Positions 1 through 64,000 of a DNA stretch of 64,000 nt are shown piece after piece. Source of the stretch: Thermodesulfobacteriota bacterium (GTDB lineage Bacteria; Desulfobacterota_D; UBA1144; Nemesobacterales; UBA2774); the NCBI GenBank assembly GCA_040754335.1, contig JBFMCV010000002.1:124001-188000 (forward strand), in the 5' to 3' direction. Within the stretch, counting starts at the first letter, position 1. Each line of letters begins with the position of its first letter. The translations under genes and the position numbers were made by a program. Below the pieces are notes generated by a model. It saw only the letters and a program-made list of their open reading frames with translations, had not been told where the DNA came from and made no database searches.

Positions 1-332
1 TAGATCATACATCTATCCTTCAGTTTATTGCAGAGCGGTTTGCACCGGAGGACAATGGGTATTCCGAAGCTGTTAATAAACGGAGAGATCGGGGTATAAA
101 TAGTGTTTCTCAGGTTCTGAATCTTGATACACCGCGAACAGATATTCCAGATGTGCCAATTACTGAGATTCATCTCCCATCAGTGATTGACCTTGAAGAA
201 ATAGGTGGGAAACGGGGTCACATGCAGGCTGCTTTTGAGGAAGTTTCGTCAATAATGGTCGAGAAGTGGCCTTCTAATACTGAAAGAATTTATCCAGAAC
301 TTTATCGTGGATTACTGGCTAGGCGAGGATGA
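1..332 (+). CDS. Phosphoesterase-like protein, C-terminal part (5' end outside window)
   Basis: An open frame (codons starting at base 3) runs from the window edge to a TGA at 330-332, about 109 residues. It begins with DHTSILQFIAERF, which resembles the end of the catalytic domain of the phosphoesterase/phospholipase C family (PF04185, alkaline-phosphatase fold), where a DHTS motif precedes an F/W-rich helix. The remaining 90 residues are a polar tail with no motif I recognise. The TIR gene starts 38 bases downstream on the same strand, so the two are probably co-transcribed. Base composition is AT-rich like the TIR and integrase genes and unlike the rest of the window, which fits acquired DNA. 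The family call rests on a short motif. Confidence 0.5.
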   Translation, partial: DHTSILQFIAERFAPEDNGYSEAVNKRRDRGINSVSQVLNLDTPRTDIPDVPITEIHLPSVIDLEEIGGKRGHMQAAFEEVSSIMVEKWPSNTERIYPELYRGLLARRG

Positions 333-370
333 TTTCTTAATATCCAAGAAATAAATACAGGGGGTTCACT

Positions 371-1348
371 TTGAATTCTCACGGAAAACCTAAAGCATTT
401 CTGTGTCATTCTTCAGATGACCACGAACTTGTATTGAGACTAGGGAAAGACCTGCGTTTTAATGGGATTGATACATGGGTCGATGAATGGGAAATAAAGC
501 CAGGTGACAGTTTAAGGAGGAAAATCGATGAAGGGATAGGAAATGCTGACTACTTTTTAGCGATTCTCACGAAGAGCAGTCTTGGTTCAGAGTGGGTGGC
601 TACCGAGCTTGATGCAGCATTAGTTATGAAAATATCTGGTGAATGCACATTAGTTCCTATCCCCATTGGCATTCCGGATAATGAGGTACCCACAACACTT
701 AGAGGTCTTCTTTATGTACGTCTTGATGATTATGAGGAAGGTGTTAGAAAGTTAGTAGGATTGTGTCACGGAGTTTCTGAAAAGCCCCCACTAGGTGAAA
801 TACCATCTTGGGCACAGAGAACTGTAAATCTTTCTTCTTTGAGGCTGTCACCTCATGCCGAGAAATTGGCTGTTCTACTGAATGAAAAATCAATTAATGG
901 TATTAAGTATGAACCTCGAATTACCCCAAAAGAAATAATTGATGAATTAGGCTTAAATGAAACTGAGATCGCGCTTGCAGCTAGTGAATTAGAAGAACTT
1001 GGCTGGGTTCATTTAACAACATCTATAACAATGGGGGAAATTGGTTTTATATATATTTCTCCACTTCCCTCATTATTTATAGAAACTGACTCATACATAA
1101 AGGGGTGGAATCCATACGATGATGCAGTTTCTCTTGCATCTGCTTTGGTCAATACCGGCCACAGTTCAATTAATATAAAACAGGTAGACGATATTCTTGG
1201 ATGGGGACCAAGGAGAATAAATCCAGCATTATATATATTAGATTTAAAAGGTGTTATCAACACCTCAAAAACTCTGGACTCAACCTACGCCTTTCCAGCT
1301 GTAATAATTACGCCGAGGACTAAACTATTTGTCAGTCAAAGGATATAG
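371..1348 (+). CDS. TIR-domain protein with two predicted C-terminal winged-helix domains
   Basis: 325 residues. Residues about 6-140 form a TIR domain: it opens KAFLCHSSDD, continues with a WVDEWEIKPGDSL stretch, and the SEWVATELDAAL helix places the putative catalytic glutamate at E79. Bacterial TIR domains commonly cleave NAD+ or make cyclic ADP-ribose signals, often in anti-phage defence. Residues about 158-215 (LSPHAEKL to ELEELGWVH) and about 248-325 look like two winged-helix units, which suggests DNA or regulatory binding in place of the usual repeat or STING-like sensors. The start is TTG at 371, after an AGGGGG ribosome-binding site. The gene is AT-rich, follows a phosphoesterase-like gene and converges with an integrase. 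A defence role is inferred from domain and context only. Confidence 0.85.
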   Translation: MNSHGKPKAFLCHSSDDHELVLRLGKDLRFNGIDTWVDEWEIKPGDSLRRKIDEGIGNADYFLAILTKSSLGSEWVATELDAALVMKISGECTLVPIPIGIPDNEVPTTLRGLLYVRLDDYEEGVRKLVGLCHGVSEKPPLGEIPSWAQRTVNLSSLRLSPHAEKLAVLLNEKSINGIKYEPRITPKEIIDELGLNETEIALAASELEELGWVHLTTSITMGEIGFIYISPLPSLFIETDSYIKGWNPYDDAVSLASALVNTGHSSINIKQVDDILGWGPRRINPALYILDLKGVINTSKTLDSTYAFPAVIITPRTKLFVSQRI

Positions 1349-1366
1349 AGGTATGGTCATACCTCT
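1347..1366. other. Hairpin between the convergent TIR and integrase genes
   Basis: Perfect 8-bp inverted repeat AGAGGTAT/ATACCTCT with a 4-base loop. It overlaps the TIR stop codon. An A-run follows on the + strand and there is no T-run on either transcript's exit side, so it is not a textbook intrinsic terminator. It may still separate the two converging transcripts. Confidence 0.5.
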
Positions 1367-1379
1367 AAAAAATCATGCA

Positions 1380-2429
1380 TCAATTAGAAGTGTTATCCCA
1401 ATTCAACCTCTCCACACCCCTCGCCAAATGATCCTCCGTAAGATGGGAATAGATCAATGTAGTACTTATACTCGTATGCCCCAAGAGCCGCTGAACCGTA
1501 TTTAAATCGACTCCGCTCATAACCAAGTGGGACGCAAAGGTGTGTCTCAGTGTGTGGGGGGTAACCCCCTTTAACCCTGCCTTCTTACAGGCGTTCGCAA
1601 GAGCCTTCTTGATTTTAAGGACCGGGGAACCGTCTTCGTTACAAAATACGTATTCCTTCTGATGGGGCTTCCTCTCAGAGGTTACATAGGAATTAAGTGA
1701 TATAAAATTATCCTTTAGCCGTAACAGAGTCTCTTTCACTTCCTTATTCATTGGAATTGCCCTGTAGCTCTTTGTTTTAGGGGAATGGATTAAGATTCTG
1801 TTCTTGTTAAAATCAATGTCTTTAAATCTCAATTTTGTTCTCTCACCCTCTCTAATTCCTGTATTTAGCATTACGACGAGGATAGGGCGTAGCCAATTTG
1901 ATGCATGATCTAACAGTTTTTGCACTTCGTCCTTTGCCAGGAACCGCGGCGGCTTCTTTTGAAAGGTAAGCTGTCTAATCCCTTTATAAGGAGAATCCGA
2001 AATGTATTCCCACTCAACAGCCTTATTGAACATATGGGAAAGACACCGGAGCTCTATATTTACTGTGCGCGGAGCAACTTCTTCTAGTCTCATCATTTTG
2101 TATTTTTCAATATGGTGAGAAGTAATTTGTGAGAGGGGTTTGGTCCCGAAGTACGAAGCAAGATTTTTTAGGGTTGTTATGTCTCTTTTATAGCTGTTTT
2201 CCGCTTTGTTGGACTTTGAGAATTCAAGGTACTCATTTGAGTAATCCTTAAAGGATATTTTCGTATCATCAAACAACCCATGTTTCTTTTTTTCATGCCG
2301 TTCTTCGAGTTTCCGCAAAGCTTCTTTAGCGGCGGTTTTAGACATCTTCCCTATCTTGATCCATTTCTGTTTATAGTTGACCGTGAAAATCGCGAACCAA
2401 ACGCCTTTGTCCTGATACAGTGACGCCAT
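1380..2429 (-). CDS. Tyrosine-type site-specific recombinase (integrase)
   Basis: 349 residues from the chosen start. It has a short N-terminal arm-binding segment (MASLYQDKGVWF), a SAM-like core-binding domain (KISFKDYSNEYLEF to EWEYI), and a catalytic domain. The phage-integrase residues are visible: arginine in NTGIREGE, HTLRH, GH in LLGHTSISTT and the nucleophilic tyrosine in LIYSHL. The frame is open to ATG at 2495, but ATG at 2429 is preferred because it gives the typical integrase N-terminus and has AGGA just upstream. The start lies about 80 bases from the 3' end of tRNA-Arg(CCT), the usual place for an integrase of an element inserted in a tRNA gene. The element therefore extends leftward, beyond the window. 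Confidence 0.9.
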   Translation of the reverse strand: MASLYQDKGVWFAIFTVNYKQKWIKIGKMSKTAAKEALRKLEERHEKKKHGLFDDTKISFKDYSNEYLEFSKSNKAENSYKRDITTLKNLASYFGTKPLSQITSHHIEKYKMMRLEEVAPRTVNIELRCLSHMFNKAVEWEYISDSPYKGIRQLTFQKKPPRFLAKDEVQKLLDHASNWLRPILVVMLNTGIREGERTKLRFKDIDFNKNRILIHSPKTKSYRAIPMNKEVKETLLRLKDNFISLNSYVTSERKPHQKEYVFCNEDGSPVLKIKKALANACKKAGLKGVTPHTLRHTFASHLVMSGVDLNTVQRLLGHTSISTTLIYSHLTEDHLARGVERLNWDNTSN

Positions 2430-2511
2430 ATTCCTAACCCATTCTTTGGCTATTCTTTGGTAAAGGATAATACCTGATGATGGAACGTGATGCAAGTGCC
2501 TGATATTACTG

Positions 2512-2585
2512 CGTCCCCGAGAGGATTCGAACCTCCGACCCCAGGATTAGGAATCCTGTGCTCTATCCTGCTGAGCTACGGGGAC
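2512..2585 (-). tRNA. tRNA-Arg (anticodon CCT)
   Basis: A full cloverleaf can be drawn. The acceptor arms GTCCCCG/CGGGGAC pair perfectly, the D-stem is GCTC/GAGC, and the anticodon stem CAGGA/TCCTG encloses loop TTCCTAA, giving anticodon CCT, which reads AGG. The T-arm carries TTCGAAT. CCA is not encoded. AGG is a very frequent arginine codon in the genes to the right. The 3' end faces the integrase gene and is the likely attachment site of the left-hand element. A second copy of the 3' tRNA segment is expected left of base 1 and cannot be seen here. Confidence 0.96.
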
Positions 2586-2919
2586 GTGACAATGATTACA
2601 GCGGCTTACATGATTATTGTATATCTTTATATTCCTTCTTTCCAGTAGTTCCCGGATAATAGGGAGCCATTAATTTACCTGCCCGCTCGCGGCACTTCAA
2701 CAAGAGGAAGGGCGGGCCGGACATTCCCTGTTTATTATGGCCGGGAGTGTGATATAGTCTGTATTCGATTGCTGCTGCCGGGCTCCTATCCTTTTAGAGG
2801 AGGGTAACCCGTCCCCCGGAGGGGTATGTTAAAAAAACATTCCAATCTTCGGTAAAAGTTCACCATCATGTCAGAGTCTGCAGCAGCGAATGAAAGATAA
2901 TACGTTAAGAGTATGACCC
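2586..2919. other. Intergenic region with no recognisable gene
   Basis: About 335 bases between the tRNA-Arg 5' end and the membrane-protein gene. It contains the promoter regions for both directions and a GC-rich stretch around 2680-2710 (GCCCGC and GGGCGGGC) followed by CCCCCGGAGGGG near 2813-2825, which could fold locally. No convincing open frame and no riboswitch class was recognised. Confidence 0.6.
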
Positions 2920-2922
2920 GTG

Positions 2923-5025
2923 ATGAGTGACATACGGTCAAGACCTTTCAATTATCGTTACTTAGTCACGATACTTCTGTCGATCGTGTTCGTGAACGCC
3001 TTTACGGTCTATTTCATAAAGCAGGAAAGATATATCTACAACTGGGACATGCTGGCGTATTGGGACCCTTATATCGAAATCGGCCGCAGCCTGCTTGTCT
3101 CCCCGCTCAGCACAATCAAAAGTATTTTGTTAACGGTGAGGTATAGCGATTACAATGACCTTCCCGTAGTACCGCTGCTTCCGTTCTATTACATATTCGG
3201 CGAAACCAGACTCGGATATATACTGGCTATATCCAATATGTATCTGCTGCCCTCAGTACTCATATTGACGTATGTTTCGGAAAGAATAGCAAGCTCATAC
3301 CGTCATGACGTCGATCTGACCGTCTTTTCCCTGATATTCGCAACTATCCTGATTTTCGGGCCGTTGTGGATACCGACACTGCGCGGCTACCCCGACATCC
3401 TGGGGGTTATTTTCATCGGCCTTGTATTGCTGATATATATAGGGACACCTATTGAGAAACAAAACTTCGTTCTGCTCGTCCTCACGGCCGTATTCCTCTT
3501 CATCATGGGCATAAACAGGCGATACTACAATTTCTGGGTGGAGGGTTTCTTTGTTGCGGCGTTCCTCGAGAGATTTTCTTCCATGCTTCTGAGCGGCACG
3601 AAGGATTACAAAATGTATCTCAATCTGATAAAGAACCTCTTTGTAATTGCTGCAATATCCATAGTCCTTCATGTCGTGTTTTCCGGACCGATGATAAAAC
3701 GACAGATCACGACCGACTGGGCGGAAATATACGGAGCCTACCGGCAAAGCTCGTCGTGGCTGGAGAGGTGTCTGGAATTCCCTAAGCATTTCGGCCTGCT
3801 GTATTCGGCGCTGGCTGTTGCCGGCCTCGTAATTTCCATCTGGACGAAGCAAACCAGACGTTTCGCTGTCTTCCTGACGCTGCAGACTATAGTAACGGTA
3901 ATAGCCTTTACAAGAGTCCAATCGTTCGATGAACATCAGTATCTATTGATATGTCCCGCGTTTTTGATATTCACGGCGGTATTTCTCGACCGAACGGTAT
4001 CGTTTCTGCGAGGTCCGCTCCCTAGACCTGTCTTCATTGTCCTGTATCTGGTTTTCATCGTTTCGATGTTTGCATATTCGCTCGTTCCGAATTTTAGCGT
4101 GCCTGGACGGATTGTGTTTCTCTACCCCACGGAGCTCTATAAACCGCTCGTCAGGGACGATTTGAAAGAGATCGACAGGCTGCTTGAGTACATCGAACGG
4201 TTGTCCGCCGATAAACCCGGCGCGGATTTCTACTTGTTGTCCAGTTCCGCGATATGGAATTCGAGTATTTTACAAACCGCGGTAAAGGAGAAATACAAGG
4301 ACCCGGATTCAATGCCCAGGATCAATACGACCTCGGACGTGGACAAGAGGGACGGGTTCCCGTTAAAGTTTTTCACCTCCAGTTATGTGATAGTAGCCGA
4401 ACCGCCGCAGTACCATCTGGATAAAAAGAACCAGCGTATACTGACGATACCGACCGAAAAAATTCTCGGGAAAGAAGGGATCGGAACGAATTACAAGGAG
4501 CTTCCGGAAAGCTTCAATCTCGATAAAGACATCATCCTGCATGTGTACGAGAGGGAGAAGCCGCCTGATTACGCTTCCATCAGGAGCACGCTGAACGATT
4601 TCCTCGCTTATTATCCGGAGATGGCGGACCGGTACTTAGTGCTGCCGCTCGATCTCTTTGCCGCGGAAAAAAGCAATTGGGGTGAAAACGTAAACGTGGT
4701 ATTCTCGACTGGCAATAAAATTTCGTTCAGGCTGAACGGCGCTGCGCCGACGGAGGCGGATTTCAGCTTCAAGGGGGATTTGAAGAGCATGAAGATCATC
4801 CCGACGCTGGGTGAGAACTGCGGTGATCAGGGCGAGGTGGAGCTTGAGCTGACTGGGGGAGGCAGGGAAATCTTCCGGCGTACGGTCGAGCGGAATGATG
4901 CAGGGACTTACGATATCGACCTGACCGGTGTCGACCATCTGAAAATCGCGGCGGCAAGTACCGGCGCTCAGCCATGCGATTCGTTAAATATAGAGGTAGT
5001 GTCTCAGGACTGGAAAACGAGATAA
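2923..5025 (+). CDS. Large polytopic membrane protein, predicted GT-C-type glycosyltransferase
   Basis: 700 residues. The N-terminal two thirds (to about residue 390) contain roughly ten hydrophobic segments. After the first one, an acidic/aromatic motif NWDMLAYWDPY occupies the first extracytoplasmic loop, where GT-C lipid-linked-sugar transferases carry their catalytic acidic residue. Another loop carries NRRYYNFWVEGFF. The last 300 residues look soluble, with a beta-rich end (about 570-700), probably periplasmic. A GTG at 2920 directly precedes the chosen ATG, and either could be used. It stands alone, with no sugar or polymer genes nearby, so neither donor nor acceptor can be proposed. 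The GT-C assignment rests on topology and the loop motif. Confidence 0.6.
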   Translation: MSDIRSRPFNYRYLVTILLSIVFVNAFTVYFIKQERYIYNWDMLAYWDPYIEIGRSLLVSPLSTIKSILLTVRYSDYNDLPVVPLLPFYYIFGETRLGYILAISNMYLLPSVLILTYVSERIASSYRHDVDLTVFSLIFATILIFGPLWIPTLRGYPDILGVIFIGLVLLIYIGTPIEKQNFVLLVLTAVFLFIMGINRRYYNFWVEGFFVAAFLERFSSMLLSGTKDYKMYLNLIKNLFVIAAISIVLHVVFSGPMIKRQITTDWAEIYGAYRQSSSWLERCLEFPKHFGLLYSALAVAGLVISIWTKQTRRFAVFLTLQTIVTVIAFTRVQSFDEHQYLLICPAFLIFTAVFLDRTVSFLRGPLPRPVFIVLYLVFIVSMFAYSLVPNFSVPGRIVFLYPTELYKPLVRDDLKEIDRLLEYIERLSADKPGADFYLLSSSAIWNSSILQTAVKEKYKDPDSMPRINTTSDVDKRDGFPLKFFTSSYVIVAEPPQYHLDKKNQRILTIPTEKILGKEGIGTNYKELPESFNLDKDIILHVYEREKPPDYASIRSTLNDFLAYYPEMADRYLVLPLDLFAAEKSNWGENVNVVFSTGNKISFRLNGAAPTEADFSFKGDLKSMKIIPTLGENCGDQGEVELELTGGGREIFRRTVERNDAGTYDIDLTGVDHLKIAAASTGAQPCDSLNIEVVSQDWKTR

Positions 5026-5198
5026 CGGAGAGGCGCGGAATCCCGATTCGATTCGCATACGGAAGCGGAATAAAATATTTACCATAATTCATCGGATGTT
5101 GCTCTAACTCTTAGCTTTCTGATTAATTAAGTTACGTCGAGTTTTATCTATTACATGCACCGTTATTTTGCCGGAATCCGAACCACCATTTACAATAA

Positions 5199-6629
5199 AT
5201 GTCATTCGAGTTTCAACGAGCTAAACCGATGATCATAAAAGAACTGAAGGAAATAGATCTCTTCCGCGATACCACGGACGAAGAGCTGGATGAGGACGTA
5301 AAGGGCGTGATGGTCGAATTGAAAAAAGGCGACCATCTTTTTCACGAGGGGGATTGCGCCAGGAGTTTTTATATCTTCCTCGACGGCACGCTCGAAATCT
5401 ACAGGATTATCAGAGGAGAAAAGCTCAGCATCGGCTACTTCACCAAAGGCATGTCCGGCGGCGAGGTTCCGCTTCTTTCCGGCAGCAGGCATCTCGCGAA
5501 CGGAATGGCGGTAACCGATATGAAGATCTTCAAAGTCGATGAGGATGATTTCTGGTTCATGCTCGGCAACTGCTCGACCGTGAGGGGGAAAATATTATCG
5601 AACATGTCGTCGAGGATGTTCGATCTCACGCATCTCTCGTTCCAGAGGGAAAAACTCGCCTCGCTCGGCACGATGGCTGCCGGTCTCGCCCATGAACTGA
5701 ATAACCCGGCTTCTGCGGCGAAGAGGACGGCCGAGAGCCTGGCGAATACTATCCATGAGTTCGACATTTTTTCCTCCGAGATACTGAAATATTACATGTT
5801 CAAGGACGAAGCGGATAAAAAGGGCTTTCCGTTCAAGCCGATCGAAGAGGCTATAAATGTAAACGGCGTTGAGCTCGATGCGATCGAACGGAACGATCTG
5901 GAGGACGAGCTCGCGGAGTGGATGGAAGGGCACGGCGTCGGCGACCCCTGGGAGCTTGCGTCCATCCTGGTGTCCGTCGGTTTTACGAAGCGCATGCTCA
6001 ATGATTTTTCGGAGAACCTGAAACCGGACCAGGTCGTCAATTTTCTGAACTGGCTGCCGAGAGACGTCGAGATGCGGAAGCTGGCGAAGGAGCTCGTCGA
6101 AAGCACCTCCAGGATATCGGAGCTCGTTTCGGCGATGAAAGCTTATTCATACATGGACAAGACACATGAGAAGAGGAAGATAGATCTGCACGAAGGCATT
6201 GAAAATACTGTCATCATCCTGAATCATAAACTCAAACAAAAGAGCGTTACGCTGAAAAAGGAGTTCGATTATAAAATTCCCGGCATTTCGGCGTACGGCG
6301 GCGAGCTCAACCAGGTATGGACCAACCTGATCGACAATGCGATCGACGCCGTGTCCGTCGGCGGATCGATCACGATCAGGACGGGTATGAGCGATAACGG
6401 GTCGGATACCGTGAACGTGGAAATCACGGATAACGGCAGGGGGATCCCGGCTGACGTGCAGGATAAGATTTTCGACCCTTTTTTTACGACCAAGGCCCCC
6501 GGCGAGGGATCGGGCCTCGGCCTCGAGATAACTTATCGTATCATAGTAAATCAGCACAAGGGGAGTATAGGTTTCGAATCCAGGCCGGGTTTTACGAAAT
6601 TTTCCGTTTGTCTGCCTGTTGACCTGTAA
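5199..6629 (+). CDS. Cyclic-nucleotide-domain sensor histidine kinase
   Basis: 476 residues with no membrane segment, so probably cytoplasmic. Residues about 15-130 are a CRP/PKA-type cyclic-nucleotide-binding beta-roll ([26 protein letters not shown], residues split across strands). Residues 150-175 hold the phospho-acceptor motif [14 protein letters not shown] with H165. A long helical insert (about 180-320) separates it from the ATPase domain, in which the N box ([10 protein letters not shown]), G1 (DNGRGIP) and G2 (GSGLGLEIT) are intact. It lies 38 bases upstream of a receiver/thioredoxin-reductase fusion and a UBP zinc-finger gene, all on the same strand. That order, as I recall it, recurs in other bacteria. 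The likely partner is the receiver D62 of the next protein. The start codon has no clear ribosome-binding site, and ATG at 5229 is an alternative. Confidence 0.85.
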
Positions 6630-6667
6630 GGCGGAATCCGGCTGACGATAAGGGGGAAGCATAGAAT

Positions 6668-8329
6668 ATGAAAAAACCCATGATCTTCGCGATCGATGAC
6701 GACAATTCCGTGATCAGGGCGATCGAAAGGGACCTAAGAAAATATTATGGAAAGGACTACAGGATATTGACCGCTCAAACGGGTGAAGAAGCCCTCGAGA
6801 GTTTAAACAGGCTTAAGCTGCGGAACGAAGTCGTCGCGCTCTTCGTTTCCGATCAGAGAATGCCCGGGCTTTCAGGGGTGGATTTCCTGGTCCGCGCAAA
6901 AGACATTTACCCGGACGCGAAAAGGGCGCTGCTTACGGCCTATTCCGACACCGACTCCGCGATAAAGGCGATAAACGAAGTGCAGCTCGACTATTATCTC
7001 ATGAAGCCCTGGGACCCGCCCGAAGAGAGGCTCTATCCCGTATTAAACGACCTCCTGGATGAATGGCAGGCATCATACAGGCCCGACTTCAACGGGCTCA
7101 AGCTCGTGGGTTATCAATGGTCTCCCCATTCGCACGCGATAAAGGAGTTCCTGGCCGGCAACCTGATTCCCTATCAATGGCTCGACGTCGAGCTTAACGA
7201 GAAGGCGCAGGAGCTGGTCGGGGTGTCGGGGATCGATAATAAAGACCTGCCTGCAGCCTTTTTCGACGACGGCTCATATCTGACGAATCCCGATTTCACT
7301 TCACTCGCGCGAAAGCTGGGTCTTAAATCGGAGGCTTCTCAGGAAGTTTACGACGTCGTGATAATCGGAGCGGGGCCTGCGGGACTGGCGGCTGCGGTGT
7401 ACGGGGCGTCCGAGGGCCTGAAGACCCTCCTCGTCGAGAAGAAAGCCCCGGGAGGTCAGGCGGGTACGAGCTCGATGATAGAAAATTATCTCGGGTTTCC
7501 GAGCGGACTGAGCGGAGAAGAGCTCACGCGCCGTGCTATTACACAGGCCGCGAGGCTCGGGGCCGAAGTCCTCACGCCTCAGGAAGTCACCGACATACGG
7601 CTTAAGGATATGTACAAGATAATAAAGCTTTCCGACGGAAAGGAGCTGAACGCCCTCTGCCTTATAATCGCGTCGGGCGTCGATTACAGGCGATTGGACG
7701 CCGAGCGTGTCAACGACTATACCGGCGCCGGTATTTACTACGGGTCATGCAGGACGGAAGCCCATGCCTGCAAAGGTAAAGACGTATATATAGTGGGCGG
7801 CGGAAATTCGGCAGGCCAGTCAGCCATGTACTTATCGAAATTCGCAAGGAATGTGTTCATTCTGATAAGAGGAAATTCTCTCACTTCCTCAATGTCGCAA
7901 TATCTAATCGAGCAGATATCGCGTACCGGAAATATTTCAGTTCTGAGCAGAACGCGGGTCGTCGAAGTCAATGGGAACGGCAGGCTGGAGAGCATCGTGA
8001 TCGAAGACATGGAATCGGGAGAGCGGAGGACGGCCGAGACCCAGTCGCTATTTATCTTCATAGGCATGCGCCCAATCACGGACTGGATAAAGCTCGACCT
8101 GATAAAGAACGAAAGAGGGTATATCGAGACGGGCAGGGACCTCTTTAATTACGAGAATTTCAGGTCGATCTGGAAGCTCGAGCGGAGCCCCTATCTCCTG
8201 GAATCCAGCATCCCCGGCATATTCGCTGCGGGAGACGTCAGGTCGGGCGCGATGAACCGCGTAGCTTCCGCTGTCGGCGAAGGGTCGATGGCGATAAAGT
8301 TCATACACGAGTATATAAACAGATCATGA
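6668..8329 (+). CDS. Response regulator / glutaredoxin-like / thioredoxin-reductase-like fusion
   Basis: 553 residues in three parts. Residues 1-130 are a receiver: acidic pocket DDD at 10-12, phospho-acceptor D62 in SDQRMPG, K113 in LMKPWD. Residues about 143-220 resemble a glutaredoxin fold, but the active-site position reads WSPHSH where CPYC would sit. Residues about 225-553 are an FAD/NAD(P)H oxidoreductase of the thioredoxin-reductase type (GAGPAGLAAA, GGGNSAGQSA, GIFAAGDVR). The reductase CATC motif is replaced by S360-C-R-T363, so no CxxC pair remains. Chemistry on a protein disulfide is thus doubtful, and the real electron acceptor is unknown. A GGGGGAAG ribosome-binding site precedes the ATG. 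It is presumably phosphorylated by the upstream kinase. Confidence 0.9.
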   Translation: MKKPMIFAIDDDNSVIRAIERDLRKYYGKDYRILTAQTGEEALESLNRLKLRNEVVALFVSDQRMPGLSGVDFLVRAKDIYPDAKRALLTAYSDTDSAIKAINEVQLDYYLMKPWDPPEERLYPVLNDLLDEWQASYRPDFNGLKLVGYQWSPHSHAIKEFLAGNLIPYQWLDVELNEKAQELVGVSGIDNKDLPAAFFDDGSYLTNPDFTSLARKLGLKSEASQEVYDVVIIGAGPAGLAAAVYGASEGLKTLLVEKKAPGGQAGTSSMIENYLGFPSGLSGEELTRRAITQAARLGAEVLTPQEVTDIRLKDMYKIIKLSDGKELNALCLIIASGVDYRRLDAERVNDYTGAGIYYGSCRTEAHACKGKDVYIVGGGNSAGQSAMYLSKFARNVFILIRGNSLTSSMSQYLIEQISRTGNISVLSRTRVVEVNGNGRLESIVIEDMESGERRTAETQSLFIFIGMRPITDWIKLDLIKNERGYIETGRDLFNYENFRSIWKLERSPYLLESSIPGIFAAGDVRSGAMNRVASAVGEGSMAIKFIHEYINRS

Positions 8330-8356
8330 TCTATCTTATATTGACCGGAGAGCGAT

Positions 8357-8629
8357 ATGTCATCGGGTAACGGACCCTGCGACCACTTCAGCGGGTGGCA
8401 GCCCATACCTCCCAAAACACACGTGTGCGAGAAATGCGTCGAGACGGGGGATAAGTGGGTCCATCTGAGGGCCTGTCAGACATGCGGTGGGGTGCATTGC
8501 TGCGACGCATCGAAGAATAAACACGCTACGAAGCACTACCGGGAGACGGGCCATCCTATAGTCATCTCTGCCGAGCGCGGCGAAAGATGGGCGTGGTGCT
8601 ACGAAGATGAAATTTTCGCCGAATATTGA
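8357..8629 (+). CDS. UBP-type zinc-finger protein
   Basis: 90 residues, nearly all one ZnF-UBP domain: C8/H10, C24-x2-C27, CQTC (40-43), CC near 48, then HATKHYRETGHP and GERWAWCYEDE. The RACQTCG, HPIVIS and WCYEDE segments are the family signature. In eukaryotic deubiquitinases this domain binds the free C-terminus of ubiquitin. In bacteria without ubiquitin the ligand is unknown. It follows the fusion flavoprotein by 27 bases with a GGAGAG ribosome-binding site, so it is translated from the same message and is likely a third partner of that pathway. Confidence 0.93.
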   Translation: MSSGNGPCDHFSGWQPIPPKTHVCEKCVETGDKWVHLRACQTCGGVHCCDASKNKHATKHYRETGHPIVISAERGERWAWCYEDEIFAEY

Positions 8630-8764
8630 CGGATCATCCTTCCGTTAAAATTATTTCCGTTATTCTTACCGCCTGTACAGATAAGTATAATTATGCAGGC
8701 GCGCACGGGATTGCGCCGTTATCGGCTGCTGATGTAAATAATAGCCGGCGTAAAGGGAAAGGGA

Positions 8765-10336
8765 GTGACATACGACGCCGTTATCATTGGGGCGGGGCAT
8801 AACGGGATAGTCACAGGCATATACCTTGCGAAAGCAGGATGGAAGGTCCTCGTCCTCGAAAGGAACGACAGGCCCGGCGGGGCTGTGCGTACCGCGGAGG
8901 TGACTCTTCCGGGCTTCCGGCATGATCTCTTCGCGACAAACCTTAACCTCTTCGCAGGCTCGCCGTTTTATAACGAATTCAGAGAAGACCTGCATAAAGA
9001 GGGGCTCGAGTTCGTGAATAACCCCAATGCGTTCGGCTCCGCCTTTCCCGACGGTGGATGGCTCGGGGTCTCGACGGATCTCTCCGCGACTCTCGATGGT
9101 ATAAGGAAATACTCTCCGCGCGACGCGGAAAGCTGGAGCGACCTGCTGGAAAGGTTCAAACGAAATGCGCCTCACCTCTTTCCTCTCCTTGGCGCGGCCA
9201 TGCCGTCTCTGAAACTCGTTTCGGGAATGTGGAGCGGGGTGCGGGCTTGCGGTCTCGACTGGCTCCGCGACACGGCGCAGCTCGCGGTCTCGTCGCCGCG
9301 CGATTTCCTCGATGCGAACTTCGAATCGGAAGAAGTGAAATCGCTCGTGGCGCCGTGGGGCATGCACCTCGATTTCCCGCCCGACGCGGCGGGCGGGGCG
9401 CTCATCTGCTATCTCGAAACCATGGCCGACCAGCTTAACGGAATGGTGATTGGAAGGGGCGGCTGCGGGAACCTCATCGGCGCGCTCACGGGCCTTTTCA
9501 AGAGTCTCGGGGGCGAGCTAAGGTGCGGTACCGAGGTCGCGGGCGTTGAGGTTTCCTCGGGACGCGCTGCGGGAGTGAGGATAGATGACGGAGAGGTTAT
9601 CCATGCGAATAAGGCAGTCGTGGCCAATACGGCTCCGACCGTGCTCTTCGGAAAGCTCCTCGGCCCGGATAAGCTGCCGGGGAGGTTCAACGATAGGGTG
9701 AGGAAGTACCGCTACGGTCCGGGCGCGATGATGATACACGCAGCCCTCAGCGATCTCCCCGGATGGACAGGAGGGGAGGGGCTTAAGAAATTTATGTATG
9801 TGCATCTCGCACCCTGTCTCGGGGACATGGCACGGACCTACGTAGAAGCGATGTCGGGACTCCTCCCTTCGAGCCCGATGCTCGTCGTGGGACAGCCGAC
9901 TGCGGTCGATCCATCGAGGGCTCCCGATGGCAGGCACGTGCTCTGGATAATGGTTCGTTCGCTTCCGGCTGAGGTAAATGGCGATGCGCGAAGAGAGATC
10001 GACGGCAGGGACTGGGACGACATAAAAGAGGTTTACGCCGACCGCGTGATGGACAAGCTCGCGGAATACGCTCCCGACATAAAAAGCAAGGTGCTCGCAA
10101 GGACGGTGCTTTCGCCCAAGGATCTCGAACGCTCGAATCCCAATCTGGTGGGCGGCGACAGCGTCTGCGGGAGCCACCACTTGTATCAGAACTACTTCAT
10201 GAGGCCCTTCCCCGGATGGTCTCGTTACAAGACTCCTATCAAGAACCTCTACATGGTTGGAGCCGCTACATGGCCCGGTGCGGGCACGGGCGCGGGTTCT
10301 GGAAGGCTTCTGGGGAAAATGCTGACAAGGGCATAG
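8765..10336 (+). CDS. Phytoene-desaturase-like FAD-dependent oxidoreductase
   Basis: 523 residues. The N-terminus has the dinucleotide-binding signature (VIIGAGHNGIVTGIYLAK) followed by an ERND-type acid and GGAVRT, the amino-oxidase/CrtI pattern. The C-terminus ends with NLYMVGAATWPGAGTGAGSG, the second FAD contact of the same family. The start is GTG at 8765, supported by AAGGGA upstream. There are no carotenoid synthase genes nearby, so a role in carotenoid desaturation is not supported. The broad family (retinol saturase/CrtI-like) also covers quinone- and lipid-linked oxidoreductases. It converges with the DUF3141 gene, with only 26 bases between the stops. Confidence 0.85.
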   Translation: MTYDAVIIGAGHNGIVTGIYLAKAGWKVLVLERNDRPGGAVRTAEVTLPGFRHDLFATNLNLFAGSPFYNEFREDLHKEGLEFVNNPNAFGSAFPDGGWLGVSTDLSATLDGIRKYSPRDAESWSDLLERFKRNAPHLFPLLGAAMPSLKLVSGMWSGVRACGLDWLRDTAQLAVSSPRDFLDANFESEEVKSLVAPWGMHLDFPPDAAGGALICYLETMADQLNGMVIGRGGCGNLIGALTGLFKSLGGELRCGTEVAGVEVSSGRAAGVRIDDGEVIHANKAVVANTAPTVLFGKLLGPDKLPGRFNDRVRKYRYGPGAMMIHAALSDLPGWTGGEGLKKFMYVHLAPCLGDMARTYVEAMSGLLPSSPMLVVGQPTAVDPSRAPDGRHVLWIMVRSLPAEVNGDARREIDGRDWDDIKEVYADRVMDKLAEYAPDIKSKVLARTVLSPKDLERSNPNLVGGDSVCGSHHLYQNYFMRPFPGWSRYKTPIKNLYMVGAATWPGAGTGAGSGRLLGKMLTRA

Positions 10337-10362
10337 TTGCATGGCCCGGAATTATCACCACA

Positions 10363-12726
10363 TCAATGCACCCTTGGGGTAATTTCTTTCCGTCCCGGCT
10401 TTCCGGGCTTCCTCACGAGTCCCTTTTTGTCCGACGGCTTGCCCCTTCCGGATGAGATCACCCTGCCGGGTTTTGAGTATAGCCTGATGTGAGAGTCGAT
10501 TTTATCGAGTATGGCGGTTTGCTCATCGTTGAGCACGCTCCTTGATTTGATAGATTCGAGCTTATTGAGCGCCCTCTCTTTTTCCTTTTCATCGGGAATG
10601 AGCTTTGGAAGAGCCTCGAATGCGCGATCGGGCTCGAATTCAACTATCACTGCCTGCTCGCTCATAACGCGCCTGAACTCGTCCGCCGACAGCATCGAAA
10701 GTTTTTCGTCGGAACTGACCATCTCGTCAAAATACTCGAGCCTCTTGAAAGGAATAACTCCCGCCGATCTGCCGATCAACGCCACGACACGCGCAACGAA
10801 TTCCGGATAACCGCCTTTGTCTATCGCCGAGAGCGCCTCCCTGACAAACGGCAGCTCCCGCGGATTTACTTTTGTCTCGATATATTCTCCGGCTCCGGGC
10901 TCCGATGCGCCGACCGCTGCGAGGCCTCCGTAGAACATAAAGAAGAGGGATTCGCTCACCGCATCTCTTATATCCCTTACCAGATCGAGGTATGCGCTTA
11001 TCAATACCGAGCCGCTTTTTTCCAGGATCCGGTAGAGATTGTCGGGCGATGCGGGTTTCCTTCTGTCTTTAGCGGCCCTGGATAATATCTGAACCGGCAT
11101 CATAAGCGGGTTCAGGCTGCTGAAAGCCCAGCATTGGAAACGCATCGGGTTAAACATTCTAATCATCTCGGCGGTGTTCTCGTTGACGAATGACCTTACT
11201 AACGGGCGGGCGAATATGCTATAGGCGTTCTCGTTTATACGGGATACGGCTTCCACTATCTCGAAAGGTTTTTCGTCCCTTCGTTCGTATTTGTTCACCC
11301 TCCGCAGATCCTCGAGCCTCTTCTCCTCGAACGTGACTTCGTACTTCCCGGCGCCTTCTTCCTCCGTTTCCTGAATCTTCATTATATAAAGGCCGGGACG
11401 CGCTCTTTCGATGTAATTCAGGACTTCGACTATTTGTGAATGTTCCTTTTTTGCGACGCGTCCGGACACGAATATTCCGAGGTGTCCGACATCTTCTTCC
11501 ACTAGGCCGAAAATGGTCTGCTCGTTAGCCTTTATTTCCGCATTGCTCTCGTAGACGTCGGCGATCCAGTTGATCGCCTGCTGGGGCGGCGTAATGTTGT
11601 CTCCTTTCGAAGAGAAGACGATTATCGGCGAGCGTATCGATTTCAGGTCGAAATAGTTGCCCCTCGAGTATTTTATTTCGCCGCGGGCGAGCCTGTTTCC
11701 GATGAAGAGGTTGTCGACGATCCACCTTATCTCTTCTTCGTTCATAAAGAAAAAGCCGTGCCACCACTTTTCGAATTCGAGGAACCGCGGAGGTTCGGTA
11801 TCGATCTTTTCATACAGGTTGTAGTACTTGTCCCAGTACGTGTTTGCCGGATTCAGGTTCTCGAAGTTCTCGACGAGATAGGCGCCGTCGAATTTCCCGT
11901 TGCCGAGGTCGCTCGCGAGGAGCGCTGTCCAGGTGCCGCCGAGCAGCCCGCCCGAGTACCGCATAGGGTTCTCGCCGGCTCCTCCGCTCCAGCTTCCGCT
12001 CCAGTAGGAGAGCGGCGCGCCGTTTATCACGACCGCTCCGACTAATTCGGGCTTCGACGCCGCAACCATCATAGTGGCCCAGCCGCCCTGACAGTTGCCG
12101 TATATTACCGGTTTCGGGCCGTCTGGATGCAGGTCCCGGACAGCCTGTACGAACTGCGCCTGAGCGCTGCATACGTCGGGTATGGTTTGGCCCCAGACAG
12201 GCTCGGGGAGGAAGCTGATGAAATAGACCGGGTGCCCCGCTTTGAGCGCGACTCCGATCTCGGAGTCCTTTTTGAAGCCGCCTATCCCCGGGCCGTGACC
12301 CGCGCGGGGATCGATAATTATGAATGGGCGTTTGGCATTATCTATGACGCACCCCTCGGGCGGCGTTATCTTTAACAGCACATAATTCACGGGTCTTTTG
12401 AATTTACGCCCGTCCAGTATCTTCTCATACTCGTAAACGAGAACGGGCGGCTTCCCGGCGCGCTCGTGCTCTATATAATTGTTGCCGCGCTCGCGTATCG
12501 TATCCCAGAAGAGGAGGCTCCTCTGAAAGGAGTCCGTCAGATACGGCGACAAGTCGCCGAACACGTCGAGTGGATACTTCCCCTTGAGCGCCGGGTCGTT
12601 TAATACGGGGCCCGCCGTCTTCTCAATGTAGCTCTTATGTGCTCTGATCATTCTTTCGGCGAATACACTTCCCATTTTTTCAGTCAATTTCATCAATAAT
12701 TTGAATTTCTCTGTTTGTTCATTCAT
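10363..12726 (-). CDS. DUF3141 family alpha/beta hydrolase, PhaC-like
   Basis: 787 residues. The middle part (about 100-440) is an alpha/beta hydrolase related to polyhydroxyalkanoate synthases. The nucleophile elbow reads YGNCQGGW with cysteine C212, followed by D376 in SSKGDNITPP and H415 in DVGHLGIF, matching the Cys-Asp-His triad of PhaC. The C-terminal 350 residues are helical and family-specific. The ATG at 12726 is preferred over the upstream ATG because AAGGAG sits seven bases before it. It is the last gene of a reverse-strand cluster (FabI, unknown, MaoC-Pta, AckA, DUF3141), which points to short-chain acyl-CoA metabolism or polyester turnover. Whether it polymerises, hydrolyses or transfers acyl groups cannot be read from sequence. 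Confidence 0.85.
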   Translation of the reverse strand: MNEQTEKFKLLMKLTEKMGSVFAERMIRAHKSYIEKTAGPVLNDPALKGKYPLDVFGDLSPYLTDSFQRSLLFWDTIRERGNNYIEHERAGKPPVLVYEYEKILDGRKFKRPVNYVLLKITPPEGCVIDNAKRPFIIIDPRAGHGPGIGGFKKDSEIGVALKAGHPVYFISFLPEPVWGQTIPDVCSAQAQFVQAVRDLHPDGPKPVIYGNCQGGWATMMVAASKPELVGAVVINGAPLSYWSGSWSGGAGENPMRYSGGLLGGTWTALLASDLGNGKFDGAYLVENFENLNPANTYWDKYYNLYEKIDTEPPRFLEFEKWWHGFFFMNEEEIRWIVDNLFIGNRLARGEIKYSRGNYFDLKSIRSPIIVFSSKGDNITPPQQAINWIADVYESNAEIKANEQTIFGLVEEDVGHLGIFVSGRVAKKEHSQIVEVLNYIERARPGLYIMKIQETEEEGAGKYEVTFEEKRLEDLRRVNKYERRDEKPFEIVEAVSRINENAYSIFARPLVRSFVNENTAEMIRMFNPMRFQCWAFSSLNPLMMPVQILSRAAKDRRKPASPDNLYRILEKSGSVLISAYLDLVRDIRDAVSESLFFMFYGGLAAVGASEPGAGEYIETKVNPRELPFVREALSAIDKGGYPEFVARVVALIGRSAGVIPFKRLEYFDEMVSSDEKLSMLSADEFRRVMSEQAVIVEFEPDRAFEALPKLIPDEKEKERALNKLESIKSRSVLNDEQTAILDKIDSHIRLYSKPGRVISSGRGKPSDKKGLVRKPGKPGRKEITPRVH

Positions 12727-12802
12727 TGTATCACTCCTTGGTATCATTAAATCCACGCGAATATTGCGGTTATAATTTTTTCTTTATTTGATAGCTCGCC
12801 TG

Positions 12803-13999
12803 TCAAGACCCTCCTTTCAATGACTTCAGAAGGCGTTTCGTATGAGTAGCAATGACCAGCTCCTCGTTGGTCGGGATGACCCAGGCGGAAACGCGGCTGC
12901 CTTCTTTGCATATCTTCGGTCCTCCGGCATCGTTCGCTTCCTTGTCGAGCTCGACGCCGAGCCACCCGGCTTGTTTGCAAACCATCTCCCTTATATACGC
13001 GGCGTTCTCGCCTATGCCTGCCGTGAAAACTATACCGTCGAGGCCTCCAAGCGCCGCGGCGAGAGAGCCCAGCTCACGCCCGATCCTGTATATGAACAGC
13101 TCCACAGCCTCTTTCGCGCGAGGGTCGTCGCTCGCGAGAAGCGTGCGCATGTCGCTCGATACCTCCGATACCCCGAGGAGACCCGACCGGTTATATATGA
13201 GGTCTTCCACTCCCCGCGCGTCCATTCCGTAATGGTCCATCATGTATACGAGTATGCCGGGGTCTATCGTGCCGGATCGCGTTCCCATCGGGAGACCGCA
13301 CACCGCCGTGAATCCCATCGTCGTGGCGACGCTTTTCCCTTCCTTGACGGCGCACATGCTTGCGCCGTTTCCGAGATGCGCTATGACGACCCGTCCAGAA
13401 GCGAGCTTCCGGTCATAGTTCTTAAGGACTGAGGATATATATTCGTATGACAGCCCGTGGAAACCGTAGCGCCTGACCCCTTCTTCCGTGTATTTCCTGG
13501 GTATGGCGTACGTGCGCTCGAGATCCGTCTGTGTGTGGTGGAAAGACGTGTCGAAGCACGCGACCTGAGGGAACCCTGGCGATCTTTTCCTCACGGCCCT
13601 GATAGCCGCAATATTGTACGGTTGGTGGAGAGGTGCGAGCGGTACCAGATTCTCAAGGGAGTCAATCACGCCGTCGTCCACGAGCACGGGCTCCCTGTAA
13701 AGTGTCCCGCCGTGGACTACCCTGTGCCCGGCGCTTACGAGCTTATGACCCCCCATGACGCCCGTGCCGCCGAATCGGAAAAGGAACTCTATAGCGCCTT
13801 CGTGCCCGAGGCTCGTCCCTTCTTCCCAGCTCTTTTCACCTATCACATCTCCGCTTCCGTCGTATGCGATGAAATGAGGGTTCGTGAATACAGCTTCGAT
13901 CTGCCCGCGGAGGAGGGGCTTTAGCACGCCGTCCGAGACAAACACGGAAAACTTGAGGCTCGACGAGCCTGAATTTATGACGAGTATCGCTTCAGACAT
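12803..13999 (-). CDS. ackA: Acetate (short-chain acyl) kinase
   Basis: 398 residues, the usual length. It begins ILVINSGSSSLKFSVF, the acetokinase phosphate-1 signature, with RVVHGG, CFDTSFHHT, AHLGNGASMCAV, GTRSGTIDPG and FTAGIGENAA all present. It converts acyl phosphate and ADP to the free acid and ATP. It lies five bases after the MaoC-phosphotransacylase fusion and so is translationally close to the enzyme that would supply its acyl phosphate. Acetate, propionate or butyrate are all possible substrates. The gap before the DUF3141 gene is 76 bases. Confidence 0.96.
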   Translation of the reverse strand: MSEAILVINSGSSSLKFSVFVSDGVLKPLLRGQIEAVFTNPHFIAYDGSGDVIGEKSWEEGTSLGHEGAIEFLFRFGGTGVMGGHKLVSAGHRVVHGGTLYREPVLVDDGVIDSLENLVPLAPLHQPYNIAAIRAVRKRSPGFPQVACFDTSFHHTQTDLERTYAIPRKYTEEGVRRYGFHGLSYEYISSVLKNYDRKLASGRVVIAHLGNGASMCAVKEGKSVATTMGFTAVCGLPMGTRSGTIDPGILVYMMDHYGMDARGVEDLIYNRSGLLGVSEVSSDMRTLLASDDPRAKEAVELFIYRIGRELGSLAAALGGLDGIVFTAGIGENAAYIREMVCKQAGWLGVELDKEANDAGGPKICKEGSRVSAWVIPTNEELVIATHTKRLLKSLKGGS

Positions 14000-14004
14000 T
14001 ATTT

Positions 14005-15402
14005 CTACCTCAAAATATCTGTCCCGGTTCTCTTGGAATGCGCCACGAGAGCCATCACAGCAGTCGACGCGAGCCTAGAGCGGACTGAGTCAGCGCGGCT
14101 CGTAAGCACGATCGGAACACGCGTCCCGAGCACTATCCCTGCGCTTTCCGCCCCCGCCAGGTAGCTCAATTGCTTCGCAAGCATGTTCCCGGCCTCGAGA
14201 TCGGGTACGAGCAAAATGTCGGCGTGGCCGGCGACTGCTGATGTTATGTGCTTCGTTCTCGCGGCTTCTTCGCTGATCGCGTTGTCGAACGCGAGTGGGC
14301 CGTCCAGTATGCCGCCCGTTATCTGGCCCCTGTCGGCCATCTTGCAGAGCGCCGAAGCTTCGAGAGTGGATTCTATCTTCGGGTTGACCGTCTCGACCGC
14401 CGAGAGTATCGCGACCTTGGGCTGATCGATACCGAGTATGTGCGCAAGGTCTATAGCGTTCTGCACGATATCGACTTTCTCGGCCAGCTTGGGGTATATG
14501 TTAATGGCTGCGTCCGTAACGAGAAGCATTTTGGGGTATGAGGGGACGTCCATAACGAACACGTGGCTTATTCTCCTCGCGGTCCTGAGCCCTGTAGCCG
14601 AGGACACGACGGGCTCCATGAGCTCGTCGGTGTGGAGGCTTCCCTTCATGAGGGAGTCGACTTCGCCCGCCCTAGCGAGCTCGACTGCTTTTTGTGCGGC
14701 GGCAGCGCTGTTTTCAACGGTTATGACGGTATAGGGCCCGAGGTCGATATTTTCCGAGTCTGCGACCGATTTTATTTCCGTTTCAGGGCCGATTAATACG
14801 GGTTCAATCATACCCTGCCGGGCGGCTTCGAGCGGTCCCAGGAGGGAGTTTTTGTCGCAGGGATATACGACGGCGCAGCGGACGGGCGGAATGTCTTCGC
14901 ACTTTTTAAACAATTTTATAAACGCGTCTCCCCTTCTGAGCACGAGCTGAGGGGGAGCAACTTCGCTCAGGCTGACTCTCCTGGTCGGCGCGGAAACAGT
15001 TACAGTCCCGTCTACGAGCACCTCTCCATCTTGATTGACACACTTGCAGTCGAACAGCACCATGGAGCCTTTACTGAATTTTTTCTTCGCAGTCACAGAT
15101 GCGGTAAGCTCGTCCCCTGCGTTTATGGTGCCGCTGAACTTGAGGTCCTCCTCTGTTATCTTCATTCCGGGGCCGGGCAGCTGCGTCCCGAGGACGGCGG
15201 ATATAAAAGCGCCGGCGCCGACCGCCTGAGTGACGTCGGTATCCTTTCTGGTCTCCATTTCGTTCCCTTTCAAGTGAAACGGGCTGACGTCGCCCGATAC
15301 CAGGGCCAGTATTTCTATCATGTTCGGTGTCAGTTTTCGCGTCAGAGAGGCCGCCATCCCCGGCTCTATCTCGTCGAAAGTGAGGTTGCTCATAGAATTC
15401 AT
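14005..15402 (-). CDS. Bifunctional MaoC-like enoyl-CoA hydratase / phosphate acyltransferase
   Basis: 465 residues. Residues about 1-140 form a MaoC-type hot-dog domain: FDEIEPGM, then the catalytic pattern VSGDVSPFH, then LPGPGMKI. Residues about 155-465 are a phosphotransacetylase/phosphotransbutyrylase domain (VYPCDKNSLLG, SLMKGSLHTDELM, ILSAVETVNP, DILLVPDLEAGNMLAKQL). Such fusions could hydrate an enoyl-CoA and exchange CoA for phosphate on an acyl-CoA. The ATG at 15402 is chosen because the upstream ATG gives a tail unlike MaoC proteins, and AAGGAG lies 11 bases before it. AckA follows after five bases and would convert the acyl phosphate to ATP. Confidence 0.93.
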   Translation of the reverse strand: MNSMSNLTFDEIEPGMAASLTRKLTPNMIEILALVSGDVSPFHLKGNEMETRKDTDVTQAVGAGAFISAVLGTQLPGPGMKITEEDLKFSGTINAGDELTASVTAKKKFSKGSMVLFDCKCVNQDGEVLVDGTVTVSAPTRRVSLSEVAPPQLVLRRGDAFIKLFKKCEDIPPVRCAVVYPCDKNSLLGPLEAARQGMIEPVLIGPETEIKSVADSENIDLGPYTVITVENSAAAAQKAVELARAGEVDSLMKGSLHTDELMEPVVSSATGLRTARRISHVFVMDVPSYPKMLLVTDAAINIYPKLAEKVDIVQNAIDLAHILGIDQPKVAILSAVETVNPKIESTLEASALCKMADRGQITGGILDGPLAFDNAISEEAARTKHITSAVAGHADILLVPDLEAGNMLAKQLSYLAGAESAGIVLGTRVPIVLTSRADSVRSRLASTAVMALVAHSKRTGTDILR

Positions 15403-15434
15403 AGCGGTCGGGTCTCCTTGTCCCTCTTTCGGCA

Positions 15435-15929
15435 TTAGATGGTTGCCGGGTGCTCTTTCCAATGCTCCTTGGGCGAGCCGATACCCTTGAGTTTATTTTC
15501 GAATTCGCCCAGGACTTGCATCTGCTTCTGATCGAGAGGCTGGTTGAACTGGTCGCCGTGGAGTATTCTGATGACTACGACGTAGTCTTTCCGCTTTGTC
15601 TTGAGGTCGTCCGGCAGGTAGAAGACTATATTGTCGTGTCTCCTTATCTCGAACCTGACGTCGGGCACCTCACTGGATGTGAGCCAGCGTGCGAGCTCGT
15701 AGAGCCTGTCGTAAACGGAAGGCGCACCTTCTTCCTCTCCCGCGATCCCGCTGTCCGCAGTCGTCCCCACTAGCGCAAGCGACATGCCGACTTTGACGGG
15801 CCTTCCCTCACCGCCTGGAAGCTCGATAGGAAACGTGGCCCAGAATACCTTGTGATCCCTGACTATGCGGCTCATTGCGCCTGCTTCGGCGTCTAACATC
15901 GGTCCCTCGTTTCTTTCATCTGATGTCAT
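15435..15929 (-). CDS. Uncharacterised protein within the acyl-phosphate cluster
   Basis: 164 residues, soluble, rich in charged residues, with no signal peptide and no motif I recognise. It includes a beta-rich centre (DHKVFWATFPIELP; DVRFEIRRHDNIVFYLPD) and a helical end. GGAGG is placed seven bases before the ATG. It ends 32 bases before the MaoC-phosphotransacylase gene on the same strand, so it belongs to the same transcript and may be an accessory subunit or scaffold. No function is proposed. Confidence 0.8.
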   Translation of the reverse strand: MTSDERNEGPMLDAEAGAMSRIVRDHKVFWATFPIELPGGEGRPVKVGMSLALVGTTADSGIAGEEEGAPSVYDRLYELARWLTSSEVPDVRFEIRRHDNIVFYLPDDLKTKRKDYVVVIRILHGDQFNQPLDQKQMQVLGEFENKLKGIGSPKEHWKEHPATI

Positions 15930-15994
15930 TCCGGTTCCTCCTGCATTTTTATGATGTTAATCAAGCTCCGCTATCAAGGTGTGTTACATAAAAC

Positions 15995-16771
15995 TTAATC
16001 GACTATATTGTACCCGCCGTCGATATATATAATTTCGCCTGTAATGAGTTTTGAGGCGTTAGTCGCGAGCGCGGCTGTGGCGTTCCCTATATCTTCTATG
16101 GTCACGAGCGATTTGGACGGCGCTTTTTTTGTAGCGAGTTTGAGTAATTTCTCGAAATCTTTGAGTCCGGAGGCCGCCCTCGTCTGGAGAGGTCCGGGCG
16201 AAATAGCGTTTACCCTTATACCTGGGCCGAGCTCGAATGCGAGATACCTGACTGCCGACTCCAGCGCCGCCTTTACGGGGCCCATCAGGTTGTAATGCTG
16301 CACGACTTTCTGCGAGCCGTAATATGTCATGGTGAGGAGAACGCCACCGTCATTCATGAGCGGCTCGGCCATCCTTGCCATCCTTATGAAAGAGTGGCAG
16401 GATACATCAACCGCCGTAAGAAAACCGTCCCTGGAAGAATCTGTCAGACGGCCGGCGAGGTCCTCCTTCGGCGCGAAAGCTATCGAATGGAGGGATATAT
16501 CAAGCTTCCCCCATTTCGCCTGTATTTCGTCAAAGACCTTTTCCAGCTCTCCCTGCCTGCTTACGTCGCAAGACATGAAGATAGAGGCTCCAAGCTCATT
16601 CGCGATGGGCTCGACATAGGGTCTGGACTTCTCATTGAGATAGGTGATTGCAATTTCCGCTCCGCGAGCCTTGAAGGCTTTCGCGCATCCGTAGGCAATT
16701 GAATTCTCATTGGCTATGCCGACAACCAAGGCTTTTTTGCCGGTAAGCAGGAAATTTTCGCAATCTATCAA
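15995..16771 (-). CDS. fabI: Enoyl-[acyl-carrier-protein] reductase, FabI type
   Basis: 258 residues from a TTG start. The short-chain dehydrogenase fold has the FabI-specific cofactor motif GIANENSIAYG near the N-terminus. Catalysis uses the Tyr-x6-Lys pair in HYNLMGPVKAALE, the FabI spacing, with an upstream tyrosine in TMTYYGSQ. It reduces the enoyl thioester in fatty-acid elongation with NAD(P)H. The frame is open further upstream to ATG at 16810, but TTG at 16771 follows AGGAGG by four bases and gives the normal N-terminus. It is first in the reverse-strand cluster, so it may serve the acyl-CoA pathway there as well as general lipid synthesis. Confidence 0.92.
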   Translation of the reverse strand: MIDCENFLLTGKKALVVGIANENSIAYGCAKAFKARGAEIAITYLNEKSRPYVEPIANELGASIFMSCDVSRQGELEKVFDEIQAKWGKLDISLHSIAFAPKEDLAGRLTDSSRDGFLTAVDVSCHSFIRMARMAEPLMNDGGVLLTMTYYGSQKVVQHYNLMGPVKAALESAVRYLAFELGPGIRVNAISPGPLQTRAASGLKDFEKLLKLATKKAPSKSLVTIEDIGNATAALATNASKLITGEIIYIDGGYNIVD

Positions 16772-16818
16772 ATTGCCTCCTATACATAACGATAACCGGC
16801 ACTTATCCAATTTATCTC

Positions 16819-16824
16819 ATTATA
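16819..16824 (-). promoter_or_regulatory. Candidate -10 element upstream of fabI
   Basis: TATAAT on the minus strand, about 50 bases before the fabI start, in an AT-rich stretch. No good -35 box is visible at 16-18 bases, so this is only a candidate promoter for the fabI-to-DUF3141 cluster. Confidence 0.35.
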
Positions 16825-17012
16825 ATCAATACATCACCCGCATAACGAGTAATGATAAATTAGGGCAATTACTATGCCATATATTTGTATTTTTTTGCCA
16901 ATTATTACAGGAGATTATCGAATCGGATCGGAGAGTGGAATGTCGTTTGTACTAAATCAGGACAGAGGATGCATAAGAGGCGGATTATAGTGTCTTCGGT
17001 TAACTCCGTTTT

Positions 17013-17930
17013 CTATTTTTCGTTTTCCAGCCTCACTTTAGCGTCAGCGAGCTCTTCGAGCTTCTTCTCGTCCACCTTCGGGTACTCGAGATCGAGCGAA
17101 TCGAGCGCGGCGATGATCGCTGCGGCGACAGCAAGACGAGTGAACCATTTGTTGTCGGCCGGTATCACGTACCAGGGCGCTTCCTCGGTGGCGGTGTTAC
17201 GGATCATGTCCTCGTATGCCTTCATGTAATCGTCCCAGTAGGCGCGCTCCTTGACGTCATTCGCTGAGAACTTCCAGTTCTTCTCGGGTGTATCGATCCG
17301 CTCCATGAAGCGGCGTTTCTGTTCCTCTTTCGAGACATGAAGGAAGAATTTCCGGATTACGACGCCGTTCCGCGTCAGGTACCGTTCGAAGCTGCGGATA
17401 TCCTGATACCTCTCTTTCCAGATTTTCCGCGTGACCAGCTCTGGCGGTATCTTCTGACCGGCTAGGAATTCCTGATGGACCCGCACGACGAGCGTTTCCT
17501 CGTAGTATGAGCGGTTGAAGATTCCTATGTTGCCTCGGTTGGGCAGAGATTTCATGGAGCGCCAGAGGTAGTCGTGGTCGAGCTCTTCTGGAGAAGGCGC
17601 TTTGAAGGAGTGGACCTGGCAGCCCTGCGGGTTGACACCGGACATTATGTGCTTGATAGCGCCGTCCTTTCCCGCGGCGTCCATTGCTTGAAGTATGATA
17701 AGCAGGGACCACCTGTCCTGTGCGTAGAGTTTGTCCTGGAGCTCGGCGAGCAGCTGTACCCCCATAGCCAGCACCTCCTTGGCGCGGGGCTTGTCCTCCG
17801 ACTCAAGGTGGAGCGTGTCGCCGGGATCGATCTGTTTCAGGCGGAACTTGGAGCCGTCCGTGATGCGGAAAGGCTCGGCGAACTTGCGGGCCCTCTTCCT
17901 CAGGTCTTTATTTTTGATATCTTGCGCCAT
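17013..17930 (-). CDS. Polyphosphate kinase 2 family phosphotransferase
   Basis: 305 residues with the PPK2 core. It has a Walker A-like QAMDAAGKDGAIKH at about residue 84, HDYLWR, NRGNIGIFNRSYYEE (the Walker B region), and a helical lid with KFFLHVSKEEQKRRF. PPK2 enzymes use polyphosphate to phosphorylate nucleoside mono- or diphosphates. Length and the FRITDG N-terminus fit the single-domain group (class I or III), but the substrate cannot be fixed from sequence. It lies on the same strand as the acyl-phosphate cluster but 240 bases upstream of fabI, so it probably has its own transcript. Confidence 0.92.
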   Translation of the reverse strand: MAQDIKNKDLRKRARKFAEPFRITDGSKFRLKQIDPGDTLHLESEDKPRAKEVLAMGVQLLAELQDKLYAQDRWSLLIILQAMDAAGKDGAIKHIMSGVNPQGCQVHSFKAPSPEELDHDYLWRSMKSLPNRGNIGIFNRSYYEETLVVRVHQEFLAGQKIPPELVTRKIWKERYQDIRSFERYLTRNGVVIRKFFLHVSKEEQKRRFMERIDTPEKNWKFSANDVKERAYWDDYMKAYEDMIRNTATEEAPWYVIPADNKWFTRLAVAAAIIAALDSLDLEYPKVDEKKLEELADAKVRLENEK

Positions 17931-18112
17931 AACGGATCAGCTTCGGGAATTGTTAACGATAGTTCTCGGTGCCCTCTCAAATGGTATTATGTGTTTATTT
18001 GTTCTATCAGTCAACCGGCCTTTCCGGGCAAAAGACGGCATTTTCTATCTTCACTTTTCTGTTTCCGGAACCTTGACTTATAGGAATAGCTATTTAGAAT
18101 GGGGGCATATGC

Positions 18113-19192
18113 ATGAATATCCCTGACCGGTCCAACGAAAAGGCGTTTATAGAGAGAGCGCTCGAGTCGACAATCAGGATAGGACTCGTTCTTCTCCTTA
18201 TATACTGGTGTTACAAGATCGCACAGCCGTTTATCCTGACGATTTTCTGGGGAGTAATTATTGCTGTTGCAATCAAGCCGGTCTACGACCGGTTGAAGTC
18301 ATCGCTCGGCGGACGCGGCAACCTGGCAGCAACCCTGATAACGCTGCTCGTACTTGTTCTCCTGATTGTTCCGACCTATATGCTTTCCGAATCCCTCATC
18401 GTATCTACGACGGAATTCCTGGGACATCTCAAAGAAGGCACGCTAAGGGTCCCTCCGCCGTCTCAAAAATTGAGCTCCTGGCCGTTAATCGGCAAGCCTT
18501 TATTCGAGTTCTGGAGCCTCGCCTCTGTCAATCTCGAGGCTGCAATAATGAAACTGGCCCCGCAAATTAAAAATATAAGTTCGCCGCTGCTTTCCTCTGC
18601 AGCAGGTTTAGGTGTCGGAATCCTTAAGATGCTGGTCTCGATTGTTATTGCGGGCGTTCTGCTCGCAAAAGCCGAAGGAGGCAGTCAAGCCGCGCATTCA
18701 TTTGCAAGGCGGCTGAGGTCGGAGCGGGCCGATGAAACCGTCCAACTCGCGGCGGCGACTGTGCGAAGCGTCGCATTGGGCATTCTGGGCGTAGCCCTGA
18801 TACAGTCGCTCCTGGCGGCGATCGGCTTTATCGTCGTCGACCTGCCCGGGGCGGGGCTATGGGCTCTGCTTATATTGATCGTTGCTGTCGTGCAGCTTCC
18901 TACTATCTTAGTCCTTGGGCCTATCATCGTCTACGTGTTCTACACGCACAGCACGGCAACTGCGATCGTATTCGCGGTCTGGTGCGTGATCATCGGGTTA
19001 AGTGATAACGTCCTTAAACCGCTCTTGATGGGCCGCGGGGTCGACGTTCCCATGATCGTTATCTTCATTGGAGTGATAGGAGGATTCATCTCATATGGTT
19101 TTTTCGGATTATTCGCCGGAGCATTCGTTTTCGCGCTCGGCTACAAGCTGTTCTTGTCATGGCTCAATCAGAGTACGCAGAGTGACGCCTGA
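18113..19192 (+). CDS. AI-2E family membrane permease
   Basis: 359 residues with about seven or eight hydrophobic segments in the pattern of the AI-2E transporter family (PF01594). There is a pair near residues 20-65, a long periplasmic loop, and a C-terminal block with GVALIQSLLAAIGF, LPTILVLGPIIVY and LSDNVLKPLLMGRGVDVP, the last being the family's most conserved segment. Members include Na+(Li+)/H+ antiporters and exporters. The quorum-signal name is historical and does not imply AI-2 here. It stands alone, divergent from PPK2. GGGGG lies just before the ATG. Confidence 0.9.
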   Translation: MNIPDRSNEKAFIERALESTIRIGLVLLLIYWCYKIAQPFILTIFWGVIIAVAIKPVYDRLKSSLGGRGNLAATLITLLVLVLLIVPTYMLSESLIVSTTEFLGHLKEGTLRVPPPSQKLSSWPLIGKPLFEFWSLASVNLEAAIMKLAPQIKNISSPLLSSAAGLGVGILKMLVSIVIAGVLLAKAEGGSQAAHSFARRLRSERADETVQLAAATVRSVALGILGVALIQSLLAAIGFIVVDLPGAGLWALLILIVAVVQLPTILVLGPIIVYVFYTHSTATAIVFAVWCVIIGLSDNVLKPLLMGRGVDVPMIVIFIGVIGGFISYGFFGLFAGAFVFALGYKLFLSWLNQSTQSDA

Positions 19193-19456
19193 ACGCTGTA
19201 ATATTTTTCAGTAGATGTTGTCCACGGGCAGGAGACGATGCAGTTCGGAATCGAATTGTTTATTAAAAGGAACAAAATAGAGACTTAAGTTGACCTGCCC
19301 CCCCTCGGTATTCGATTAGATGAAATTCGGTCGTGGGGTATGTAATTAAAGCGGAAGCCGCGAAGAGGATTTTTTACAAGAAGGTGAGGAGATGAGATAG
19401 AGATAGGGGTGGACTCTCTCATCGATTTCCCGCTTTTGATCTTCTGTTTCTTTATA

Positions 19457-19822
19457 TCACTTCGCTTTTAGAACGTATCGTTTCCTGACTACGAACAGGC
19501 TGAACAGCCCCAGCGCTCCTGCCAGAACGATCAAGCCCCACTCGTTGAACGTGGGAATCGAATGAAATTCTCCTATGCATATATTGCTGCACAATTCCAG
19601 AGCCTCGTCAGCGCATTTAGTGTCCCAGCCTATCTCACAGCAGACGCTGTCGATTGCGCAGACGGCATCCTGACATGCCTGATCATCGCATCCGAGTCCG
19701 TCATGTGCAAAGCAGCAGTTGCTCCCGCCCTGGGTGTATCCCGTTTCAGTAGCTGATAATAAGAAAGTACACGTTAAAAGAAAGAACACGGCCGATGCTA
19801 GATAACCATTCCTGTTTGACAT
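19457..19822 (-). CDS. Small cysteine-rich secreted protein with IPTL-type C-terminal sorting tail
   Basis: 121 residues. A signal peptide (about 1-29, hydrophobic core AVFFLLTCTFLLSA) is followed by a cysteine-dense segment: CC-x6-CDDQACQDAVC-x5-CC-x7-C-x6-CSNIC. The end is IPTFNEWGLIVLAGALGLFSLFVVRKR, read in pieces: an IPTxxEWG motif, one membrane segment and a basic tail. That is the IPTL-CTERM architecture, processed by exosortase-type sorting systems. AAGGAGGG precedes the ATG. No exosortase is seen in this window, so the sorting enzyme must be elsewhere. The cysteine module resembles ones I recall from large secreted bacterial proteins. Its function is unknown. Confidence 0.85.
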   Translation of the reverse strand: MSNRNGYLASAVFFLLTCTFLLSATETGYTQGGSNCCFAHDGLGCDDQACQDAVCAIDSVCCEIGWDTKCADEALELCSNICIGEFHSIPTFNEWGLIVLAGALGLFSLFVVRKRYVLKAK

Positions 19823-20029
19823 AACTAACCCTCCTTAAGATGCGTTTAACCTTACAATTCACAGGCAGATCACCATTGTCGGGCGGAATTAGCGTATACA
19901 TCCGATTTGAGGATTAGACAGGACGCCTATCACGATTATAGCAAATCCGGACTTTACGATCAATCTTCATTTATTTGCCCGGCGAGATAGGATTTTTTAA
20001 AAGTTGGCGGAGGTGATGCGTGAAACAGT

Positions 20030-22693
20030 TCAGACCTTCCTCTCCCTCATATACTGCTCGACGATGCTCCGCCAAAGGGGGTCGTTGATCTCGGCTTCGA
20101 GTATCTCGTGGAAGAACGATTCCGGGTCCTTTTTCCATCTGAGCAAGTTGCCTACCTTTTTCGTGAACGTCTCGAAGGCGGTCTTTCTCGGCTGCTGATC
20201 GTCGAGCACGCACTCTATCGTCCCCGTATTCAGCGCCGATCTCAGACCGACGAAGCCGATCGAAACCTTTACCTTGTCCGGATCGAGCCCGTTCGCGAGA
20301 CAAAACGCACGCTTGTAGGCCTCCAGCTGCTGTCTGTGCTCAGAGCCTTTATCCGTATTCCTGTCCGTTTTCCAGTCCACTATCAGGTACGAGTCCCCGT
20401 TCCTGAATACCGCGTCGATAAAGCCAGCGAACAGTAACTCCTCCTCCGTATCTATAATGCCGCCGAGAGGGACCTTGAAGCTCATCTCGGTCGCGTGACT
20501 CTCGGGATATTTAAGCCTTATCGCGTCAAGGAGGGTAGTGATATTGGTCTTGAATGGTTCGAGGTCGGGTGCGCAATCGCTTTGTCCACTTTTTATGAGT
20601 TCATCAGCAATGGCATGGACACTTAGACCTGTCGAAAGGGATTTCGTGTCCTCCCTTAACCGAAGGATGTATTTAACCAAGAACTCATAAGCCGTTTTGT
20701 TGTTGATGGAGGAAAATGATATGCTGCCAAGCGAGACGAAGAAATTTTTGACATAGTCCGTGAGCCAGCTCTCCTTTCTTTCGAGGAGATCCTTCGCACG
20801 CTCGAACTCGCCGCTTACGAAGCACGTGAACGCTTTCTTCCGGGACTCATCTAAATCCATATCCCTCGCGGCGCTCACCTCGATACGGCCCTCCGCTGCA
20901 TATGCGTTATGGAATTCGGAGAATTTCTCGGTCACTACGGCGAGCTTCCTTTTCGCGCGCGTAAACGCGACGAAGTTTATGCGGAGGGTCTCTTCTTCGA
21001 GCTCTTCCTCGGCGTCTATGCCTTCGAGCCTGAGTATCGATTCGACCACTTCGTCCTGATAGTTCGATTTGTCGGGAGGAGTAAACGGCGCGTAGATTAC
21101 CGTGTCGTACTCTTTCCCCTTCGCTTTGTGGACCGTCGTGAGCGTGATGCCGCTATCCGTCTCGATCTCGTCCGAAGTGAGGTCGGCAGTGCGGAGGTAC
21201 GCGAGGAGACTCTCGCGGTTCATGTCCTTTAAGAACCCGAGCGCTTCCTGAAAAGCGTCCTGCAGGTTTATCGCGGCCGTGAAGTATTCCCGGCCGTAGG
21301 GAGACGCGGCAGGGATTATCCTCTCGGTAAAGAGCCTGTTCACATCCTCCATCGAATTGAGCGTGCCCCTCTCCGCCATGAAAACGGGTACCTTCTCGCG
21401 GAGCGTCTCCATAGTGGCGTCGCGGTCGTCGAGAATGTCGAACGCGTCCTGTAGTGATACAGGGGAAAACGGCGTGACGAGGGCGTTCTTGATTTCGTCT
21501 ATGTTATTGCTCAGCATCCCTCTCAGATATTTGATAATGCTCGTCCTTGCCTCGTTCGAGGCCGTGAGGAATGTCGAGGAGAAGGGTATGTTCTCCTTCG
21601 TGAGCTCCCTCGATATCTCCATGATCTGCCCGTTCGTACGTGCGATTACAGCTGTGGTGCCATTTCCCTCCGCTGATGATTTCAGTATCTCGGCTACCGC
21701 GCATGGTATTAGTTTCCTCTCGACGTGATATATGACGGGTTTTTCTCCCCCGAGCCCCCCCGCGCTTTTTAATTCGCTGAGCTCCCTCCCGTGGGACTCG
21801 TCTTTCGTTTTCGATACGAAATACTCCCTCGCATAGGCGAGTATCTCGTCCGTGCTCCTCCAGTTCTCGGACAATATGAAGTGCGAAGATTTTTCGAACA
21901 GGCTGAAGTTGAGTATGGAGCCGCCCTGGAACCCGAATATCGCCTGCTTCTTGTCCCCTACAGCGAAAAACCGCTTCCCGGACCTGATCGCGATCTCGGC
22001 CTCCATCCTGTTCACGTCCTGTAGCTCGTCCACGAGAACGATCTCGTACCTGGGTATATCCTCGAGCCTGAGAAAATTTATGAGCAGGTCGGCATAGTCC
22101 ATACCCCCGCCTTTCTTCACCTCCTCGTACCGCTCGAAAATCTTCACGAACTCCCGTGCGAATATCTCCTTCTCTTTCTTGCTTATCTTTTTATCCCCTT
22201 CGAGCATGGGTAGAGTTTTTTCGAGATTTATCTTAGCGGGGGTTATGCCGAAAGATTTCAGGTACCGGATCAGGTTCTCGACCTTGGGCACGATGGTGTC
22301 GATGAGGTGGGACGAGGCGTAATTGAACACTTCCTCGTCGGCGAGATATTTGTAGACAGTGAACCTGAGCAGGTTCGAGGAGACGATATTGCCCCGCTCC
22401 AGGTTCTCGAGCGCGTACGAATGGAAGGTGTAGATGTTGAGCTTCGAGAGGTCGGGCTTGATGCCGCTTTCGGTAAGGAGACCGATTATACGCTCCTCCA
22501 TCTCCCTCCTTGCCTTGTCGGTGAACGTGAGGCAGAGTATCTCTTCGGGAGGTATGCCGTCCCTGACCGCTTTAAGGTATTTGCGGGAAAGCAGGAAGGT
22601 TTTCCCCGTGCCAGGATTAGCGGTGACGAGCACGTTGCCTTCCGCGTTCAGTATCTCCTGCTGCTTGGGTGTAGGGCCGGGTGTTCCGTTCAT
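20030..22693 (-). CDS. UvrD/RecB-type ATP-dependent DNA helicase with PD-(D/E)XK nuclease domain
   Basis: 887 residues. Superfamily 1A helicase motifs appear in order: Q-motif region PTPKQQEILNAEG, Walker A ANPGTGKTFLLSRKY, motif II VLVDELQDVNRME, motif III VGDKKQAIFGFQGG, motif V-like TTVHKAKGKEYDTVIY and motif VI FVAFTRAKRKL. Residues about 700-887 form a RecB-like nuclease: FAGFIDAV, then LIVDWKTDRNT with the D-x-K core, then a QLEAYKRAF helix. That is the AddA/RecB architecture. No AddB or other partner is adjacent, and flanking genes are unrelated, so it may act alone in repair or be an orphan recombination nuclease. Confidence 0.93.
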   Translation of the reverse strand: MNGTPGPTPKQQEILNAEGNVLVTANPGTGKTFLLSRKYLKAVRDGIPPEEILCLTFTDKARREMEERIIGLLTESGIKPDLSKLNIYTFHSYALENLERGNIVSSNLLRFTVYKYLADEEVFNYASSHLIDTIVPKVENLIRYLKSFGITPAKINLEKTLPMLEGDKKISKKEKEIFAREFVKIFERYEEVKKGGGMDYADLLINFLRLEDIPRYEIVLVDELQDVNRMEAEIAIRSGKRFFAVGDKKQAIFGFQGGSILNFSLFEKSSHFILSENWRSTDEILAYAREYFVSKTKDESHGRELSELKSAGGLGGEKPVIYHVERKLIPCAVAEILKSSAEGNGTTAVIARTNGQIMEISRELTKENIPFSSTFLTASNEARTSIIKYLRGMLSNNIDEIKNALVTPFSPVSLQDAFDILDDRDATMETLREKVPVFMAERGTLNSMEDVNRLFTERIIPAASPYGREYFTAAINLQDAFQEALGFLKDMNRESLLAYLRTADLTSDEIETDSGITLTTVHKAKGKEYDTVIYAPFTPPDKSNYQDEVVESILRLEGIDAEEELEEETLRINFVAFTRAKRKLAVVTEKFSEFHNAYAAEGRIEVSAARDMDLDESRKKAFTCFVSGEFERAKDLLERKESWLTDYVKNFFVSLGSISFSSINNKTAYEFLVKYILRLREDTKSLSTGLSVHAIADELIKSGQSDCAPDLEPFKTNITTLLDAIRLKYPESHATEMSFKVPLGGIIDTEEELLFAGFIDAVFRNGDSYLIVDWKTDRNTDKGSEHRQQLEAYKRAFCLANGLDPDKVKVSIGFVGLRSALNTGTIECVLDDQQPRKTAFETFTKKVGNLLRWKKDPESFFHEILEAEINDPLWRSIVEQYMRERKV

Positions 22694-22819
22694 GGCTCTG
22701 GTTCTTCTTGATCGAATTTAGTTTCCCATAGGCACGGCATAAAAACAATTCCGGGCCCCTTCATACTTTACAGTGCTTGCGTGAATTGATATTATCCCTC
22801 TCTGAAGGAGGTTCGGGAA

Positions 22820-23743
22820 ATGGCCACTATAAGAATAAGCCCGGGCAAAACGAGGATAGGGTGGATAGGGACGGGCGTCATGGGGGCGTCCATGTGCATG
22901 CATATCGTGAAAGCCGGTTACCAGACCACGGTGTATAACAGGACGAAAAAGAAGGCCGAAGGGTTGATGCAGGCAGGGGCGGCGTGGGCGAAATCGCCCA
23001 AAGACGCAGCCTCGAAGTCGGACGTTATATTCACAATCGTGGGGTTCCCTCACGACGTTAGAGAGGTCTATTTCGGGAAAGAAGGCATATTCGAAGGGCT
23101 CCGGAAAGGGAGCGTCGTCGTGGATATGACAACGACAGAGCCTTCGCTTGCCGGGGAGATATATTCCACCGCCAAAGAGGCCGGGGCTTCCGCAATCGAC
23201 GCGCCTGTCTCGGGAGGGGACATCGGGGCGAGGGAGGGGAGGCTTTCCATCATGGCTGGCGGAGACAGCGAGACATTCGATGCGGTAATGCCGCTTCTCG
23301 GGCTCATGGGGAAGAACATCGTATATCAGGGAGTGGCGGGGCTCGGACAGCACGCGAAGATGTGCAACCAGATAATGGCGGCTTCGCTCATGATAGGCAT
23401 GTGCGAGACGCTCCTCTATGCATACAAAGCGGGGCTCGACCCGGAGACGATGCTGATGTCGGTCGGCAGGGGGGCGGCCGCGTGCTGGATGCTCGATAAC
23501 CTCGCGCCGAGGGTGCTGAAGAGGGACTTCAGCCCGGGGTTCTACGTCGAGCACTTCATAAAGGACATGGGGATAGCATTAAAGGAAGCCGAGAGGATGA
23601 ACCTCGTCCTGCCGGGACTTTCTCTCGTGAGGGAGCTCTACGTGGCGGCGAAGGCGCAGGGGCACGGGCGCAAGGGAACGCAGGCGCTCCTCCTCGCCCT
23701 CGAGAGGATCTCGGGCATAGAGAGAAGGGGCGGGAAAAAATAA
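22820..23743 (+). CDS. Beta-hydroxyacid dehydrogenase, NAD(P)-binding (3-hydroxyisobutyrate dehydrogenase family)
   Basis: 307 residues. N-terminal Rossmann fold GWIGTGVMGASM, substrate-loop signature DAPVSGGDIGAREG and the catalytic lysine in GLGQHAKMCNQ identify the family. Members oxidise 3-hydroxyisobutyrate, reduce tartronate or glyoxylate semialdehyde, or act on succinic semialdehyde. The substrate is not determined. AAGGAGG precedes the ATG by eight bases. It is divergent from the helicase-nuclease gene and followed by a small lipoprotein gene. Confidence 0.92.
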   Translation: MATIRISPGKTRIGWIGTGVMGASMCMHIVKAGYQTTVYNRTKKKAEGLMQAGAAWAKSPKDAASKSDVIFTIVGFPHDVREVYFGKEGIFEGLRKGSVVVDMTTTEPSLAGEIYSTAKEAGASAIDAPVSGGDIGAREGRLSIMAGGDSETFDAVMPLLGLMGKNIVYQGVAGLGQHAKMCNQIMAASLMIGMCETLLYAYKAGLDPETMLMSVGRGAAACWMLDNLAPRVLKRDFSPGFYVEHFIKDMGIALKEAERMNLVLPGLSLVRELYVAAKAQGHGRKGTQALLLALERISGIERRGGKK

Positions 23744-23826
23744 AAGGCACAAGATCGCCGAACGGTGGTATATTATGCGGTGGATGCGGGGCGGATAAAA
23801 ACTAGCCGAACGAGGTTTAACCGACT

Positions 23827-24051
23827 ATGAAAGAAATTCTTTTCGCGATTCTGCTGTCAGCTTGCCCGTTATGGATATCCTGCGCGACTCTCGACGCTCC
23901 TTCCGAGCCCGCGTCGACCGATACACTCGAGGACAGGGCCGAGCCGGCCTATCTCGAGGACAAGTACAACCCCGAGGTCGAGGAAGAGATCGAATCCGAC
24001 GAGGCCCCGCTCGCGACGGAGGAAATGGAAGACAAGCCCCTGTTTAAGTAG
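23827..24051 (+). CDS. Small acidic lipoprotein of unknown function
   Basis: 74 residues. A short signal peptide (KEILFAILLSACPLW) ends in a lipobox-like ISC|AT around C20, followed by a strongly acidic, low-complexity chain (EVEEEIESDEAP) ending KPLFK. It is probably anchored in the outer or inner membrane. There is no recognisable domain. It is isolated between a dehydrogenase and a convergent glutaminyl cyclase gene. A competing frame in the same bases lacks a signal peptide and is rejected. Confidence 0.65.
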   Translation: MKEILFAILLSACPLWISCATLDAPSEPASTDTLEDRAEPAYLEDKYNPEVEEEIESDEAPLATEEMEDKPLFK

Positions 24052-24117
24052 AAGCTCTTCTGCCGGCTCAGCCGCGTCACAATAACACGCGCGGGACTGC
24101 ATCCGCCGTGGTTGCTT

Positions 24118-24966
24118 TCATTCCTTCGGTACGATCTTTATCTCGAACAGCCTGGGCCAGAGCTTTCCCGTCACGTAGAACTTTCCGGTCTCTTCGTCGT
24201 ACGCCAAACCGTTTAGAACGTCGACTTGATTTTTTCTGTCGGAATCGCTCAGGAGGCCGCCCAGTTCGATCCATCCCGTCACGCGCCCAGTCGCGGGGTC
24301 GATCCTCGCCACTCTGTCTTCGCCCCAGACGTTTGCGAATATCTCGCCCTTTACGAATTCGAGCTCGTTCAGGCGAACGACAGGGCCCTTGTCGTCGTAT
24401 ACCTCCAGCCTGCCGCTCTCCTTCAGGCTCCAGGGGTCGAGGAAATAGAGCGTCGCGCTCCCGTCGCTCATGACGAAGTTCCTTCCGTCATACGTGATGC
24501 CCCATCCCTCGGTCGGGTAGCTGAATTCTTTTATGGTGTCGAACGTTTCCAGGTCGTAAACGAAACCCTTGTGCGATTGCCACGTGAGCTGGACTATCCT
24601 CTTCCCGTCGGTCGCTATTCCTTCGCCGAAATATTTGCCGGGGAGCTTCCGTTCTTTGAGCACCTTTCCAGTTTTGAGTTCCACCTTTCTCAAGGAAGAC
24701 CGTCCTCTTATACCGGTTCCTTCATAGAGCATGCCGTCCCGGATAAAGAGTCCCTGTGTGAAAGCGGATACGTCGTGGGGATATGTTTTTATAACCTCGT
24801 AACCGAAAACCGGGACTCCTGTATCTTCCGCGGCGCCTGCCGTGTATGGGGATACAGGGAAATATATGAAGCAGGGTGCTGATATAAAGACGACGGTGAC
24901 CAGCATGAGCGAGAGCGGAGAAAATTTATTCCGTGACGACTTGAGCAGTTTGTTAATGTAGGACAT
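24118..24966 (-). CDS. Glutaminyl-peptide cyclotransferase (plant/bacterial type)
   Basis: 282 residues. An N-terminal hydrophobic segment (about 15-38) is a signal peptide or anchor, placing the enzyme in the periplasm. The rest is the five-bladed propeller of the glutamine cyclotransferase family (PF05096): KTYPHDVSAFTQGLFI, LYEGTGIRGRSSLRKVEL, LTWQSHKGFVYDLETF, EGWGITYDG, LNELEFVKGEIFANVW and LNGLAYDEETGKFYVTGKLWP are its diagnostic strands. It converts N-terminal glutamine to pyroglutamate on exported proteins. It is transcribed away from the metal-uptake locus, and its upstream region adjoins that locus's promoter. Confidence 0.92.
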   Translation of the reverse strand: MSYINKLLKSSRNKFSPLSLMLVTVVFISAPCFIYFPVSPYTAGAAEDTGVPVFGYEVIKTYPHDVSAFTQGLFIRDGMLYEGTGIRGRSSLRKVELKTGKVLKERKLPGKYFGEGIATDGKRIVQLTWQSHKGFVYDLETFDTIKEFSYPTEGWGITYDGRNFVMSDGSATLYFLDPWSLKESGRLEVYDDKGPVVRLNELEFVKGEIFANVWGEDRVARIDPATGRVTGWIELGGLLSDSDRKNQVDVLNGLAYDEETGKFYVTGKLWPRLFEIKIVPKE

Positions 24967-25030
24967 GGCTTATAGCCCATATATATTAGCCGGTTTCTAC
25001 GAGAATTTCCCGGGTTTTCTTTCCGGCGTA

Positions 25031-25073
25031 TTGACATAATATCGGGTCTGATATATTTTAGACTAGCCTAAAA
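25031..25073 (+). promoter_or_regulatory. Promoter with DtxR-type operator upstream of the beta-barrel gene
   Basis: TTGACA at 25031-25036 is followed by TATATT/TATTTT at 25052-25059, a near-consensus sigma-70 promoter. The palindrome TTTTAG-ACTAGC-CTAAAA at 25056-25073 overlaps the -10 and start region. The same arms with the same 6-base spacer precede the DtxR-family gene at 26047-26064. Repression of both units by the metal-loaded regulator is the simple reading. Confidence 0.8.
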
Positions 25074-25145
25074 ATAATCTTAGTTGCTTATAAGTACTAA
25101 TTTTAGGATGAAGGTTACATTTTGCTTCGATAAAGAGGGTGAAAG

Positions 25146-26003
25146 ATGCTTGGATCGGATATATTGCGTATGGAATGTTCTATAAAACGGTTCGCCGCTC
25201 TAGTGTGGAGCGCAAGGAGAAGAGCAGGATCCGTTTATAAACGCGGGTTCGTAATCCCCGTCCTGCTGGCGCTCCATTTTCTTGCGCCGGCGAACGAAGC
25301 CTCCGCCGTGGGTGGAATTTCGAACTCGAAGGTCATAGTGCCGAGCACAGACACGGTACCTGCAATACATGTCGAGGTAGAGCCCTTTTTCTCTCTCGAA
25401 TTCGAGGACGACGGAAACCATACGGTCAGGTTCGGCGGCGGGCTCAGGGTCACTCCGGGACTCTTCGAAAACCTGGAAGCCGGAGTGAATATAAATTACC
25501 TCAACGTCGAGGACTCGGGATTAATACGGGCGGAATCTGATTTCGGCGACATTGAGGCCGGAGTGAAGTTCAGGTTCCTCGACGAGGGAAAGGGCATCCC
25601 GTTTTCGCTGGCCTATCAGGGTGGCGTTACGTTCCCTCTGGGGGACGGGGCTCTTTGGGTCGTCGAGCCTGGCGGGCTCATACTGACGAAGAATTTCACG
25701 GATAAATTTTCGATGGACGCGGACTTCGTCTTCGGGATCATAGAGCACGGCTCATGGAGTTTCGTGACCGATGTCGGCTTCGGTTATTTCCTAACGCCAT
25801 GGCTGCAGGCGGTTGCAGAGGGTGCTTATGCTTACGAGGACCCCGACGAAGGAGCCGGTATTTCCGTCGTAAACATCACGGGTGGCTTTACGGCTACTGC
25901 CGCCGAATGGTTAACCGTTATCGTGGGAGTTACTCCGGACGTTTATACGAAGAACGCCGACAAGCTGGTCGTGGTCTCGGCCGCCTTCACCTTCTTTTTC
26001 TGA
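25146..26003 (+). CDS. Predicted outer-membrane beta-barrel protein, probably metal-regulated
   Basis: 285 residues. A long basic N-region precedes a signal peptide core (FVIPVLLALHFLAPANEASA). The mature part is built of alternating amphipathic strands (VEVEPFFSLEF, VRFGGGLRVTPGL, ADFVFGIIEHGSW, DVGFGYFLTPWL) and ends in phenylalanines (AAFTFFF), the beta-barrel insertion signature. No iron-siderophore receptor plug is present. The size suits a 10-14-strand channel. It shares the TTTTAG-N6-CTAAAA operator with the downstream regulator/transporter genes, which suggests a channel that brings Mn, Zn or Fe across the outer membrane when the metal is scarce. The first of two in-frame ATGs is used. 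Confidence 0.75.
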   Translation: MLGSDILRMECSIKRFAALVWSARRRAGSVYKRGFVIPVLLALHFLAPANEASAVGGISNSKVIVPSTDTVPAIHVEVEPFFSLEFEDDGNHTVRFGGGLRVTPGLFENLEAGVNINYLNVEDSGLIRAESDFGDIEAGVKFRFLDEGKGIPFSLAYQGGVTFPLGDGALWVVEPGGLILTKNFTDKFSMDADFVFGIIEHGSWSFVTDVGFGYFLTPWLQAVAEGAYAYEDPDEGAGISVVNITGGFTATAAEWLTVIVGVTPDVYTKNADKLVVVSAAFTFFF

Positions 26004-26046
26004 CGTCGACCTCCCTTGACAGGACCGGATATCAGCAATAAAATAT

Positions 26047-26064
26047 TTTTAGGCACGGCTAAAA
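26047..26064 (+). promoter_or_regulatory. DtxR-type operator upstream of the metal regulator/transport operon
   Basis: Perfect inverted repeat TTTTAG-GCACGG-CTAAAA, 21 bases before the regulator ATG. A further half-site TTTTAG (26069-26074) overlaps the AGGAG ribosome-binding site. It is identical in arms and spacing to the site at 25056-25073. This implies autoregulation of the operon. Confidence 0.8.
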
Positions 26065-26084
26065 TCACTTTTAGGAGTTTGTAA

Positions 26085-26762
26085 ATGTATACGGAATCGA
26101 TCGAGGATTACCTTAAGGCAATCTACGAGATACAGAAGGAAAAGGGGAAGGTCTCGACGAACGCTCTTTCCGAGAAGCTGGGCGTAGCGCCGGCTTCGGT
26201 GACGAGCATGATAAAGAAGCTTTCCGAGAAGAAGCTGCTGACGCACAAGCGTTATCAGGGAGTGAAGCTAACGCAGGCGGGGCAGAAGATAGCGCTCGAG
26301 GTGATAAGGCACCACAGGCTCATCGAGCTTTACCTCGCGGAAGCTCTCGGCGTACCCTGGGACAGGGTGCACGAGGAGGCTGAGAAGTGGGAGCACGTTC
26401 TGTCAGAAGACCTCGAGGACCGCATGGACGCTGCGCTCGGGCACCCGACTAGGGACCCCCACGGCTCACCAATCCCGAGCAGGGACGGCACGATTATCGA
26501 GCTCGATGCCATCCCGCTCGCCGACATGAGGCCCGGGCAGTACGGCGTAGTTGCCGAGGTGAGCGACCACGACCCGAAGCTCCTCCGCTATATCGGCAAG
26601 ATGGGGCTTTATCCGAAGGCCAGGGTCAAGGTCGTGTCGGTCGAGCCTTTCAGAGGGCCGATCACGCTCAAGGTAGGGGACTCAAGCCACGTGCTCGGCG
26701 CGGAAGCAGCCCAGTACGTATTCATAACGGACGTAAAGGGGAACCCGGGGGAGGCGAGCTGA
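26085..26762 (+). CDS. DtxR/MntR-family metal-dependent transcriptional regulator
   Basis: 225 residues. Residues 1-65 are the winged helix (YTESIEDYLKAIYEI, VSTNALSEKLGVAPASVTSMIKKL). Residues 65-140 are the metal-binding dimerisation domain (RHHRLIELYL, EEAEKWEHVLSEDLEDRM, LGHPTRDPHG). Residues 150-225 are an FeoA/SH3-like C-terminal domain. Length and the third domain fit the IdeR/SirR/TroR-like group. Metal-loaded forms repress uptake genes. It overlaps the binding-protein gene by one base (TGATG) and heads a five-gene operon. The operator in its own leader suggests autorepression. Whether Mn, Zn or Fe is sensed is not decided by the sequence alone. Confidence 0.93.
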   Translation: MYTESIEDYLKAIYEIQKEKGKVSTNALSEKLGVAPASVTSMIKKLSEKKLLTHKRYQGVKLTQAGQKIALEVIRHHRLIELYLAEALGVPWDRVHEEAEKWEHVLSEDLEDRMDAALGHPTRDPHGSPIPSRDGTIIELDAIPLADMRPGQYGVVAEVSDHDPKLLRYIGKMGLYPKARVKVVSVEPFRGPITLKVGDSSHVLGAEAAQYVFITDVKGNPGEAS

Positions 26763-27718
26763 TGAGGTACGCCGGAATTATTTTATCCATTTTACTGCTT
26801 ATAGGACTCGCTTCGTGCTCCCGCGAGGGAGGGGACGAGGGTGTGAAAGAAAGCGCGGACAATGGTGTGATAAACGTAGTCGCGACGACAGGGATGATAG
26901 CGGACATAGCGCAGGTCGTGGGCGGGGAGCATGTGAAAGTCAGGGGGCTTATGGGTCCGGGGGTTGATCCCCACCTTTACAAGGCGAGCGCGGGCGATGT
27001 AGCGCTCCTTTCCGGAGCCGACCTCATCTTCTACAACGGACTTCACCTCGAAGGCAAGATGTCCGAGATATTCGAGCAGATGAAGAAGCGCGGCATCGAC
27101 ACTGTCGCGGTGACGGACGGCATCGACAGGAGCCTCCTCGAAACCCCTCCGCAATTCCAGGGGAACTACGACCCCCACGTCTGGTTCGATGTCACGATGT
27201 GGATGACGGCGGTCGAAACAGTCAGAGACACACTGATATCTGAAGACCCCGGGAATGCGGATTATTACAGAAATAATACGGATGCGTATTTGAAAGAGCT
27301 TTCCGCATTGAACGAGTATGTGGCAGCGAAGGCGAAGCTCCTCCCCGAGGATAAGAGGGTGCTGATCACGGCGCACGACGCGTTTAACTATTTCGGGAGG
27401 CGCTACGGTTTCGAGGTGAGGGGGCTTCAGGGCATAAGCACCGTGGCTGAAGCGGGGACGCAAGACGTCCAGAACCTGGCGGCATTCATAGTCGAGCGGA
27501 AGATACCGGCGATATTCGTCGAGTCCTCGGTCCCTCCGAAATTCATCGAAGCAGTACAGGCGGCCGTGCAGGCCAGGGGGTTCGACGTGAAGGTCGGGGG
27601 GTCGCTTTATTCGGACGCCATGGGCAACCCCGGCACCCCGGACGGTACCTACATCGGCATGGTCCGCCACAATATCGATACGATAGTCGGCGCTCTGCTC
27701 GACGGCGGGCAGTCGTAA
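26762..27718 (+). CDS. Metal ABC transporter substrate-binding lipoprotein, TroA-like
   Basis: 318 residues. Signal peptide with lipobox LASC|S (C19), so lipid-anchored. It belongs to the cluster A-I binding proteins: metal ligands are apparent as H71 (VDPHLY), H139 (YDPHVW), H205 (TAHDAFNYF) and D285 (YSDAMG). Three histidines plus one aspartate match TroA/ZnuA, not the His2-Glu-Asp set of manganese-dedicated PsaA/MntC. There is no histidine-rich loop. Zinc or mixed Zn/Mn transport is therefore favoured. It is translationally coupled to the regulator gene upstream. Confidence 0.93.
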   Translation: MRYAGIILSILLLIGLASCSREGGDEGVKESADNGVINVVATTGMIADIAQVVGGEHVKVRGLMGPGVDPHLYKASAGDVALLSGADLIFYNGLHLEGKMSEIFEQMKKRGIDTVAVTDGIDRSLLETPPQFQGNYDPHVWFDVTMWMTAVETVRDTLISEDPGNADYYRNNTDAYLKELSALNEYVAAKAKLLPEDKRVLITAHDAFNYFGRRYGFEVRGLQGISTVAEAGTQDVQNLAAFIVERKIPAIFVESSVPPKFIEAVQAAVQARGFDVKVGGSLYSDAMGNPGTPDGTYIGMVRHNIDTIVGALLDGGQS

Positions 27719-27801
27719 CTGGGGCGGCTTGTCATGCGTATGAGACGGAGGGGGATTAATATGCATTTGCGCGATCTTAAAGCGGGTGAGGGAGCTGGGA
27801 T

Positions 27802-28590
27802 ATGAACGGTGAAGCCGCAATCAAGGTGGAAGACCTCACGGTCGCATACGGCGAGAAGCCGGTCCTCTGGGACGTCGACCTGACGGTGCCTTCGGGGGTG
27901 CTGATGGCCATAATAGGGCCTAACGGCGCCGGGAAGACGACGCTCATTAAAGCGGTGCTCAACCTCGTCAACACAGCTGCCGGACAGATCCTCATATACG
28001 GCGATAGCTATGCGAAGCAGCGCCGCATCGTGGGCTACGTCCCCCAGCGCGGGAGCGTCGACTGGGACTTCCCTACGAACGTGAAGGACGTAGTAATGAT
28101 GGGACGGTACGGCGCCCTCGGATGGGTGAAGAGGCCCGGAAGGAATGAGCAGGACATGGCGCTCGCAGCGCTCGAGAAGGTAGGGATGTCGCGCTTCGCC
28201 GAGCGTCAGATAAGCCAGCTCTCGGGCGGGCAGCAGCAGCGTGTGTTCCTCGCGAGGGCTCTCGTGCAGGACGCCAGCGTATATCTCATGGATGAGCCCT
28301 TTCAGGGTGTGGACGCGACTACGGAGAGGGCGATAGTCGCGCTTCTCCAGGAGCTCCGCGCCCAGGGAAAGACGGTCGTAGTGGTGCACCACGACCTCCA
28401 GACCGTGCCCGAGTATTTCGACTGGACGGCGCTCCTTAATGTGCGGCTTATTGCGAGCGGCCCTGTGGGCGAGGCGTTTACGGAGGAGAACCTTCGCCTC
28501 ACTTACGGGGGGCGTGTGTCGTTCTTGAGGCGCGGGGATATGAACGGCGCCCCCGAAGCCGAAAAGAGGACGGGGGAAAGAGGTATCTGA
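27802..28590 (+). CDS. Metal ABC transporter ATP-binding protein
   Basis: 262 residues. Walker A is GPNGAGKTT, the Q-loop lies in VPQRGSVDW, the signature is [16 protein letters not shown], Walker B is [12 protein letters not shown] and the switch histidine is in VVVHHDL. The VPQRxxVDWDFPxxV segment is typical of manganese/zinc uptake ATPases. It powers the two permeases that follow. The 83-base gap from the binding-protein gene shows no terminator. Confidence 0.95.
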
Positions 28591-28591
28591 C

Positions 28592-29737
28592 GTGGACGTG
28601 CCCGGGCTCTTTTCGGACCTGTTTTACGATTACACGCTCAGGACCATAGCGCTCGGCTCCGCGATACTCGGCATCGTGAGCGGGGCGCTCGGCTCATACG
28701 CGGTCCTGAGGAAGCAGAGCCTGCTCGGGGACGCGATGTCCCACGCCGCGCTCCCGGGGATCGCGCTTGCGTTCCTCCTTACGGGGAGCAAGATGCCTCT
28801 CGTCCTGATAGTAGGCGCAGCTCTCGCCGGATGGATCGCCACGCTCTTCATAATGAGTATAGTGAACACGACGAGAGTGAAGTACGACACCGCCCTCGGC
28901 ATGGTGCTGTCCGTTTTCTTCGGCCTGGGCCTCGTGCTGCTGACCGTCATACAGAAGAGGCCCGACGCTACCCAGGCCGGCCTCGACAAATTCCTCTTCG
29001 GGCAGGCTGCGGCGCTCCTCGAAAGAGACGTCGTCACCATGGGGATGCTCGGCGCGTCCGTAATTTTGATAACCGTGCTCTTCTGGAAAGAGTTCAAGCT
29101 CCTCTCTTTCGACCCGGATTTCGCTTCGACGCTCGGCTTCCCCGTAAGGCTGCTCGACGTACTCCTTACTACCTTGATAGTGATCGCAATAGTGCTCGGC
29201 CTCCAGACCGTCGGCGTGGTGCTCATGAGCGCCATGATCGTCGCCCCCGCCGCCTCGGCGAGGCAATGGACGGACAGGCTGGGCCTGATGATAATTCTCT
29301 CCGCATTTTTCGGATCGCTCGCAGGGATAAGCGGTGCGCTCCTGAGCGCGAGCGTGCCGCGGCTCCCGACGGGACCGACTATCGTGGTCTCGGTCAGCGT
29401 CATAGTTGTTGTATCGATGCTCTTCGCCCCCAGGAGGGGCATCCTCTGGAGCTGGTGGAGGGAGAGGCGGCAGAGGGGGAGGCTTCGTCTCGAAGGGATA
29501 CTGGAAGACCTCTACTCACTTGCGCTCGATCACGAGGACCCCGAGCACGCGCACTCTCTTTCCGTCCTGAAGCTGATGAGCGCGGGGAAGGGCGGCGTCG
29601 AGAAGAGCCTGGAAATACTGGGCGACAGGGGCCTCGTCCGCGCTGTCGGCCCGGGGGAATGGGCGCTTACGAAAGCGGGCATCGAGGCGGCTGAGAGGAC
29701 GATAAGCGAGAGGAGCGGAAAGTCCGATGAGCGGTGA
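28592..29737 (+). CDS. Metal ABC transporter permease with C-terminal winged-helix extension
   Basis: 381 residues. Residues 1-285 are the ABC-3 permease (eight or so hydrophobic segments, with the coupling region GDAMSHAALPGIAL, SFDPDFASTLGFPV and MSAMIVAPAASARQ). Residues about 300-375 (LEDLYSLALDHEDP to LTKAGIEAAERT) read as a winged helix like the DNA-binding part of DtxR proteins. Permease-regulator fusions are known, for example YtgCR of Chlamydia. The tail lacks a clear metal-binding half. It begins one base after the ATPase stop and overlaps the second permease by 11 bases. Confidence 0.92.
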   Translation: MDVPGLFSDLFYDYTLRTIALGSAILGIVSGALGSYAVLRKQSLLGDAMSHAALPGIALAFLLTGSKMPLVLIVGAALAGWIATLFIMSIVNTTRVKYDTALGMVLSVFFGLGLVLLTVIQKRPDATQAGLDKFLFGQAAALLERDVVTMGMLGASVILITVLFWKEFKLLSFDPDFASTLGFPVRLLDVLLTTLIVIAIVLGLQTVGVVLMSAMIVAPAASARQWTDRLGLMIILSAFFGSLAGISGALLSASVPRLPTGPTIVVSVSVIVVVSMLFAPRRGILWSWWRERRQRGRLRLEGILEDLYSLALDHEDPEHAHSLSVLKLMSAGKGGVEKSLEILGDRGLVRAVGPGEWALTKAGIEAAERTISERSGKSDER

Positions 29738-30848
29738 GCAGATAGAGATCCACGTAATAGCCTCGATCGTCGCGGTAGCGTGCGCCATGCCGGGCGTTTT
29801 CCTCGTGCTGAGGCGTATGGCCATGATGAGCGACGCGATTAGTCACGCAATACTCTTAGGAATAGTGCTCGCATTCTTCCTCGTGGGCGATCTCGCGTCG
29901 CCGCTCCTCATCGTAGGAGCCGCGCTCTCGGGCGTGCTCACGGTGAGCCTCGTCGAGCTCATAAACAGGACAAGGCTCGTGAAGGAGGACGCCTCGATAG
30001 GTCTCGTATTCCCCCTCCTCTTCAGTATAGGCGTCATCCTCATCGCGCGGTACGCATACAACATACACATTGACATAGATGCCGTCCTGCTCGGGGAGCT
30101 CGCATTCGCCCCGTTTGACCGTCTCTTCGTCAACGGTCACGACCTGGGGCCCGCTTCCCTGTACGTCATGGGCGTGATACTTGTGCTGAATCTCGCATTC
30201 ATCCTCGTCTTTTATAAGGAGCTCAAGGTAGCTACTTTCGACGCCGGACTCGCCGCGGCGCTCGGTTTTTCGCCGGGGCTCATACACTACGGCCTCATGG
30301 GGCTCGTATCCGTCACGGCAGTGGGGGCCTTCAACGCCGTGGGCTCGATACTCGTGGTCGCTCTCATGATAGCGCCCCCGGCGGCGGCCTACCTGCTTAC
30401 GGACAGCCTCCCGCGCATGATCCTGCTGAGCGCGCTGATAGGGGTCGTGAGCGCGGTATCCGGCTTCTGGGCGGCGATACTCCTCGACGCGAATATTGCA
30501 GGTTCCATGGCTACGGCGTCGGGCCTGATATTTCTAGTCGTATTCCTCATCGCTCCCGGGCGGGGTCTCGCGGCGGCAGCGATGAGGAGAACACGCCAGA
30601 AGCGCGAGTTCGCGGGAAGGATGCTCGCCATACACCTCCTCAACCATGAGGGCACACCCGAAGAGGCGCGCGAATCCGAGATAGCGCACGTCGAGGAAAC
30701 GCTAAGGTGGAAGGGAGGGTTCACCAGGAGCGTCGTCGGTTATTCCGTGAAAAGAGGGATGGTGCTCGTCGAGGACGGACGCCTGAGACTTACCGAGAAA
30801 GGCAGGGAGTTCGCGGGCAGATCAGTTGTGGAGGAGTTCATTGCCTGA
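29727..30848 (+). CDS. Second metal ABC transporter permease with winged-helix-like tail
   Basis: 373 residues. ABC-3 permease core (about 1-285) with MMSDAISHAILLGIVLAFF, DAGLAAALGFSPGL and GSILVVALMIAPPAAAYLL. The last 85 residues (RTRQKREFAGRML to EEFIA) resemble a winged helix with a wing LVEDGRLRLTEKGREFAG, a divergent cousin of the tail on the first permease. The two permeases would form the heterodimeric channel. It ends the operon, and the TPR gene converges 12 bases away. Confidence 0.92.
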   Translation: MSGEQIEIHVIASIVAVACAMPGVFLVLRRMAMMSDAISHAILLGIVLAFFLVGDLASPLLIVGAALSGVLTVSLVELINRTRLVKEDASIGLVFPLLFSIGVILIARYAYNIHIDIDAVLLGELAFAPFDRLFVNGHDLGPASLYVMGVILVLNLAFILVFYKELKVATFDAGLAAALGFSPGLIHYGLMGLVSVTAVGAFNAVGSILVVALMIAPPAAAYLLTDSLPRMILLSALIGVVSAVSGFWAAILLDANIAGSMATASGLIFLVVFLIAPGRGLAAAAMRRTRQKREFAGRMLAIHLLNHEGTPEEARESEIAHVEETLRWKGGFTRSVVGYSVKRGMVLVEDGRLRLTEKGREFAGRSVVEEFIA

Positions 30849-30860
30849 GCTGTGCTTAAC

Positions 30861-31718
30861 TCAGTCGGAGATTTCTTTTCTCTTTAAAAGCTGGAGTATG
30901 AGGCCGAGCAGTATGACGCCTTTTGCGCCGTCGTCGTCTTCCTTGAGCGACTGTATATAGTCCATGTTGTCCTTCACCGTTTCGTCGTCAGGGGATATCT
31001 TGAGCGCCGTCCTCAGCACGTCGAGCGCCTCGTCATACCAGCCCTTTTCCGCGAGCGAAAGCGCAAGCGCATTATACGCCGGTATGAACTCAGGCGAGAG
31101 CGATATGACCTCTTTGAACTTCGCAGCCGATTCGTCTATCCATCCGAAGTCGAAATAGCAGTTACCTACCGACATGTGCGCCCACGTATCCGCCGGGCAG
31201 GCTTCCAGGTGTTTCCTGAACTCATATAGCGCTTCTTTGGTCCACCCCATGTCGAAGTAGCAGAGCCCCGTCTGGTATCCGATCTCGTCCTTGATGTAGT
31301 CGATGTCGGAGTCCGATTCCCTGCACTCCTGGAAATAACGGAGCGCGTCTTCGTAGAGTCCTATCGACCTGTAGGTCAGCGCCATGTGCCATTTCGCTAT
31401 GACGTATTCGGGGTCGAGCTCGAGAGCGGCGTCGTACGCGCGGAGCGACTCCCCTTGCCTTCCCATCCTCGAAAGCGTTATGCCGAGCTGGGTCCAGATG
31501 TAAGGGTCTTCGGGGTTGAGCTCGACGGCCTTCCTGAAATAGGAAACGGAAGACTGAAAATCCTCCATCGCGTCGTACGTGAGTGCGAAGGAAAGGTAGA
31601 CGTCCGGGTCGCGCGGAGCTATCTTGACCGCCTTCGCCAGCTCTTTGAGAGCCTCCTCGAAGCGGCCCGCTTCCTTATAATCGTCTGCCTTGTTTAAGAG
31701 CCTGTCCAACCTTCCCAT
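30861..31718 (-). CDS. Tetratricopeptide-repeat protein
   Basis: 285 residues, nearly all TPR units of about 34 residues (for example AGRFEEALKELAKAVKIAP, EDFQSSVSYFRKAVELNP, GRQGESLRAYDAALELDP). Seven units can be drawn. There is no signal peptide. The end is a short hydrophobic segment (GVILLGLILQLLKRKEISD) that could anchor it or pack against a partner. It is a protein-interaction scaffold of unknown partners, convergent with the metal permease operon and divergent from priA. Confidence 0.88.
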   Translation of the reverse strand: MGRLDRLLNKADDYKEAGRFEEALKELAKAVKIAPRDPDVYLSFALTYDAMEDFQSSVSYFRKAVELNPEDPYIWTQLGITLSRMGRQGESLRAYDAALELDPEYVIAKWHMALTYRSIGLYEDALRYFQECRESDSDIDYIKDEIGYQTGLCYFDMGWTKEALYEFRKHLEACPADTWAHMSVGNCYFDFGWIDESAAKFKEVISLSPEFIPAYNALALSLAEKGWYDEALDVLRTALKISPDDETVKDNMDYIQSLKEDDDGAKGVILLGLILQLLKRKEISD

Positions 31719-32078
31719 TGAACGTTCCGGCCGGCCTTCGGCGCCGGCTCAATTAAATCATATTTATTGTGATTGAAGTTGTCAACATCCGAAACTTAAA
31801 TTATTTATTTTAACTTGGTGGAGGGTTTGTGGACATCCGGGATTTGTTGAATTTGCCAATGAGAATTAAGAGTTAGAAGAGGAATATGAAATGGAGTGTG
31901 AGGAGCGGCCGGGCCTCTTGTCAGTCGCCCTAATCGGGGTCAAGACTCCGGAGCGCTCATGGATTCCTCTCAGGGCTGACCCGCGACATCTGATTTGCAT
32001 GTGCAGACATAATTATCCGGTATCTCCCTTGCCTCCGCTATTGCACGCGATAGGGAAAACAATTAGACTCCCGAGTAA
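31719..32078. other. Intergenic region upstream of priA
   Basis: 360 bases between divergent genes. Bases 31750-31820 are AT-rich and could hold promoters for both genes (TTGTCA near 31779 with AT-rich -10 candidates). A 63-codon open frame at 31891-32082 has no ribosome-binding site or recognisable domain and runs into priA out of frame, so I do not call it. Confidence 0.5.
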
Positions 32079-34493
32079 ATGAGTGATACCGTCCAGGTCG
32101 CGGTCCCCGTGCCGGGGGACGCGCTCTACACATACGGCGTCCCGGCGCATCTGAGGGAGGGTATAGCGCTCGGGAAGCGCGTCCTCGTCCCGTTCAGGAA
32201 CAGGAAAACGATTGGTTTCATAGTGGGGCCGGGAGAGCCTCCGCCCGGAGTCGAGATTAAGGACGTGCTCGACATAATCGACGACGAGCCCTTATTTGAC
32301 GAAAAGAGGCTCGGCTTTCTCAAGTGGGCTGCCGACTATTACATGGCGTCCCTCGGCATAGTTCTCAAGGCTGCGCACCCGGGAGGGCTCGGGGCGAGCG
32401 TGAAGCGCCTCGTTAAAATAACGGACGGAGGTACTAAGGCGCTCGACAGAGGGAGGCTCACCGGTCAGGAATCCGTCGTGCTCAAGACAGTCCTCAATGC
32501 GGGCGAGATAAGCTCGCAGAAGCTCCTATCTCTCGTCGAAAACACTTCGTCCGAGCTCCTCAATTCGCTTAAGAGAAGGGGGCTGCTCGAATTCTCCTAC
32601 GAGCTCAGGTCCGACCCGAAGATAAAAACCGAGAAGATAATATCAGCCGCTCCCGGCGCAGCCCCCGGCGACCCGCTGTTAAAGAGAAAGAAAACCAAGT
32701 CGCAGATACTCGAGTTCCTGATAGAGAACGGGAGGGTCCCGCTCGACGACCTGAAGGAGGTGTTCGGCAGCGTGAGCGCGCACCTCGCGTGGCTCGGGGA
32801 AAATAAATTCATAGTAACCGAGCACGAGGAGGTATCGAGGGACCCGTTCGCAGGGATTGAGATAAAGGAGGACGTGAAGCCCGCCCTCACGATAGACCAG
32901 GAGATCGCGTGCGGGAAAATAAAGGACGCGGTAGCAAAGGGAAAGTTCGCGCCGTTCCTCCTCCACGGCGTCACGGGGAGCGGAAAGACGGAAGTATATC
33001 TCCGCGCGATAGAGGAGGTCGTAGCGAAGGGGAAGGAAGCCATACTCCTCGTGCCCGAGATATCGCTCACGCCGCTACTCGTAAAAAGGGTGAGAGCGAG
33101 GTTCGGGAATAAAGTGGCGGTAATTCACAGCGCTCTCTCTGACGGGGAGAGGTTCGACTCCTGGCGCATGGCGAGCAGAGGCGAGGTGAAGGTGATTATA
33201 GGAGCGCGCTCCGCGATATTCGCCCCGTTCCCGAACGTAGGCATCATTATAGTCGACGAGGAGCACGAGACTTCCTACAAACAGGACGAGACGCCATGCT
33301 ACAACGCGAGGGACCTCGCCCTCGTGCTCGGAAGGATGACCGACTCCGCCGTGGTGCTGGGCTCGGCCACACCGTCAGCGGAATCCTACTACAACGCTTT
33401 AAAACAGAGGTTCGAATACCTCTCTCTCCCCTTGAGGGTCGAGGACAGGCCGCTTCCCTCTGTCGAGATTGCAGACATGAAATACGAGGGCGGGGCAATT
33501 TTCTCGCAGAGGCTCCGGGAGGAGATAGTCGATAACTTCTGGCACGATAGACAAACGATACTGTTCCTCAACAGGCGAGGCTACTCTACACTCATCGTGT
33601 GCCCGGCGTGCGGCGATATTGTGAAGTGCCCTAACTGCAGCGTGTCTCTGACGTATCACGCGAAGGAGGACTCTGTCAGGTGCCACATGTGCGGCCTGTC
33701 CGAAAGGCTCTCGGGCGAGTGTCTCAAATGCGGCGGATCGCTGAGGGGGCTCGGCATAGGGACTCAGAAAGTCGAGGAGGAGCTCAAGCGCATAATCCCG
33801 GAGGCGAAGGCTGCGCGCATGGACAGGGATACGGTGACGGGGAAAAAGGGCCTGCTTACGCTCTACGGGAGGCTCGAGCGCGGGGAGATAGACGTGCTCA
33901 TCGGGACACAGATGGTTGCCAAGGGACACGACCTCCCGGGGGTAACGCTCGTAGGCGTCATATCCGCCGACATGGCGCTCGGCATCCCGGACTTCCGCTC
34001 GGGTGAGAGGACGTTCCAGTTAGTCACGCAGGTGGCGGGCAGGGCAGGGAGGGGGGATACGCCGGGGAAGGTGATAGTCCAGACCTACAACCCCGGGCAC
34101 CCGAGCATAGCCCATGCGGTGAGGCAGGACAGCAGAGGGTTTCTGGAAGAGGAGCTTCAATTGAGAGAGGAGCTCGGCTATCCGCCATTCTCGAGGCTCG
34201 TGAACGTGAGGTTCACGGGAAAGAGCGAGCGGGAGACGGGAGAGGTAGCGGAGAGGGCGGGGGAGACCGCGCGGAAGCTTGTCACGAAGCTCAAGCCGGG
34301 GGCGGTGAATATTCTTGGCCCTTCGCCCTGCCCCGTGAGCAAAATAAGGAACAGGTACAGGTTCCAGATGCTTCTTAAATCCACGAACGCGGGATTGCTC
34401 CGCAGTTTCGCCAAAAAACTAAGAAAGCTCATGTCGAACGTCACCGGGGACGTGAGGGTCTCCGTGGACGTGGATCCGTATAATTTCAGTTGA
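32079..34493 (+). CDS. priA: Primosomal protein N' (replication restart helicase PriA)
   Basis: 804 residues. An N-terminal DNA-binding domain (VPVPGDALYTYGVP) is followed by the helicase core: Walker A GVTGSGKTEVY, DEEH box IIVDEEHETSYKQDE, and VLGSATPS. The zinc-binding insert is CPACGDIVKCPNC then CHMCG then CLKCGG. Helicase motifs V and VI are GTQMVAKGHDLPGVTLVG and QVAGRAGRG. The C-terminal domain ends VDVDPYNFS, as in other PriA proteins. It reloads the replisome at stalled forks. Confidence 0.97.
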   Translation: MSDTVQVAVPVPGDALYTYGVPAHLREGIALGKRVLVPFRNRKTIGFIVGPGEPPPGVEIKDVLDIIDDEPLFDEKRLGFLKWAADYYMASLGIVLKAAHPGGLGASVKRLVKITDGGTKALDRGRLTGQESVVLKTVLNAGEISSQKLLSLVENTSSELLNSLKRRGLLEFSYELRSDPKIKTEKIISAAPGAAPGDPLLKRKKTKSQILEFLIENGRVPLDDLKEVFGSVSAHLAWLGENKFIVTEHEEVSRDPFAGIEIKEDVKPALTIDQEIACGKIKDAVAKGKFAPFLLHGVTGSGKTEVYLRAIEEVVAKGKEAILLVPEISLTPLLVKRVRARFGNKVAVIHSALSDGERFDSWRMASRGEVKVIIGARSAIFAPFPNVGIIIVDEEHETSYKQDETPCYNARDLALVLGRMTDSAVVLGSATPSAESYYNALKQRFEYLSLPLRVEDRPLPSVEIADMKYEGGAIFSQRLREEIVDNFWHDRQTILFLNRRGYSTLIVCPACGDIVKCPNCSVSLTYHAKEDSVRCHMCGLSERLSGECLKCGGSLRGLGIGTQKVEEELKRIIPEAKAARMDRDTVTGKKGLLTLYGRLERGEIDVLIGTQMVAKGHDLPGVTLVGVISADMALGIPDFRSGERTFQLVTQVAGRAGRGDTPGKVIVQTYNPGHPSIAHAVRQDSRGFLEEELQLREELGYPPFSRLVNVRFTGKSERETGEVAERAGETARKLVTKLKPGAVNILGPSPCPVSKIRNRYRFQMLLKSTNAGLLRSFAKKLRKLMSNVTGDVRVSVDVDPYNFS

Positions 34494-34868
34494 GCTGGAA
34501 GGGTTTTTCTGCCGACCGGTCTTTCTAATTTTGTAAAACAACATCCTTCGACAAGCTCAGGATGAACGGGATTAGTTATGTTGCCGGATTAAGCAGTGGA
34601 GTTGGAAGGAATCGTAGAAGCACACAGCGTGTGTCGCGGCTGGCCTGTCCTGAATACTGAATAGATCCCGTGTCGTTGCACGGGACATGGTTCGGCACAA
34701 GCTTGTTTCAGGAAAGCCGCTCCTACAATATGGGAAGGAACTAAGTAGTATAGGACAACACGCACTGATTCTCCCCTGCCTATAAACACAGGCCCTTATT
34801 TCTGGTAAAATTTCGGTGTCGGGTCGTAGTCCGGGTTACGTCTGAGACCCGGCAAGCGAGGCGGTAAC
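34494..34868. repeat. Intergenic block of dispersed repeat fragments
   Basis: 375 bases without a gene. It contains four repeat pieces seen elsewhere in the window. They are CCTTCGACAAGCTCAGGATG at about 34544 (also at 46851), GGAGTTGGAAGGAATCGTAG followed by a CACAC/GTGTG near-palindrome at about 34598-34638 (also at 47006), a CCCGTG/CACGGG hairpin at 34667-34684, and CTTGTTTCAGGAAAGCCGCT at about 34702 (also at 57369). It appears to be a landing zone for small mobile repeats. Confidence 0.75.
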
Positions 34869-35180
34869 ATGGCGAGAAGACAGAGGAAAGCGCAGGGCGA
34901 GGGCGGGCCGAAGGTCGACCTCAGCGACCTCGGCAAGGCCGGGGAGCATTTCATCGTGAGCGCGACAGAGATGGTCGTGGGCACGGGCTATGCGATTAAG
35001 GGCGTAAAAGAGCTCCTCGAAAAAGAAGAGGGCAGGAAGTTCGTCTGCGAGCTCCCGTTCAAGGCCGTGAGCAAGGGGTTCGAGATCGTCAGGAAGGCGG
35101 GCGAAGAGATAAAGGAGCGGAGAAAAAGCGGAGAAAAAGGGACGCGCGGAAAAAGAACCAGGAAAATAAACATTGAATAG
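34869..35180 (+). CDS. Small basic protein of unknown function upstream of glnE
   Basis: 103 residues, lysine- and arginine-rich at both ends, with a central helical region (GEHFIVSATEMVVGTGYAIKG then KFVCELPFKAVSKGFEIV). There is no signal peptide and no domain I recognise. Its last eight bases overlap the TTG start of glnE, so the two genes are translationally linked. No function is proposed. Confidence 0.7.
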   Translation: MARRQRKAQGEGGPKVDLSDLGKAGEHFIVSATEMVVGTGYAIKGVKELLEKEEGRKFVCELPFKAVSKGFEIVRKAGEEIKERRKSGEKGTRGKRTRKINIE

Positions 35181-37965
35181 AGCATTACCCGATCCCGATA
35201 ACGCCCGCACCGCTTTAGAGCGTTTCAGAGAACTCCACAGGGACATACCGTCCGGGAAGAAAGAGATTCTCGAGACGCTCGCCTCGTGGAGCTCGTTTTT
35301 GAGAAGAGCGGTACTGCGAGACCCCGGGATACTCGACTACCTCGATTCACCGAAAACACTCAAAACGAAAAAAGAGCCCTCACTCTTTTCCGGAGAAGCG
35401 GGCGATATAATGATCTCCTCCCGCTCGCAGGCGGAGCTTCAGGCGCGCCTCACGCAGTACAAATACAGGGAGCTTGCGAGGATCGCGTACAGGGACATCT
35501 CGGGCGCGGCTCCGTTCCCCGATACGATGGAGGAGCTCTCGGACCTCGCGTGCGCAATTATCGAAGCCGTCGCCGCATATCACAGGAAAGAGCTCGGGAT
35601 GGACGGAGCTGGCGGGTTCGTCGTCCTCGGTATGGGCAAGCTCGGCGGGAGGGAGCTTAACCTGAGCTCGGACGTCGATCTCATATATATTTACAGGGAC
35701 AAGGGCGACCCCGACCCTTTCTTCAAGCTCGGCGAAAGGGCGACCAAGACACTCAGCGCATTGACCGAGGACGGTTTCCTTTACAGGGTGGACCTCGGAT
35801 TGAGGCCCGGCGGGAACAAGAGCCACGTCTCGATCCCGTTCGAGGGCGCGCTCGAGCACTACTTCTACTGGGGGGACACGTGGGAGAGGGCGGCGATGAT
35901 AAAGGCGAGGCCTGTCGCCGGTGACATGCGCCTGGGCGGCGAATTCATCCGCGAGATAGAGCCCTTCGTGTACAAGAAGTTCCTCGACTACACATCGATC
36001 GAGGACTTGAAGGACATGAAGATGAAGCTCGACAGGCTGGAGAAGAAGCGGGACGTGAAGCTCGGCAGGGGAGGCATAAGGGAGATAGAGTTCTTCATAC
36101 AGGCGCTCCAGCTGGTGAACGGCGGGGCGGTGAAGGGCATAAGGGAAAGCAACACTCTCAGCAGCCTTGAGAAATTAAGAGCGAACAGGATAATCGACGA
36201 GGAAGTCCACGAGACTCTCTCTTCGTCCTATCTCTTTTTAAGGAAGGTCGAGCATTACATACAGATCGCCGACGAAAGGCAGACGCACAAGATACCGGCT
36301 TCACCCGACGAGATAGAAAAGCTCGCGAAGAGGACGGGTCTAAGCGGCAGGGACGAGTTCGAGGCCCTCTACGCCGATAAAACGTCCGCTGTATCCAAGA
36401 TATTCAAGAGCCTCTTTTACGAGCCGTCGGAGAAGACCGAAGAGGTCGGAAGGGAGTTCCTCAGGGTGGCGGATTTCCTCACGGAGGGGAACATAGACGA
36501 AAATGAAGCGGTCGATAATCTTAAAAAACTCGGATTCAAAAACCCGGCGAGCGCGATCGACCTCTTCTCGAAGCTCCTCGACCCGAGGAGGGGCGCGCTT
36601 ACGCGCGAGGGGCGCGTCACGACCAGGCGCGTCATACCCGCGTTCCTGGGAAGCATACTGAAGTCCCCCGACCCCGACGCAGCGCTCATAAACCTCGAGC
36701 GGTTCGTCTCTGGAATCGGATGGAGGACTTCGATCTACGCGGTGCTTCTCGAGAACCCCGACATCATGGAGCTCCTCTCGAAGCTCTTCTCCACGAGCGG
36801 GTATCTCTCGAGCTTCCTCATCAGGCACCCCGAGTACCTGGACGTCATAACATTAAGGAGCGTGAGAACGGAGTTCGCGTCGAAGGAGGACATGATAGGG
36901 GAGCTCGAATCGGCCCTCGCGGAGGAAAGCGACTATGGAGATAAGCTCGACGCGATAAGGAGGTTCAGGCACGTGGAGACGCTCAAGATCTGCCTCAGGG
37001 ATCTCAACAACGAGGTGGACCCGTTCTACGTCGGCTGGTACCTCTCTCTCGTGGCCGAGGCGGTGCTCGAGGTCGGGCTCGGGCTAGCTTGGGACATGAT
37101 TGCCGGCAAAGAGAAAGCGAGGGAAAGGAGAAAGGGCCCGCGCATGACCGTCCTCGGCATGGGGAAGCTGGGCGGCCGCGAGCTCAGTTATAATTCCGAC
37201 CTCGACGTGATATTCATATACGACGGTAAGCCCGAGGAGCACGAGTTCTTCTCGAAGCTCGGACAGAAGGTAATCTCAATACTCTCCGTTCCTACGGGCG
37301 AGGGGCTCGCATACAAGATAGACATGGGTCTCAGGCCCTCGGGGCGCTCGGGCGCGCTCGTCACGTCATACGACGCCTTCACGAAATACCAGGAGGAGAG
37401 CGCCCAGATATGGGAGAGGCAGGCGTTACTCAGGGCGAAGCCTTCGGCGGGGGATGAAAAGCTCGGGAAGCGCGTATCCGGGTCGATAGAGGAATTAGTC
37501 TACGGAAGGCCTGTGCCGCCTGATTTCCACAGGGAGATCAAGCGCCTCCGCGCGAGGATGGAGACCGAGCTCGCGAGGGAGAGCGCTAAGAAGCTCAACA
37601 TCAAGACCGGCAGGGGCGGCATAGTGGACATCGAGTTCCTCGTCCAGATGCTGCAGCTCAGGCACGGTGGGGAGTACAGGGAAGTGAGGGGACAGAACAC
37701 TCTCGACGCGCTTAACGGGCTCCGGGACGCGGGGATAATAAAGGAGAAAGAGTACGAGGCGCTCTCGGACGGGCTTTACTTCTTGAAGAGGATGGAGAAC
37801 CTGCTGCGCCTTCTGCACGACAGGTCGATCAACGAGCTCTACGAGAGCGATTTCGAGAAGCTATCGGCGGAGTTCGGCATGGAGCCCGGCGGAAAGGATC
37901 TCCGTGAAAAGTATATAGCCAAAACCAGTACGATCAGGAAGATATACGACAGGTATTTCAAATGA
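35173..37965 (+). CDS. glnE: Glutamine synthetase adenylyltransferase/adenylyl-removing enzyme
   Basis: 930 residues, normal for GlnE. Two nucleotidyltransferase domains each carry the signature: GMGKLGGRELNLSSDVDLIYIY (N-terminal, adenylyl-removing) and GMGKLGGRELSYNSDLDVIFIY (C-terminal, adenylylating), each followed by a helical domain with GRGGIREIEF or GRGGIVDIEFLVQML. It switches glutamine synthetase on and off in response to PII. The TTG start overlaps the preceding small gene. The frame reads straight through with no break. Confidence 0.97.
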   Translation: MNRALPDPDNARTALERFRELHRDIPSGKKEILETLASWSSFLRRAVLRDPGILDYLDSPKTLKTKKEPSLFSGEAGDIMISSRSQAELQARLTQYKYRELARIAYRDISGAAPFPDTMEELSDLACAIIEAVAAYHRKELGMDGAGGFVVLGMGKLGGRELNLSSDVDLIYIYRDKGDPDPFFKLGERATKTLSALTEDGFLYRVDLGLRPGGNKSHVSIPFEGALEHYFYWGDTWERAAMIKARPVAGDMRLGGEFIREIEPFVYKKFLDYTSIEDLKDMKMKLDRLEKKRDVKLGRGGIREIEFFIQALQLVNGGAVKGIRESNTLSSLEKLRANRIIDEEVHETLSSSYLFLRKVEHYIQIADERQTHKIPASPDEIEKLAKRTGLSGRDEFEALYADKTSAVSKIFKSLFYEPSEKTEEVGREFLRVADFLTEGNIDENEAVDNLKKLGFKNPASAIDLFSKLLDPRRGALTREGRVTTRRVIPAFLGSILKSPDPDAALINLERFVSGIGWRTSIYAVLLENPDIMELLSKLFSTSGYLSSFLIRHPEYLDVITLRSVRTEFASKEDMIGELESALAEESDYGDKLDAIRRFRHVETLKICLRDLNNEVDPFYVGWYLSLVAEAVLEVGLGLAWDMIAGKEKARERRKGPRMTVLGMGKLGGRELSYNSDLDVIFIYDGKPEEHEFFSKLGQKVISILSVPTGEGLAYKIDMGLRPSGRSGALVTSYDAFTKYQEESAQIWERQALLRAKPSAGDEKLGKRVSGSIEELVYGRPVPPDFHREIKRLRARMETELARESAKKLNIKTGRGGIVDIEFLVQMLQLRHGGEYREVRGQNTLDALNGLRDAGIIKEKEYEALSDGLYFLKRMENLLRLLHDRSINELYESDFEKLSAEFGMEPGGKDLREKYIAKTSTIRKIYDRYFK

Positions 37966-38010
37966 CGGGCGCGGACGTGACGACCGCCTGCATGAAGGGC
38001 TGATAACGAT

Positions 38011-39426
38011 ATGAGCAGGTTCAAGAGCTGTATATTCATCATGGCGGACGGCGCGAGGGCGGACGTCTTTACGGATCTGCTTCAAAAGGGAGAGCTGCCG
38101 AACATATCGCGGTACATAGTCGAGAGAGGTTCCTACAGGATAGCGTCCTCCGTATTCCCGTCGACTACAGGACCGGCATACACGCCGTACATATTCGGGA
38201 AGTATCCCGGCAGATGCAACTTCCCCGGAATAAGGTGGTTCGACAGGTCCGTTTACCCCGATAGACGCAGGCTCTTCTCTTTCCGCCGCTTCAGGAGCTA
38301 CATCGGTCTAGAGACGTATTTCATGAACAGCGACGTCTCGGCGGACAACACGAGCATTTTCGAGATATTCCCCCGGAGCGGGAACATACTGAACGAGCTT
38401 TCGCGCGGGGTGAGCTTCAAGTACGACAAGACCCGGTTCTCGAAGCTCTATTACAAGGTAAAGGGACATTTCACGGACAAGAGCGACGAGGTCGATTTGG
38501 TCGCGAGCCGGATACTGCTCCGCGAGCTCGAAGAGATGCACGATTTCATATTCGTAGTGTTCCTGGGCATAGACACGTACTCGCACATCAACCACCCGTT
38601 CCACAGGAAGGTGCTCGACTCATATGCGAGGATAGACGAGACCGTCGGGCTTGCGGCGAGGAAGCTCGAATCCGAAGGGAGGCTCGATGAGACGCTCATC
38701 GTCATCGGCAGCGACCACGGGCTCACGCAGACTCATTCCCATTTCGATTCGCTCGGGTTCATGAATCACAGAGGGTACAGGACATTCTACTACCCGAACG
38801 TCTTCAGGCATTTCACGGACGCGGACGCCGCGTGTCTCATTTCCGGGAACGCCATGGCCAACATATACGTGAAGAGCCCCCAGGGCTGGGGGAGGAAATC
38901 GACTTTTGAAGAGCTCGGCGGGCTCGCGGATAGTTTCCTCGAAAGGCCCGAGGTCGATATTGTCGCGGGGCTCGACGAGAAGGGGAGGGCGAGGATAAAG
39001 AGCGCGAGAGGCGAGGCGGCGGGCTGGATCGACGGGGGGGGATTCATAAACTACGAAAGGATATCGGGCGACCCGTTCGGGTATAACGGCATGCCGGGGA
39101 AAATGAGCGCGGAAGAGGCGCTCGACCTGAGCTTCGATACGCGCTACCCTGACGCGCTTCTCCAGATAATGCAGCTCCTCGAAGCCCCGCGCACGGGCGA
39201 CCTCGTCCTGAGCGCCAACCCGGGCTTCGACCTCCGGGCTAAGCACGAGAACCCGGAGCACCGCTCCTCGCACGGAGCGCTCTTCAGGGAGCACATGCTC
39301 GTACCGGTGGCGATGAGCGCGGAAATCAAAAAAGAGCGGCTCCGTACGGTCGATCTATATCCCACTATTCTGAGCCTGATGGGAAAGCCTCTGCCCGACG
39401 TCATCGACGGCGCGGACCTGAGCTGA
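38011..39426 (+). CDS. Alkaline-phosphatase-fold phosphodiesterase/nucleotide pyrophosphatase family protein
   Basis: 471 residues. Two-metal hydrolase motifs are in order: first aspartate IMADGARADVF (D13), nucleophile threonine in FPSTTGPAYTPYIFG (about residues 52-53), LGIDTYSHINHPFH and IGSDHGLTQTHSHFD, then a late histidine in EHRSSHGALF. This is the type I phosphodiesterase/pyrophosphatase group (PF01663). There is no signal peptide, so it is likely cytoplasmic. The substrate is unknown; nucleotides, phospholipid head groups and sugar phosphates are all possible. It follows glnE by 45 bases on the same strand. Confidence 0.85.
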   Translation: MSRFKSCIFIMADGARADVFTDLLQKGELPNISRYIVERGSYRIASSVFPSTTGPAYTPYIFGKYPGRCNFPGIRWFDRSVYPDRRRLFSFRRFRSYIGLETYFMNSDVSADNTSIFEIFPRSGNILNELSRGVSFKYDKTRFSKLYYKVKGHFTDKSDEVDLVASRILLRELEEMHDFIFVVFLGIDTYSHINHPFHRKVLDSYARIDETVGLAARKLESEGRLDETLIVIGSDHGLTQTHSHFDSLGFMNHRGYRTFYYPNVFRHFTDADAACLISGNAMANIYVKSPQGWGRKSTFEELGGLADSFLERPEVDIVAGLDEKGRARIKSARGEAAGWIDGGGFINYERISGDPFGYNGMPGKMSAEEALDLSFDTRYPDALLQIMQLLEAPRTGDLVLSANPGFDLRAKHENPEHRSSHGALFREHMLVPVAMSAEIKKERLRTVDLYPTILSLMGKPLPDVIDGADLS

Positions 39427-39456
39427 CGGTAAGAAGGTGCGGGTTCCGGAAGCCTG

Positions 39457-41481
39457 TCATGAAAACAGCGCCCTCGCTACCGCTTCCGATATGAAGAGCA
39501 TCACCGCGCCCCAGAGGAAGTAGCGCCATATATCCCTGTATACCTTCACGAGACCGGGCGTATCTTCAACGGCCGGCTTTTCGGGAGCTATCTCCAGCTT
39601 CGCGAGGTTAGACTCTCTCGGGTCTACGTTCACCGCGAACTTGTACGAATCCTTTCCCGATTCCCTCACTGCGTATATGCCGGGCTCGTACGCGCTTTCA
39701 AAAACCGCGCGAGCCGTATCGATTGCGTATCTCTTCCCCGAGGGGCTTACGACTTCGGCGTTCCCGGCACCGGCCTCAAGGTCGAGCGGCACAGCGCCGC
39801 CCGCGGTGAAGTTCCTCCTGCCTTCGCCTGCGGAGCCGGGTATATCGAGGAAACCCTTCACGACAGGGAGGAACACCGTGGTGATGGAGAAATTGTTCCA
39901 GCTCGGGTCGGCGGTGGAGGTGACGAGGAAGACGCTCCCTTTGCCGCGGGATTTCTTCACCATGAACGGGTCGCCGCCTTCGAGCCCGAGGATGACTTCC
40001 GCTTCCGGGGAGGGTACGGTCTTTATATACTTTCTTATAGCGACCTGGCCGAGCCTCTCTCCGACGTCCCTGGGAAAGACGGTCTCAACGCCGGGGGCTA
40101 TCTTAGTCTCTCTCTCCTCGTCCGCTACAAGCTCTCCGGGGAGGAGGTCTTTCAGGAGCGCGTTGTATGAGGACGCCCTGACGCGCTCGCCCAGGAATAT
40201 CACTGCCGTGCCGCCCCGGGAAACGAACTCCCCGAGCTCTTTCGCGCTCGCCTCCGATATGTCCCCGACGTTTGCGAGGAATACGAGGTCGTACCCCGAG
40301 AGCTTTTCGCCGAGGAAGGAGTCGTTGTCCTTGACCGTAATCCGGGCTCCCGAAATTTCCGAGATCGTCTCGGCCGCCCTCGCGAGGTAATAGGTCTCGG
40401 ATAACCTCGCGTCCTCCCTCGGGTCTCCGTCCACGATAAGCACGTTGAAGTCGTCCCCGCCGGAAAGCACGAAGTACCTCGTGTCGTCTACCGTGAGCTT
40501 GTCATGGGGTATACGGGCCGAGCCTTCCCGGAACGCGTTCTTTTTATTGCCGAACGGCGCGTCCCGGGCATCGCCCGGGGACCTGTCCTGAGCTTTGTCG
40601 AAGGATTCGTCCCCGGAAATATATTCCCCCGGAATCGTGAACTCGTTCGTTACCGTCCCCCCGGGCGGTATGTCAAGGTATGCGCTCAGCTCTTCCCCCG
40701 CGGCGCTCAATGTCGCGAGGAGAGACTCCTCGGGCCTGTCCGAAAAATTGGAGACCGAGACCCCTATCGTTACGGAGTCCTTGCCGTATCCCGTTTCTGC
40801 GCCGGTCACGGCGCGGTTCGAAGGCGCTTCCCCTGAAACGTCTATAATCCTGAGCCAGTCTCTATCGATTTTTTCGTTCTGCCATCCGTTCTTCTGGAGG
40901 TCCGTTATGAATACGACCTCCTTGCTCCCGCCGGGCGCGCTTTCGAGTGCGGACCAGGCCTCGGCGAGCCTCTTTTCGTTATCCGCGAACGTGCTTGATA
41001 ACTTTACGGCTCCCAGTCCCTCGCGCAGAGATTGTTTGTCTCCCGAAGGCGCGAGCCTCCCTTCTCCTCCGGCTACGAGCGGGGCGACTACGGCGAAGCT
41101 CCCGTCGGGGAGAGTTTCTATCAGCTCAGAGGCTATCTGCCTTGCGCGCCCGAAGTTGTCCCCGTACCCCATGCTGAAGGAGTTGTCCACTATGACCGCG
41201 AGCGCTTGGGGTTCGACGCTTCCGGCGGGGGCGAATGAGAAGAGCGCGGGCTTCGCGAATACGAGGACGAGCAGCACGATTACGCACGCTCTCAGGAGCA
41301 GCAGCAAAAGGTCTTTCAGCCTCGACCTCGCCGACGCATCGCCCTGCGAGGCTATGAGGAACCTGACCGCGGGGAATTTTTTTACGGCGCCCGACTTCCT
41401 CGATATGAGGTGCGCGATCACGGGCAGGGCGACTGCCGCGATGCCTATCAGAAACAGCGGGTTAAGGAAGGAAAAATTCAA
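39457..41481 (-). CDS. BatA-type membrane protein with VWA domain
   Basis: 674 residues. The N-terminus is the BatA_N region: a membrane segment (LFLIGIAAVALPVIAHLI), RLKDLLLLLLRACVIVLLVL and ALAVIVDNSFSMGYG, a VWA metal site (DNSFS). A beta-rich middle and a class-I glutamine-amidotransferase-like segment (FNVLIVDGDPRED to GTAVIFLGERV) follow. One membrane segment closes the chain. Around residues 290-305 the peptide ESFDKAQDRSPGDA is encoded by a dispersed DNA repeat inserted in frame. It is 11 bases after the DUF58 gene. These pairs usually accompany MoxR ATPases, but none is present here. Confidence 0.88.
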   Translation of the reverse strand: MNFSFLNPLFLIGIAAVALPVIAHLISRKSGAVKKFPAVRFLIASQGDASARSRLKDLLLLLLRACVIVLLVLVFAKPALFSFAPAGSVEPQALAVIVDNSFSMGYGDNFGRARQIASELIETLPDGSFAVVAPLVAGGEGRLAPSGDKQSLREGLGAVKLSSTFADNEKRLAEAWSALESAPGGSKEVVFITDLQKNGWQNEKIDRDWLRIIDVSGEAPSNRAVTGAETGYGKDSVTIGVSVSNFSDRPEESLLATLSAAGEELSAYLDIPPGGTVTNEFTIPGEYISGDESFDKAQDRSPGDARDAPFGNKKNAFREGSARIPHDKLTVDDTRYFVLSGGDDFNVLIVDGDPREDARLSETYYLARAAETISEISGARITVKDNDSFLGEKLSGYDLVFLANVGDISEASAKELGEFVSRGGTAVIFLGERVRASSYNALLKDLLPGELVADEERETKIAPGVETVFPRDVGERLGQVAIRKYIKTVPSPEAEVILGLEGGDPFMVKKSRGKGSVFLVTSTADPSWNNFSITTVFLPVVKGFLDIPGSAGEGRRNFTAGGAVPLDLEAGAGNAEVVSPSGKRYAIDTARAVFESAYEPGIYAVRESGKDSYKFAVNVDPRESNLAKLEIAPEKPAVEDTPGLVKVYRDIWRYFLWGAVMLFISEAVARALFS
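40583..40604 (-). repeat. Dispersed repeat inserted in frame in the BatA-like gene
   Basis: The bases CCTGTCCTGAGCTTTGTCGA match the reverse complement of the TTCGACA(A/G)GCTCAGGA repeat found at 34544 and 46851. Read on the coding strand it gives SFDKAQDR, in frame. The same repeat core appears in the intergenic region near 45720. Confidence 0.8.
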
Positions 41482-41492
41482 TGCCTCTCTCT

Positions 41493-42365
41493 CTATTTAT
41501 CGGCGATCTCTATAAGGGCTTCCTCGACGGGCCTTGAGGTCGGCGAGAGCACGTATCTCGACTCGTACTCGTGGCAGAGGAGTTTCAGCCTCTCCGTGAA
41601 CTCTTTTATCCTCTTCCTGTAACCTTCCCTCACGCCGTCCGTATCCACTATGACCCTTTCTTCCGACTCCATGTCGAGGAATTCGAGCGGGCCCCGGAAC
41701 GGGAACTCGGTCTCGTCCTCGTGGAGCACGTGGAATATGACCGTTTCTTTCTTCGCCGCCTTAAGGAGCTGGAGCGATTTCTCGATCTCGCCCTCGTCGG
41801 TGAGGAGGTCGGATATGATGACGAAAGACGCGTCCTGCCTGAACGTCTCGAGCGCCTTGAGAAGCGGCCCGGCAAGCGCAGTGGTTCCTGAAGGGGCGAG
41901 GGATTCGAGCTTTGCGAGTATGGGAGTAATGTACGAGTTCCCCGCCCTGGGAGGTATGACCGATAGTCCGCCGCCCGAGAACGCCCCCGCACCGACGGCA
42001 TCCCCTTGTCTCAGAAGCAGGTATGCGAGCGTCGCCGCCAGGCTCTCCGAGTACCGGAGCTTCTGGGAGCCGCCCTCGCCGTAGCCCATGGATGCGCTGC
42101 TGTCGACGAGTATGCACCAGGCGAGGTTGACCTCGTCCTCGAACTTCTTGACGTAGAGCCTGTCGTGCCGCCCGTAGAGCCGCCAGTCCACCTGCCGGAG
42201 CTCGTCACCCCGGTTGTATTCCTTGTATTCGAGGAAGTCGGGGCTTATGCCCTTGTAGAGGCTTTTATGAATGCCGGCCTTCCGGCCCCTCACGCGGGAC
42301 GGGCTCCTGAAATAAAAGCGCCTGAGACGCGAAGCCGTCTCTATGTCCAGTATGCCGTTCGCCAT
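41493..42365 (-). CDS. DUF58 domain protein
   Basis: 290 residues. Signature segments of DUF58 are present: FRSPSRVRGRKAGIHKSLYKG, DYKEYNRGDELRQVDWRLYGRHDRLYVKKFE-like stretch, and a VWA-type ILVDSSASMGYG. It is a soluble cytoplasmic partner of BatA/VWA membrane proteins and MoxR ATPases. In this family the trio is linked to envelope stress or cofactor insertion. It precedes the BatA-like gene by 11 bases. No MoxR gene is adjacent. Confidence 0.9.
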   Translation of the reverse strand: MANGILDIETASRLRRFYFRSPSRVRGRKAGIHKSLYKGISPDFLEYKEYNRGDELRQVDWRLYGRHDRLYVKKFEDEVNLAWCILVDSSASMGYGEGGSQKLRYSESLAATLAYLLLRQGDAVGAGAFSGGGLSVIPPRAGNSYITPILAKLESLAPSGTTALAGPLLKALETFRQDASFVIISDLLTDEGEIEKSLQLLKAAKKETVIFHVLHEDETEFPFRGPLEFLDMESEERVIVDTDGVREGYRKRIKEFTERLKLLCHEYESRYVLSPTSRPVEEALIEIADK

Positions 42366-42492
42366 GATTCTATATGTAACAGGATTGAATGGAAAAGTAT
42401 AACCGAGTGGCGTTGGAGATTCACTAAATAAGGAGTAGGAGCTTTCACCGCTGAGGGCGGGGTTATGGAGTCATGCCGGGGGGTATGCGGGC

Positions 42493-42984
42493 TCAGAGCA
42501 GGAGCTTCTCTATTTCCTTCGTCACGGATTCTTCCCCGAGGTTCTTCGCTATGGATATTTCCTTGACGAGCAGCGTGCGGGCCGAGTCCATTATCCGTTT
42601 CTCGCCGAAAGAGAGGTCCTTCTCCCTCTGGAGGTGGTTGATGTCCCTGAGCACGACGGCTACCTCGAATATGTCGCCGCTCTTGAGCTTGTCCGAGTAT
42701 TCGCGGTACCTTTTGTTCCAGCTCTGGCCGCCGTTCTGGTTGTTTGAGTTCCTGATCCTGGTCTTGAGTATGTCGTAAATCTTGGCTATTTGCCTTTTGG
42801 TTATCACGGGCCTCAGGCCCACGGTCTCGGCGTTATCGGTCGGAACCATCACCGTGACGTCGCTGTCGACGACCTGGAGGATGTAAAAATTCCTTTTAGT
42901 TCCGCAGATTTCCTTCGATTCTACCGACTTGATCTGCACAACGCCGTGAGCCGGGTAGACAGCCTTGTTCCCTACTTTAAACAT
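42493..42984 (-). CDS. CarD-family RNA polymerase-binding regulator
   Basis: 163 residues from ATG at 42984, which gives the family N-terminus MFKVGNKAVYPAHGVVQI (the Tudor-like RNA polymerase-interaction domain). The remaining helices (QSWNKRYREYSDKLKSGD, DINHLQREKDLSFGEKRIM) form the DNA-binding CarD C-terminal domain. CarD stabilises open promoter complexes, often at rRNA genes. The frame is open to ATG at 43029, but that adds 15 residues unlike the family. Confidence 0.94.
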   Translation of the reverse strand: MFKVGNKAVYPAHGVVQIKSVESKEICGTKRNFYILQVVDSDVTVMVPTDNAETVGLRPVITKRQIAKIYDILKTRIRNSNNQNGGQSWNKRYREYSDKLKSGDIFEVAVVLRDINHLQREKDLSFGEKRIMDSARTLLVKEISIAKNLGEESVTKEIEKLLL

Positions 42985-43208
42985 ATATATATAAGTGACC
43001 CCTTTCGTGTGATTGGCGGCGCTGCTCATTAAAATCTATCACAATTTGCGCCCCGGGTCAAATGAGCGGCCCCAGGATGAAGAAGGGTCGAAAACGGATC
43101 GGCCGGTACGGGGACGCCGATTCTGCCGAAATGACCCGCCGAAATGCTGTTCCGATGCCCCGCCTGTGCCGGGCAGCTCCTCCCGGAGTGATAGAAGTGT
43201 CCGTGATT

Positions 43209-43224
43209 CATTAAATTATTAATG
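43209..43224. promoter_or_regulatory. Palindrome upstream of pckA
   Basis: Perfect inverted repeat CATTAA-ATTA-TTAATG about 90 bases before the pckA start. A weak promoter candidate follows (TTGAAA at 43235-43240, TATACA at 43256-43261, 15-base spacer). It could be an operator. The regulator is unknown. Confidence 0.4.
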
Positions 43225-43315
43225 CGGGAGCTTCTTGAAATACAATCCTGGTTGATATACATTCTTACTTTCGCGCCGGCTCGTCACGAGCGGAAATCGA
43301 GGGAGGGGTCTTTCT

Positions 43316-44866
43316 GTGCAGATAACCGATAAAGAGCTACTCGACCGGCACGGTATAAGGAACCCCGGGAAAATCTACTACAATGCGCCCGTATCCCTCC
43401 TCTACGAGGAGGCGGTGAGGAGAGGCGAAGGGGAGATCGCGGAGGGCGGGACTATCGTAGTGTATACCGCTCCACACACCGGGCGCTCGCCCCAGGACAG
43501 GTTCATAGTGAAAGAGCGGACCTCGGAGGAAGAGATACTCTGGGGCCCTGTAAACAAGCCCATAGCCCCCGCCCATTTCGATTCGCTCTACAATAGGGTG
43601 ACAGCGCACCTCGAAGGGAAGGACCTGTTCGTAAGGGACCTCTACGTATGCGCACATCCGGAATACAGGATGCGCGTCCGCGTGATAAACGAGTTCGCGT
43701 GGCATAACATCTTCGTCAACAACCTCTTCATCAGACCCGAACGGGAGGACCTCCCCCACGAGTCTGTGGAGTTCACCGTGATAGCGGCGCCGGGGGCGGA
43801 AGCCGACCCTGACGCCGACGGCACGAGGACGGGGACGTTCATCGTGCTTAACTTCGCCAGGCGCGTGGCAATTGTAGGCGGCACGCGCTACGCGGGCGAG
43901 ATGAAGAAGTCCGTATTCACCGTGCTCAATTTCCTCCTCCCGAGGGAAGGGGTGTTCCCGATGCACTGCTCGGCGAACGTGGGGAGGGACGGGGACGTGG
44001 CCCTCTTCTTCGGGCTCTCTGGCACGGGCAAGACGACGCTCTCGGCTGACCCCGTGCGCGCGCTCATCGGTGACGACGAGCACGGCTGGTTCGACCGCGG
44101 GGTATTCAACTTCGAGGGGGGCTGCTACGCTAAAGTGATAAAGCTCAACCCCGAGACGGAGCCCGAGATATACGGCGCCTCGCTCAGGTTCGGCACTGTG
44201 CTCGAGAACGTGGAGGTCGACCCTGTCTCGCGCGGGATAAATTTCGACAGCGAGAGGTTCACCGAGAACACGAGGAGCGCATACCAGATAGACGCCCTTA
44301 AAAACATCGTACCCTCGGGTATTGGCGGGATACCAAAGAATGTATTCATGCTCACCTATGACGCCTTCGGGGTGCTCCCTCCGCTGTCGAGGCTCACGAA
44401 CGAGCAGGCGCTCTATTACTTCACGCTCGGGTATACGGCGAAAGTGGCGGGGACGGAGAGGGGCGTGACCGAGCCCCAGGCGACGTTCAGCTCCTGCTTC
44501 GGCGCGCCTTTCCTGCCGAGGCCGCCTCTATTTTACGCGGGGATGCTGAAGAAGAAGCTCGAAGAGAGCGGCGCCTCGGTGTGGCTCCTCAACACGGGGA
44601 TAACGGGTGGCCCCTACGGCGTCGGGAAGAGGATGCCGCTTCCCCAGACGAGGGCTCTCGTGAATGCCGCCGTGAGCGGGGCGCTCGACAAGGTGCCGTT
44701 TAAGGAAGTGCCGGTCTTCAGTCTCATGGTCCCTTCATCCTGCCCGGGTGTGGACGAGAAGCTGCTCGAGCCCCGCAGGAGCTGGGCCGACCCCGCCGCG
44801 TACGATGCGAAGGCGGAAGAGCTCAAGCGCAGGTTCGAGCAGGAGTTCGCGAAGCATAAGGGGTGA
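43316..44866 (+). CDS. pckA: Phosphoenolpyruvate carboxykinase (ATP)
   Basis: 516 residues. ATP-type PEPCK motifs are complete: TGRSPQDRF near the N-terminus, MHCSANVG, the kinase-1a loop GLSGTGKTTLS, and GDDEHGW (kinase 2), NFEGGCYAK and GGPYGVGKRM. It makes phosphoenolpyruvate from oxaloacetate in gluconeogenesis and releases CO2. The start is GTG at 43316, after GAGGGAGGGG. It is monocistronic. The next 975 bases are repeats. Confidence 0.97.
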   Translation: MQITDKELLDRHGIRNPGKIYYNAPVSLLYEEAVRRGEGEIAEGGTIVVYTAPHTGRSPQDRFIVKERTSEEEILWGPVNKPIAPAHFDSLYNRVTAHLEGKDLFVRDLYVCAHPEYRMRVRVINEFAWHNIFVNNLFIRPEREDLPHESVEFTVIAAPGAEADPDADGTRTGTFIVLNFARRVAIVGGTRYAGEMKKSVFTVLNFLLPREGVFPMHCSANVGRDGDVALFFGLSGTGKTTLSADPVRALIGDDEHGWFDRGVFNFEGGCYAKVIKLNPETEPEIYGASLRFGTVLENVEVDPVSRGINFDSERFTENTRSAYQIDALKNIVPSGIGGIPKNVFMLTYDAFGVLPPLSRLTNEQALYYFTLGYTAKVAGTERGVTEPQATFSSCFGAPFLPRPPLFYAGMLKKKLEESGASVWLLNTGITGGPYGVGKRMPLPQTRALVNAAVSGALDKVPFKEVPVFSLMVPSSCPGVDEKLLEPRRSWADPAAYDAKAEELKRRFEQEFAKHKG

Positions 44867-44902
44867 AAAAATCTTAAAGGATGAGAGGGTAATAGGAAGA
44901 AT

Positions 44903-44918
44903 CCGCCAATCCTATACC
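44903..44918 (-). repeat. Core relative of the GGTATA palindrome family
   Basis: On the minus strand it reads GGTATAGGATTGGCGG, matching the core-plus-right-arm of the 48-bp repeats (GGTATATAGGGTTGGCGG). The flanks give only a weak stem. Confidence 0.55.
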
Positions 44919-44932
44919 TCTCCGAATTCTCC

Positions 44933-45006
44933 CTGAAGTGACATTGTGACAGATGTGCAGGGTATATACTCGGCACGACTGTCACAATGTCACAAACTAG
45001 AACCAC
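44933..45006 (+). repeat. 74-bp palindromic repeat, copy 1
   Basis: Differs from copy 2 by one base in 74. Perfect 15-bp arms GTGACATTGTGACAG (44938-44952) and its complement (44979-44993) enclose a 26-base loop with an inner GTGC/GCAC stem and an AGGGTATATACTCG apex. The right arm is a tandem 8-mer, TGTCACAA twice (44980-44995). Confidence 0.9.
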
Positions 45007-45023
45007 GATCCGCCATCCGACAG

Positions 45024-45066
45024 ATGCGACAACCCTATACCCCTGCGCGTTTGTCGCATTGTCGCA
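45024..45066 (-). repeat. Diverged member of the GGTATA palindrome family
   Basis: Arms ATGCGACAA (45024-45032) and TTGTCGCAT (45051-45059) enclose an 18-base loop whose minus strand contains GCAGGGGTATAGGG. The arm continues as a tandem TTGTCGCA twice (45051-45066). The stem sequence differs from the 74-bp repeats, but the loop core and the tandem 8-mer design are kept. Confidence 0.7.
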
Positions 45067-45260
45067 TGATGAAAAATCCCCTCTACTTCCTTTTCTATAG
45101 AGGATATATAGAAGAATCAAAAAACATATTATATAGAAATCAGAACTATTGCCGTATCCGGAAAAAATGATTGATGAACTAGACAAACGAGCTATTACGG
45201 TAAGGTCCCGCCAAGAGTCCGATCCATTCTCTTCGTAATGCCTCCCTCTCCGAAGTCTCA

Positions 45261-45334
45261 CTGAAGTGACATTGTGACAGATGTGCAGGGTATATACTCG
45301 GCACGACTGTCACAATGTCACAAACTAGGACCAC
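45261..45334 (+). repeat. 74-bp palindromic repeat, copy 2
   Basis: Same arms (45266-45280 and 45307-45321), loop and TGTCACAA tandem as copy 1. The single difference is near the 3' end (CTAGG for CTAGA). Confidence 0.9.
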
Positions 45335-45341
45335 TCCCCGC

Positions 45342-45389
45342 CACCCCGCCGCCAAAGTGGGGTATATAGGGTTGGCGGTGGCGGCGGAC
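45342..45389 (+). repeat. 48-bp GC-rich palindromic repeat, copy 1
   Basis: CACCCCGCCGCCA on the left and TGGCGGTGGCGGCGG on the right can pair. The apex contains GGGGTATATAGGGT. Copy 2 lies 185 bases on in the same orientation. Confidence 0.85.
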
Positions 45390-45420
45390 TCGAAAATTGG
45401 TCATGCTACTTACCCTGAAT

Positions 45421-45444
45421 TGTAGGAGCGCCATCCTGGCGCGA
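45421..45444 (+). repeat. REP-type element, forward
   Basis: GTAG at 45422-45425 precedes a GCGCCA/TGGCGC hairpin (45428-45442). A 5' GTAG tetranucleotide plus imperfect palindrome is the mark of REP elements moved by RAYT (TnpA-REP) transposases. Confidence 0.75.
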
Positions 45445-45469
45445 CAAGAAAACGCTACATGAAATCTGA

Positions 45470-45492
45470 TCGCGGCTGGAAGCCGCTCCTAC
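45470..45492 (-). repeat. REP-type element, reverse
   Basis: GCGGCT/AGCCGC hairpin (45472-45486) with GTAG on the minus strand at 45492-45489. It forms an inverted pair with the element at 45421, about 25 bases away: a REPIN arrangement. Confidence 0.75.
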
Positions 45493-45526
45493 AGATTTGA
45501 TTATCAGTGAGCTAGGCTTGCTTCCT

Positions 45527-45574
45527 CACCCCGCCGCCAAATGGGGGTATATAGGGTTGGCGGTGGCGGCGGAC
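45527..45574 (+). repeat. 48-bp GC-rich palindromic repeat, copy 2
   Basis: Same as copy 1 except around the left end of the apex (AAATGGGGG for AAAGTGGGG). The arms are conserved. Confidence 0.85.
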
Positions 45575-45612
45575 GGACAATGTCCGCTGATAAACGATTC
45601 TTGCATTGTGTA

Positions 45613-45635
45613 TCGCGGCTGGAAGCCGCTCCTAC
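45613..45635 (-). repeat. REP-type element, third copy
   Basis: Same hairpin and terminal GTAG (minus strand) as the element at 45470-45492. It is a singlet. Confidence 0.75.
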
Positions 45636-45841
45636 GGTATGGTGACACCCCCATCCTTACCTTCCCCCCTCAAGGGGGAAGGAATTATATAAACGAATGG
45701 CGAGATAGCCGCGCGGAGCCTGTCCTGAGCGTAGTCGCTCGTCTCGGCGTAGGCCGAGCCGTAGCCGGGAAGGGCTCGCCATGACAAACAAAAAATAGTA
45801 AGATGGTTGTAATCACCCCCACACAACCAAGGAGATAGACC

Positions 45842-46396
45842 ATGGATTTTCTGAAGAAGGAAGATACGACGCTCGTCGTAGTCGATATGCAGGAGAAGCT
45901 GATGTCGGCGATGCCTGAGACAGAGAGCAGGCTCGCCGTCAAGAACGTGAAGATACTCCTCGAAGCCGCCGGGATACTGGGCATTCCCGTGCACATAACT
46001 GAGCAGTACCCCAAGGGGCTCGGGCCTACGATAGGTGAAATAAAGGAATCGGCTGGCGAGGGGTTCCACCCTATCGAAAAGGTGGTCTTCAGCTGCGCTA
46101 GGTCGCCCGAGTTCATGGACGCGCTCAAGGAAATCGGAAGGGGCTCTGTCCTCCTCTGCGGGGTGGAGACGCACGTGTGCGTGCTCCAGACGGCTATAGA
46201 CCTCGTGAACGACGGCTACCGCGTCTACGTGCCCGCTGACGCGGTCGTGTCGAGAAAGGAGCTCGACTGGGAGAAGGGGATCGGGCTCATGGAAAAGGCG
46301 GGCGCTACGGTCGGGACCACAGAGACTTTTCTTTTTCAGCTCCTCGAACGCGCGGGTACGGACGAGTTCAGGCAGATATCGAAGCTGGTGAGGTAG
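45842..46396 (+). CDS. Isochorismatase-family hydrolase
   Basis: 184 residues of the cysteine-hydrolase fold. Catalytic aspartate lies in TLVVVDMQEKL, lysine in HPIEKVVFSC and nucleophilic cysteine in LLCGVETHVCVLQTA, which is the Asp-Lys-Cys triad of the family (YcaC/nicotinamidase-like). The cytoplasmic substrate is unknown, possibly an amide such as nicotinamide or biuret-like compounds. AAGGAG is placed before the ATG. It is an isolated gene between two repeat-rich regions. Confidence 0.93.
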   Translation: MDFLKKEDTTLVVVDMQEKLMSAMPETESRLAVKNVKILLEAAGILGIPVHITEQYPKGLGPTIGEIKESAGEGFHPIEKVVFSCARSPEFMDALKEIGRGSVLLCGVETHVCVLQTAIDLVNDGYRVYVPADAVVSRKELDWEKGIGLMEKAGATVGTTETFLFQLLERAGTDEFRQISKLVR

Positions 46397-47132
46397 AGAG
46401 TCATCTTTTCTTTAGTCCTTTCATTCCCTCCTTAGAAAAAGGAGGACAATTCCGAGCAAGCGAGGAATTGGTTGGTGCTGATACATGGCAAAGAAATGCC
46501 TTAATCGGAGCAACGCAGGTAGTAAACTCAAATTAGGGAGGATTTTTCTTTTACTCTTTTATTTTTAAATCCCCCTGAATATGGCTTAACCAATGCGTCA
46601 CTCCGATAAAAATATTTCTTCGGCTTTAACCATATCCGACCGATTCCTCTTATTTTGACTTGTGTAACTATAGTGCGAAGGGAAATTTTGATTCTGCAAT
46701 CGGCAATCTGCGACCATCTTCTCCTATTCGTCGAAGTTGTTATCGGAATCGTTCCCCCTTTGCTAAAGGGGGAAAATAAATAGCGAGCAAGGAATTGGAC
46801 GCCCTTGAGAAACGGCAACACGGTCACTGTGCTTCGGGATATGTGTTCATACTTCGACAGGCTCAGGACGAACGGGTTTGGCTATGATTGTTCGACTTAG
46901 CAAGAAAGTCGCGGATGAATCGATTATGAGCACACATTGTGTGGCGGAGAGCCTCCGCGGGCAAACGATCGTAATGTGAGTGCGGAGTATCACCCCATAT
47001 TTGAGGAGTTGGAAGGAACCGTATATGAGCACACATTGTGTGCGCGTCCCCGAGGGAACGAATTCGAACGAGTGAGAATTCGGACACCGTCGGCGGATTG
47101 CAACTATGTCACTTTACTCCGGGAATAAGTTG
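46397..47132. repeat. Intergenic region with dispersed hairpins and repeat fragments
   Basis: 736 bases without a supportable gene. It contains CCTCCTT/AAGGAGG (46427-46445), a perfect 10-bp TTCCCCCTTT/AAAGGGGGAA hairpin (46752-46774), CTTCGACAGGCTCAGGACGA (about 46852), two GCACACATTGTGTG near-palindromes (about 46929 and 47028) and GGAGTTGGAAGGAACCGTAT (about 47006). A fragment resembling a tRNA 3' end lies at 47044-47069. Confidence 0.75.
47044..47069 (-). pseudogene. Fragment resembling a tRNA 3' end
   Basis: The minus strand reads GTTCGAAT, a short insertion, then CCCTCGGGGACGC, matching the T-loop and 3' acceptor arm of the adjacent tRNA-Glu (and closely tRNA-Arg). It has no 5' half. 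It could be a scar of an integration at the tRNA or a partial duplication. Confidence 0.5.
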
Positions 47133-47207
47133 CGTCCCCGAGGGGATTCGAACCCCTGTTACCGGCGTGAAAGGCCGATGTCCTGGGCCAGGCTAGACGA
47201 CGGGGAC
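47133..47207 (-). tRNA. tRNA-Glu (anticodon TTC)
   Basis: Cloverleaf with acceptor GTCCCCG/CGGGGAC, T-loop TTCGAAT, and anticodon loop CTTTCAC, giving TTC. CCA is not encoded. It lies 11 bases downstream of tRNA-Lys and is probably cut from the same transcript. Confidence 0.95.
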
Positions 47208-47218
47208 GTAATAGGACG

Positions 47219-47292
47219 TGAGCCGTACAGGATTCGAACCTGTGACCCACTGCTTAAAAGGCAGTTGCTCTACCAAGCTGAGCTAACGGCTC
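47219..47292 (-). tRNA. tRNA-Lys (anticodon TTT)
   Basis: Acceptor GAGCCGT/ACGGCTC, D-stem GCTC/GAGC, anticodon loop CTTTTAA with TTT, and T-loop TTCGAAT. CCA is not encoded. First of a two-tRNA transcript. Confidence 0.95.
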
Positions 47293-47308
47293 TGATTTGA
47301 AGCGCTAA

Positions 47309-47336
47309 ACTATATCACGACATTATACATTGTCAA
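47309..47336 (-). promoter_or_regulatory. Promoter of the tRNA-Lys/tRNA-Glu transcript
   Basis: On the minus strand TTGACA (47336-47331) and TATAGT (47314-47309) are separated by 16 bases. The predicted start lies about ten bases before the tRNA-Lys 5' end. Confidence 0.75.
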
Positions 47337-47423
47337 AGATAGAGTGTAGCATATCATCCCTCGATCCTTTAATATTTACAAGTCAAATCTAAGCGGTTTC
47401 GCGGGCGATTTCAAGAAGCTCAT

Positions 47424-48581
47424 ATGATATCGGGGTTTACCAGGCCAGAATCGAGGAATTTCGCTTTAGCGACGGCGTCAAATTTCTTCTTTTACTGCAA
47501 CTTTTCGTCCTTTTTCCTCCTTCCGCTGTACATAAAGAGCCTTGGCGGCGACGACGCGCACGTAGGCTACATTATGGGGTCTTTCGGGATAACGTCCCTG
47601 GGCGCGATCCCCTTCGTCACTTTCCTCGTCGATAAATACGGCAGGCGGCGGTTCATGCTGCTGGGCTACGCGCTCATGTTCCTGGCCTCGCTTTCGTACC
47701 TGTTCGTCGATGATCTCTCGCCGCTCATATACGCGCTCCGCCTCGTACAGGGTTTCTCGTTCGCGTTCTCGTTCACGGCTGCGGGCACGTTCGTCGCCGA
47801 TTACGTGCCTCCGTCCAAGAGGGCCCAGGGACTCGGCATATTCAGCGCCTTCACCATAGCCGCCTATGCGATAGGCCCCTCACTAGGGGAGTTCGTGATA
47901 GAACTGGCCGGGTTCCACGACTTCTTCTTATATTCGTCGTACTTCAGCCTTATATCGTTCATCCTGGCTGTATTCATGAATGACGGGAGCTTCACTCCGT
48001 CCCGGGACCCTTACGGGTTCGGCTTCTTCCGCCTGATATCGTCGCGCAAGTATGCGCTCGTGCTGCTCTCGAACCTCGTGCTCGCCGGAGGGCTCGGCGC
48101 GGTGCTCAATTTCATCGCCACCTTTTTCAGATCGAAAGACCTCCAGGCGTATTATTTCTTCCTCACTTATACGATCACCGTGACTGCGATAAGGATATTC
48201 GGGGGCAGGCTTTCGGACACGTGGGGGAGGAAGGCTGTCGCTTCCCCGGCCCTGTTCATAGTCTCCGTATCACTTGCGTCGATGTACTTCGCGGACTCTG
48301 CCCTGACGGCCGTGCTGATATCATTCATGTTCAGCTTCGGCTACGGCTCTCTCTACCCCACGCTGAGCGCGCTCATGATAGACAAGGCCGGCGAGGACGA
48401 GAGGGGGAAGGCCATAGGCGCGTTTAACGCGACATACAGCCTCGGCATAAATTTCCTCGCGTTCCCGTTCGGTGTGATCGCTAGGGACTACGGGTACGAA
48501 GCCATGTATGCTGCCGCCGGATGCCTCGTATTCGCGGGGTTCATCCTCTACACGTTCTTCGAGAGGGAGAAAGTTTCTTGA
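47424..48581 (+). CDS. Major facilitator superfamily permease
   Basis: 385 residues with about 12 hydrophobic segments. The loop 2-3 motif DKYGRRRFMLLGY and its counterpart GRLSDTWGRKAVA in the second half are typical of MFS transporters. The GTFVADYVPPSKRAQGLGIF segment suits drug or metabolite exporters. The substrate is unknown. It stands before trmI on the same strand with a 33-base gap. Confidence 0.9.
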   Translation: MISGFTRPESRNFALATASNFFFYCNFSSFFLLPLYIKSLGGDDAHVGYIMGSFGITSLGAIPFVTFLVDKYGRRRFMLLGYALMFLASLSYLFVDDLSPLIYALRLVQGFSFAFSFTAAGTFVADYVPPSKRAQGLGIFSAFTIAAYAIGPSLGEFVIELAGFHDFFLYSSYFSLISFILAVFMNDGSFTPSRDPYGFGFFRLISSRKYALVLLSNLVLAGGLGAVLNFIATFFRSKDLQAYYFFLTYTITVTAIRIFGGRLSDTWGRKAVASPALFIVSVSLASMYFADSALTAVLISFMFSFGYGSLYPTLSALMIDKAGEDERGKAIGAFNATYSLGINFLAFPFGVIARDYGYEAMYAAAGCLVFAGFILYTFFEREKVS

Positions 48582-48614
48582 AAATGCGGGCGTTTTAAAT
48601 TAGTCTCTCGTGGC

Positions 48615-49400
48615 ATGATGATAAAGCGCGGAGACTACGTACTATTACTTTCCCCGGACGAAAAAACCTACCTCGTGACCGTGGACGAGGGCAAGCGCAT
48701 GGGCACTCATCTCGGCGAGATACTGCTCGAAAATGCGATAGGGACGGAGTACGGGAGCGTCATACAAACCAACCTCCTCCACCCGTTCATAATGCTCGAG
48801 CCTACTCTCGAGGACCGGATAATGAAGGTGAAGAGGCTCACGCAGATCGTGTATCCCAAGGACTCTGCGCTCATCGTCATGAAGACGGGCCTCGGGGCCG
48901 GCATGAGGGTCGTGGAGTGCGGGTCGGGGTCGGGCGCGCTCACCATAGCGCTCGCAAACGCCGTCGCGCCGACCGGCAGGGTCTACACGTACGACAGGAG
49001 CGAGAGGTTTCTCGAGAACGCCAGGAAGAACGTCGAGAACGCCGGTTTCTCCGAATTCGTCGAATTCAAGCTGAGGGAGGTGTGGGAGGGATTCGACGAG
49101 GAGGGGGTCGACGCCGTCATGCTCGACCTGCCCTCGCCCTGGGACGGGATTCCCGCCGCGTACCGGGCGTTAAGGGGCGGGGGGAGGATAGCGAGCATCT
49201 CTCCCACATACAACCAGGTGGAAAGGTGCGTCGAGTTCCTTGAGAGAGAAGGTTTCGTATTCATGGAGACGGTCGAAGTACTCGTCAGGAACATACGCGT
49301 AAGCACCGGGAAGACGAGGCCCATGGACAGGATGGTGAGCCACACCGGTTTCCTCACGTTCGGAAGGAAGGCGTTGAAGGAGCGCGGGACGGGGGTCTGA
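48615..49400 (+). CDS. trmI: tRNA (adenine-58-N1)-methyltransferase
   Basis: 261 residues. A small N-terminal beta domain (KRGDYVLLLSPDEKTYLV) is followed by a class I methyltransferase: MRVVECGSGSGALTIALA (SAM motif I), VYTYDRSERFLENARKN, and AVMLDLPSPWDGI, the DLP-x-PW catalytic motif of the TrmI/Trm61 family. It methylates A58 of the tRNA T-loop. A second ATG follows the first directly, and either may be used. Confidence 0.93.
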   Translation: MMIKRGDYVLLLSPDEKTYLVTVDEGKRMGTHLGEILLENAIGTEYGSVIQTNLLHPFIMLEPTLEDRIMKVKRLTQIVYPKDSALIVMKTGLGAGMRVVECGSGSGALTIALANAVAPTGRVYTYDRSERFLENARKNVENAGFSEFVEFKLREVWEGFDEEGVDAVMLDLPSPWDGIPAAYRALRGGGRIASISPTYNQVERCVEFLEREGFVFMETVEVLVRNIRVSTGKTRPMDRMVSHTGFLTFGRKALKERGTGV

Positions 49401-49663
49401 ATGTATATTGTCATCGCGAGACCGTTTTGTGGTCGTGGCGATCTCTATTTTCGTCATTCTGAACTTGTTTCAGCATCTCGCATTTTCCTTTCAATTCCCT
49501 CCTTTTGTAAAGGAGGGCTAGGGTGGATTTGATGTTTTATCGTTCCGAGTTCTTCGGCGGGCGCGGGAGAATTTCACAGGACAAACTCGGCTTTCACTTT
49601 TCCTTTTCCGACGGGAAAGACAGCAAATATAATCAAACGTTGTACATATAGGAGAACCGACGC
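49401..49663. repeat. Dispersed repeats between trmI and the nuclease gene
   Basis: ATCGCGAGACC/GGTCGTGGCGAT partial hairpin (about 49424-49453), a CTTGTTTCAG fragment shared with 34702 and 57369, and a perfect CCCTCCTTT/AAAGGAGGG hairpin at 49497-49517. No gene is seen. Confidence 0.7.
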
Positions 49664-50476
49664 TTGAAGCTCGGAAAAGACCCGGTCATCGTGCTCGTCT
49701 TCATCGCGCTCGCGGCCGCATATTATCTCTACACAACTTATTACGCGGAGAATGAGGGAAGCCGGGAGACCTTCCTCGTCTCGGACGTTATCGACGGGGA
49801 TACCATAGCGATCGGCGACGGGAGGGGGACTCTCGTGAGATACATCGGCATAGACACTCCGGAGATAGCCCGGCAGGATTCCCCCGGCGATCCATACTCC
49901 GGAGAGGCGCTTGAATTTAACAGGAAGCTGGTCGAGGGAAAGAGCGTCACGCTCGAATACGACAATGAGAGATACGACGTCTACGGGAGGCTCCTCGCTT
50001 ACGTTTTCTCAAACGGCGTGCTCGTGAACGAGGAATTACTCCGTAGCGGGCTCGCGACTCCCTTATTCATCGAGCCGAACGTGAAATACAGGGAGCGTTT
50101 CGAGAGGGCCGCGGAAGAGGCGAAGAAAGAAAAAAAGGGAATGTGGGGGGGTCTCGATACCATAGAGGTGCCGGAAGGGAACGGCGGGTTCGTGATAGAA
50201 ATAGAAAGCGCACCGCGCTACGAAGGGAAGCGCGTAGTGGTGAGGGGGGAGATAACGCGTACGCGAAAATCGGACAGCGCGGTAGTCCTCTCGATCGACG
50301 GTAAGCTGGACGTGGTGATATTCCCGGACGACCTCGGCAACTTCGAGTTCTTCGGCATAGACCCCGCTTCGTATTACAAAGGCATGGAAGTAGAGGTCAC
50401 GGGCAGGATAAAGATGCACAAGGGCACTCCGGGCATTATCGTCAACCACCCGATGCTCATAAGGAGGACGGGATGA
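49664..50476 (+). CDS. Membrane-anchored thermonuclease-like protein with C-terminal extra domain
   Basis: 270 residues. An N-terminal membrane segment (VIVLVFIALAAAYYLY) precedes a staphylococcal-nuclease domain (about 35-170): VIDGDTIAI, RYIGIDTPEIA, ERYDVYGRLLAYVF with the catalytic arginine and acidic residues, and a YRERFERAAEEAK helix. Residues 180-270 form a small beta domain (GKRVVVRGEITR, LDVVIFPDDLG) of OB-fold type, possibly a second nucleic-acid binder. The start is TTG, after AGGAG. It overlaps rsmG by four bases (ATGA). Confidence 0.88.
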   Translation: MKLGKDPVIVLVFIALAAAYYLYTTYYAENEGSRETFLVSDVIDGDTIAIGDGRGTLVRYIGIDTPEIARQDSPGDPYSGEALEFNRKLVEGKSVTLEYDNERYDVYGRLLAYVFSNGVLVNEELLRSGLATPLFIEPNVKYRERFERAAEEAKKEKKGMWGGLDTIEVPEGNGGFVIEIESAPRYEGKRVVVRGEITRTRKSDSAVVLSIDGKLDVVIFPDDLGNFEFFGIDPASYYKGMEVEVTGRIKMHKGTPGIIVNHPMLIRRTG

Positions 50477-51120
50477 AGCCCGAGGAGATTTTATACGAAG
50501 GCGCATCACTTCTGGACGTCGAGCTCTCACCCGTCATGGTCGGGCTCTTCATGCGCTATATGTCCGAGCTCAAATTATGGAACAGGAAGATAAACCTAAC
50601 GAGCCTGAGAAACGACAGGGACATAGTGATCGGCCACTTCCTCGATTCGATATCGGCGGTGCGTTTCGTGCCCGGGAGCGGGCGTCTCATCGACATTGGC
50701 TCTGGCGCAGGGTTCCCCGGAATCCCCCTAAAAATTGTCCGCCCCTCGCTCGAAGTCACGCTCCTCGACTCCGCGCATAAGAAGGTGATGTTCATGCGCG
50801 AGGTGATACGCTCGCTCGGTCTCGAAGGTGCGAAAGCTGTCTGGGGCAGGGCCGAGGACGAGGGTAACGGGATCGCGAGAGGGAGCTTCGATAGAGTGAT
50901 TACGAGGGCGGTGGGACCGATACCCGAGATACTTCGCCTTAGCGAGTCTTACCTCGCCCACGGAGGGAGAATAATCCTCATGAGGGGACAGAGGGGAAGG
51001 GAGGAGTGGGAGTCAGCAGGGGCCAAAGTGATGGAGGGTTTCCGGCTCGCGGAGCGGAGCGAATTCACACTCCCGTTCGGAGGACAGTCGAGGGTGATAT
51101 TAGCCGTCGAGAGGGTATGA
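50473..51120 (+). CDS. rsmG: 16S rRNA (guanine-527-N7)-methyltransferase RsmG
   Basis: 215 residues. SAM-binding motif LIDIGSGAGFPGIPLKIVRP is diagnostic for RsmG (GidB). The LKLWNRKINLTSLRN helix and GHFLDSI match the family N-terminus, and DRVITRAVGPI the later motif. It methylates G527 of 16S rRNA. It is translationally coupled to the nuclease gene by an ATGA overlap. It is not beside parAB or mnmG, its frequent neighbours elsewhere. Confidence 0.95.
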   Translation: MKPEEILYEGASLLDVELSPVMVGLFMRYMSELKLWNRKINLTSLRNDRDIVIGHFLDSISAVRFVPGSGRLIDIGSGAGFPGIPLKIVRPSLEVTLLDSAHKKVMFMREVIRSLGLEGAKAVWGRAEDEGNGIARGSFDRVITRAVGPIPEILRLSESYLAHGGRIILMRGQRGREEWESAGAKVMEGFRLAERSEFTLPFGGQSRVILAVERV

Positions 51121-51235
51121 TTACCGCAATTCACTGAAATAAACGAGTTGACTCAGAGCATATCGTAATTTACAATCTCATTATATCGGAACACGATAAC
51201 GATATACGATAACAAGGCGGCCTCAATCAGACGCA

Positions 51236-51532
51236 GTGATCAGAAGCTTCTTTCTGGGTTTTATAAAGATCCACATACTTCATCACGCCAATGAAGAAAA
51301 GGTCTACGGCCTCTGGCTTATAGAGGAGCTCAGGAGGCACGGTTACGACATCAGTCCGGGGACCCTCTACCCGATACTCCATTCGCTTGAGAAGGAGAAA
51401 CTCCTCGAATCACGGAAGGAAACGATAGGCGGCAAGGTCAGAAAGTACTATAAAATAACGCGGGCAGGCAGGCGGGCGCTCAAATTGGCGAAGGGCAAGA
51501 TCAGAGAGCTGGTCGATGAAGTGATGGAATAG
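51236..51532 (+). CDS. PadR-family transcriptional regulator
   Basis: 98 residues, the short PadR type. Winged helix: LIEELRRHGYDISPGTLYPILHSLEKEKLLESRK, read as two halves, with wing GGKVRKYYKITRAGRRAL. The start is GTG at 51236 with a weak ribosome-binding site. The next gene begins 11 bases later and codes for a haem lipoprotein, so the regulator probably controls its own unit. It is possibly linked to the convergent chromate-transporter gene. Confidence 0.88.
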   Translation: MIRSFFLGFIKIHILHHANEEKVYGLWLIEELRRHGYDISPGTLYPILHSLEKEKLLESRKETIGGKVRKYYKITRAGRRALKLAKGKIRELVDEVME

Positions 51533-51542
51533 GAGGCGAATT

Positions 51543-52067
51543 ATGGCGGCGATCAATACGAAAGCTGTTTTATCGGTTATGACTCTCATTGCGTTTATAT
51601 TCACGGGATGTAGAGCGTATCAGGCTGACCAGATAGAGATGCAATCGCAGATCGACGGATTAAAGGAGCAGGTACGGAAAATGGAAGAGGGCTACAAACC
51701 CGGGTTCGGCGAGCTGATGGGCACCATTCAAACACACCATGCGAAGCTCTGGTATGCGGGAACTAACGAGAACTGGAAGCTGGCCGAATTCGAGATCCAC
51801 GAGATAGAGGAAACGATCGAGAAGGTCTCGGAGCTGCACGGGGACCGTTATAAGGCAAATGAGCTCATCCCGGCGCTCGTAGTGCCTTTCCTCGAGAGTA
51901 CGAGGAAAGCCTCTCAAAATAAGGACGTGTCCGCATTCCAGCAAAGCTATACTCAGCTGACTACAGGCTGCAACAATTGTCACGTCGATACCGGCTTCGA
52001 ATTCATAGTGATTCAAGCTCCGGTCGGGCCCGCTTTCCCGAACCAGCGGTTCAGTATAAAGAATTGA
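51543..52067 (+). CDS. Predicted c-type haem lipoprotein
   Basis: 174 residues. Signal peptide with lipobox FTGC|R (about C22). The mature part is helical, with a single haem-attachment motif CNNCH near residue 143, in the context QLTTGCNNCHVDTGFEFIVIQ. The helical body and one C-terminal CxxCH resemble small periplasmic cytochrome-like proteins. It is probably anchored to the membrane and involved in electron transfer or haem sensing. AGGAGG lies before the ATG. It is in one unit with the PadR gene. Confidence 0.8.
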   Translation: MAAINTKAVLSVMTLIAFIFTGCRAYQADQIEMQSQIDGLKEQVRKMEEGYKPGFGELMGTIQTHHAKLWYAGTNENWKLAEFEIHEIEETIEKVSELHGDRYKANELIPALVVPFLESTRKASQNKDVSAFQQSYTQLTTGCNNCHVDTGFEFIVIQAPVGPAFPNQRFSIKN

Positions 52068-52142
52068 GACCCCGGTGCGGAGAAAATTATTATAGCTTCC
52101 GTATAGCACGGACCCCTGAAAGCCGGCTGTCACAGAACCGAA

Positions 52143-53552
52143 TCAACTCCTTATTATCAGCTGGTATATGATCCCCGCCGCGGCGCTGACCGCGAGCGTC
52201 CTAAGCATCCCGAATTTGAAACGGAAGAGGAGCAGGAAGGCTCCGACCGCTATCAGCGTCGAAACGATATTGATAGTTTTCAAATCGGGGACGAGAAGCC
52301 TTATCCCGGAGATATTTATCTCGTCGACGCTGCCGAAGAGCGTGTGCAGGGAAAACCACACCGCGAGGTTGAAAATGACTCCCACTACGGCGGCCGTGAT
52401 CGCCGAGAGCGCGCAGCTTAGCGATTTCCTTCCCCTGAGATATTCGATGTAGGGAGCGCCGAGGAAAATCCACAGGAAACACGGGACGAACGTAACCCAG
52501 GTGGTCAGTACGGAGCCGAGCACGCCGGCGAGCAAGGGGTCGAGTCCGCCCGGGTTCCGGTATGCGCCCATGAACCCCACGAACTGCAGCACCATGATCA
52601 AGGGGCCGGGAGTCGTCTCGGCCATCCCGAGTCCGTCGAGCATCTCGCCCGGCTTCAGCCATCCGTACGTGTTTACAGCTTCCTGGGCTATGTAAGCGAG
52701 CACGGCGTATGCGCCGCCGAAGGTCACGACCGCGGCCTTGCTGAAGAAGACGCCCTCTTTCACGAAGACGCTCTCCATGCCGAGAAAAATTATCAGGGCC
52801 GCGACAGGACCGAGCCACAGGGGCAGCCATACGGCGATTACTTTCAAAGCGCGCGAGAGCGAGGGTTGCGTATGACCCGCGACTCCGTCAGTGATGACGA
52901 AACCGTCCTCATCTCCCGTTTGTCCCCCGCTCTGAGAGCCGTGCCCCCTGATGACGTAAAATACATCTTCACGGATCTTCCCTCCTATGAATCCTGTCAG
53001 ACCCGCGCCGAGTACGATCAGGGGGAAGGGCACGTTGAAGAAAAATATGGCGGCGAAGGCCAGTCCCGCGAGGGCGACCATAACGTTATTCCTGAGCGCG
53101 CGTTTTCCTATGCGTATCACGGCCTCGACAACCACGGCCATCACCGCGGGCTTGAGTCCGAAGAAGAGCGCTTCGACGAAAGTCGTGTCCTGAAATTCGG
53201 CGTAGAGGATGCTCAATGCCATGATGGAGATAAATCCGGGAAGGACGAAGAGTGTCCCGGCCGTCAGGCCGCCGCGGGTCTTGTGTAGGAGCCATCCGAT
53301 GTAGGTTGCGAGCTGCTGGGCTTCGGGGCCCGGAAGCAGCATGCAGTAGTTGAGCGCGTGGAGGAACCTGCTTTCGCTTATCCACCTCTTTTCCTCGACG
53401 AGTATGCGGTGCATCACTGCGATCTGACCGGCCGGCCCGCCGAAGCTATGGACGGCTACCCTGACCCAGACGCGCAGCGCTTCTCCGAATGTGACGGAGT
53501 GAGTTGATGTATCGGGTTCGTGATTTTTCGAATGGCTGGGGTTCGGGCTCAT
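52143..53552 (-). CDS. chrA: Chromate-transporter family protein (ChrA, long chain)
   Basis: 469 residues, two homologous CHR halves. The first has VHSFGGPAGQIAVMH, LNYCMLLPGPEAQQLATYIGW; the second has FGGAYAVLAYIAQEA and GLGMAETTPGPLIMVLQFVGF. About 10-12 membrane segments. Members export chromate or other oxyanions such as sulfate by proton antiport. A soluble stretch (HGSQSGGQTGDEDG) links the halves. It converges with the PadR/haem-lipoprotein unit. True chromate resistance is not proved by sequence. Confidence 0.93.
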   Translation of the reverse strand: MSPNPSHSKNHEPDTSTHSVTFGEALRVWVRVAVHSFGGPAGQIAVMHRILVEEKRWISESRFLHALNYCMLLPGPEAQQLATYIGWLLHKTRGGLTAGTLFVLPGFISIMALSILYAEFQDTTFVEALFFGLKPAVMAVVVEAVIRIGKRALRNNVMVALAGLAFAAIFFFNVPFPLIVLGAGLTGFIGGKIREDVFYVIRGHGSQSGGQTGDEDGFVITDGVAGHTQPSLSRALKVIAVWLPLWLGPVAALIIFLGMESVFVKEGVFFSKAAVVTFGGAYAVLAYIAQEAVNTYGWLKPGEMLDGLGMAETTPGPLIMVLQFVGFMGAYRNPGGLDPLLAGVLGSVLTTWVTFVPCFLWIFLGAPYIEYLRGRKSLSCALSAITAAVVGVIFNLAVWFSLHTLFGSVDEINISGIRLLVPDLKTINIVSTLIAVGAFLLLFRFKFGMLRTLAVSAAAGIIYQLIIRS

Positions 53553-53744
53553 GGCGCGTGTTCGTCGAATTCAATACCGTACAATCTAATTCGATCTTAC
53601 ACAATAATTGTAAATTAAGCATGAACTCCGCCCATTCTCCATAACTCCCCAGCCTTCCTTTAAAATCAGACTCTTAAATGTTAAAATCCTACCCAGGAGA
53701 GGCGGCCTGTTTCGCGCGGGACAGGTTCTTTAACGGAGGGCAGG

Positions 53745-54707
53745 ATGGTTTTATTCCTTGGAGAGGAGGACATAAGGCAGATCCTCACCATGTCCGACGC
53801 CATCAAGGTGCTTGAGGAAACGTTCAGGCAGCAGGGGCTCGGAAACATTATAAATCAGCCGAGGCAGAGGGTAAGGACCGACGTGAGCATGCTCCATTAC
53901 CTGGCGGGGGCGCTACCCCATCTGGGCGTCATGGGCTACAAGGCCTATACCTCCTCGAAGGCGGGCATCAAGTTCAGGGTGTTCCTGCACGATATGGAGA
54001 CTGGGGAGCTGCTGTCCATAATGGACGGGAACTACATGGGCATGATGAGGACGGGGGCGGTGTCGGGCGTGGCTACGAAGTACATGGCCAGGGACGACGT
54101 GAGCCGCGCCTGCATATACGGGGCGGGATGGCAGGCGAGGGGGCAGCTCCTCGCTGTGTGCGCCGTAAGGAATGTGAAGAGGATAAGCGTGTACAGCAGG
54201 AACGCCGGACAGAGGGAGGCGTTCTCTAAAGAAATGGAGAAGCAGCTCCGGATACCGGTCGCGCCTGTCGCGTCGGCTGAAGAAGCCGCAAGGGACGCCG
54301 ACTGCGTAATCACCGCGACGTCGTCGTTCGAGCCTGTGTTCAGGGGGGAATGGCTCGCGAAGGGGACGCACATAAACGCGATAGGCGGGAATTTCCTCTT
54401 CAAGAGAGAGCTCGACGAGAGGGCGGTCAGGGCGGCGGATATAATAGTGGTCGAGTCGCTCGAGCAGACGAAGATAGAGGCGGGAGAGTTCCTGCCGCTC
54501 ATTGAAAAAGGGACGCTAAGGTGGTCCCGCGTCGCCGAGCTCGGCGACGTGGTCGCGGGGAAGGCGAAGGGGAGGACGAGGGACGAGGACGTCACCCTCT
54601 TCAAGTCGCTCGGCATAGCGGTCGAGGACATGGCGGTAGCCGCGCACGTGTACAAGGTCGCGAAAGGTGCGGGAATGGGCGTGAAGCTCGATATGCCTTC
54701 TAATTGA
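53745..54707 (+). CDS. Ornithine cyclodeaminase / mu-crystallin family protein
   Basis: 320 residues. Family segments MLHYLAGALPHLGVMGYKAY, NYMGMMRTGAVSGVATKYMAR and the Rossmann loop CIYGAGWQARGQL are present. Members include ornithine cyclodeaminase, alanine dehydrogenase (archaeal type) and ketimine reductases. The substrate cannot be named. AGG-rich codons match the neighbouring genes. mtnP follows after 63 bases on the same strand. Confidence 0.9.
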   Translation: MVLFLGEEDIRQILTMSDAIKVLEETFRQQGLGNIINQPRQRVRTDVSMLHYLAGALPHLGVMGYKAYTSSKAGIKFRVFLHDMETGELLSIMDGNYMGMMRTGAVSGVATKYMARDDVSRACIYGAGWQARGQLLAVCAVRNVKRISVYSRNAGQREAFSKEMEKQLRIPVAPVASAEEAARDADCVITATSSFEPVFRGEWLAKGTHINAIGGNFLFKRELDERAVRAADIIVVESLEQTKIEAGEFLPLIEKGTLRWSRVAELGDVVAGKAKGRTRDEDVTLFKSLGIAVEDMAVAAHVYKVAKGAGMGVKLDMPSN

Positions 54708-54770
54708 GCGTGGGCTCACCGCACAGTCCGTACGGATTCATACTGGCAAATAACATATACAGAGGCGAAA

Positions 54771-55625
54771 ATGAAAACAGTCGGAATTATCGGGGGGAGC
54801 GGGCTATACGCTCTCGAGGGCGTCACCGAGGTCGAGACCGTGAAGGTGGACACGCCCTGGGGCAAGCCTTCCGACGACCCCGCCGTGGGCGAGCTCGGCG
54901 ACACCAGGCTCGTATTCCTGCCCCGGCACGGCAAGGGGCACAAGCTCATGCCGTCCGAGATAAACTACCGCGCGAACATATATGCGATGAAGATGCTCGG
55001 GGCGGAATGGATAATATCGGTGAGCGCGGTCGGGAGCATGAGGGAGGAGATTGCGCCCGGACACATAGTCATACCCTCACAGTTCTACGACCACACGAAG
55101 ACGAGGGCGTCCACGTTCTTCGGGGAGGGCATAGCGGCCCACGTATCCATGGCCGACCCGGTGTGCCCGCTTCTCTCCCGCGCGCTCTACGATGCCGCGC
55201 TTTCGGCAGGCGCCACGGTGCACAAGGACGCTACGTATATCTGCATGGAAGGGCCGCAGTTCTCGTCCCGCGCCGAGAGCAACATATACAGGAAGTGGGG
55301 CGTCGACGTGATAGGCATGACCAATATGCCCGAGGCGAAGCTTGCGCGCGAAGCCGAGATTTGCTATTCTACACTTGCACTATCGACGGACTATGACTGC
55401 TGGCACGAGCACCACGGCGACGTTACGGTGGACGACGTGATAGAGACGCTCATGAACAACGTAGCTCTCGCCAGGAAGGTTATCGTAAAAGCCCTGCCAG
55501 AGATAAGCGAGGCGAGGAACTGCCCCTGCCCGAGGTCGTTAGAGAACGCCATAATCACTTCACGCGATTCAATCACACCCGAGGTTAAAGAGAGACTCGG
55601 ACTACTCATAAAGAGGTACGTATAA
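54771..55625 (+). CDS. mtnP: S-methyl-5'-thioadenosine phosphorylase
   Basis: 284 residues. Phosphate loop IIGGSGLY, then RHGKGHKLMPSEINYRANI, SAVGSMREEIAPG, CMEGPQFSSRAESNIYRKWG and IGMTNMPEAKLAREAEICY identify the MTAP group of purine phosphorylases. It splits methylthioadenosine into adenine and methylthioribose-1-phosphate. Its stop overlaps the ATG of the PfkB-family kinase (TAATG), so the kinase is translationally coupled. Confidence 0.95.
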   Translation: MKTVGIIGGSGLYALEGVTEVETVKVDTPWGKPSDDPAVGELGDTRLVFLPRHGKGHKLMPSEINYRANIYAMKMLGAEWIISVSAVGSMREEIAPGHIVIPSQFYDHTKTRASTFFGEGIAAHVSMADPVCPLLSRALYDAALSAGATVHKDATYICMEGPQFSSRAESNIYRKWGVDVIGMTNMPEAKLAREAEICYSTLALSTDYDCWHEHHGDVTVDDVIETLMNNVALARKVIVKALPEISEARNCPCPRSLENAIITSRDSITPEVKERLGLLIKRYV

Positions 55626-56527
55626 TGAAGCTTCTTGTCGTCGGATCAATCGCTCTCGATACCGTGGAGACCCCTTTCGGAAGAGAGGAAAATATACTTG
55701 GAGGGTCGGCGTCTTATTTCTCACTCGCGGCGAGCATGTTCACGGACGTCTGCGCCGTCGCGGTAGTAGGAAAGGATTTTCCGGAGGAGCATCTGGACCT
55801 CTTCAGGTCGAAGGGGATAGAGCTTAACGGAGTCAAGAGGGAAGAAGGCCGGACGTTCAGGTGGGAAGGGAAATACGGATACGACCTCGGGGACCCGGAG
55901 ACCCTCGGCACGCACCTGAACGTGTTCGAGAACTTCAAGCCTGTGCTTCCGGAGGAGTACAGGAACATAGAATACATATTCCTCGCCAACATCGACCCCG
56001 AGCTCCAGCTGAGCGTACTCGAGCAGATAAGAAGCCCCAAGCTCGTCGCGTGCGACACCATGAACTACTGGATCGAGAACAAGCCCGAGGCGCTCAAGGA
56101 AGTGATAAAACGCGTGGACATACTGATGCTGAACGATTCCGAGACGAGGATACTCGCGAAAGAGCCCAGGATCACTCACGCCGCGAGGACGGTCCTCGAT
56201 CTCGGCCCCAAGGTGCTCATCGTGAAGAGGGGAGAGTACGGAGCGCTGATGTTCTCCAAGGAGGGCATCTTCTGGGCGCCGAGCTACCCGCTCGAGGAAG
56301 TGATCGACCCTACAGGGGCGGGGGATTCGTTCGCGGGCGGGTTCATGGGGTTCATAGCCGGACAGAATATCGCCGACCACGTGGGGTACAAGACCGCGGT
56401 CGTTTTCGGGAGCGTCATAGCCTCGTTTACCGTCGAGAATTTCAGCGTGAGGAGACTGGCTCAGCTGAAGAGGACCGACGTCGACAAGAGGTTCACCGCG
56501 TTCCTTCAGTTATCGAGGCTCGATTGA
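55625..56527 (+). CDS. PfkB-family carbohydrate/nucleoside kinase
   Basis: 300 residues. ATP-binding and catalytic motif DPTGAGDSFAGGFMG (aspartate base included) near residue 225 is the PfkB hallmark. GGSASYFSLA lies at the N-terminus. Sugar, nucleoside or adenosine kinases share this fold. Coupling to mtnP suggests a role in methylthioadenosine or adenosine salvage, but this is only an inference. The next gene starts one base after the stop. Confidence 0.9.
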   Translation: MKLLVVGSIALDTVETPFGREENILGGSASYFSLAASMFTDVCAVAVVGKDFPEEHLDLFRSKGIELNGVKREEGRTFRWEGKYGYDLGDPETLGTHLNVFENFKPVLPEEYRNIEYIFLANIDPELQLSVLEQIRSPKLVACDTMNYWIENKPEALKEVIKRVDILMLNDSETRILAKEPRITHAARTVLDLGPKVLIVKRGEYGALMFSKEGIFWAPSYPLEEVIDPTGAGDSFAGGFMGFIAGQNIADHVGYKTAVVFGSVIASFTVENFSVRRLAQLKRTDVDKRFTAFLQLSRLD

Positions 56528-56528
56528 G

Positions 56529-57296
56529 ATGAAATACGCCCTGCTGACGACGTTCATAGTTTCCGCGATGCTCCTCTCCTGCGGGGGAGGAAAGAAGAAA
56601 GCGGACGTCGAAGTCGACGAGACCAAGACGTTCGAGAACCAGAAGGCGCTCGCGGCGGCCTCCTCATGGAGGGGGAATTTCCCCCAGGCCTTGAAGGAGA
56701 TAGAGGCTGCCGAGAAGATAAACGACAAGGACCCGGACGTGTATGTGATAAAAGGCGCCATATACATGGGGCTCAAGGAATATCCCAAGGCCGAGCAGAA
56801 TTACAGGAAGGCGCTCAGCCTGAGCCCCGACTATACGCCGGCGCACTTCAACCTCTGCGGACTCTACCTCATACAAAAGAATTACGACCAGGTCATCTCG
56901 GAATGCGGGCTCGTCGTCGCGGACCCGACCTACAAGGCGAGGGCGAACGCTTACACCAACATAGGCATAGCTTATTTCAACAAGGGCGATATGGCCAAGG
57001 CGAGGGAGAATTACGAGCAGGCATTGAAGCTCAACCCCTCGTTCGTCTACGCGCACAACGAAATGGGGAAGCTCTATATGTCCACCGGAAGATACGGCGA
57101 AGCGGCAACGGAATTCAAACAGGCCGTGGACGGTTATCCCACTTATGACGAGGCTTACTACAACCTCGGTCTCGCTTACCTCAAGCTCAACGACAACGTG
57201 AACGCGTGCGAGGCGTTCAGGAAAGTAGTGGCGATCTCGCCTAACTCCGAATTCGGAGTCAATTCCAACCGTTATATCAATACGGTCTGCAACTGA
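56529..57296 (+). CDS. TPR lipoprotein
   Basis: 255 residues. Signal peptide MKYALLTTFIVSAMLLSC|G with lipobox LLSC|G (C17). Five or six TPR units follow (PQALKEIEAAEKINDKDPDV; KAEQNYRKALSLSPDYTPAH; KARENYEQALKLNPSFVYAH; EAATEFKQAVDGYPTYDEAY). The architecture resembles PilF/PilW or BamD-type scaffolds, but pilus or Bam genes are not nearby. It begins one base after the PfkB stop, so it is co-transcribed. Confidence 0.88.
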   Translation: MKYALLTTFIVSAMLLSCGGGKKKADVEVDETKTFENQKALAAASSWRGNFPQALKEIEAAEKINDKDPDVYVIKGAIYMGLKEYPKAEQNYRKALSLSPDYTPAHFNLCGLYLIQKNYDQVISECGLVVADPTYKARANAYTNIGIAYFNKGDMAKARENYEQALKLNPSFVYAHNEMGKLYMSTGRYGEAATEFKQAVDGYPTYDEAYYNLGLAYLKLNDNVNACEAFRKVVAISPNSEFGVNSNRYINTVCN

Positions 57297-57416
57297 GGGT
57301 GAGGGTGCACCTAAAACAACAGAATCAGTCATCCTGAACCCTGAAAAGATCCTGAAATAAATCCTGAACTTGTTTCAGGAAAGCCGCTCCTACAGCATTA
57401 CAGTGGGAAAGGGATT
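57297..57416. repeat. Dispersed repeats downstream of the TPR lipoprotein gene
   Basis: TCCTGAAA/TTTCAGGA (57353-57384) forms a hairpin, followed by AAAGCCGCTCCTACA (also at 34710). GGGTGAGGGTGCACCTAAAA at 57297 recurs with changes near 63546. Confidence 0.65.
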
Positions 57417-58877
57417 TCACTTATTGTTCTTTATCTTCTCCGCAAGCGACGAGGTGGACATGCCTTCGATAAGGGGGATTATCGCTACCCGCCCCCCAAG
57501 GCTCTCGACGAAATCCCCGCCTATTATATCTTCCCGCCTGTAGTCGCCGCCCTTTACCAGAACGTCGGGCTTTAACTCTTTTATGAGCTCGAGAGGCGTG
57601 TCTTCCCCGAATACGCAGATGTAGTCGACGCAGTCGAGAGCCGCGAGCAGGAGCGCGCGGTCTTCCTCGCCTATGTACGGCCTGCCCGGTCCTTTGAGCT
57701 TCCTCACCGATCTGTCGCTGTTTATGGCCACTACGAGCGCGTCCCCGAGCTTCCTCGCCTCTCTCAACAGCCTCAGGTGTCCCGTATGGAAGAGGTCGAA
57801 GCACCCGTTCGTGAAGACGACCTTCCTCCCCTTCGCTCTCAGGCCCGCGAGAGTCTTCGCCAGAGCGCCGCGCGTGCGGATCTTGCCCTTTTCCTTCTGC
57901 TCCTCCCGAGCGAAATAGGCTTCGAGGTCGGCCTTCGTCACGCTCGCAGTCCCTATGCGGCTCACCACTATGCCCGCTGCCGCGTTCGCGATCTTCACCG
58001 ACTCCCCGAGCAGGGAGGAGGCGATGTACGAGAGGGTGAAGACGCTCGCGGCCGTATCCCCTGCGCCTGTGACGTCGAACACCTCGACGGGGTGTGAAGG
58101 CACAGTTCCCGACTCCCCGTGTCTGGAGAAATAACTTATGCCGTCCGCGCCGCGCGTAATGAGGACGAAACCGGCTTCGGTCTGCTTCATTATAATCTCA
58201 GCCGCTTTCCCGAGCGTCAGCTCATCCGTGATTTTTATCCCCGAGGCGGTCTCGGCTTCTCTAAGGTTAGGCGTGATCGCATCCGCTCCCCGGTACTTCT
58301 GGTAATTCTTCCCCTTCGGGTCGACCGTTACGAATATTCGGGATTTTTTCGCGAGCTCTATCACGCGGGAGACGAGTGTATCCGTCAGGACGCCCTTGGA
58401 GTAGTCGGAGATTATTATTCCCCTGGGCTTGAATTCTCTCACGGCGCGCTCTATGGATTTCATGAGCGCCTTATCGACGCTTCCGTGCGGGTGCGCGTCG
58501 ACCTCCTTGTCCATGCGCGCTATCTGCTGGTTCCCGGCTATGAGCCTCGTCTTGGATGTCGTCGGCTTGGCCCGGTCGCGGACTATTCCGCCCGTGCCTA
58601 TGTCGTGCTCCCTGAGGAAATGAACGATCTCGTCGCCCTCCCGGTCTTTCCCCAGACTGCCTGCGAGCTCGACCTTCGCGCCTAATGTTCTCAGATTGAC
58701 CGCGACGTTCCCCGCGCCTCCCGGTGCGCACGCTTCTTCCGTCACCCTGAGCACCGGAACGGGCGCTTCCGGGGAGATCCTCTCGACCGTGCCCCTCACA
58801 TGCCTGTCGAGCATGATGTCCCCGACGACGAGCACCTTCTGCCTGCCGAAACGCTTGAGTATCTCTGCGATGCGCAT
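57417..58877 (-). CDS. hldE: Bifunctional heptose-7-phosphate kinase / heptose-1-phosphate adenylyltransferase
   Basis: 486 residues. Residues 1-320 are a PfkB-type kinase ([37 protein letters not shown]). Residues 345-486 are a cytidylyltransferase-fold domain ([15 protein letters not shown] with the HxGH motif, [21 protein letters not shown]). Together they make ADP-heptose for lipopolysaccharide core, supporting a Gram-negative envelope. AAGGA is placed before the ATG. Divergent from the PHP phosphatase gene. Confidence 0.97.
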
Positions 58878-58998
58878 GTTATCCGGTTCCTTCGGTTATA
58901 TTTATTTGCCCTAAATCATTCCTATTATAATGAAGTTCCAAATTGCTGTAAAATTATGAAGGTTTACGACACGTTTTCCTTGTATATACTTCTACGGG

Positions 58999-59724
58999 AT
59001 GATCGACATACACTGCCACCTTCTGCCGAACATAGACGACGGTCCCAAGAGCTGGGAAGAGAGCATAGAGATGGTCAGGATCGCGTGCGGGGACGGGATA
59101 AGGGGTGCCGTCACTACGCCTCACTGGATACAGGGCACGAACTGGCAGCCGAGCCCGGATACCGTGAGGGGCCTCGTAGAGGAGTTCAACGTCAGGATCA
59201 GGAACGAGGGCCTCGATTTCGAGGTGTATCCGGGGATGGAGATAGGTATCATCCCGGACCTGCCCAGGGTTCTCTCGAACGGAGACGTGCTCACCCTCGC
59301 CGAGAGCGATTTCATACTCATCGAGATACCGTTCTACAACCTCCCGCTCGGGATCGAAGAGGTCATATTCGGTCTCGAGTCAATGGGGAAGACGGCGGTG
59401 CTCGCTCACCCGGAGCGTAACCGCGAGTATCAGGGGACGCCCAGGAGGATAATGGACCTCGTAGGCATGGGGGCTCTCGTGCAGGTGACGGCTTCGAGCT
59501 TGACAGGCGGGTTCGGGGACGCGGCCAGGAGCTGCTCGATCGAGTTCGCGAAGCTGGGCGTGCTCCATTTCGTCTCGTCGGACGCGCATTCGAAGAAGCA
59601 CAGGACGCCTGTCGTATCGAACGGCCTTGCTGTTATAGAGAAGAAGATCGGAAGGGAAGCGGTCGACGATATAGTTTCCAATACCTATCAGATAATCAAG
59701 GGCAAATCCCGCGCGACGGGATGA
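58999..59724 (+). CDS. PHP-type tyrosine phosphatase, CpsB/YwqE-like
   Basis: 241 residues. Metal-binding motifs of the PHP fold: MIDIHCHLLPNIDDGP, TTPHWIQG, PGMEIG, LAHPERNREYQG and SSDAHSKKHRTP. Family members dephosphorylate tyrosine autokinases that control capsule or exopolysaccharide export. No kinase or polysaccharide cluster is in this window, so the partner must be elsewhere. It is divergent from hldE, consistent with an envelope-polysaccharide theme. Confidence 0.9.
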   Translation: MIDIHCHLLPNIDDGPKSWEESIEMVRIACGDGIRGAVTTPHWIQGTNWQPSPDTVRGLVEEFNVRIRNEGLDFEVYPGMEIGIIPDLPRVLSNGDVLTLAESDFILIEIPFYNLPLGIEEVIFGLESMGKTAVLAHPERNREYQGTPRRIMDLVGMGALVQVTASSLTGGFGDAARSCSIEFAKLGVLHFVSSDAHSKKHRTPVVSNGLAVIEKKIGREAVDDIVSNTYQIIKGKSRATG

Positions 59725-59745
59725 GTGTGCCCGCCTTATCGCCCG

Positions 59746-60036
59746 CTATTCAGCTTTCGAGTGCTGGAGGAACTTGAGCCTCAGGTTGTATAGGATGTCG
59801 TCGAGGAGCTTGTCCTCGTCCTCGTCGAGGTTCCCGGTCGTCTTGTCCTTTATTATCTCGAGTATCTCGATCGTGTGCTTTGCGGCGGGTATGTTGACGC
59901 TCCGCGACCTCGATTCCGGGTCGGGTATCTCGCCCATATGTATCAGCGAGGACGCGTTCAGCGAAAGTATGAACGCCGAGAAGTCCATCTTGAGCTCTCC
60001 CGAGCCCTTGGTCTTGGATTTCGTTTCATCGCTCAT
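59746..60036 (-). CDS. DUF1844 domain protein
   Basis: 96 residues from ATG at 60036, which has GGAGGAGG seven bases upstream. It fits DUF1844: MDFSAFILSLNASSLIHMGEIPDP then an AKHTIEILEIIKDKTTGNLD helix and a C-terminal ILYNLRLKFL. Small and helical, probably cytoplasmic. Function is unknown. The frame continues upstream to 60132, but that part does not look coding. It lies next to the dnaJ-like gene. Confidence 0.88.
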   Translation of the reverse strand: MSDETKSKTKGSGELKMDFSAFILSLNASSLIHMGEIPDPESRSRSVNIPAAKHTIEILEIIKDKTTGNLDEDEDKLLDDILYNLRLKFLQHSKAE

Positions 60037-60134
60037 TTTTGTTTCCTCCTCCGGCTTTGCCCGCTCTCCCGCATAGATGTTTTTCGGCGCGAAGCACGGG
60101 AACGGGGCCGCACGCCCAGCGTCCGGAGACATTA

Positions 60135-61130
60135 TTATCTCATATACCTGCCGAATTTCACCCTCGGGTTATAGGGGTGCGATCTTTCGAGCTCTTCGAA
60201 CCTCTTCCTGTCTTCCTCGCTTATCTCCTCGGGCATCGCTATCTTTATCTCGATGTACTGGTCGCCCCTGGCCTTTGTCTTAAGGTTCGTGACGCCCTTG
60301 CCCTTAAGTCTCAGTTTGGTTCCGCTCTGCACTCCGGGCGGGATCGCCATTTCAGCGGTCCCGTCGATGGTCGGCACCTCTATCTTCTTGCCGAGCGCGG
60401 CTTCGTAGACCGTCACCGGTACTTCGAGGTATATGTCGTCGCCCTTTCTGCTGAATATCGGATGCGGCTTCACCTTCACCCTGAGATAGAGGTCTCCCTT
60501 CGTGCTCCCCCGCGCCTCTCCCTTGCCCTGGACGCGTATCCTTGAGCCGTTGTCGACGCCTGCGGGGATCCTGACTGAGAGCTTCTCGGTCTCGACCCCC
60601 TCCTGCTTCTGCCTGCTTATGGACAGGTCCCTGACGCCGCCCTTGATCGCGGTGTCGAAGTCTATCTCGATCTGGTATTCGAGGTCCCTCCCCCTCGCGG
60701 GCCTTTCCTTGGTCACGGTGCTGAAAATGTCCCTGAACGCCTCGCCCCTGCTCCTGCCGGGCCTTCCTTCGCCGGCGAAACCGAATATGTCCTTGAATAT
60801 GTCCTCGAACCCCGAGAAATCGTTCGCGCTGTAGCTGTACTCGTACGCCTGCCCTCCGGGCGTCTCCCCGGCACGCCTCCAGGTGGTCCTGCCCCCGGGC
60901 CTGAACTCCGCAGAGCCGAACATGTCGTAGGTCTTCCGCTTCTCCTCGTCCGAGAGCACCTCGTGCGCCTCCTGCACCTCTTTGAATTTCTCCTCGGCGT
61001 CCTTGTTGTCGGGGTTGAGGTCTGGGTGGTATTTCCGGGCGAGGCTCCTGTAGGCCTTTTTAATCTCTTCTTTTGTCGCGCTTTTCGATACGCCCAATAT
61101 CTTGTAGTAGTCTTTAACCGTCGATGCCAT
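60135..61130 (-). CDS. DnaJ-like co-chaperone (CbpA type, no zinc finger)
   Basis: 331 residues. The J domain ([38 protein letters not shown] motif included) is followed by a glycine/aromatic-rich linker ([21 protein letters not shown]) and the two-part C-terminal substrate-binding region ([38 protein letters not shown]). The DnaJ cysteine zinc centre is absent, as in CbpA. It delivers clients to DnaK. hsp20 lies 66 bases upstream on the same strand, so they may share stress regulation. Confidence 0.93.
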
Positions 61131-61196
61131 TTATATTGTCTGGGGGCTATTCCGTCCTCCCGGCCGGGGCCGGACAAGGACAGAATAGCCATAAAC

Positions 61197-61649
61197 TCAT
61201 TTTACGTCAATCGTGATCTGTTTCGGCTTTGCCTCTTCCTTCTTGGGTAAATGGAGATCGAGGATGCCGTTATTAAAGGTAGCCTTGATTTTATTCGCGT
61301 CAACATTGTTGGGAAGCGAGAAGCTCCTCACGAACCTGCCGTAGGACCTCTCTATCCTGATGTAATTTTCCCTGGGGACCTTCTCCTCGAACTTCTTCTC
61401 CCCCTTTATCGTGAGCGTGCCGTCCTTGAGGTCGATCTCTATGTCTTCCTTATTTACGCCCGGCAGATCGGCCGTGACCACGAACTCCTCACCGGTGTCG
61501 TGTATGTCCACGGCAGGCGCCCACGCGCCCCTCATGAGGTCTTCGTCCCCTTCCGCCGCACCTCTCAGCGTATCGTCGAAGAGCCTGTTGATCCGGTCCT
61601 GAAGGGAACCGAAGTCTCTCCAGGGATCGAACGTCCTTAAAGTTCTCAT
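61197..61649 (-). CDS. Hsp20 family small heat-shock protein
   Basis: 150 residues. The alpha-crystallin domain spans about 45-135 (AVDIHDTGEEFVVTADLPGV, IEIDLKDGTLTIKGEKK, RSFSLPNNVDANKIKATFNNGILDLHLPK) and ends in a basic ITIDVK tail. It holds unfolded proteins. AAGGAGGGAATTAAG precedes the ATG. A candidate promoter lies upstream at 61684-61712. Confidence 0.94.
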   Translation of the reverse strand: MRTLRTFDPWRDFGSLQDRINRLFDDTLRGAAEGDEDLMRGAWAPAVDIHDTGEEFVVTADLPGVNKEDIEIDLKDGTLTIKGEKKFEEKVPRENYIRIERSYGRFVRSFSLPNNVDANKIKATFNNGILDLHLPKKEEAKPKQITIDVK

Positions 61650-61683
61650 CTTAATTCCCTCCTTGTATGTTGATTTATAACCA

Positions 61684-61712
61684 TAAAATAATCATCGGAG
61701 GGTTCGAGTCAA
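61684..61712 (-). promoter_or_regulatory. Candidate promoter of hsp20/dnaJ-like unit
   Basis: On the minus strand CTTGACT (TTGACT at 61712-61707) and ATTTTA (61689-61684) are 17 bases apart. The CTTGA start is compatible with a sigma-32 or sigma-70 -35 box. No CIRCE element is seen. Confidence 0.45.
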
Positions 61713-61740
61713 GCCGGATTTATATGAAAATAGACTGTGG

Positions 61741-62805
61741 TTACGGGTGGTTCTCTATGGATTCGAGCACTACGTCGGCTAGTTTCATGAACGCCTTGGC
61801 CGCGGTGCTCTCGGGTCTGGATATGACGACGGGGACGCCCGAGTCGCCGCCCTTTCTTATCTCGGGGTCTATCGGTATCTCACCCAGGAACGGCACCTCG
61901 AATTTCTCGGCCATCCTCCTGCCGCCGCCCCTCCCGAAGATGTCTATATTCTCTCCTCCGGGGGCCTCGAGGTAACTCATGTTTTCCACTATGCCGAGTA
62001 TGGGGACGTTGAGCTTCCTGAACATCTGCACGCCGCGCCTCACGTCTATGAGGGCCACGTCCTGTGGCGTCGTCACTATGAGGCCGCCGCTCAGCGGAGC
62101 GGTCTGGACGAGGGACAGCTGCGCGTCGCCCGTGCCCGGAGGGAGGTCTATGACGAGGTAGTCAATGCCTGTCCACTCGACGTCCTCAATGAACTGCTTT
62201 ATCGCGCCATGCACCATCGGCCCGCGCCAGATTACGGTCTCGTCCTCGCTGATCAGGAAACCGATCGACATGAGCTTCAGTCCATATTTTTCTAACGGTA
62301 TTATTCTGTTCTGCTCCGTAGCGTGGGGTCTGTCCTTGACGCCCAGCATTATGGGCAGGCTGGGCCCCCAGATGTCGGCATCCATGAGCCCGACGCCCTT
62401 CCTCTTCATGGCCATAGCCACGGCGAGGTTCACCGCGACTGTAGATTTCCCGACGCCGCCCTTGCCGCTCGCGACCGCTACGTAGTGCTTTATCGCCGGG
62501 AGCTTCGACGGGGCTTCGGCTCTCGCGGGCCCCTGTCCGGGAGCGGGTTTCGGCTCTCTCGCGCCGATCTCTATATCGACGCCCGAGACGCCCGGGGTTT
62601 CGAGTAAGGCGGTCCTCACGGACTCGCCTATCTCGGTTTCGAGCTTCTTGTCGGGCTTGGGCAGCAGGAGCGACACTGTCACTCGGCCGCCCTCGACTTT
62701 CACGTCCCTGACTATTCCGAACGATACAATGTCTCTTGTGAATCCGGGGTACCTGACCTTCCTGAGGACGCTCCGGATCCCCTCCTGTGTGATTTCCGTT
62801 GAGAT
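61741..62805 (-). CDS. mrp: Mrp/NBP35-type iron-sulfur carrier ATPase, probable ATC start
   Basis: 354 residues if started at the ATC at 62805. The deviant Walker A ASGKGGVGKSTVAVNLA, MDADIWGPSLP, DLPPGTGDAQL and IVTTPQDVALIDVR identify Mrp/ApbC. The N-terminal MIP18-like domain begins in the bases upstream of the first standard start (GTG 62703): residues EGIRSVLRKVRYPGFTRDIV fit it. An in-frame TAA lies just before, AAGGAG precedes, and ATC sits eight bases after it. The C-terminal CxxC that usually binds the bridging cluster is replaced by SYLEAPGGENI. Its partner is probably the DUF59 protein upstream (30 bases). Confidence 0.88.
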   Translation of the reverse strand: MSTEITQEGIRSVLRKVRYPGFTRDIVSFGIVRDVKVEGGRVTVSLLLPKPDKKLETEIGESVRTALLETPGVSGVDIEIGAREPKPAPGQGPARAEAPSKLPAIKHYVAVASGKGGVGKSTVAVNLAVAMAMKRKGVGLMDADIWGPSLPIMLGVKDRPHATEQNRIIPLEKYGLKLMSIGFLISEDETVIWRGPMVHGAIKQFIEDVEWTGIDYLVIDLPPGTGDAQLSLVQTAPLSGGLIVTTPQDVALIDVRRGVQMFRKLNVPILGIVENMSYLEAPGGENIDIFGRGGGRRMAEKFEVPFLGEIPIDPEIRKGGDSGVPVVISRPESTAAKAFMKLADVVLESIENHP

Positions 62806-62835
62806 GGTTATTTCTCCTTATCTGACGGCAGCGGC

Positions 62836-63246
62836 TTATGCGATCCCGAGTTTTTCCTTGGCGTGCTCCGACATCATGTCGGGGTTCCAGGGCGGGTCCC
62901 ATACGACTTCGACGAGCACGTTGTTAGCGCCTATCTCCCTTACGGCCGCCTCCGCCTGCTGGGCTATCATCGCGCCCATGCCGCAGCCGGGGGTCGTGAG
63001 GGACATCTTTATGCTCACGTTATTCCCGGAGGAAATCTTCACGTCGTATATGAGTCCAAGGTCGACGATGCTCACCGGAATCTCCGGGTCGTACACGTTC
63101 TGGAGCGCGTTGTAGACGTCCTCTTCCGTGAGGACTACACCGCTCGTCGCCGCTTCCGGTTTATCGAATTTGGTCAGCGTGACGCCTTTTTCAGCCGCGC
63201 CCGCCGGTTCTTCTTTCTTTATGCCTATGACTTTCTTGAATCCCAT
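62836..63246 (-). CDS. DUF59/MIP18-family iron-sulfur assembly factor
   Basis: 136 residues from ATG at 63246, with GGGAGG six bases before. Residues 1-45 are a variable lysine-rich leader. Residues 48-136 are a DUF59 domain (YNALQNVYDPEIPVSIVDLGLIYDV, MSLTTPGCGMGAMIAQQ with the reactive cysteine, VVWDPPWNPDMMSEHAKEKLG). The TTPGCGM cysteine is a family hallmark. It acts in Fe-S protein maturation (SufT/PaaD-like). It precedes the Mrp gene by 30 bases. Confidence 0.9.
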   Translation of the reverse strand: MGFKKVIGIKKEEPAGAAEKGVTLTKFDKPEAATSGVVLTEEDVYNALQNVYDPEIPVSIVDLGLIYDVKISSGNNVSIKMSLTTPGCGMGAMIAQQAEAAVREIGANNVLVEVVWDPPWNPDMMSEHAKEKLGIA

Positions 63247-63408
63247 GGTCTGCCTCCCCCGTCCGGTCTTTATATACGGAACATACGGACGGTTGCATCC
63301 GTTTATCGTCGATCGTCTTTCAAGCTTTATTATACCGTACGAGGCCCATTCCCGGTAATCGCCGCCGGGACCGGGCAAGAATCTAACATCCGGGCTTGAG
63401 AGGGTCAA

Positions 63409-63574
63409 ATTTTCATTAAGATTCTGTCATTCCCTTCCCCCTTGAGGGACGGTTCTAAGCGCGCGCAAGAACCGGTCGTATCTACAACGAAGCTGATATA
63501 GCCAATTAACTTCTGCTTCAGTGCCGCCTAAACCAAATTAGGGTAGGGTGAGGGTGTACATTAAAATAAATCCA
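63409..63574. repeat. Intergenic repeats near the right edge
   Basis: A TTCCCCCTTGAGGGA partial palindrome near 63435 and GGGTGAGGGTGTACATTAAA near 63546, a relative of the 57297 sequence. No gene. Confidence 0.6.
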
Positions 63575-64000
63575 TCACTCCAGATACGACCTCAGCATCC
63601 AGGCCATCTTCTCGTGCGTCTCCATGAGCCCGGTGAGATAATCGCTCGTCCCCATGTCGTTGTACTTCTCGTCGCAGGCGCGGAGGTCCTTCCTGAGCTT
63701 CTTTATAATGCTCTCGTGGTCATGCAGGAGAGAGCGCACCATGTGCTGGGCGTCCGTCCCCTTGGTCGTGTCCTCTTCGAGGGTCTTATGGTCGAGCATC
63801 TCCTGGAGCGAGCCGAGCGCGTGTCCGCCCACTGTCCTCGCCCTCTCGGCGACGTCGTCCACTATCCCTTCGAGCGCCGTGTACTGGGCCTCGAAGAACT
63901 TGTGGAGGTCGTTGAACTGCATCCCGGTCACGTTCCAGTGGTAGCCCCTCGTTTTCGTATATAGCACGTATTCGTCGGCCAAGACCCTGCTTAGAATCTT
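63575..64000 (-). CDS. Dps/ferritin-like protein (5' end outside window)
   Basis: The frame runs to the window edge: after the stop at 63575 it reads KILSRVLADEYVLYTKTRGYHWNVTGMQF (two blocks) and DAQHMVRSLLHDHESIIKKL. The YHWNVTG-x2-F-x2-LH motif and the D/E-rich helix belong to the Dps family, with the inter-subunit ferroxidase site (H, D and E). About 142 residues are visible, and 15-30 N-terminal residues are probably missing. A TTG at 63982 is an internal codon here, not the start. It oxidises iron and protects DNA under stress. Confidence 0.92.
   Translation of the reverse strand, partial: KILSRVLADEYVLYTKTRGYHWNVTGMQFNDLHKFFEAQYTALEGIVDDVAERARTVGGHALGSLQEMLDHKTLEEDTTKGTDAQHMVRSLLHDHESIIKKLRKDLRACDEKYNDMGTSDYLTGLMETHEKMAWMLRSYLE

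Follow-up and report, generated by a model that had tools for sequence, protein, structure and literature searches.

A genus-specific family of dispersed GGTATA-apex palindromes with a concerted stem code in uncultured Dadabacteria

What kind of element combines a fixed short apex with variable stems, and how several such elements come to lie side by side in one gene gap, is the question raised by an intergenic region of the analysed window (the whole 64-kb stretch of DNA, G000:C2:124001-188000, from a genome of 3.26 Mb). The gap is bounded by a PEP carboxykinase-like gene (end 44866) and an isochorismatase-like gene (start 45842), both named from their translations, and contains five full GGTATA-apex palindromes, one half copy, a REPIN-like pair, a GTAG REP and a mini-palindrome, located in the window as follows:

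44900..44918, minus strand: half element comprising just the left half as far as the apex (AATCCGCCAATCCTATACC); intact counterpart in G003:C167
44938..44993, plus strand: E1, stem code GT, with two TGTGACA units, two inverted units and the core GTGCAGGGTATATACTC; fold z -8.7
45008..45067, minus strand: E2, stem code GC (TGCGACA), with an additional unit GGCGGAT at the right; fold z -4.8
45266..45321, plus strand: E3, identical to E1, within a 102-nt direct duplication that includes flanks
45342..45389, plus strand: E4, GC-rich class (CCGCC...GGCGG)
45422..45492, no strand: REPIN-like pair of inverted GTAG-tagged REPs (GTAGGAGCGCCATCCTGGCGCGA ... TCGCGGCTGGAAGCCGCTCCTAC), 71 bp, a separate repeat family whose REPs also flank the RAYT gene of the genome
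45527..45574, plus strand: E5, GC-rich class, 96% identity to E4
45575..45587, minus strand: mini-palindrome CGGACATTGTCCG, directly next to E5 and belonging to a second family (TGAGC-xxACATTGTxx-GC)
45612..45635, minus strand: GTAG-tagged REP (GTAGGAGCGGCTTCCAGCCGCGAT)

GGTATA or its complement occurs 33 times in the entire 64-kb window, six of these within ~640 bases of the gap (44913 on the minus strand, 44961, 45036 on the minus strand, 45289, 45361 and 45546). A first-pass annotation had counted six apex elements here; the motif is indeed present six times, but only five occurrences belong to full palindromes, while the sixth is the half copy, at whose position G003:C167 has an intact element with a shared left flank (87% match over 61 nt). 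Part of the cluster consists of duplicated sequence, with 93% identity between positions 44917-45018 and 45245-45346 (102 nt) and 96% identity between 45342-45389 and 45527-45574 (48 nt). When folded as single-stranded DNA, E1 and E2 surpass shuffled sequences (z -8.7 and -4.8), whereas the GC-rich E4 and E5 fold no better than shuffles (z -0.6 and -0.9), so that the pairing of the GC-rich copies, taken alone, is not significant. The earlier claim that the stems differ completely does not hold, all of them being variants of a single 8-9 nt unit.

The palindromes are a real repeat family, specific to one genus of uncultured Dadabacteria, with traces in a neighbouring genus. The apex pattern GGGTATATA occurs 44 times genome-wide, compared to 17 occurrences of the reversed control pattern. 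With a covariance model built from 15 copies of the same genome, supplemented by E4/E5-type members confirmed through sequence similarity, 24 distinct sites were recognised, of which 17 lie less than 2 kb from another (0.7 expected; never more than 8 in 5000 random placements). All 24 sites are located on contigs C1, C2 and C8, which comprise 46% of the assembly, while contigs C3-C7 have none. The three congeners G001, G002 and G003 yielded 26, 20 and 21 model matches, respectively, with both strands counted, and among 57 further relatives matches were restricted to three genomes of the same family, namely G007 and G010 of the neighbouring genus (g5; one to two matches) and G015 (a single weak match). 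A shorter model gave a similar spread with the loss of G015, and no matches were found outside the family among the 61 genomes searched, the relatives being fragmented drafts in which several contigs terminate inside an element. A pattern scan of ~85,000 species genomes recovered Dadabacteria and chance matches, giving 25 stretches in genome contigs, with five more in viral contigs; on rescanning these loci with model R2, only Dadabacteria exceeded noise. The sole other match falls within a coding sequence of a Desulfovibrionaceae contig, looks like chance and was rejected. In the literature library searched, there was no paper on Dadabacteria palindromes.

An alignment of 37 copies from four genomes, unambiguous along most of its length, defines the anatomy of the element. 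It is ~60 bases long with a fixed GGGTATA centre, and each arm comprises two tandem units of the form T-xx-G(A/C)CA placed 8-9 nt apart, with the same units inverted in the opposite arm. The core takes the form ATxxGC[A/G]GGGTATATA, also written (A)TxxGC(A/G)GGGTATATAC. The GACA/TGTC half of the unit is nearly invariant, while the dinucleotide xx, here termed the stem code, is GT, CC, GC, CT, GG or AC and agrees among five positions of each copy to an extent far beyond that of shuffles. The terminal arms vary by code class and are thus not constant terminal inverted repeats, and none of the 37 aligned copies carries a GTAG or CGTC tag at its feet. The outer and inner left units agree in code in 27 of the 37 copies (8.7 expected) and the outer left unit and the core in 22 (8.2 expected). 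Within a copy, 88% of the arm positions are paired, compared to 72% for arms taken from different copies, and none of 20000 permutations reached the former value. All of these values are inflated by descent, as the copies fall in a few subfamilies and independent events are overstated. In each subfamily the whole code set has changed together. For the named structure, 103 cells are changed on both sides compared to 51 in shuffles, and the covariation score of 0.321 exceeds that of shuffles (0.145; 0 of 500 as high), dropping to 0.05-0.08 in a control where the partner was slid by one to three columns; shared descent overstates the number of independent events here too. Three rows shifted in one arm (window 45004, L077:13897 and L126:1544) were retained in the pairing, code-agreement and covariation statistics and excluded from the mismatch count, in which G-T and A-C mismatches are equally frequent (10 each). 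Given the genome-wide excess of the apex, and arm pairing that persists with strong covariation in copies elsewhere, the two grounds on which the first-pass annotation would have given up its reading, lack of an apex excess and loss of pairing elsewhere, both fall away.

The called sites are all intergenic or at gene ends, and the gene gaps that contain copies are divergent, convergent or tandem, with neither an orientation rule nor a constant neighbour gene; differing codes neighbour each other inside one intergenic region. In respect of mobility and REARRANGEMENT, E4-class elements are 92-96% identical at four sites of their own genome, at unrelated loci, and their flanks differ beyond a shared unit of ~46 nt. 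The copy at C1:699897 likewise matches one at an unrelated locus in G003 (94% over 65 nt). Copy numbers also differ at orthologous loci. Downstream of the PEP carboxykinase gene, G003 has one intact element where the genome under study has the half element followed by the 650-bp cluster, and upstream of an mqnC-like radical-SAM gene the element numbers and codes differ among the four genomes. A gene pair that is adjacent in G003 is separated in the genome under study by an additional gene and an additional element. A GIY-YIG-like gene, read from sequence, is found between elements near another cluster in G003, and in the genome under study an IPTL-CTERM gene is found among elements. Synteny breaks thus coincide with elements, with accessory genes alongside. 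No target-site duplication was evident by eye among five E4-class copies, and the PEP carboxykinase and mqnC-like loci inspected offered no clean empty site, other repeat families in the flanks blurring orthology. One orthologous site carries code GT in the genome under study (L077:16722) and code CC in G001 (L130:6126), which is no more than suggestive of in-place code switching, the intervening flank being poorly conserved (~46% by eye) and the end of the neighbouring gene running into the element in both genomes.

A second family shows comparable behaviour. Mini-palindromes of the form TGAGC-xxACATTGTxx-GC, with stems such as GCACACA, GCGCAGA, GCGGACA and GCAGACA, recur at many loci (window 47025; L066, L067, L237, L240 and others), several of them directly abutting GGTATA elements. 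In an orthologous pair from G001 and G002 (TATATGAGC[AGACATTGTCT]GCC versus [GCAGATTCTGC]), three stem pairs are altered on both sides while the close flanks (TATATGAGC...GCC) are identical. Because two families behave alike, the sequences suggest that a general DNA-level process may keep palindromes perfect in these genomes.

REP, BIME and REPIN sequences associated with the RAYT transposase (TnpA-REP) are short, extragenic, clustered palindromes that occur in families with a fixed short motif and compensated stem variation between families (PMC3733652, PMC3116915). The GGTATA elements resemble these in being extragenic, palindromic, clustered and dispersed around a fixed short motif, but this motif is the apex rather than an unpaired GTAG/CGTC tag, the arms are built from tandem coded units, there are ~20 copies instead of hundreds, and three of the four genomes of the genus lack a RAYT match. 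In MITEs, the terminal inverted repeats are constant and fit a transposase, and there are target duplications. The GGTATA elements are likewise short, non-coding, dispersed and inverted-repeat, with near-identical copies at unrelated loci; unlike MITEs, however, they have variable arms, and the loci read revealed neither a duplication nor a parent transposon. As in integron attC sites, structure is kept while the stem sequence varies and some loci have accessory genes between the copies, but conservation is at the apex and not at the ends, and there is no regular array of genes and sites.

On balance, the evidence leans slightly towards a genus-specific, non-coding and non-autonomous family of dispersed miniature palindromes, REP/MITE-like, with arms homogenised at the DNA level. 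Near-identical copies, unrelated flanks and copy numbers that differ at orthologous loci make a small mobile element family, one of the options initially raised, the best fit, and it looks like a home-grown type of miniature mobile repeat. Copies would spread at the DNA level, the substrate being either the folded palindrome or the iterated units. The arms would be held complementary and homogeneous through template switching or gene conversion inside the hairpin, or through a protein reading the units, and the copies could then serve as breakpoints for the gain and loss of intergenic DNA and accessory genes.

The main rivals to the dispersed-palindrome reading are iterated protein-binding sites, followed by purely mutation-driven correction. 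In iterated operators and iterons of the ribbon-helix-helix type, sites of 8-9 bp with a common sequence are arranged in direct and inverted order, and the GGTATA elements, with two direct and two inverted units at a spacing of 8-9 bp, may on this account be bound by a family of DNA-binding proteins, such as ribbon-helix-helix or similar repressors, whose variants set the code. The nearly invariant GACA/TGTC half and the recurrence of the dinucleotide in tandem as well as in inverted units, which pairing alone does not demand, agree with this; nevertheless it is judged unlikely, as the elements are dispersed without a constant neighbour gene or orientation rule, codes vary among copies of one genome and even within one intergenic region, and the arms still pair where the tandem units differ (e.g. 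L079, L126:2059). The protein-bound cruciform raised in the first-pass annotation is likewise a candidate. A more elaborate proposal, which we regard as rather unlikely, takes the xx of TxxGACA as a repeated two-letter address, changing as a set in five to six positions and read in the iterated unit by a recombinase or binding protein of switchable specificity, so that the elements would be address-coded recombination sites shuffling intergenic DNA and accessory genes. That these are ordinary palindromes perfected by mutation alone, through quasipalindrome correction by template switching, and neither mobile nor functional, would account for the arms changing together in both palindrome families; as it leaves the dispersed near-identical copies, the clustering and the conserved apex unexplained, it appears quite improbable. 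Were it correct, the family would still be a clear natural case of such correction.

The strong compensatory change in the stems could also be expected of a structured RNA, either a small RNA or a 3' UTR hairpin selected for pairing, as the first-pass annotation had suggested with its transcribed RNA. However, this proposal is not supported. The tandem repetition of the stem code is not required by RNA pairing. Rfam searches of the window stretch and of six other element loci gave no family at the gathering score, no terminator was found in the window stretch, and promoter-like sites show no excess in the window region. The copies occur in divergent, convergent and tandem gaps alike, and the equality of G-T and A-C mismatches gives no pointer to a tolerance peculiar to RNA, with the reservation that transcription of a near-palindrome could proceed from both strands. 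We consider a structured RNA very unlikely. Dispersed bacterial palindromes are usually recognised through a fixed foot tag and a RAYT, and mobilisation as GTAG-type REPs or REPINs by the RAYT of the genome under study is a further candidate. The elements are extragenic, palindromic and clustered, and the single Y1_Tnp (RAYT-like) gene of this genome (C8:99575; L078:3351-3977) lies ~0.6 kb from an element cluster. This gene is, however, flanked by inverted GTAGGAGCG REPs (GTAG REPs), the GGTATA elements have no GTAG/CGTC tag, and the congeners G001-G003, all of which bear elements, gave no Y1_Tnp match. The RAYT was therefore rejected as the mobiliser of the GGTATA family, an origin we hold to be extremely improbable, and its REP flanks and the lack of a match in element-bearing congeners indicate that its partners are most likely the GTAG REPs. 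The orthologous G001 locus is without the gene, and L078:3351-3977 is read as a recent REP-RAYT insertion. The search for a cognate transposase envisaged in the first-pass annotation thus came up empty, the only Y1/RAYT gene belonging with another repeat family and no enzyme being found to co-occur with the GGTATA family; the mobilising enzyme is probably not the RAYT of this genome.

Dispersed palindromes that combine a fixed apex with a concerted, iterated stem code, and that seem to do without a RAYT, provide a handle on how the two arms of a palindrome stay matched and on the ways in which small repeats can spread when no transposase is known for them. They also point to element-associated rearrangement in a little-studied lineage.

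Several other features were observed at these loci. IPTL-CTERM surface-protein genes adjoin elements in at least three genomes (L077:15210-15890, L078:5083-5751, L082:4564-5394, L126, L127, L134 and L132), and the genome under study has about 43 IPTL-CTERM genes above the cut-off, four of which are within ~2.5 kb of an element. In G001, an element and the gene that follows it are separated by a likely Phd/YefM-RelE type toxin-antitoxin pair, read by eye (L136 reverse complement, 2001-2620). A ~200-bp repeat of 70-97% identity (L081:5925-6150), possibly a MITE, is abundant in G001 and present in G002 and G003. In two genomes the 3' end of the reading frame of a DnaB_N/AAA_25 gene (L077:16751-18163, L130:6115-7569) reads into an element, and short remnants of the end of this gene (KPKxGYYE) adjoin elements in L129, with a similar form in L141.
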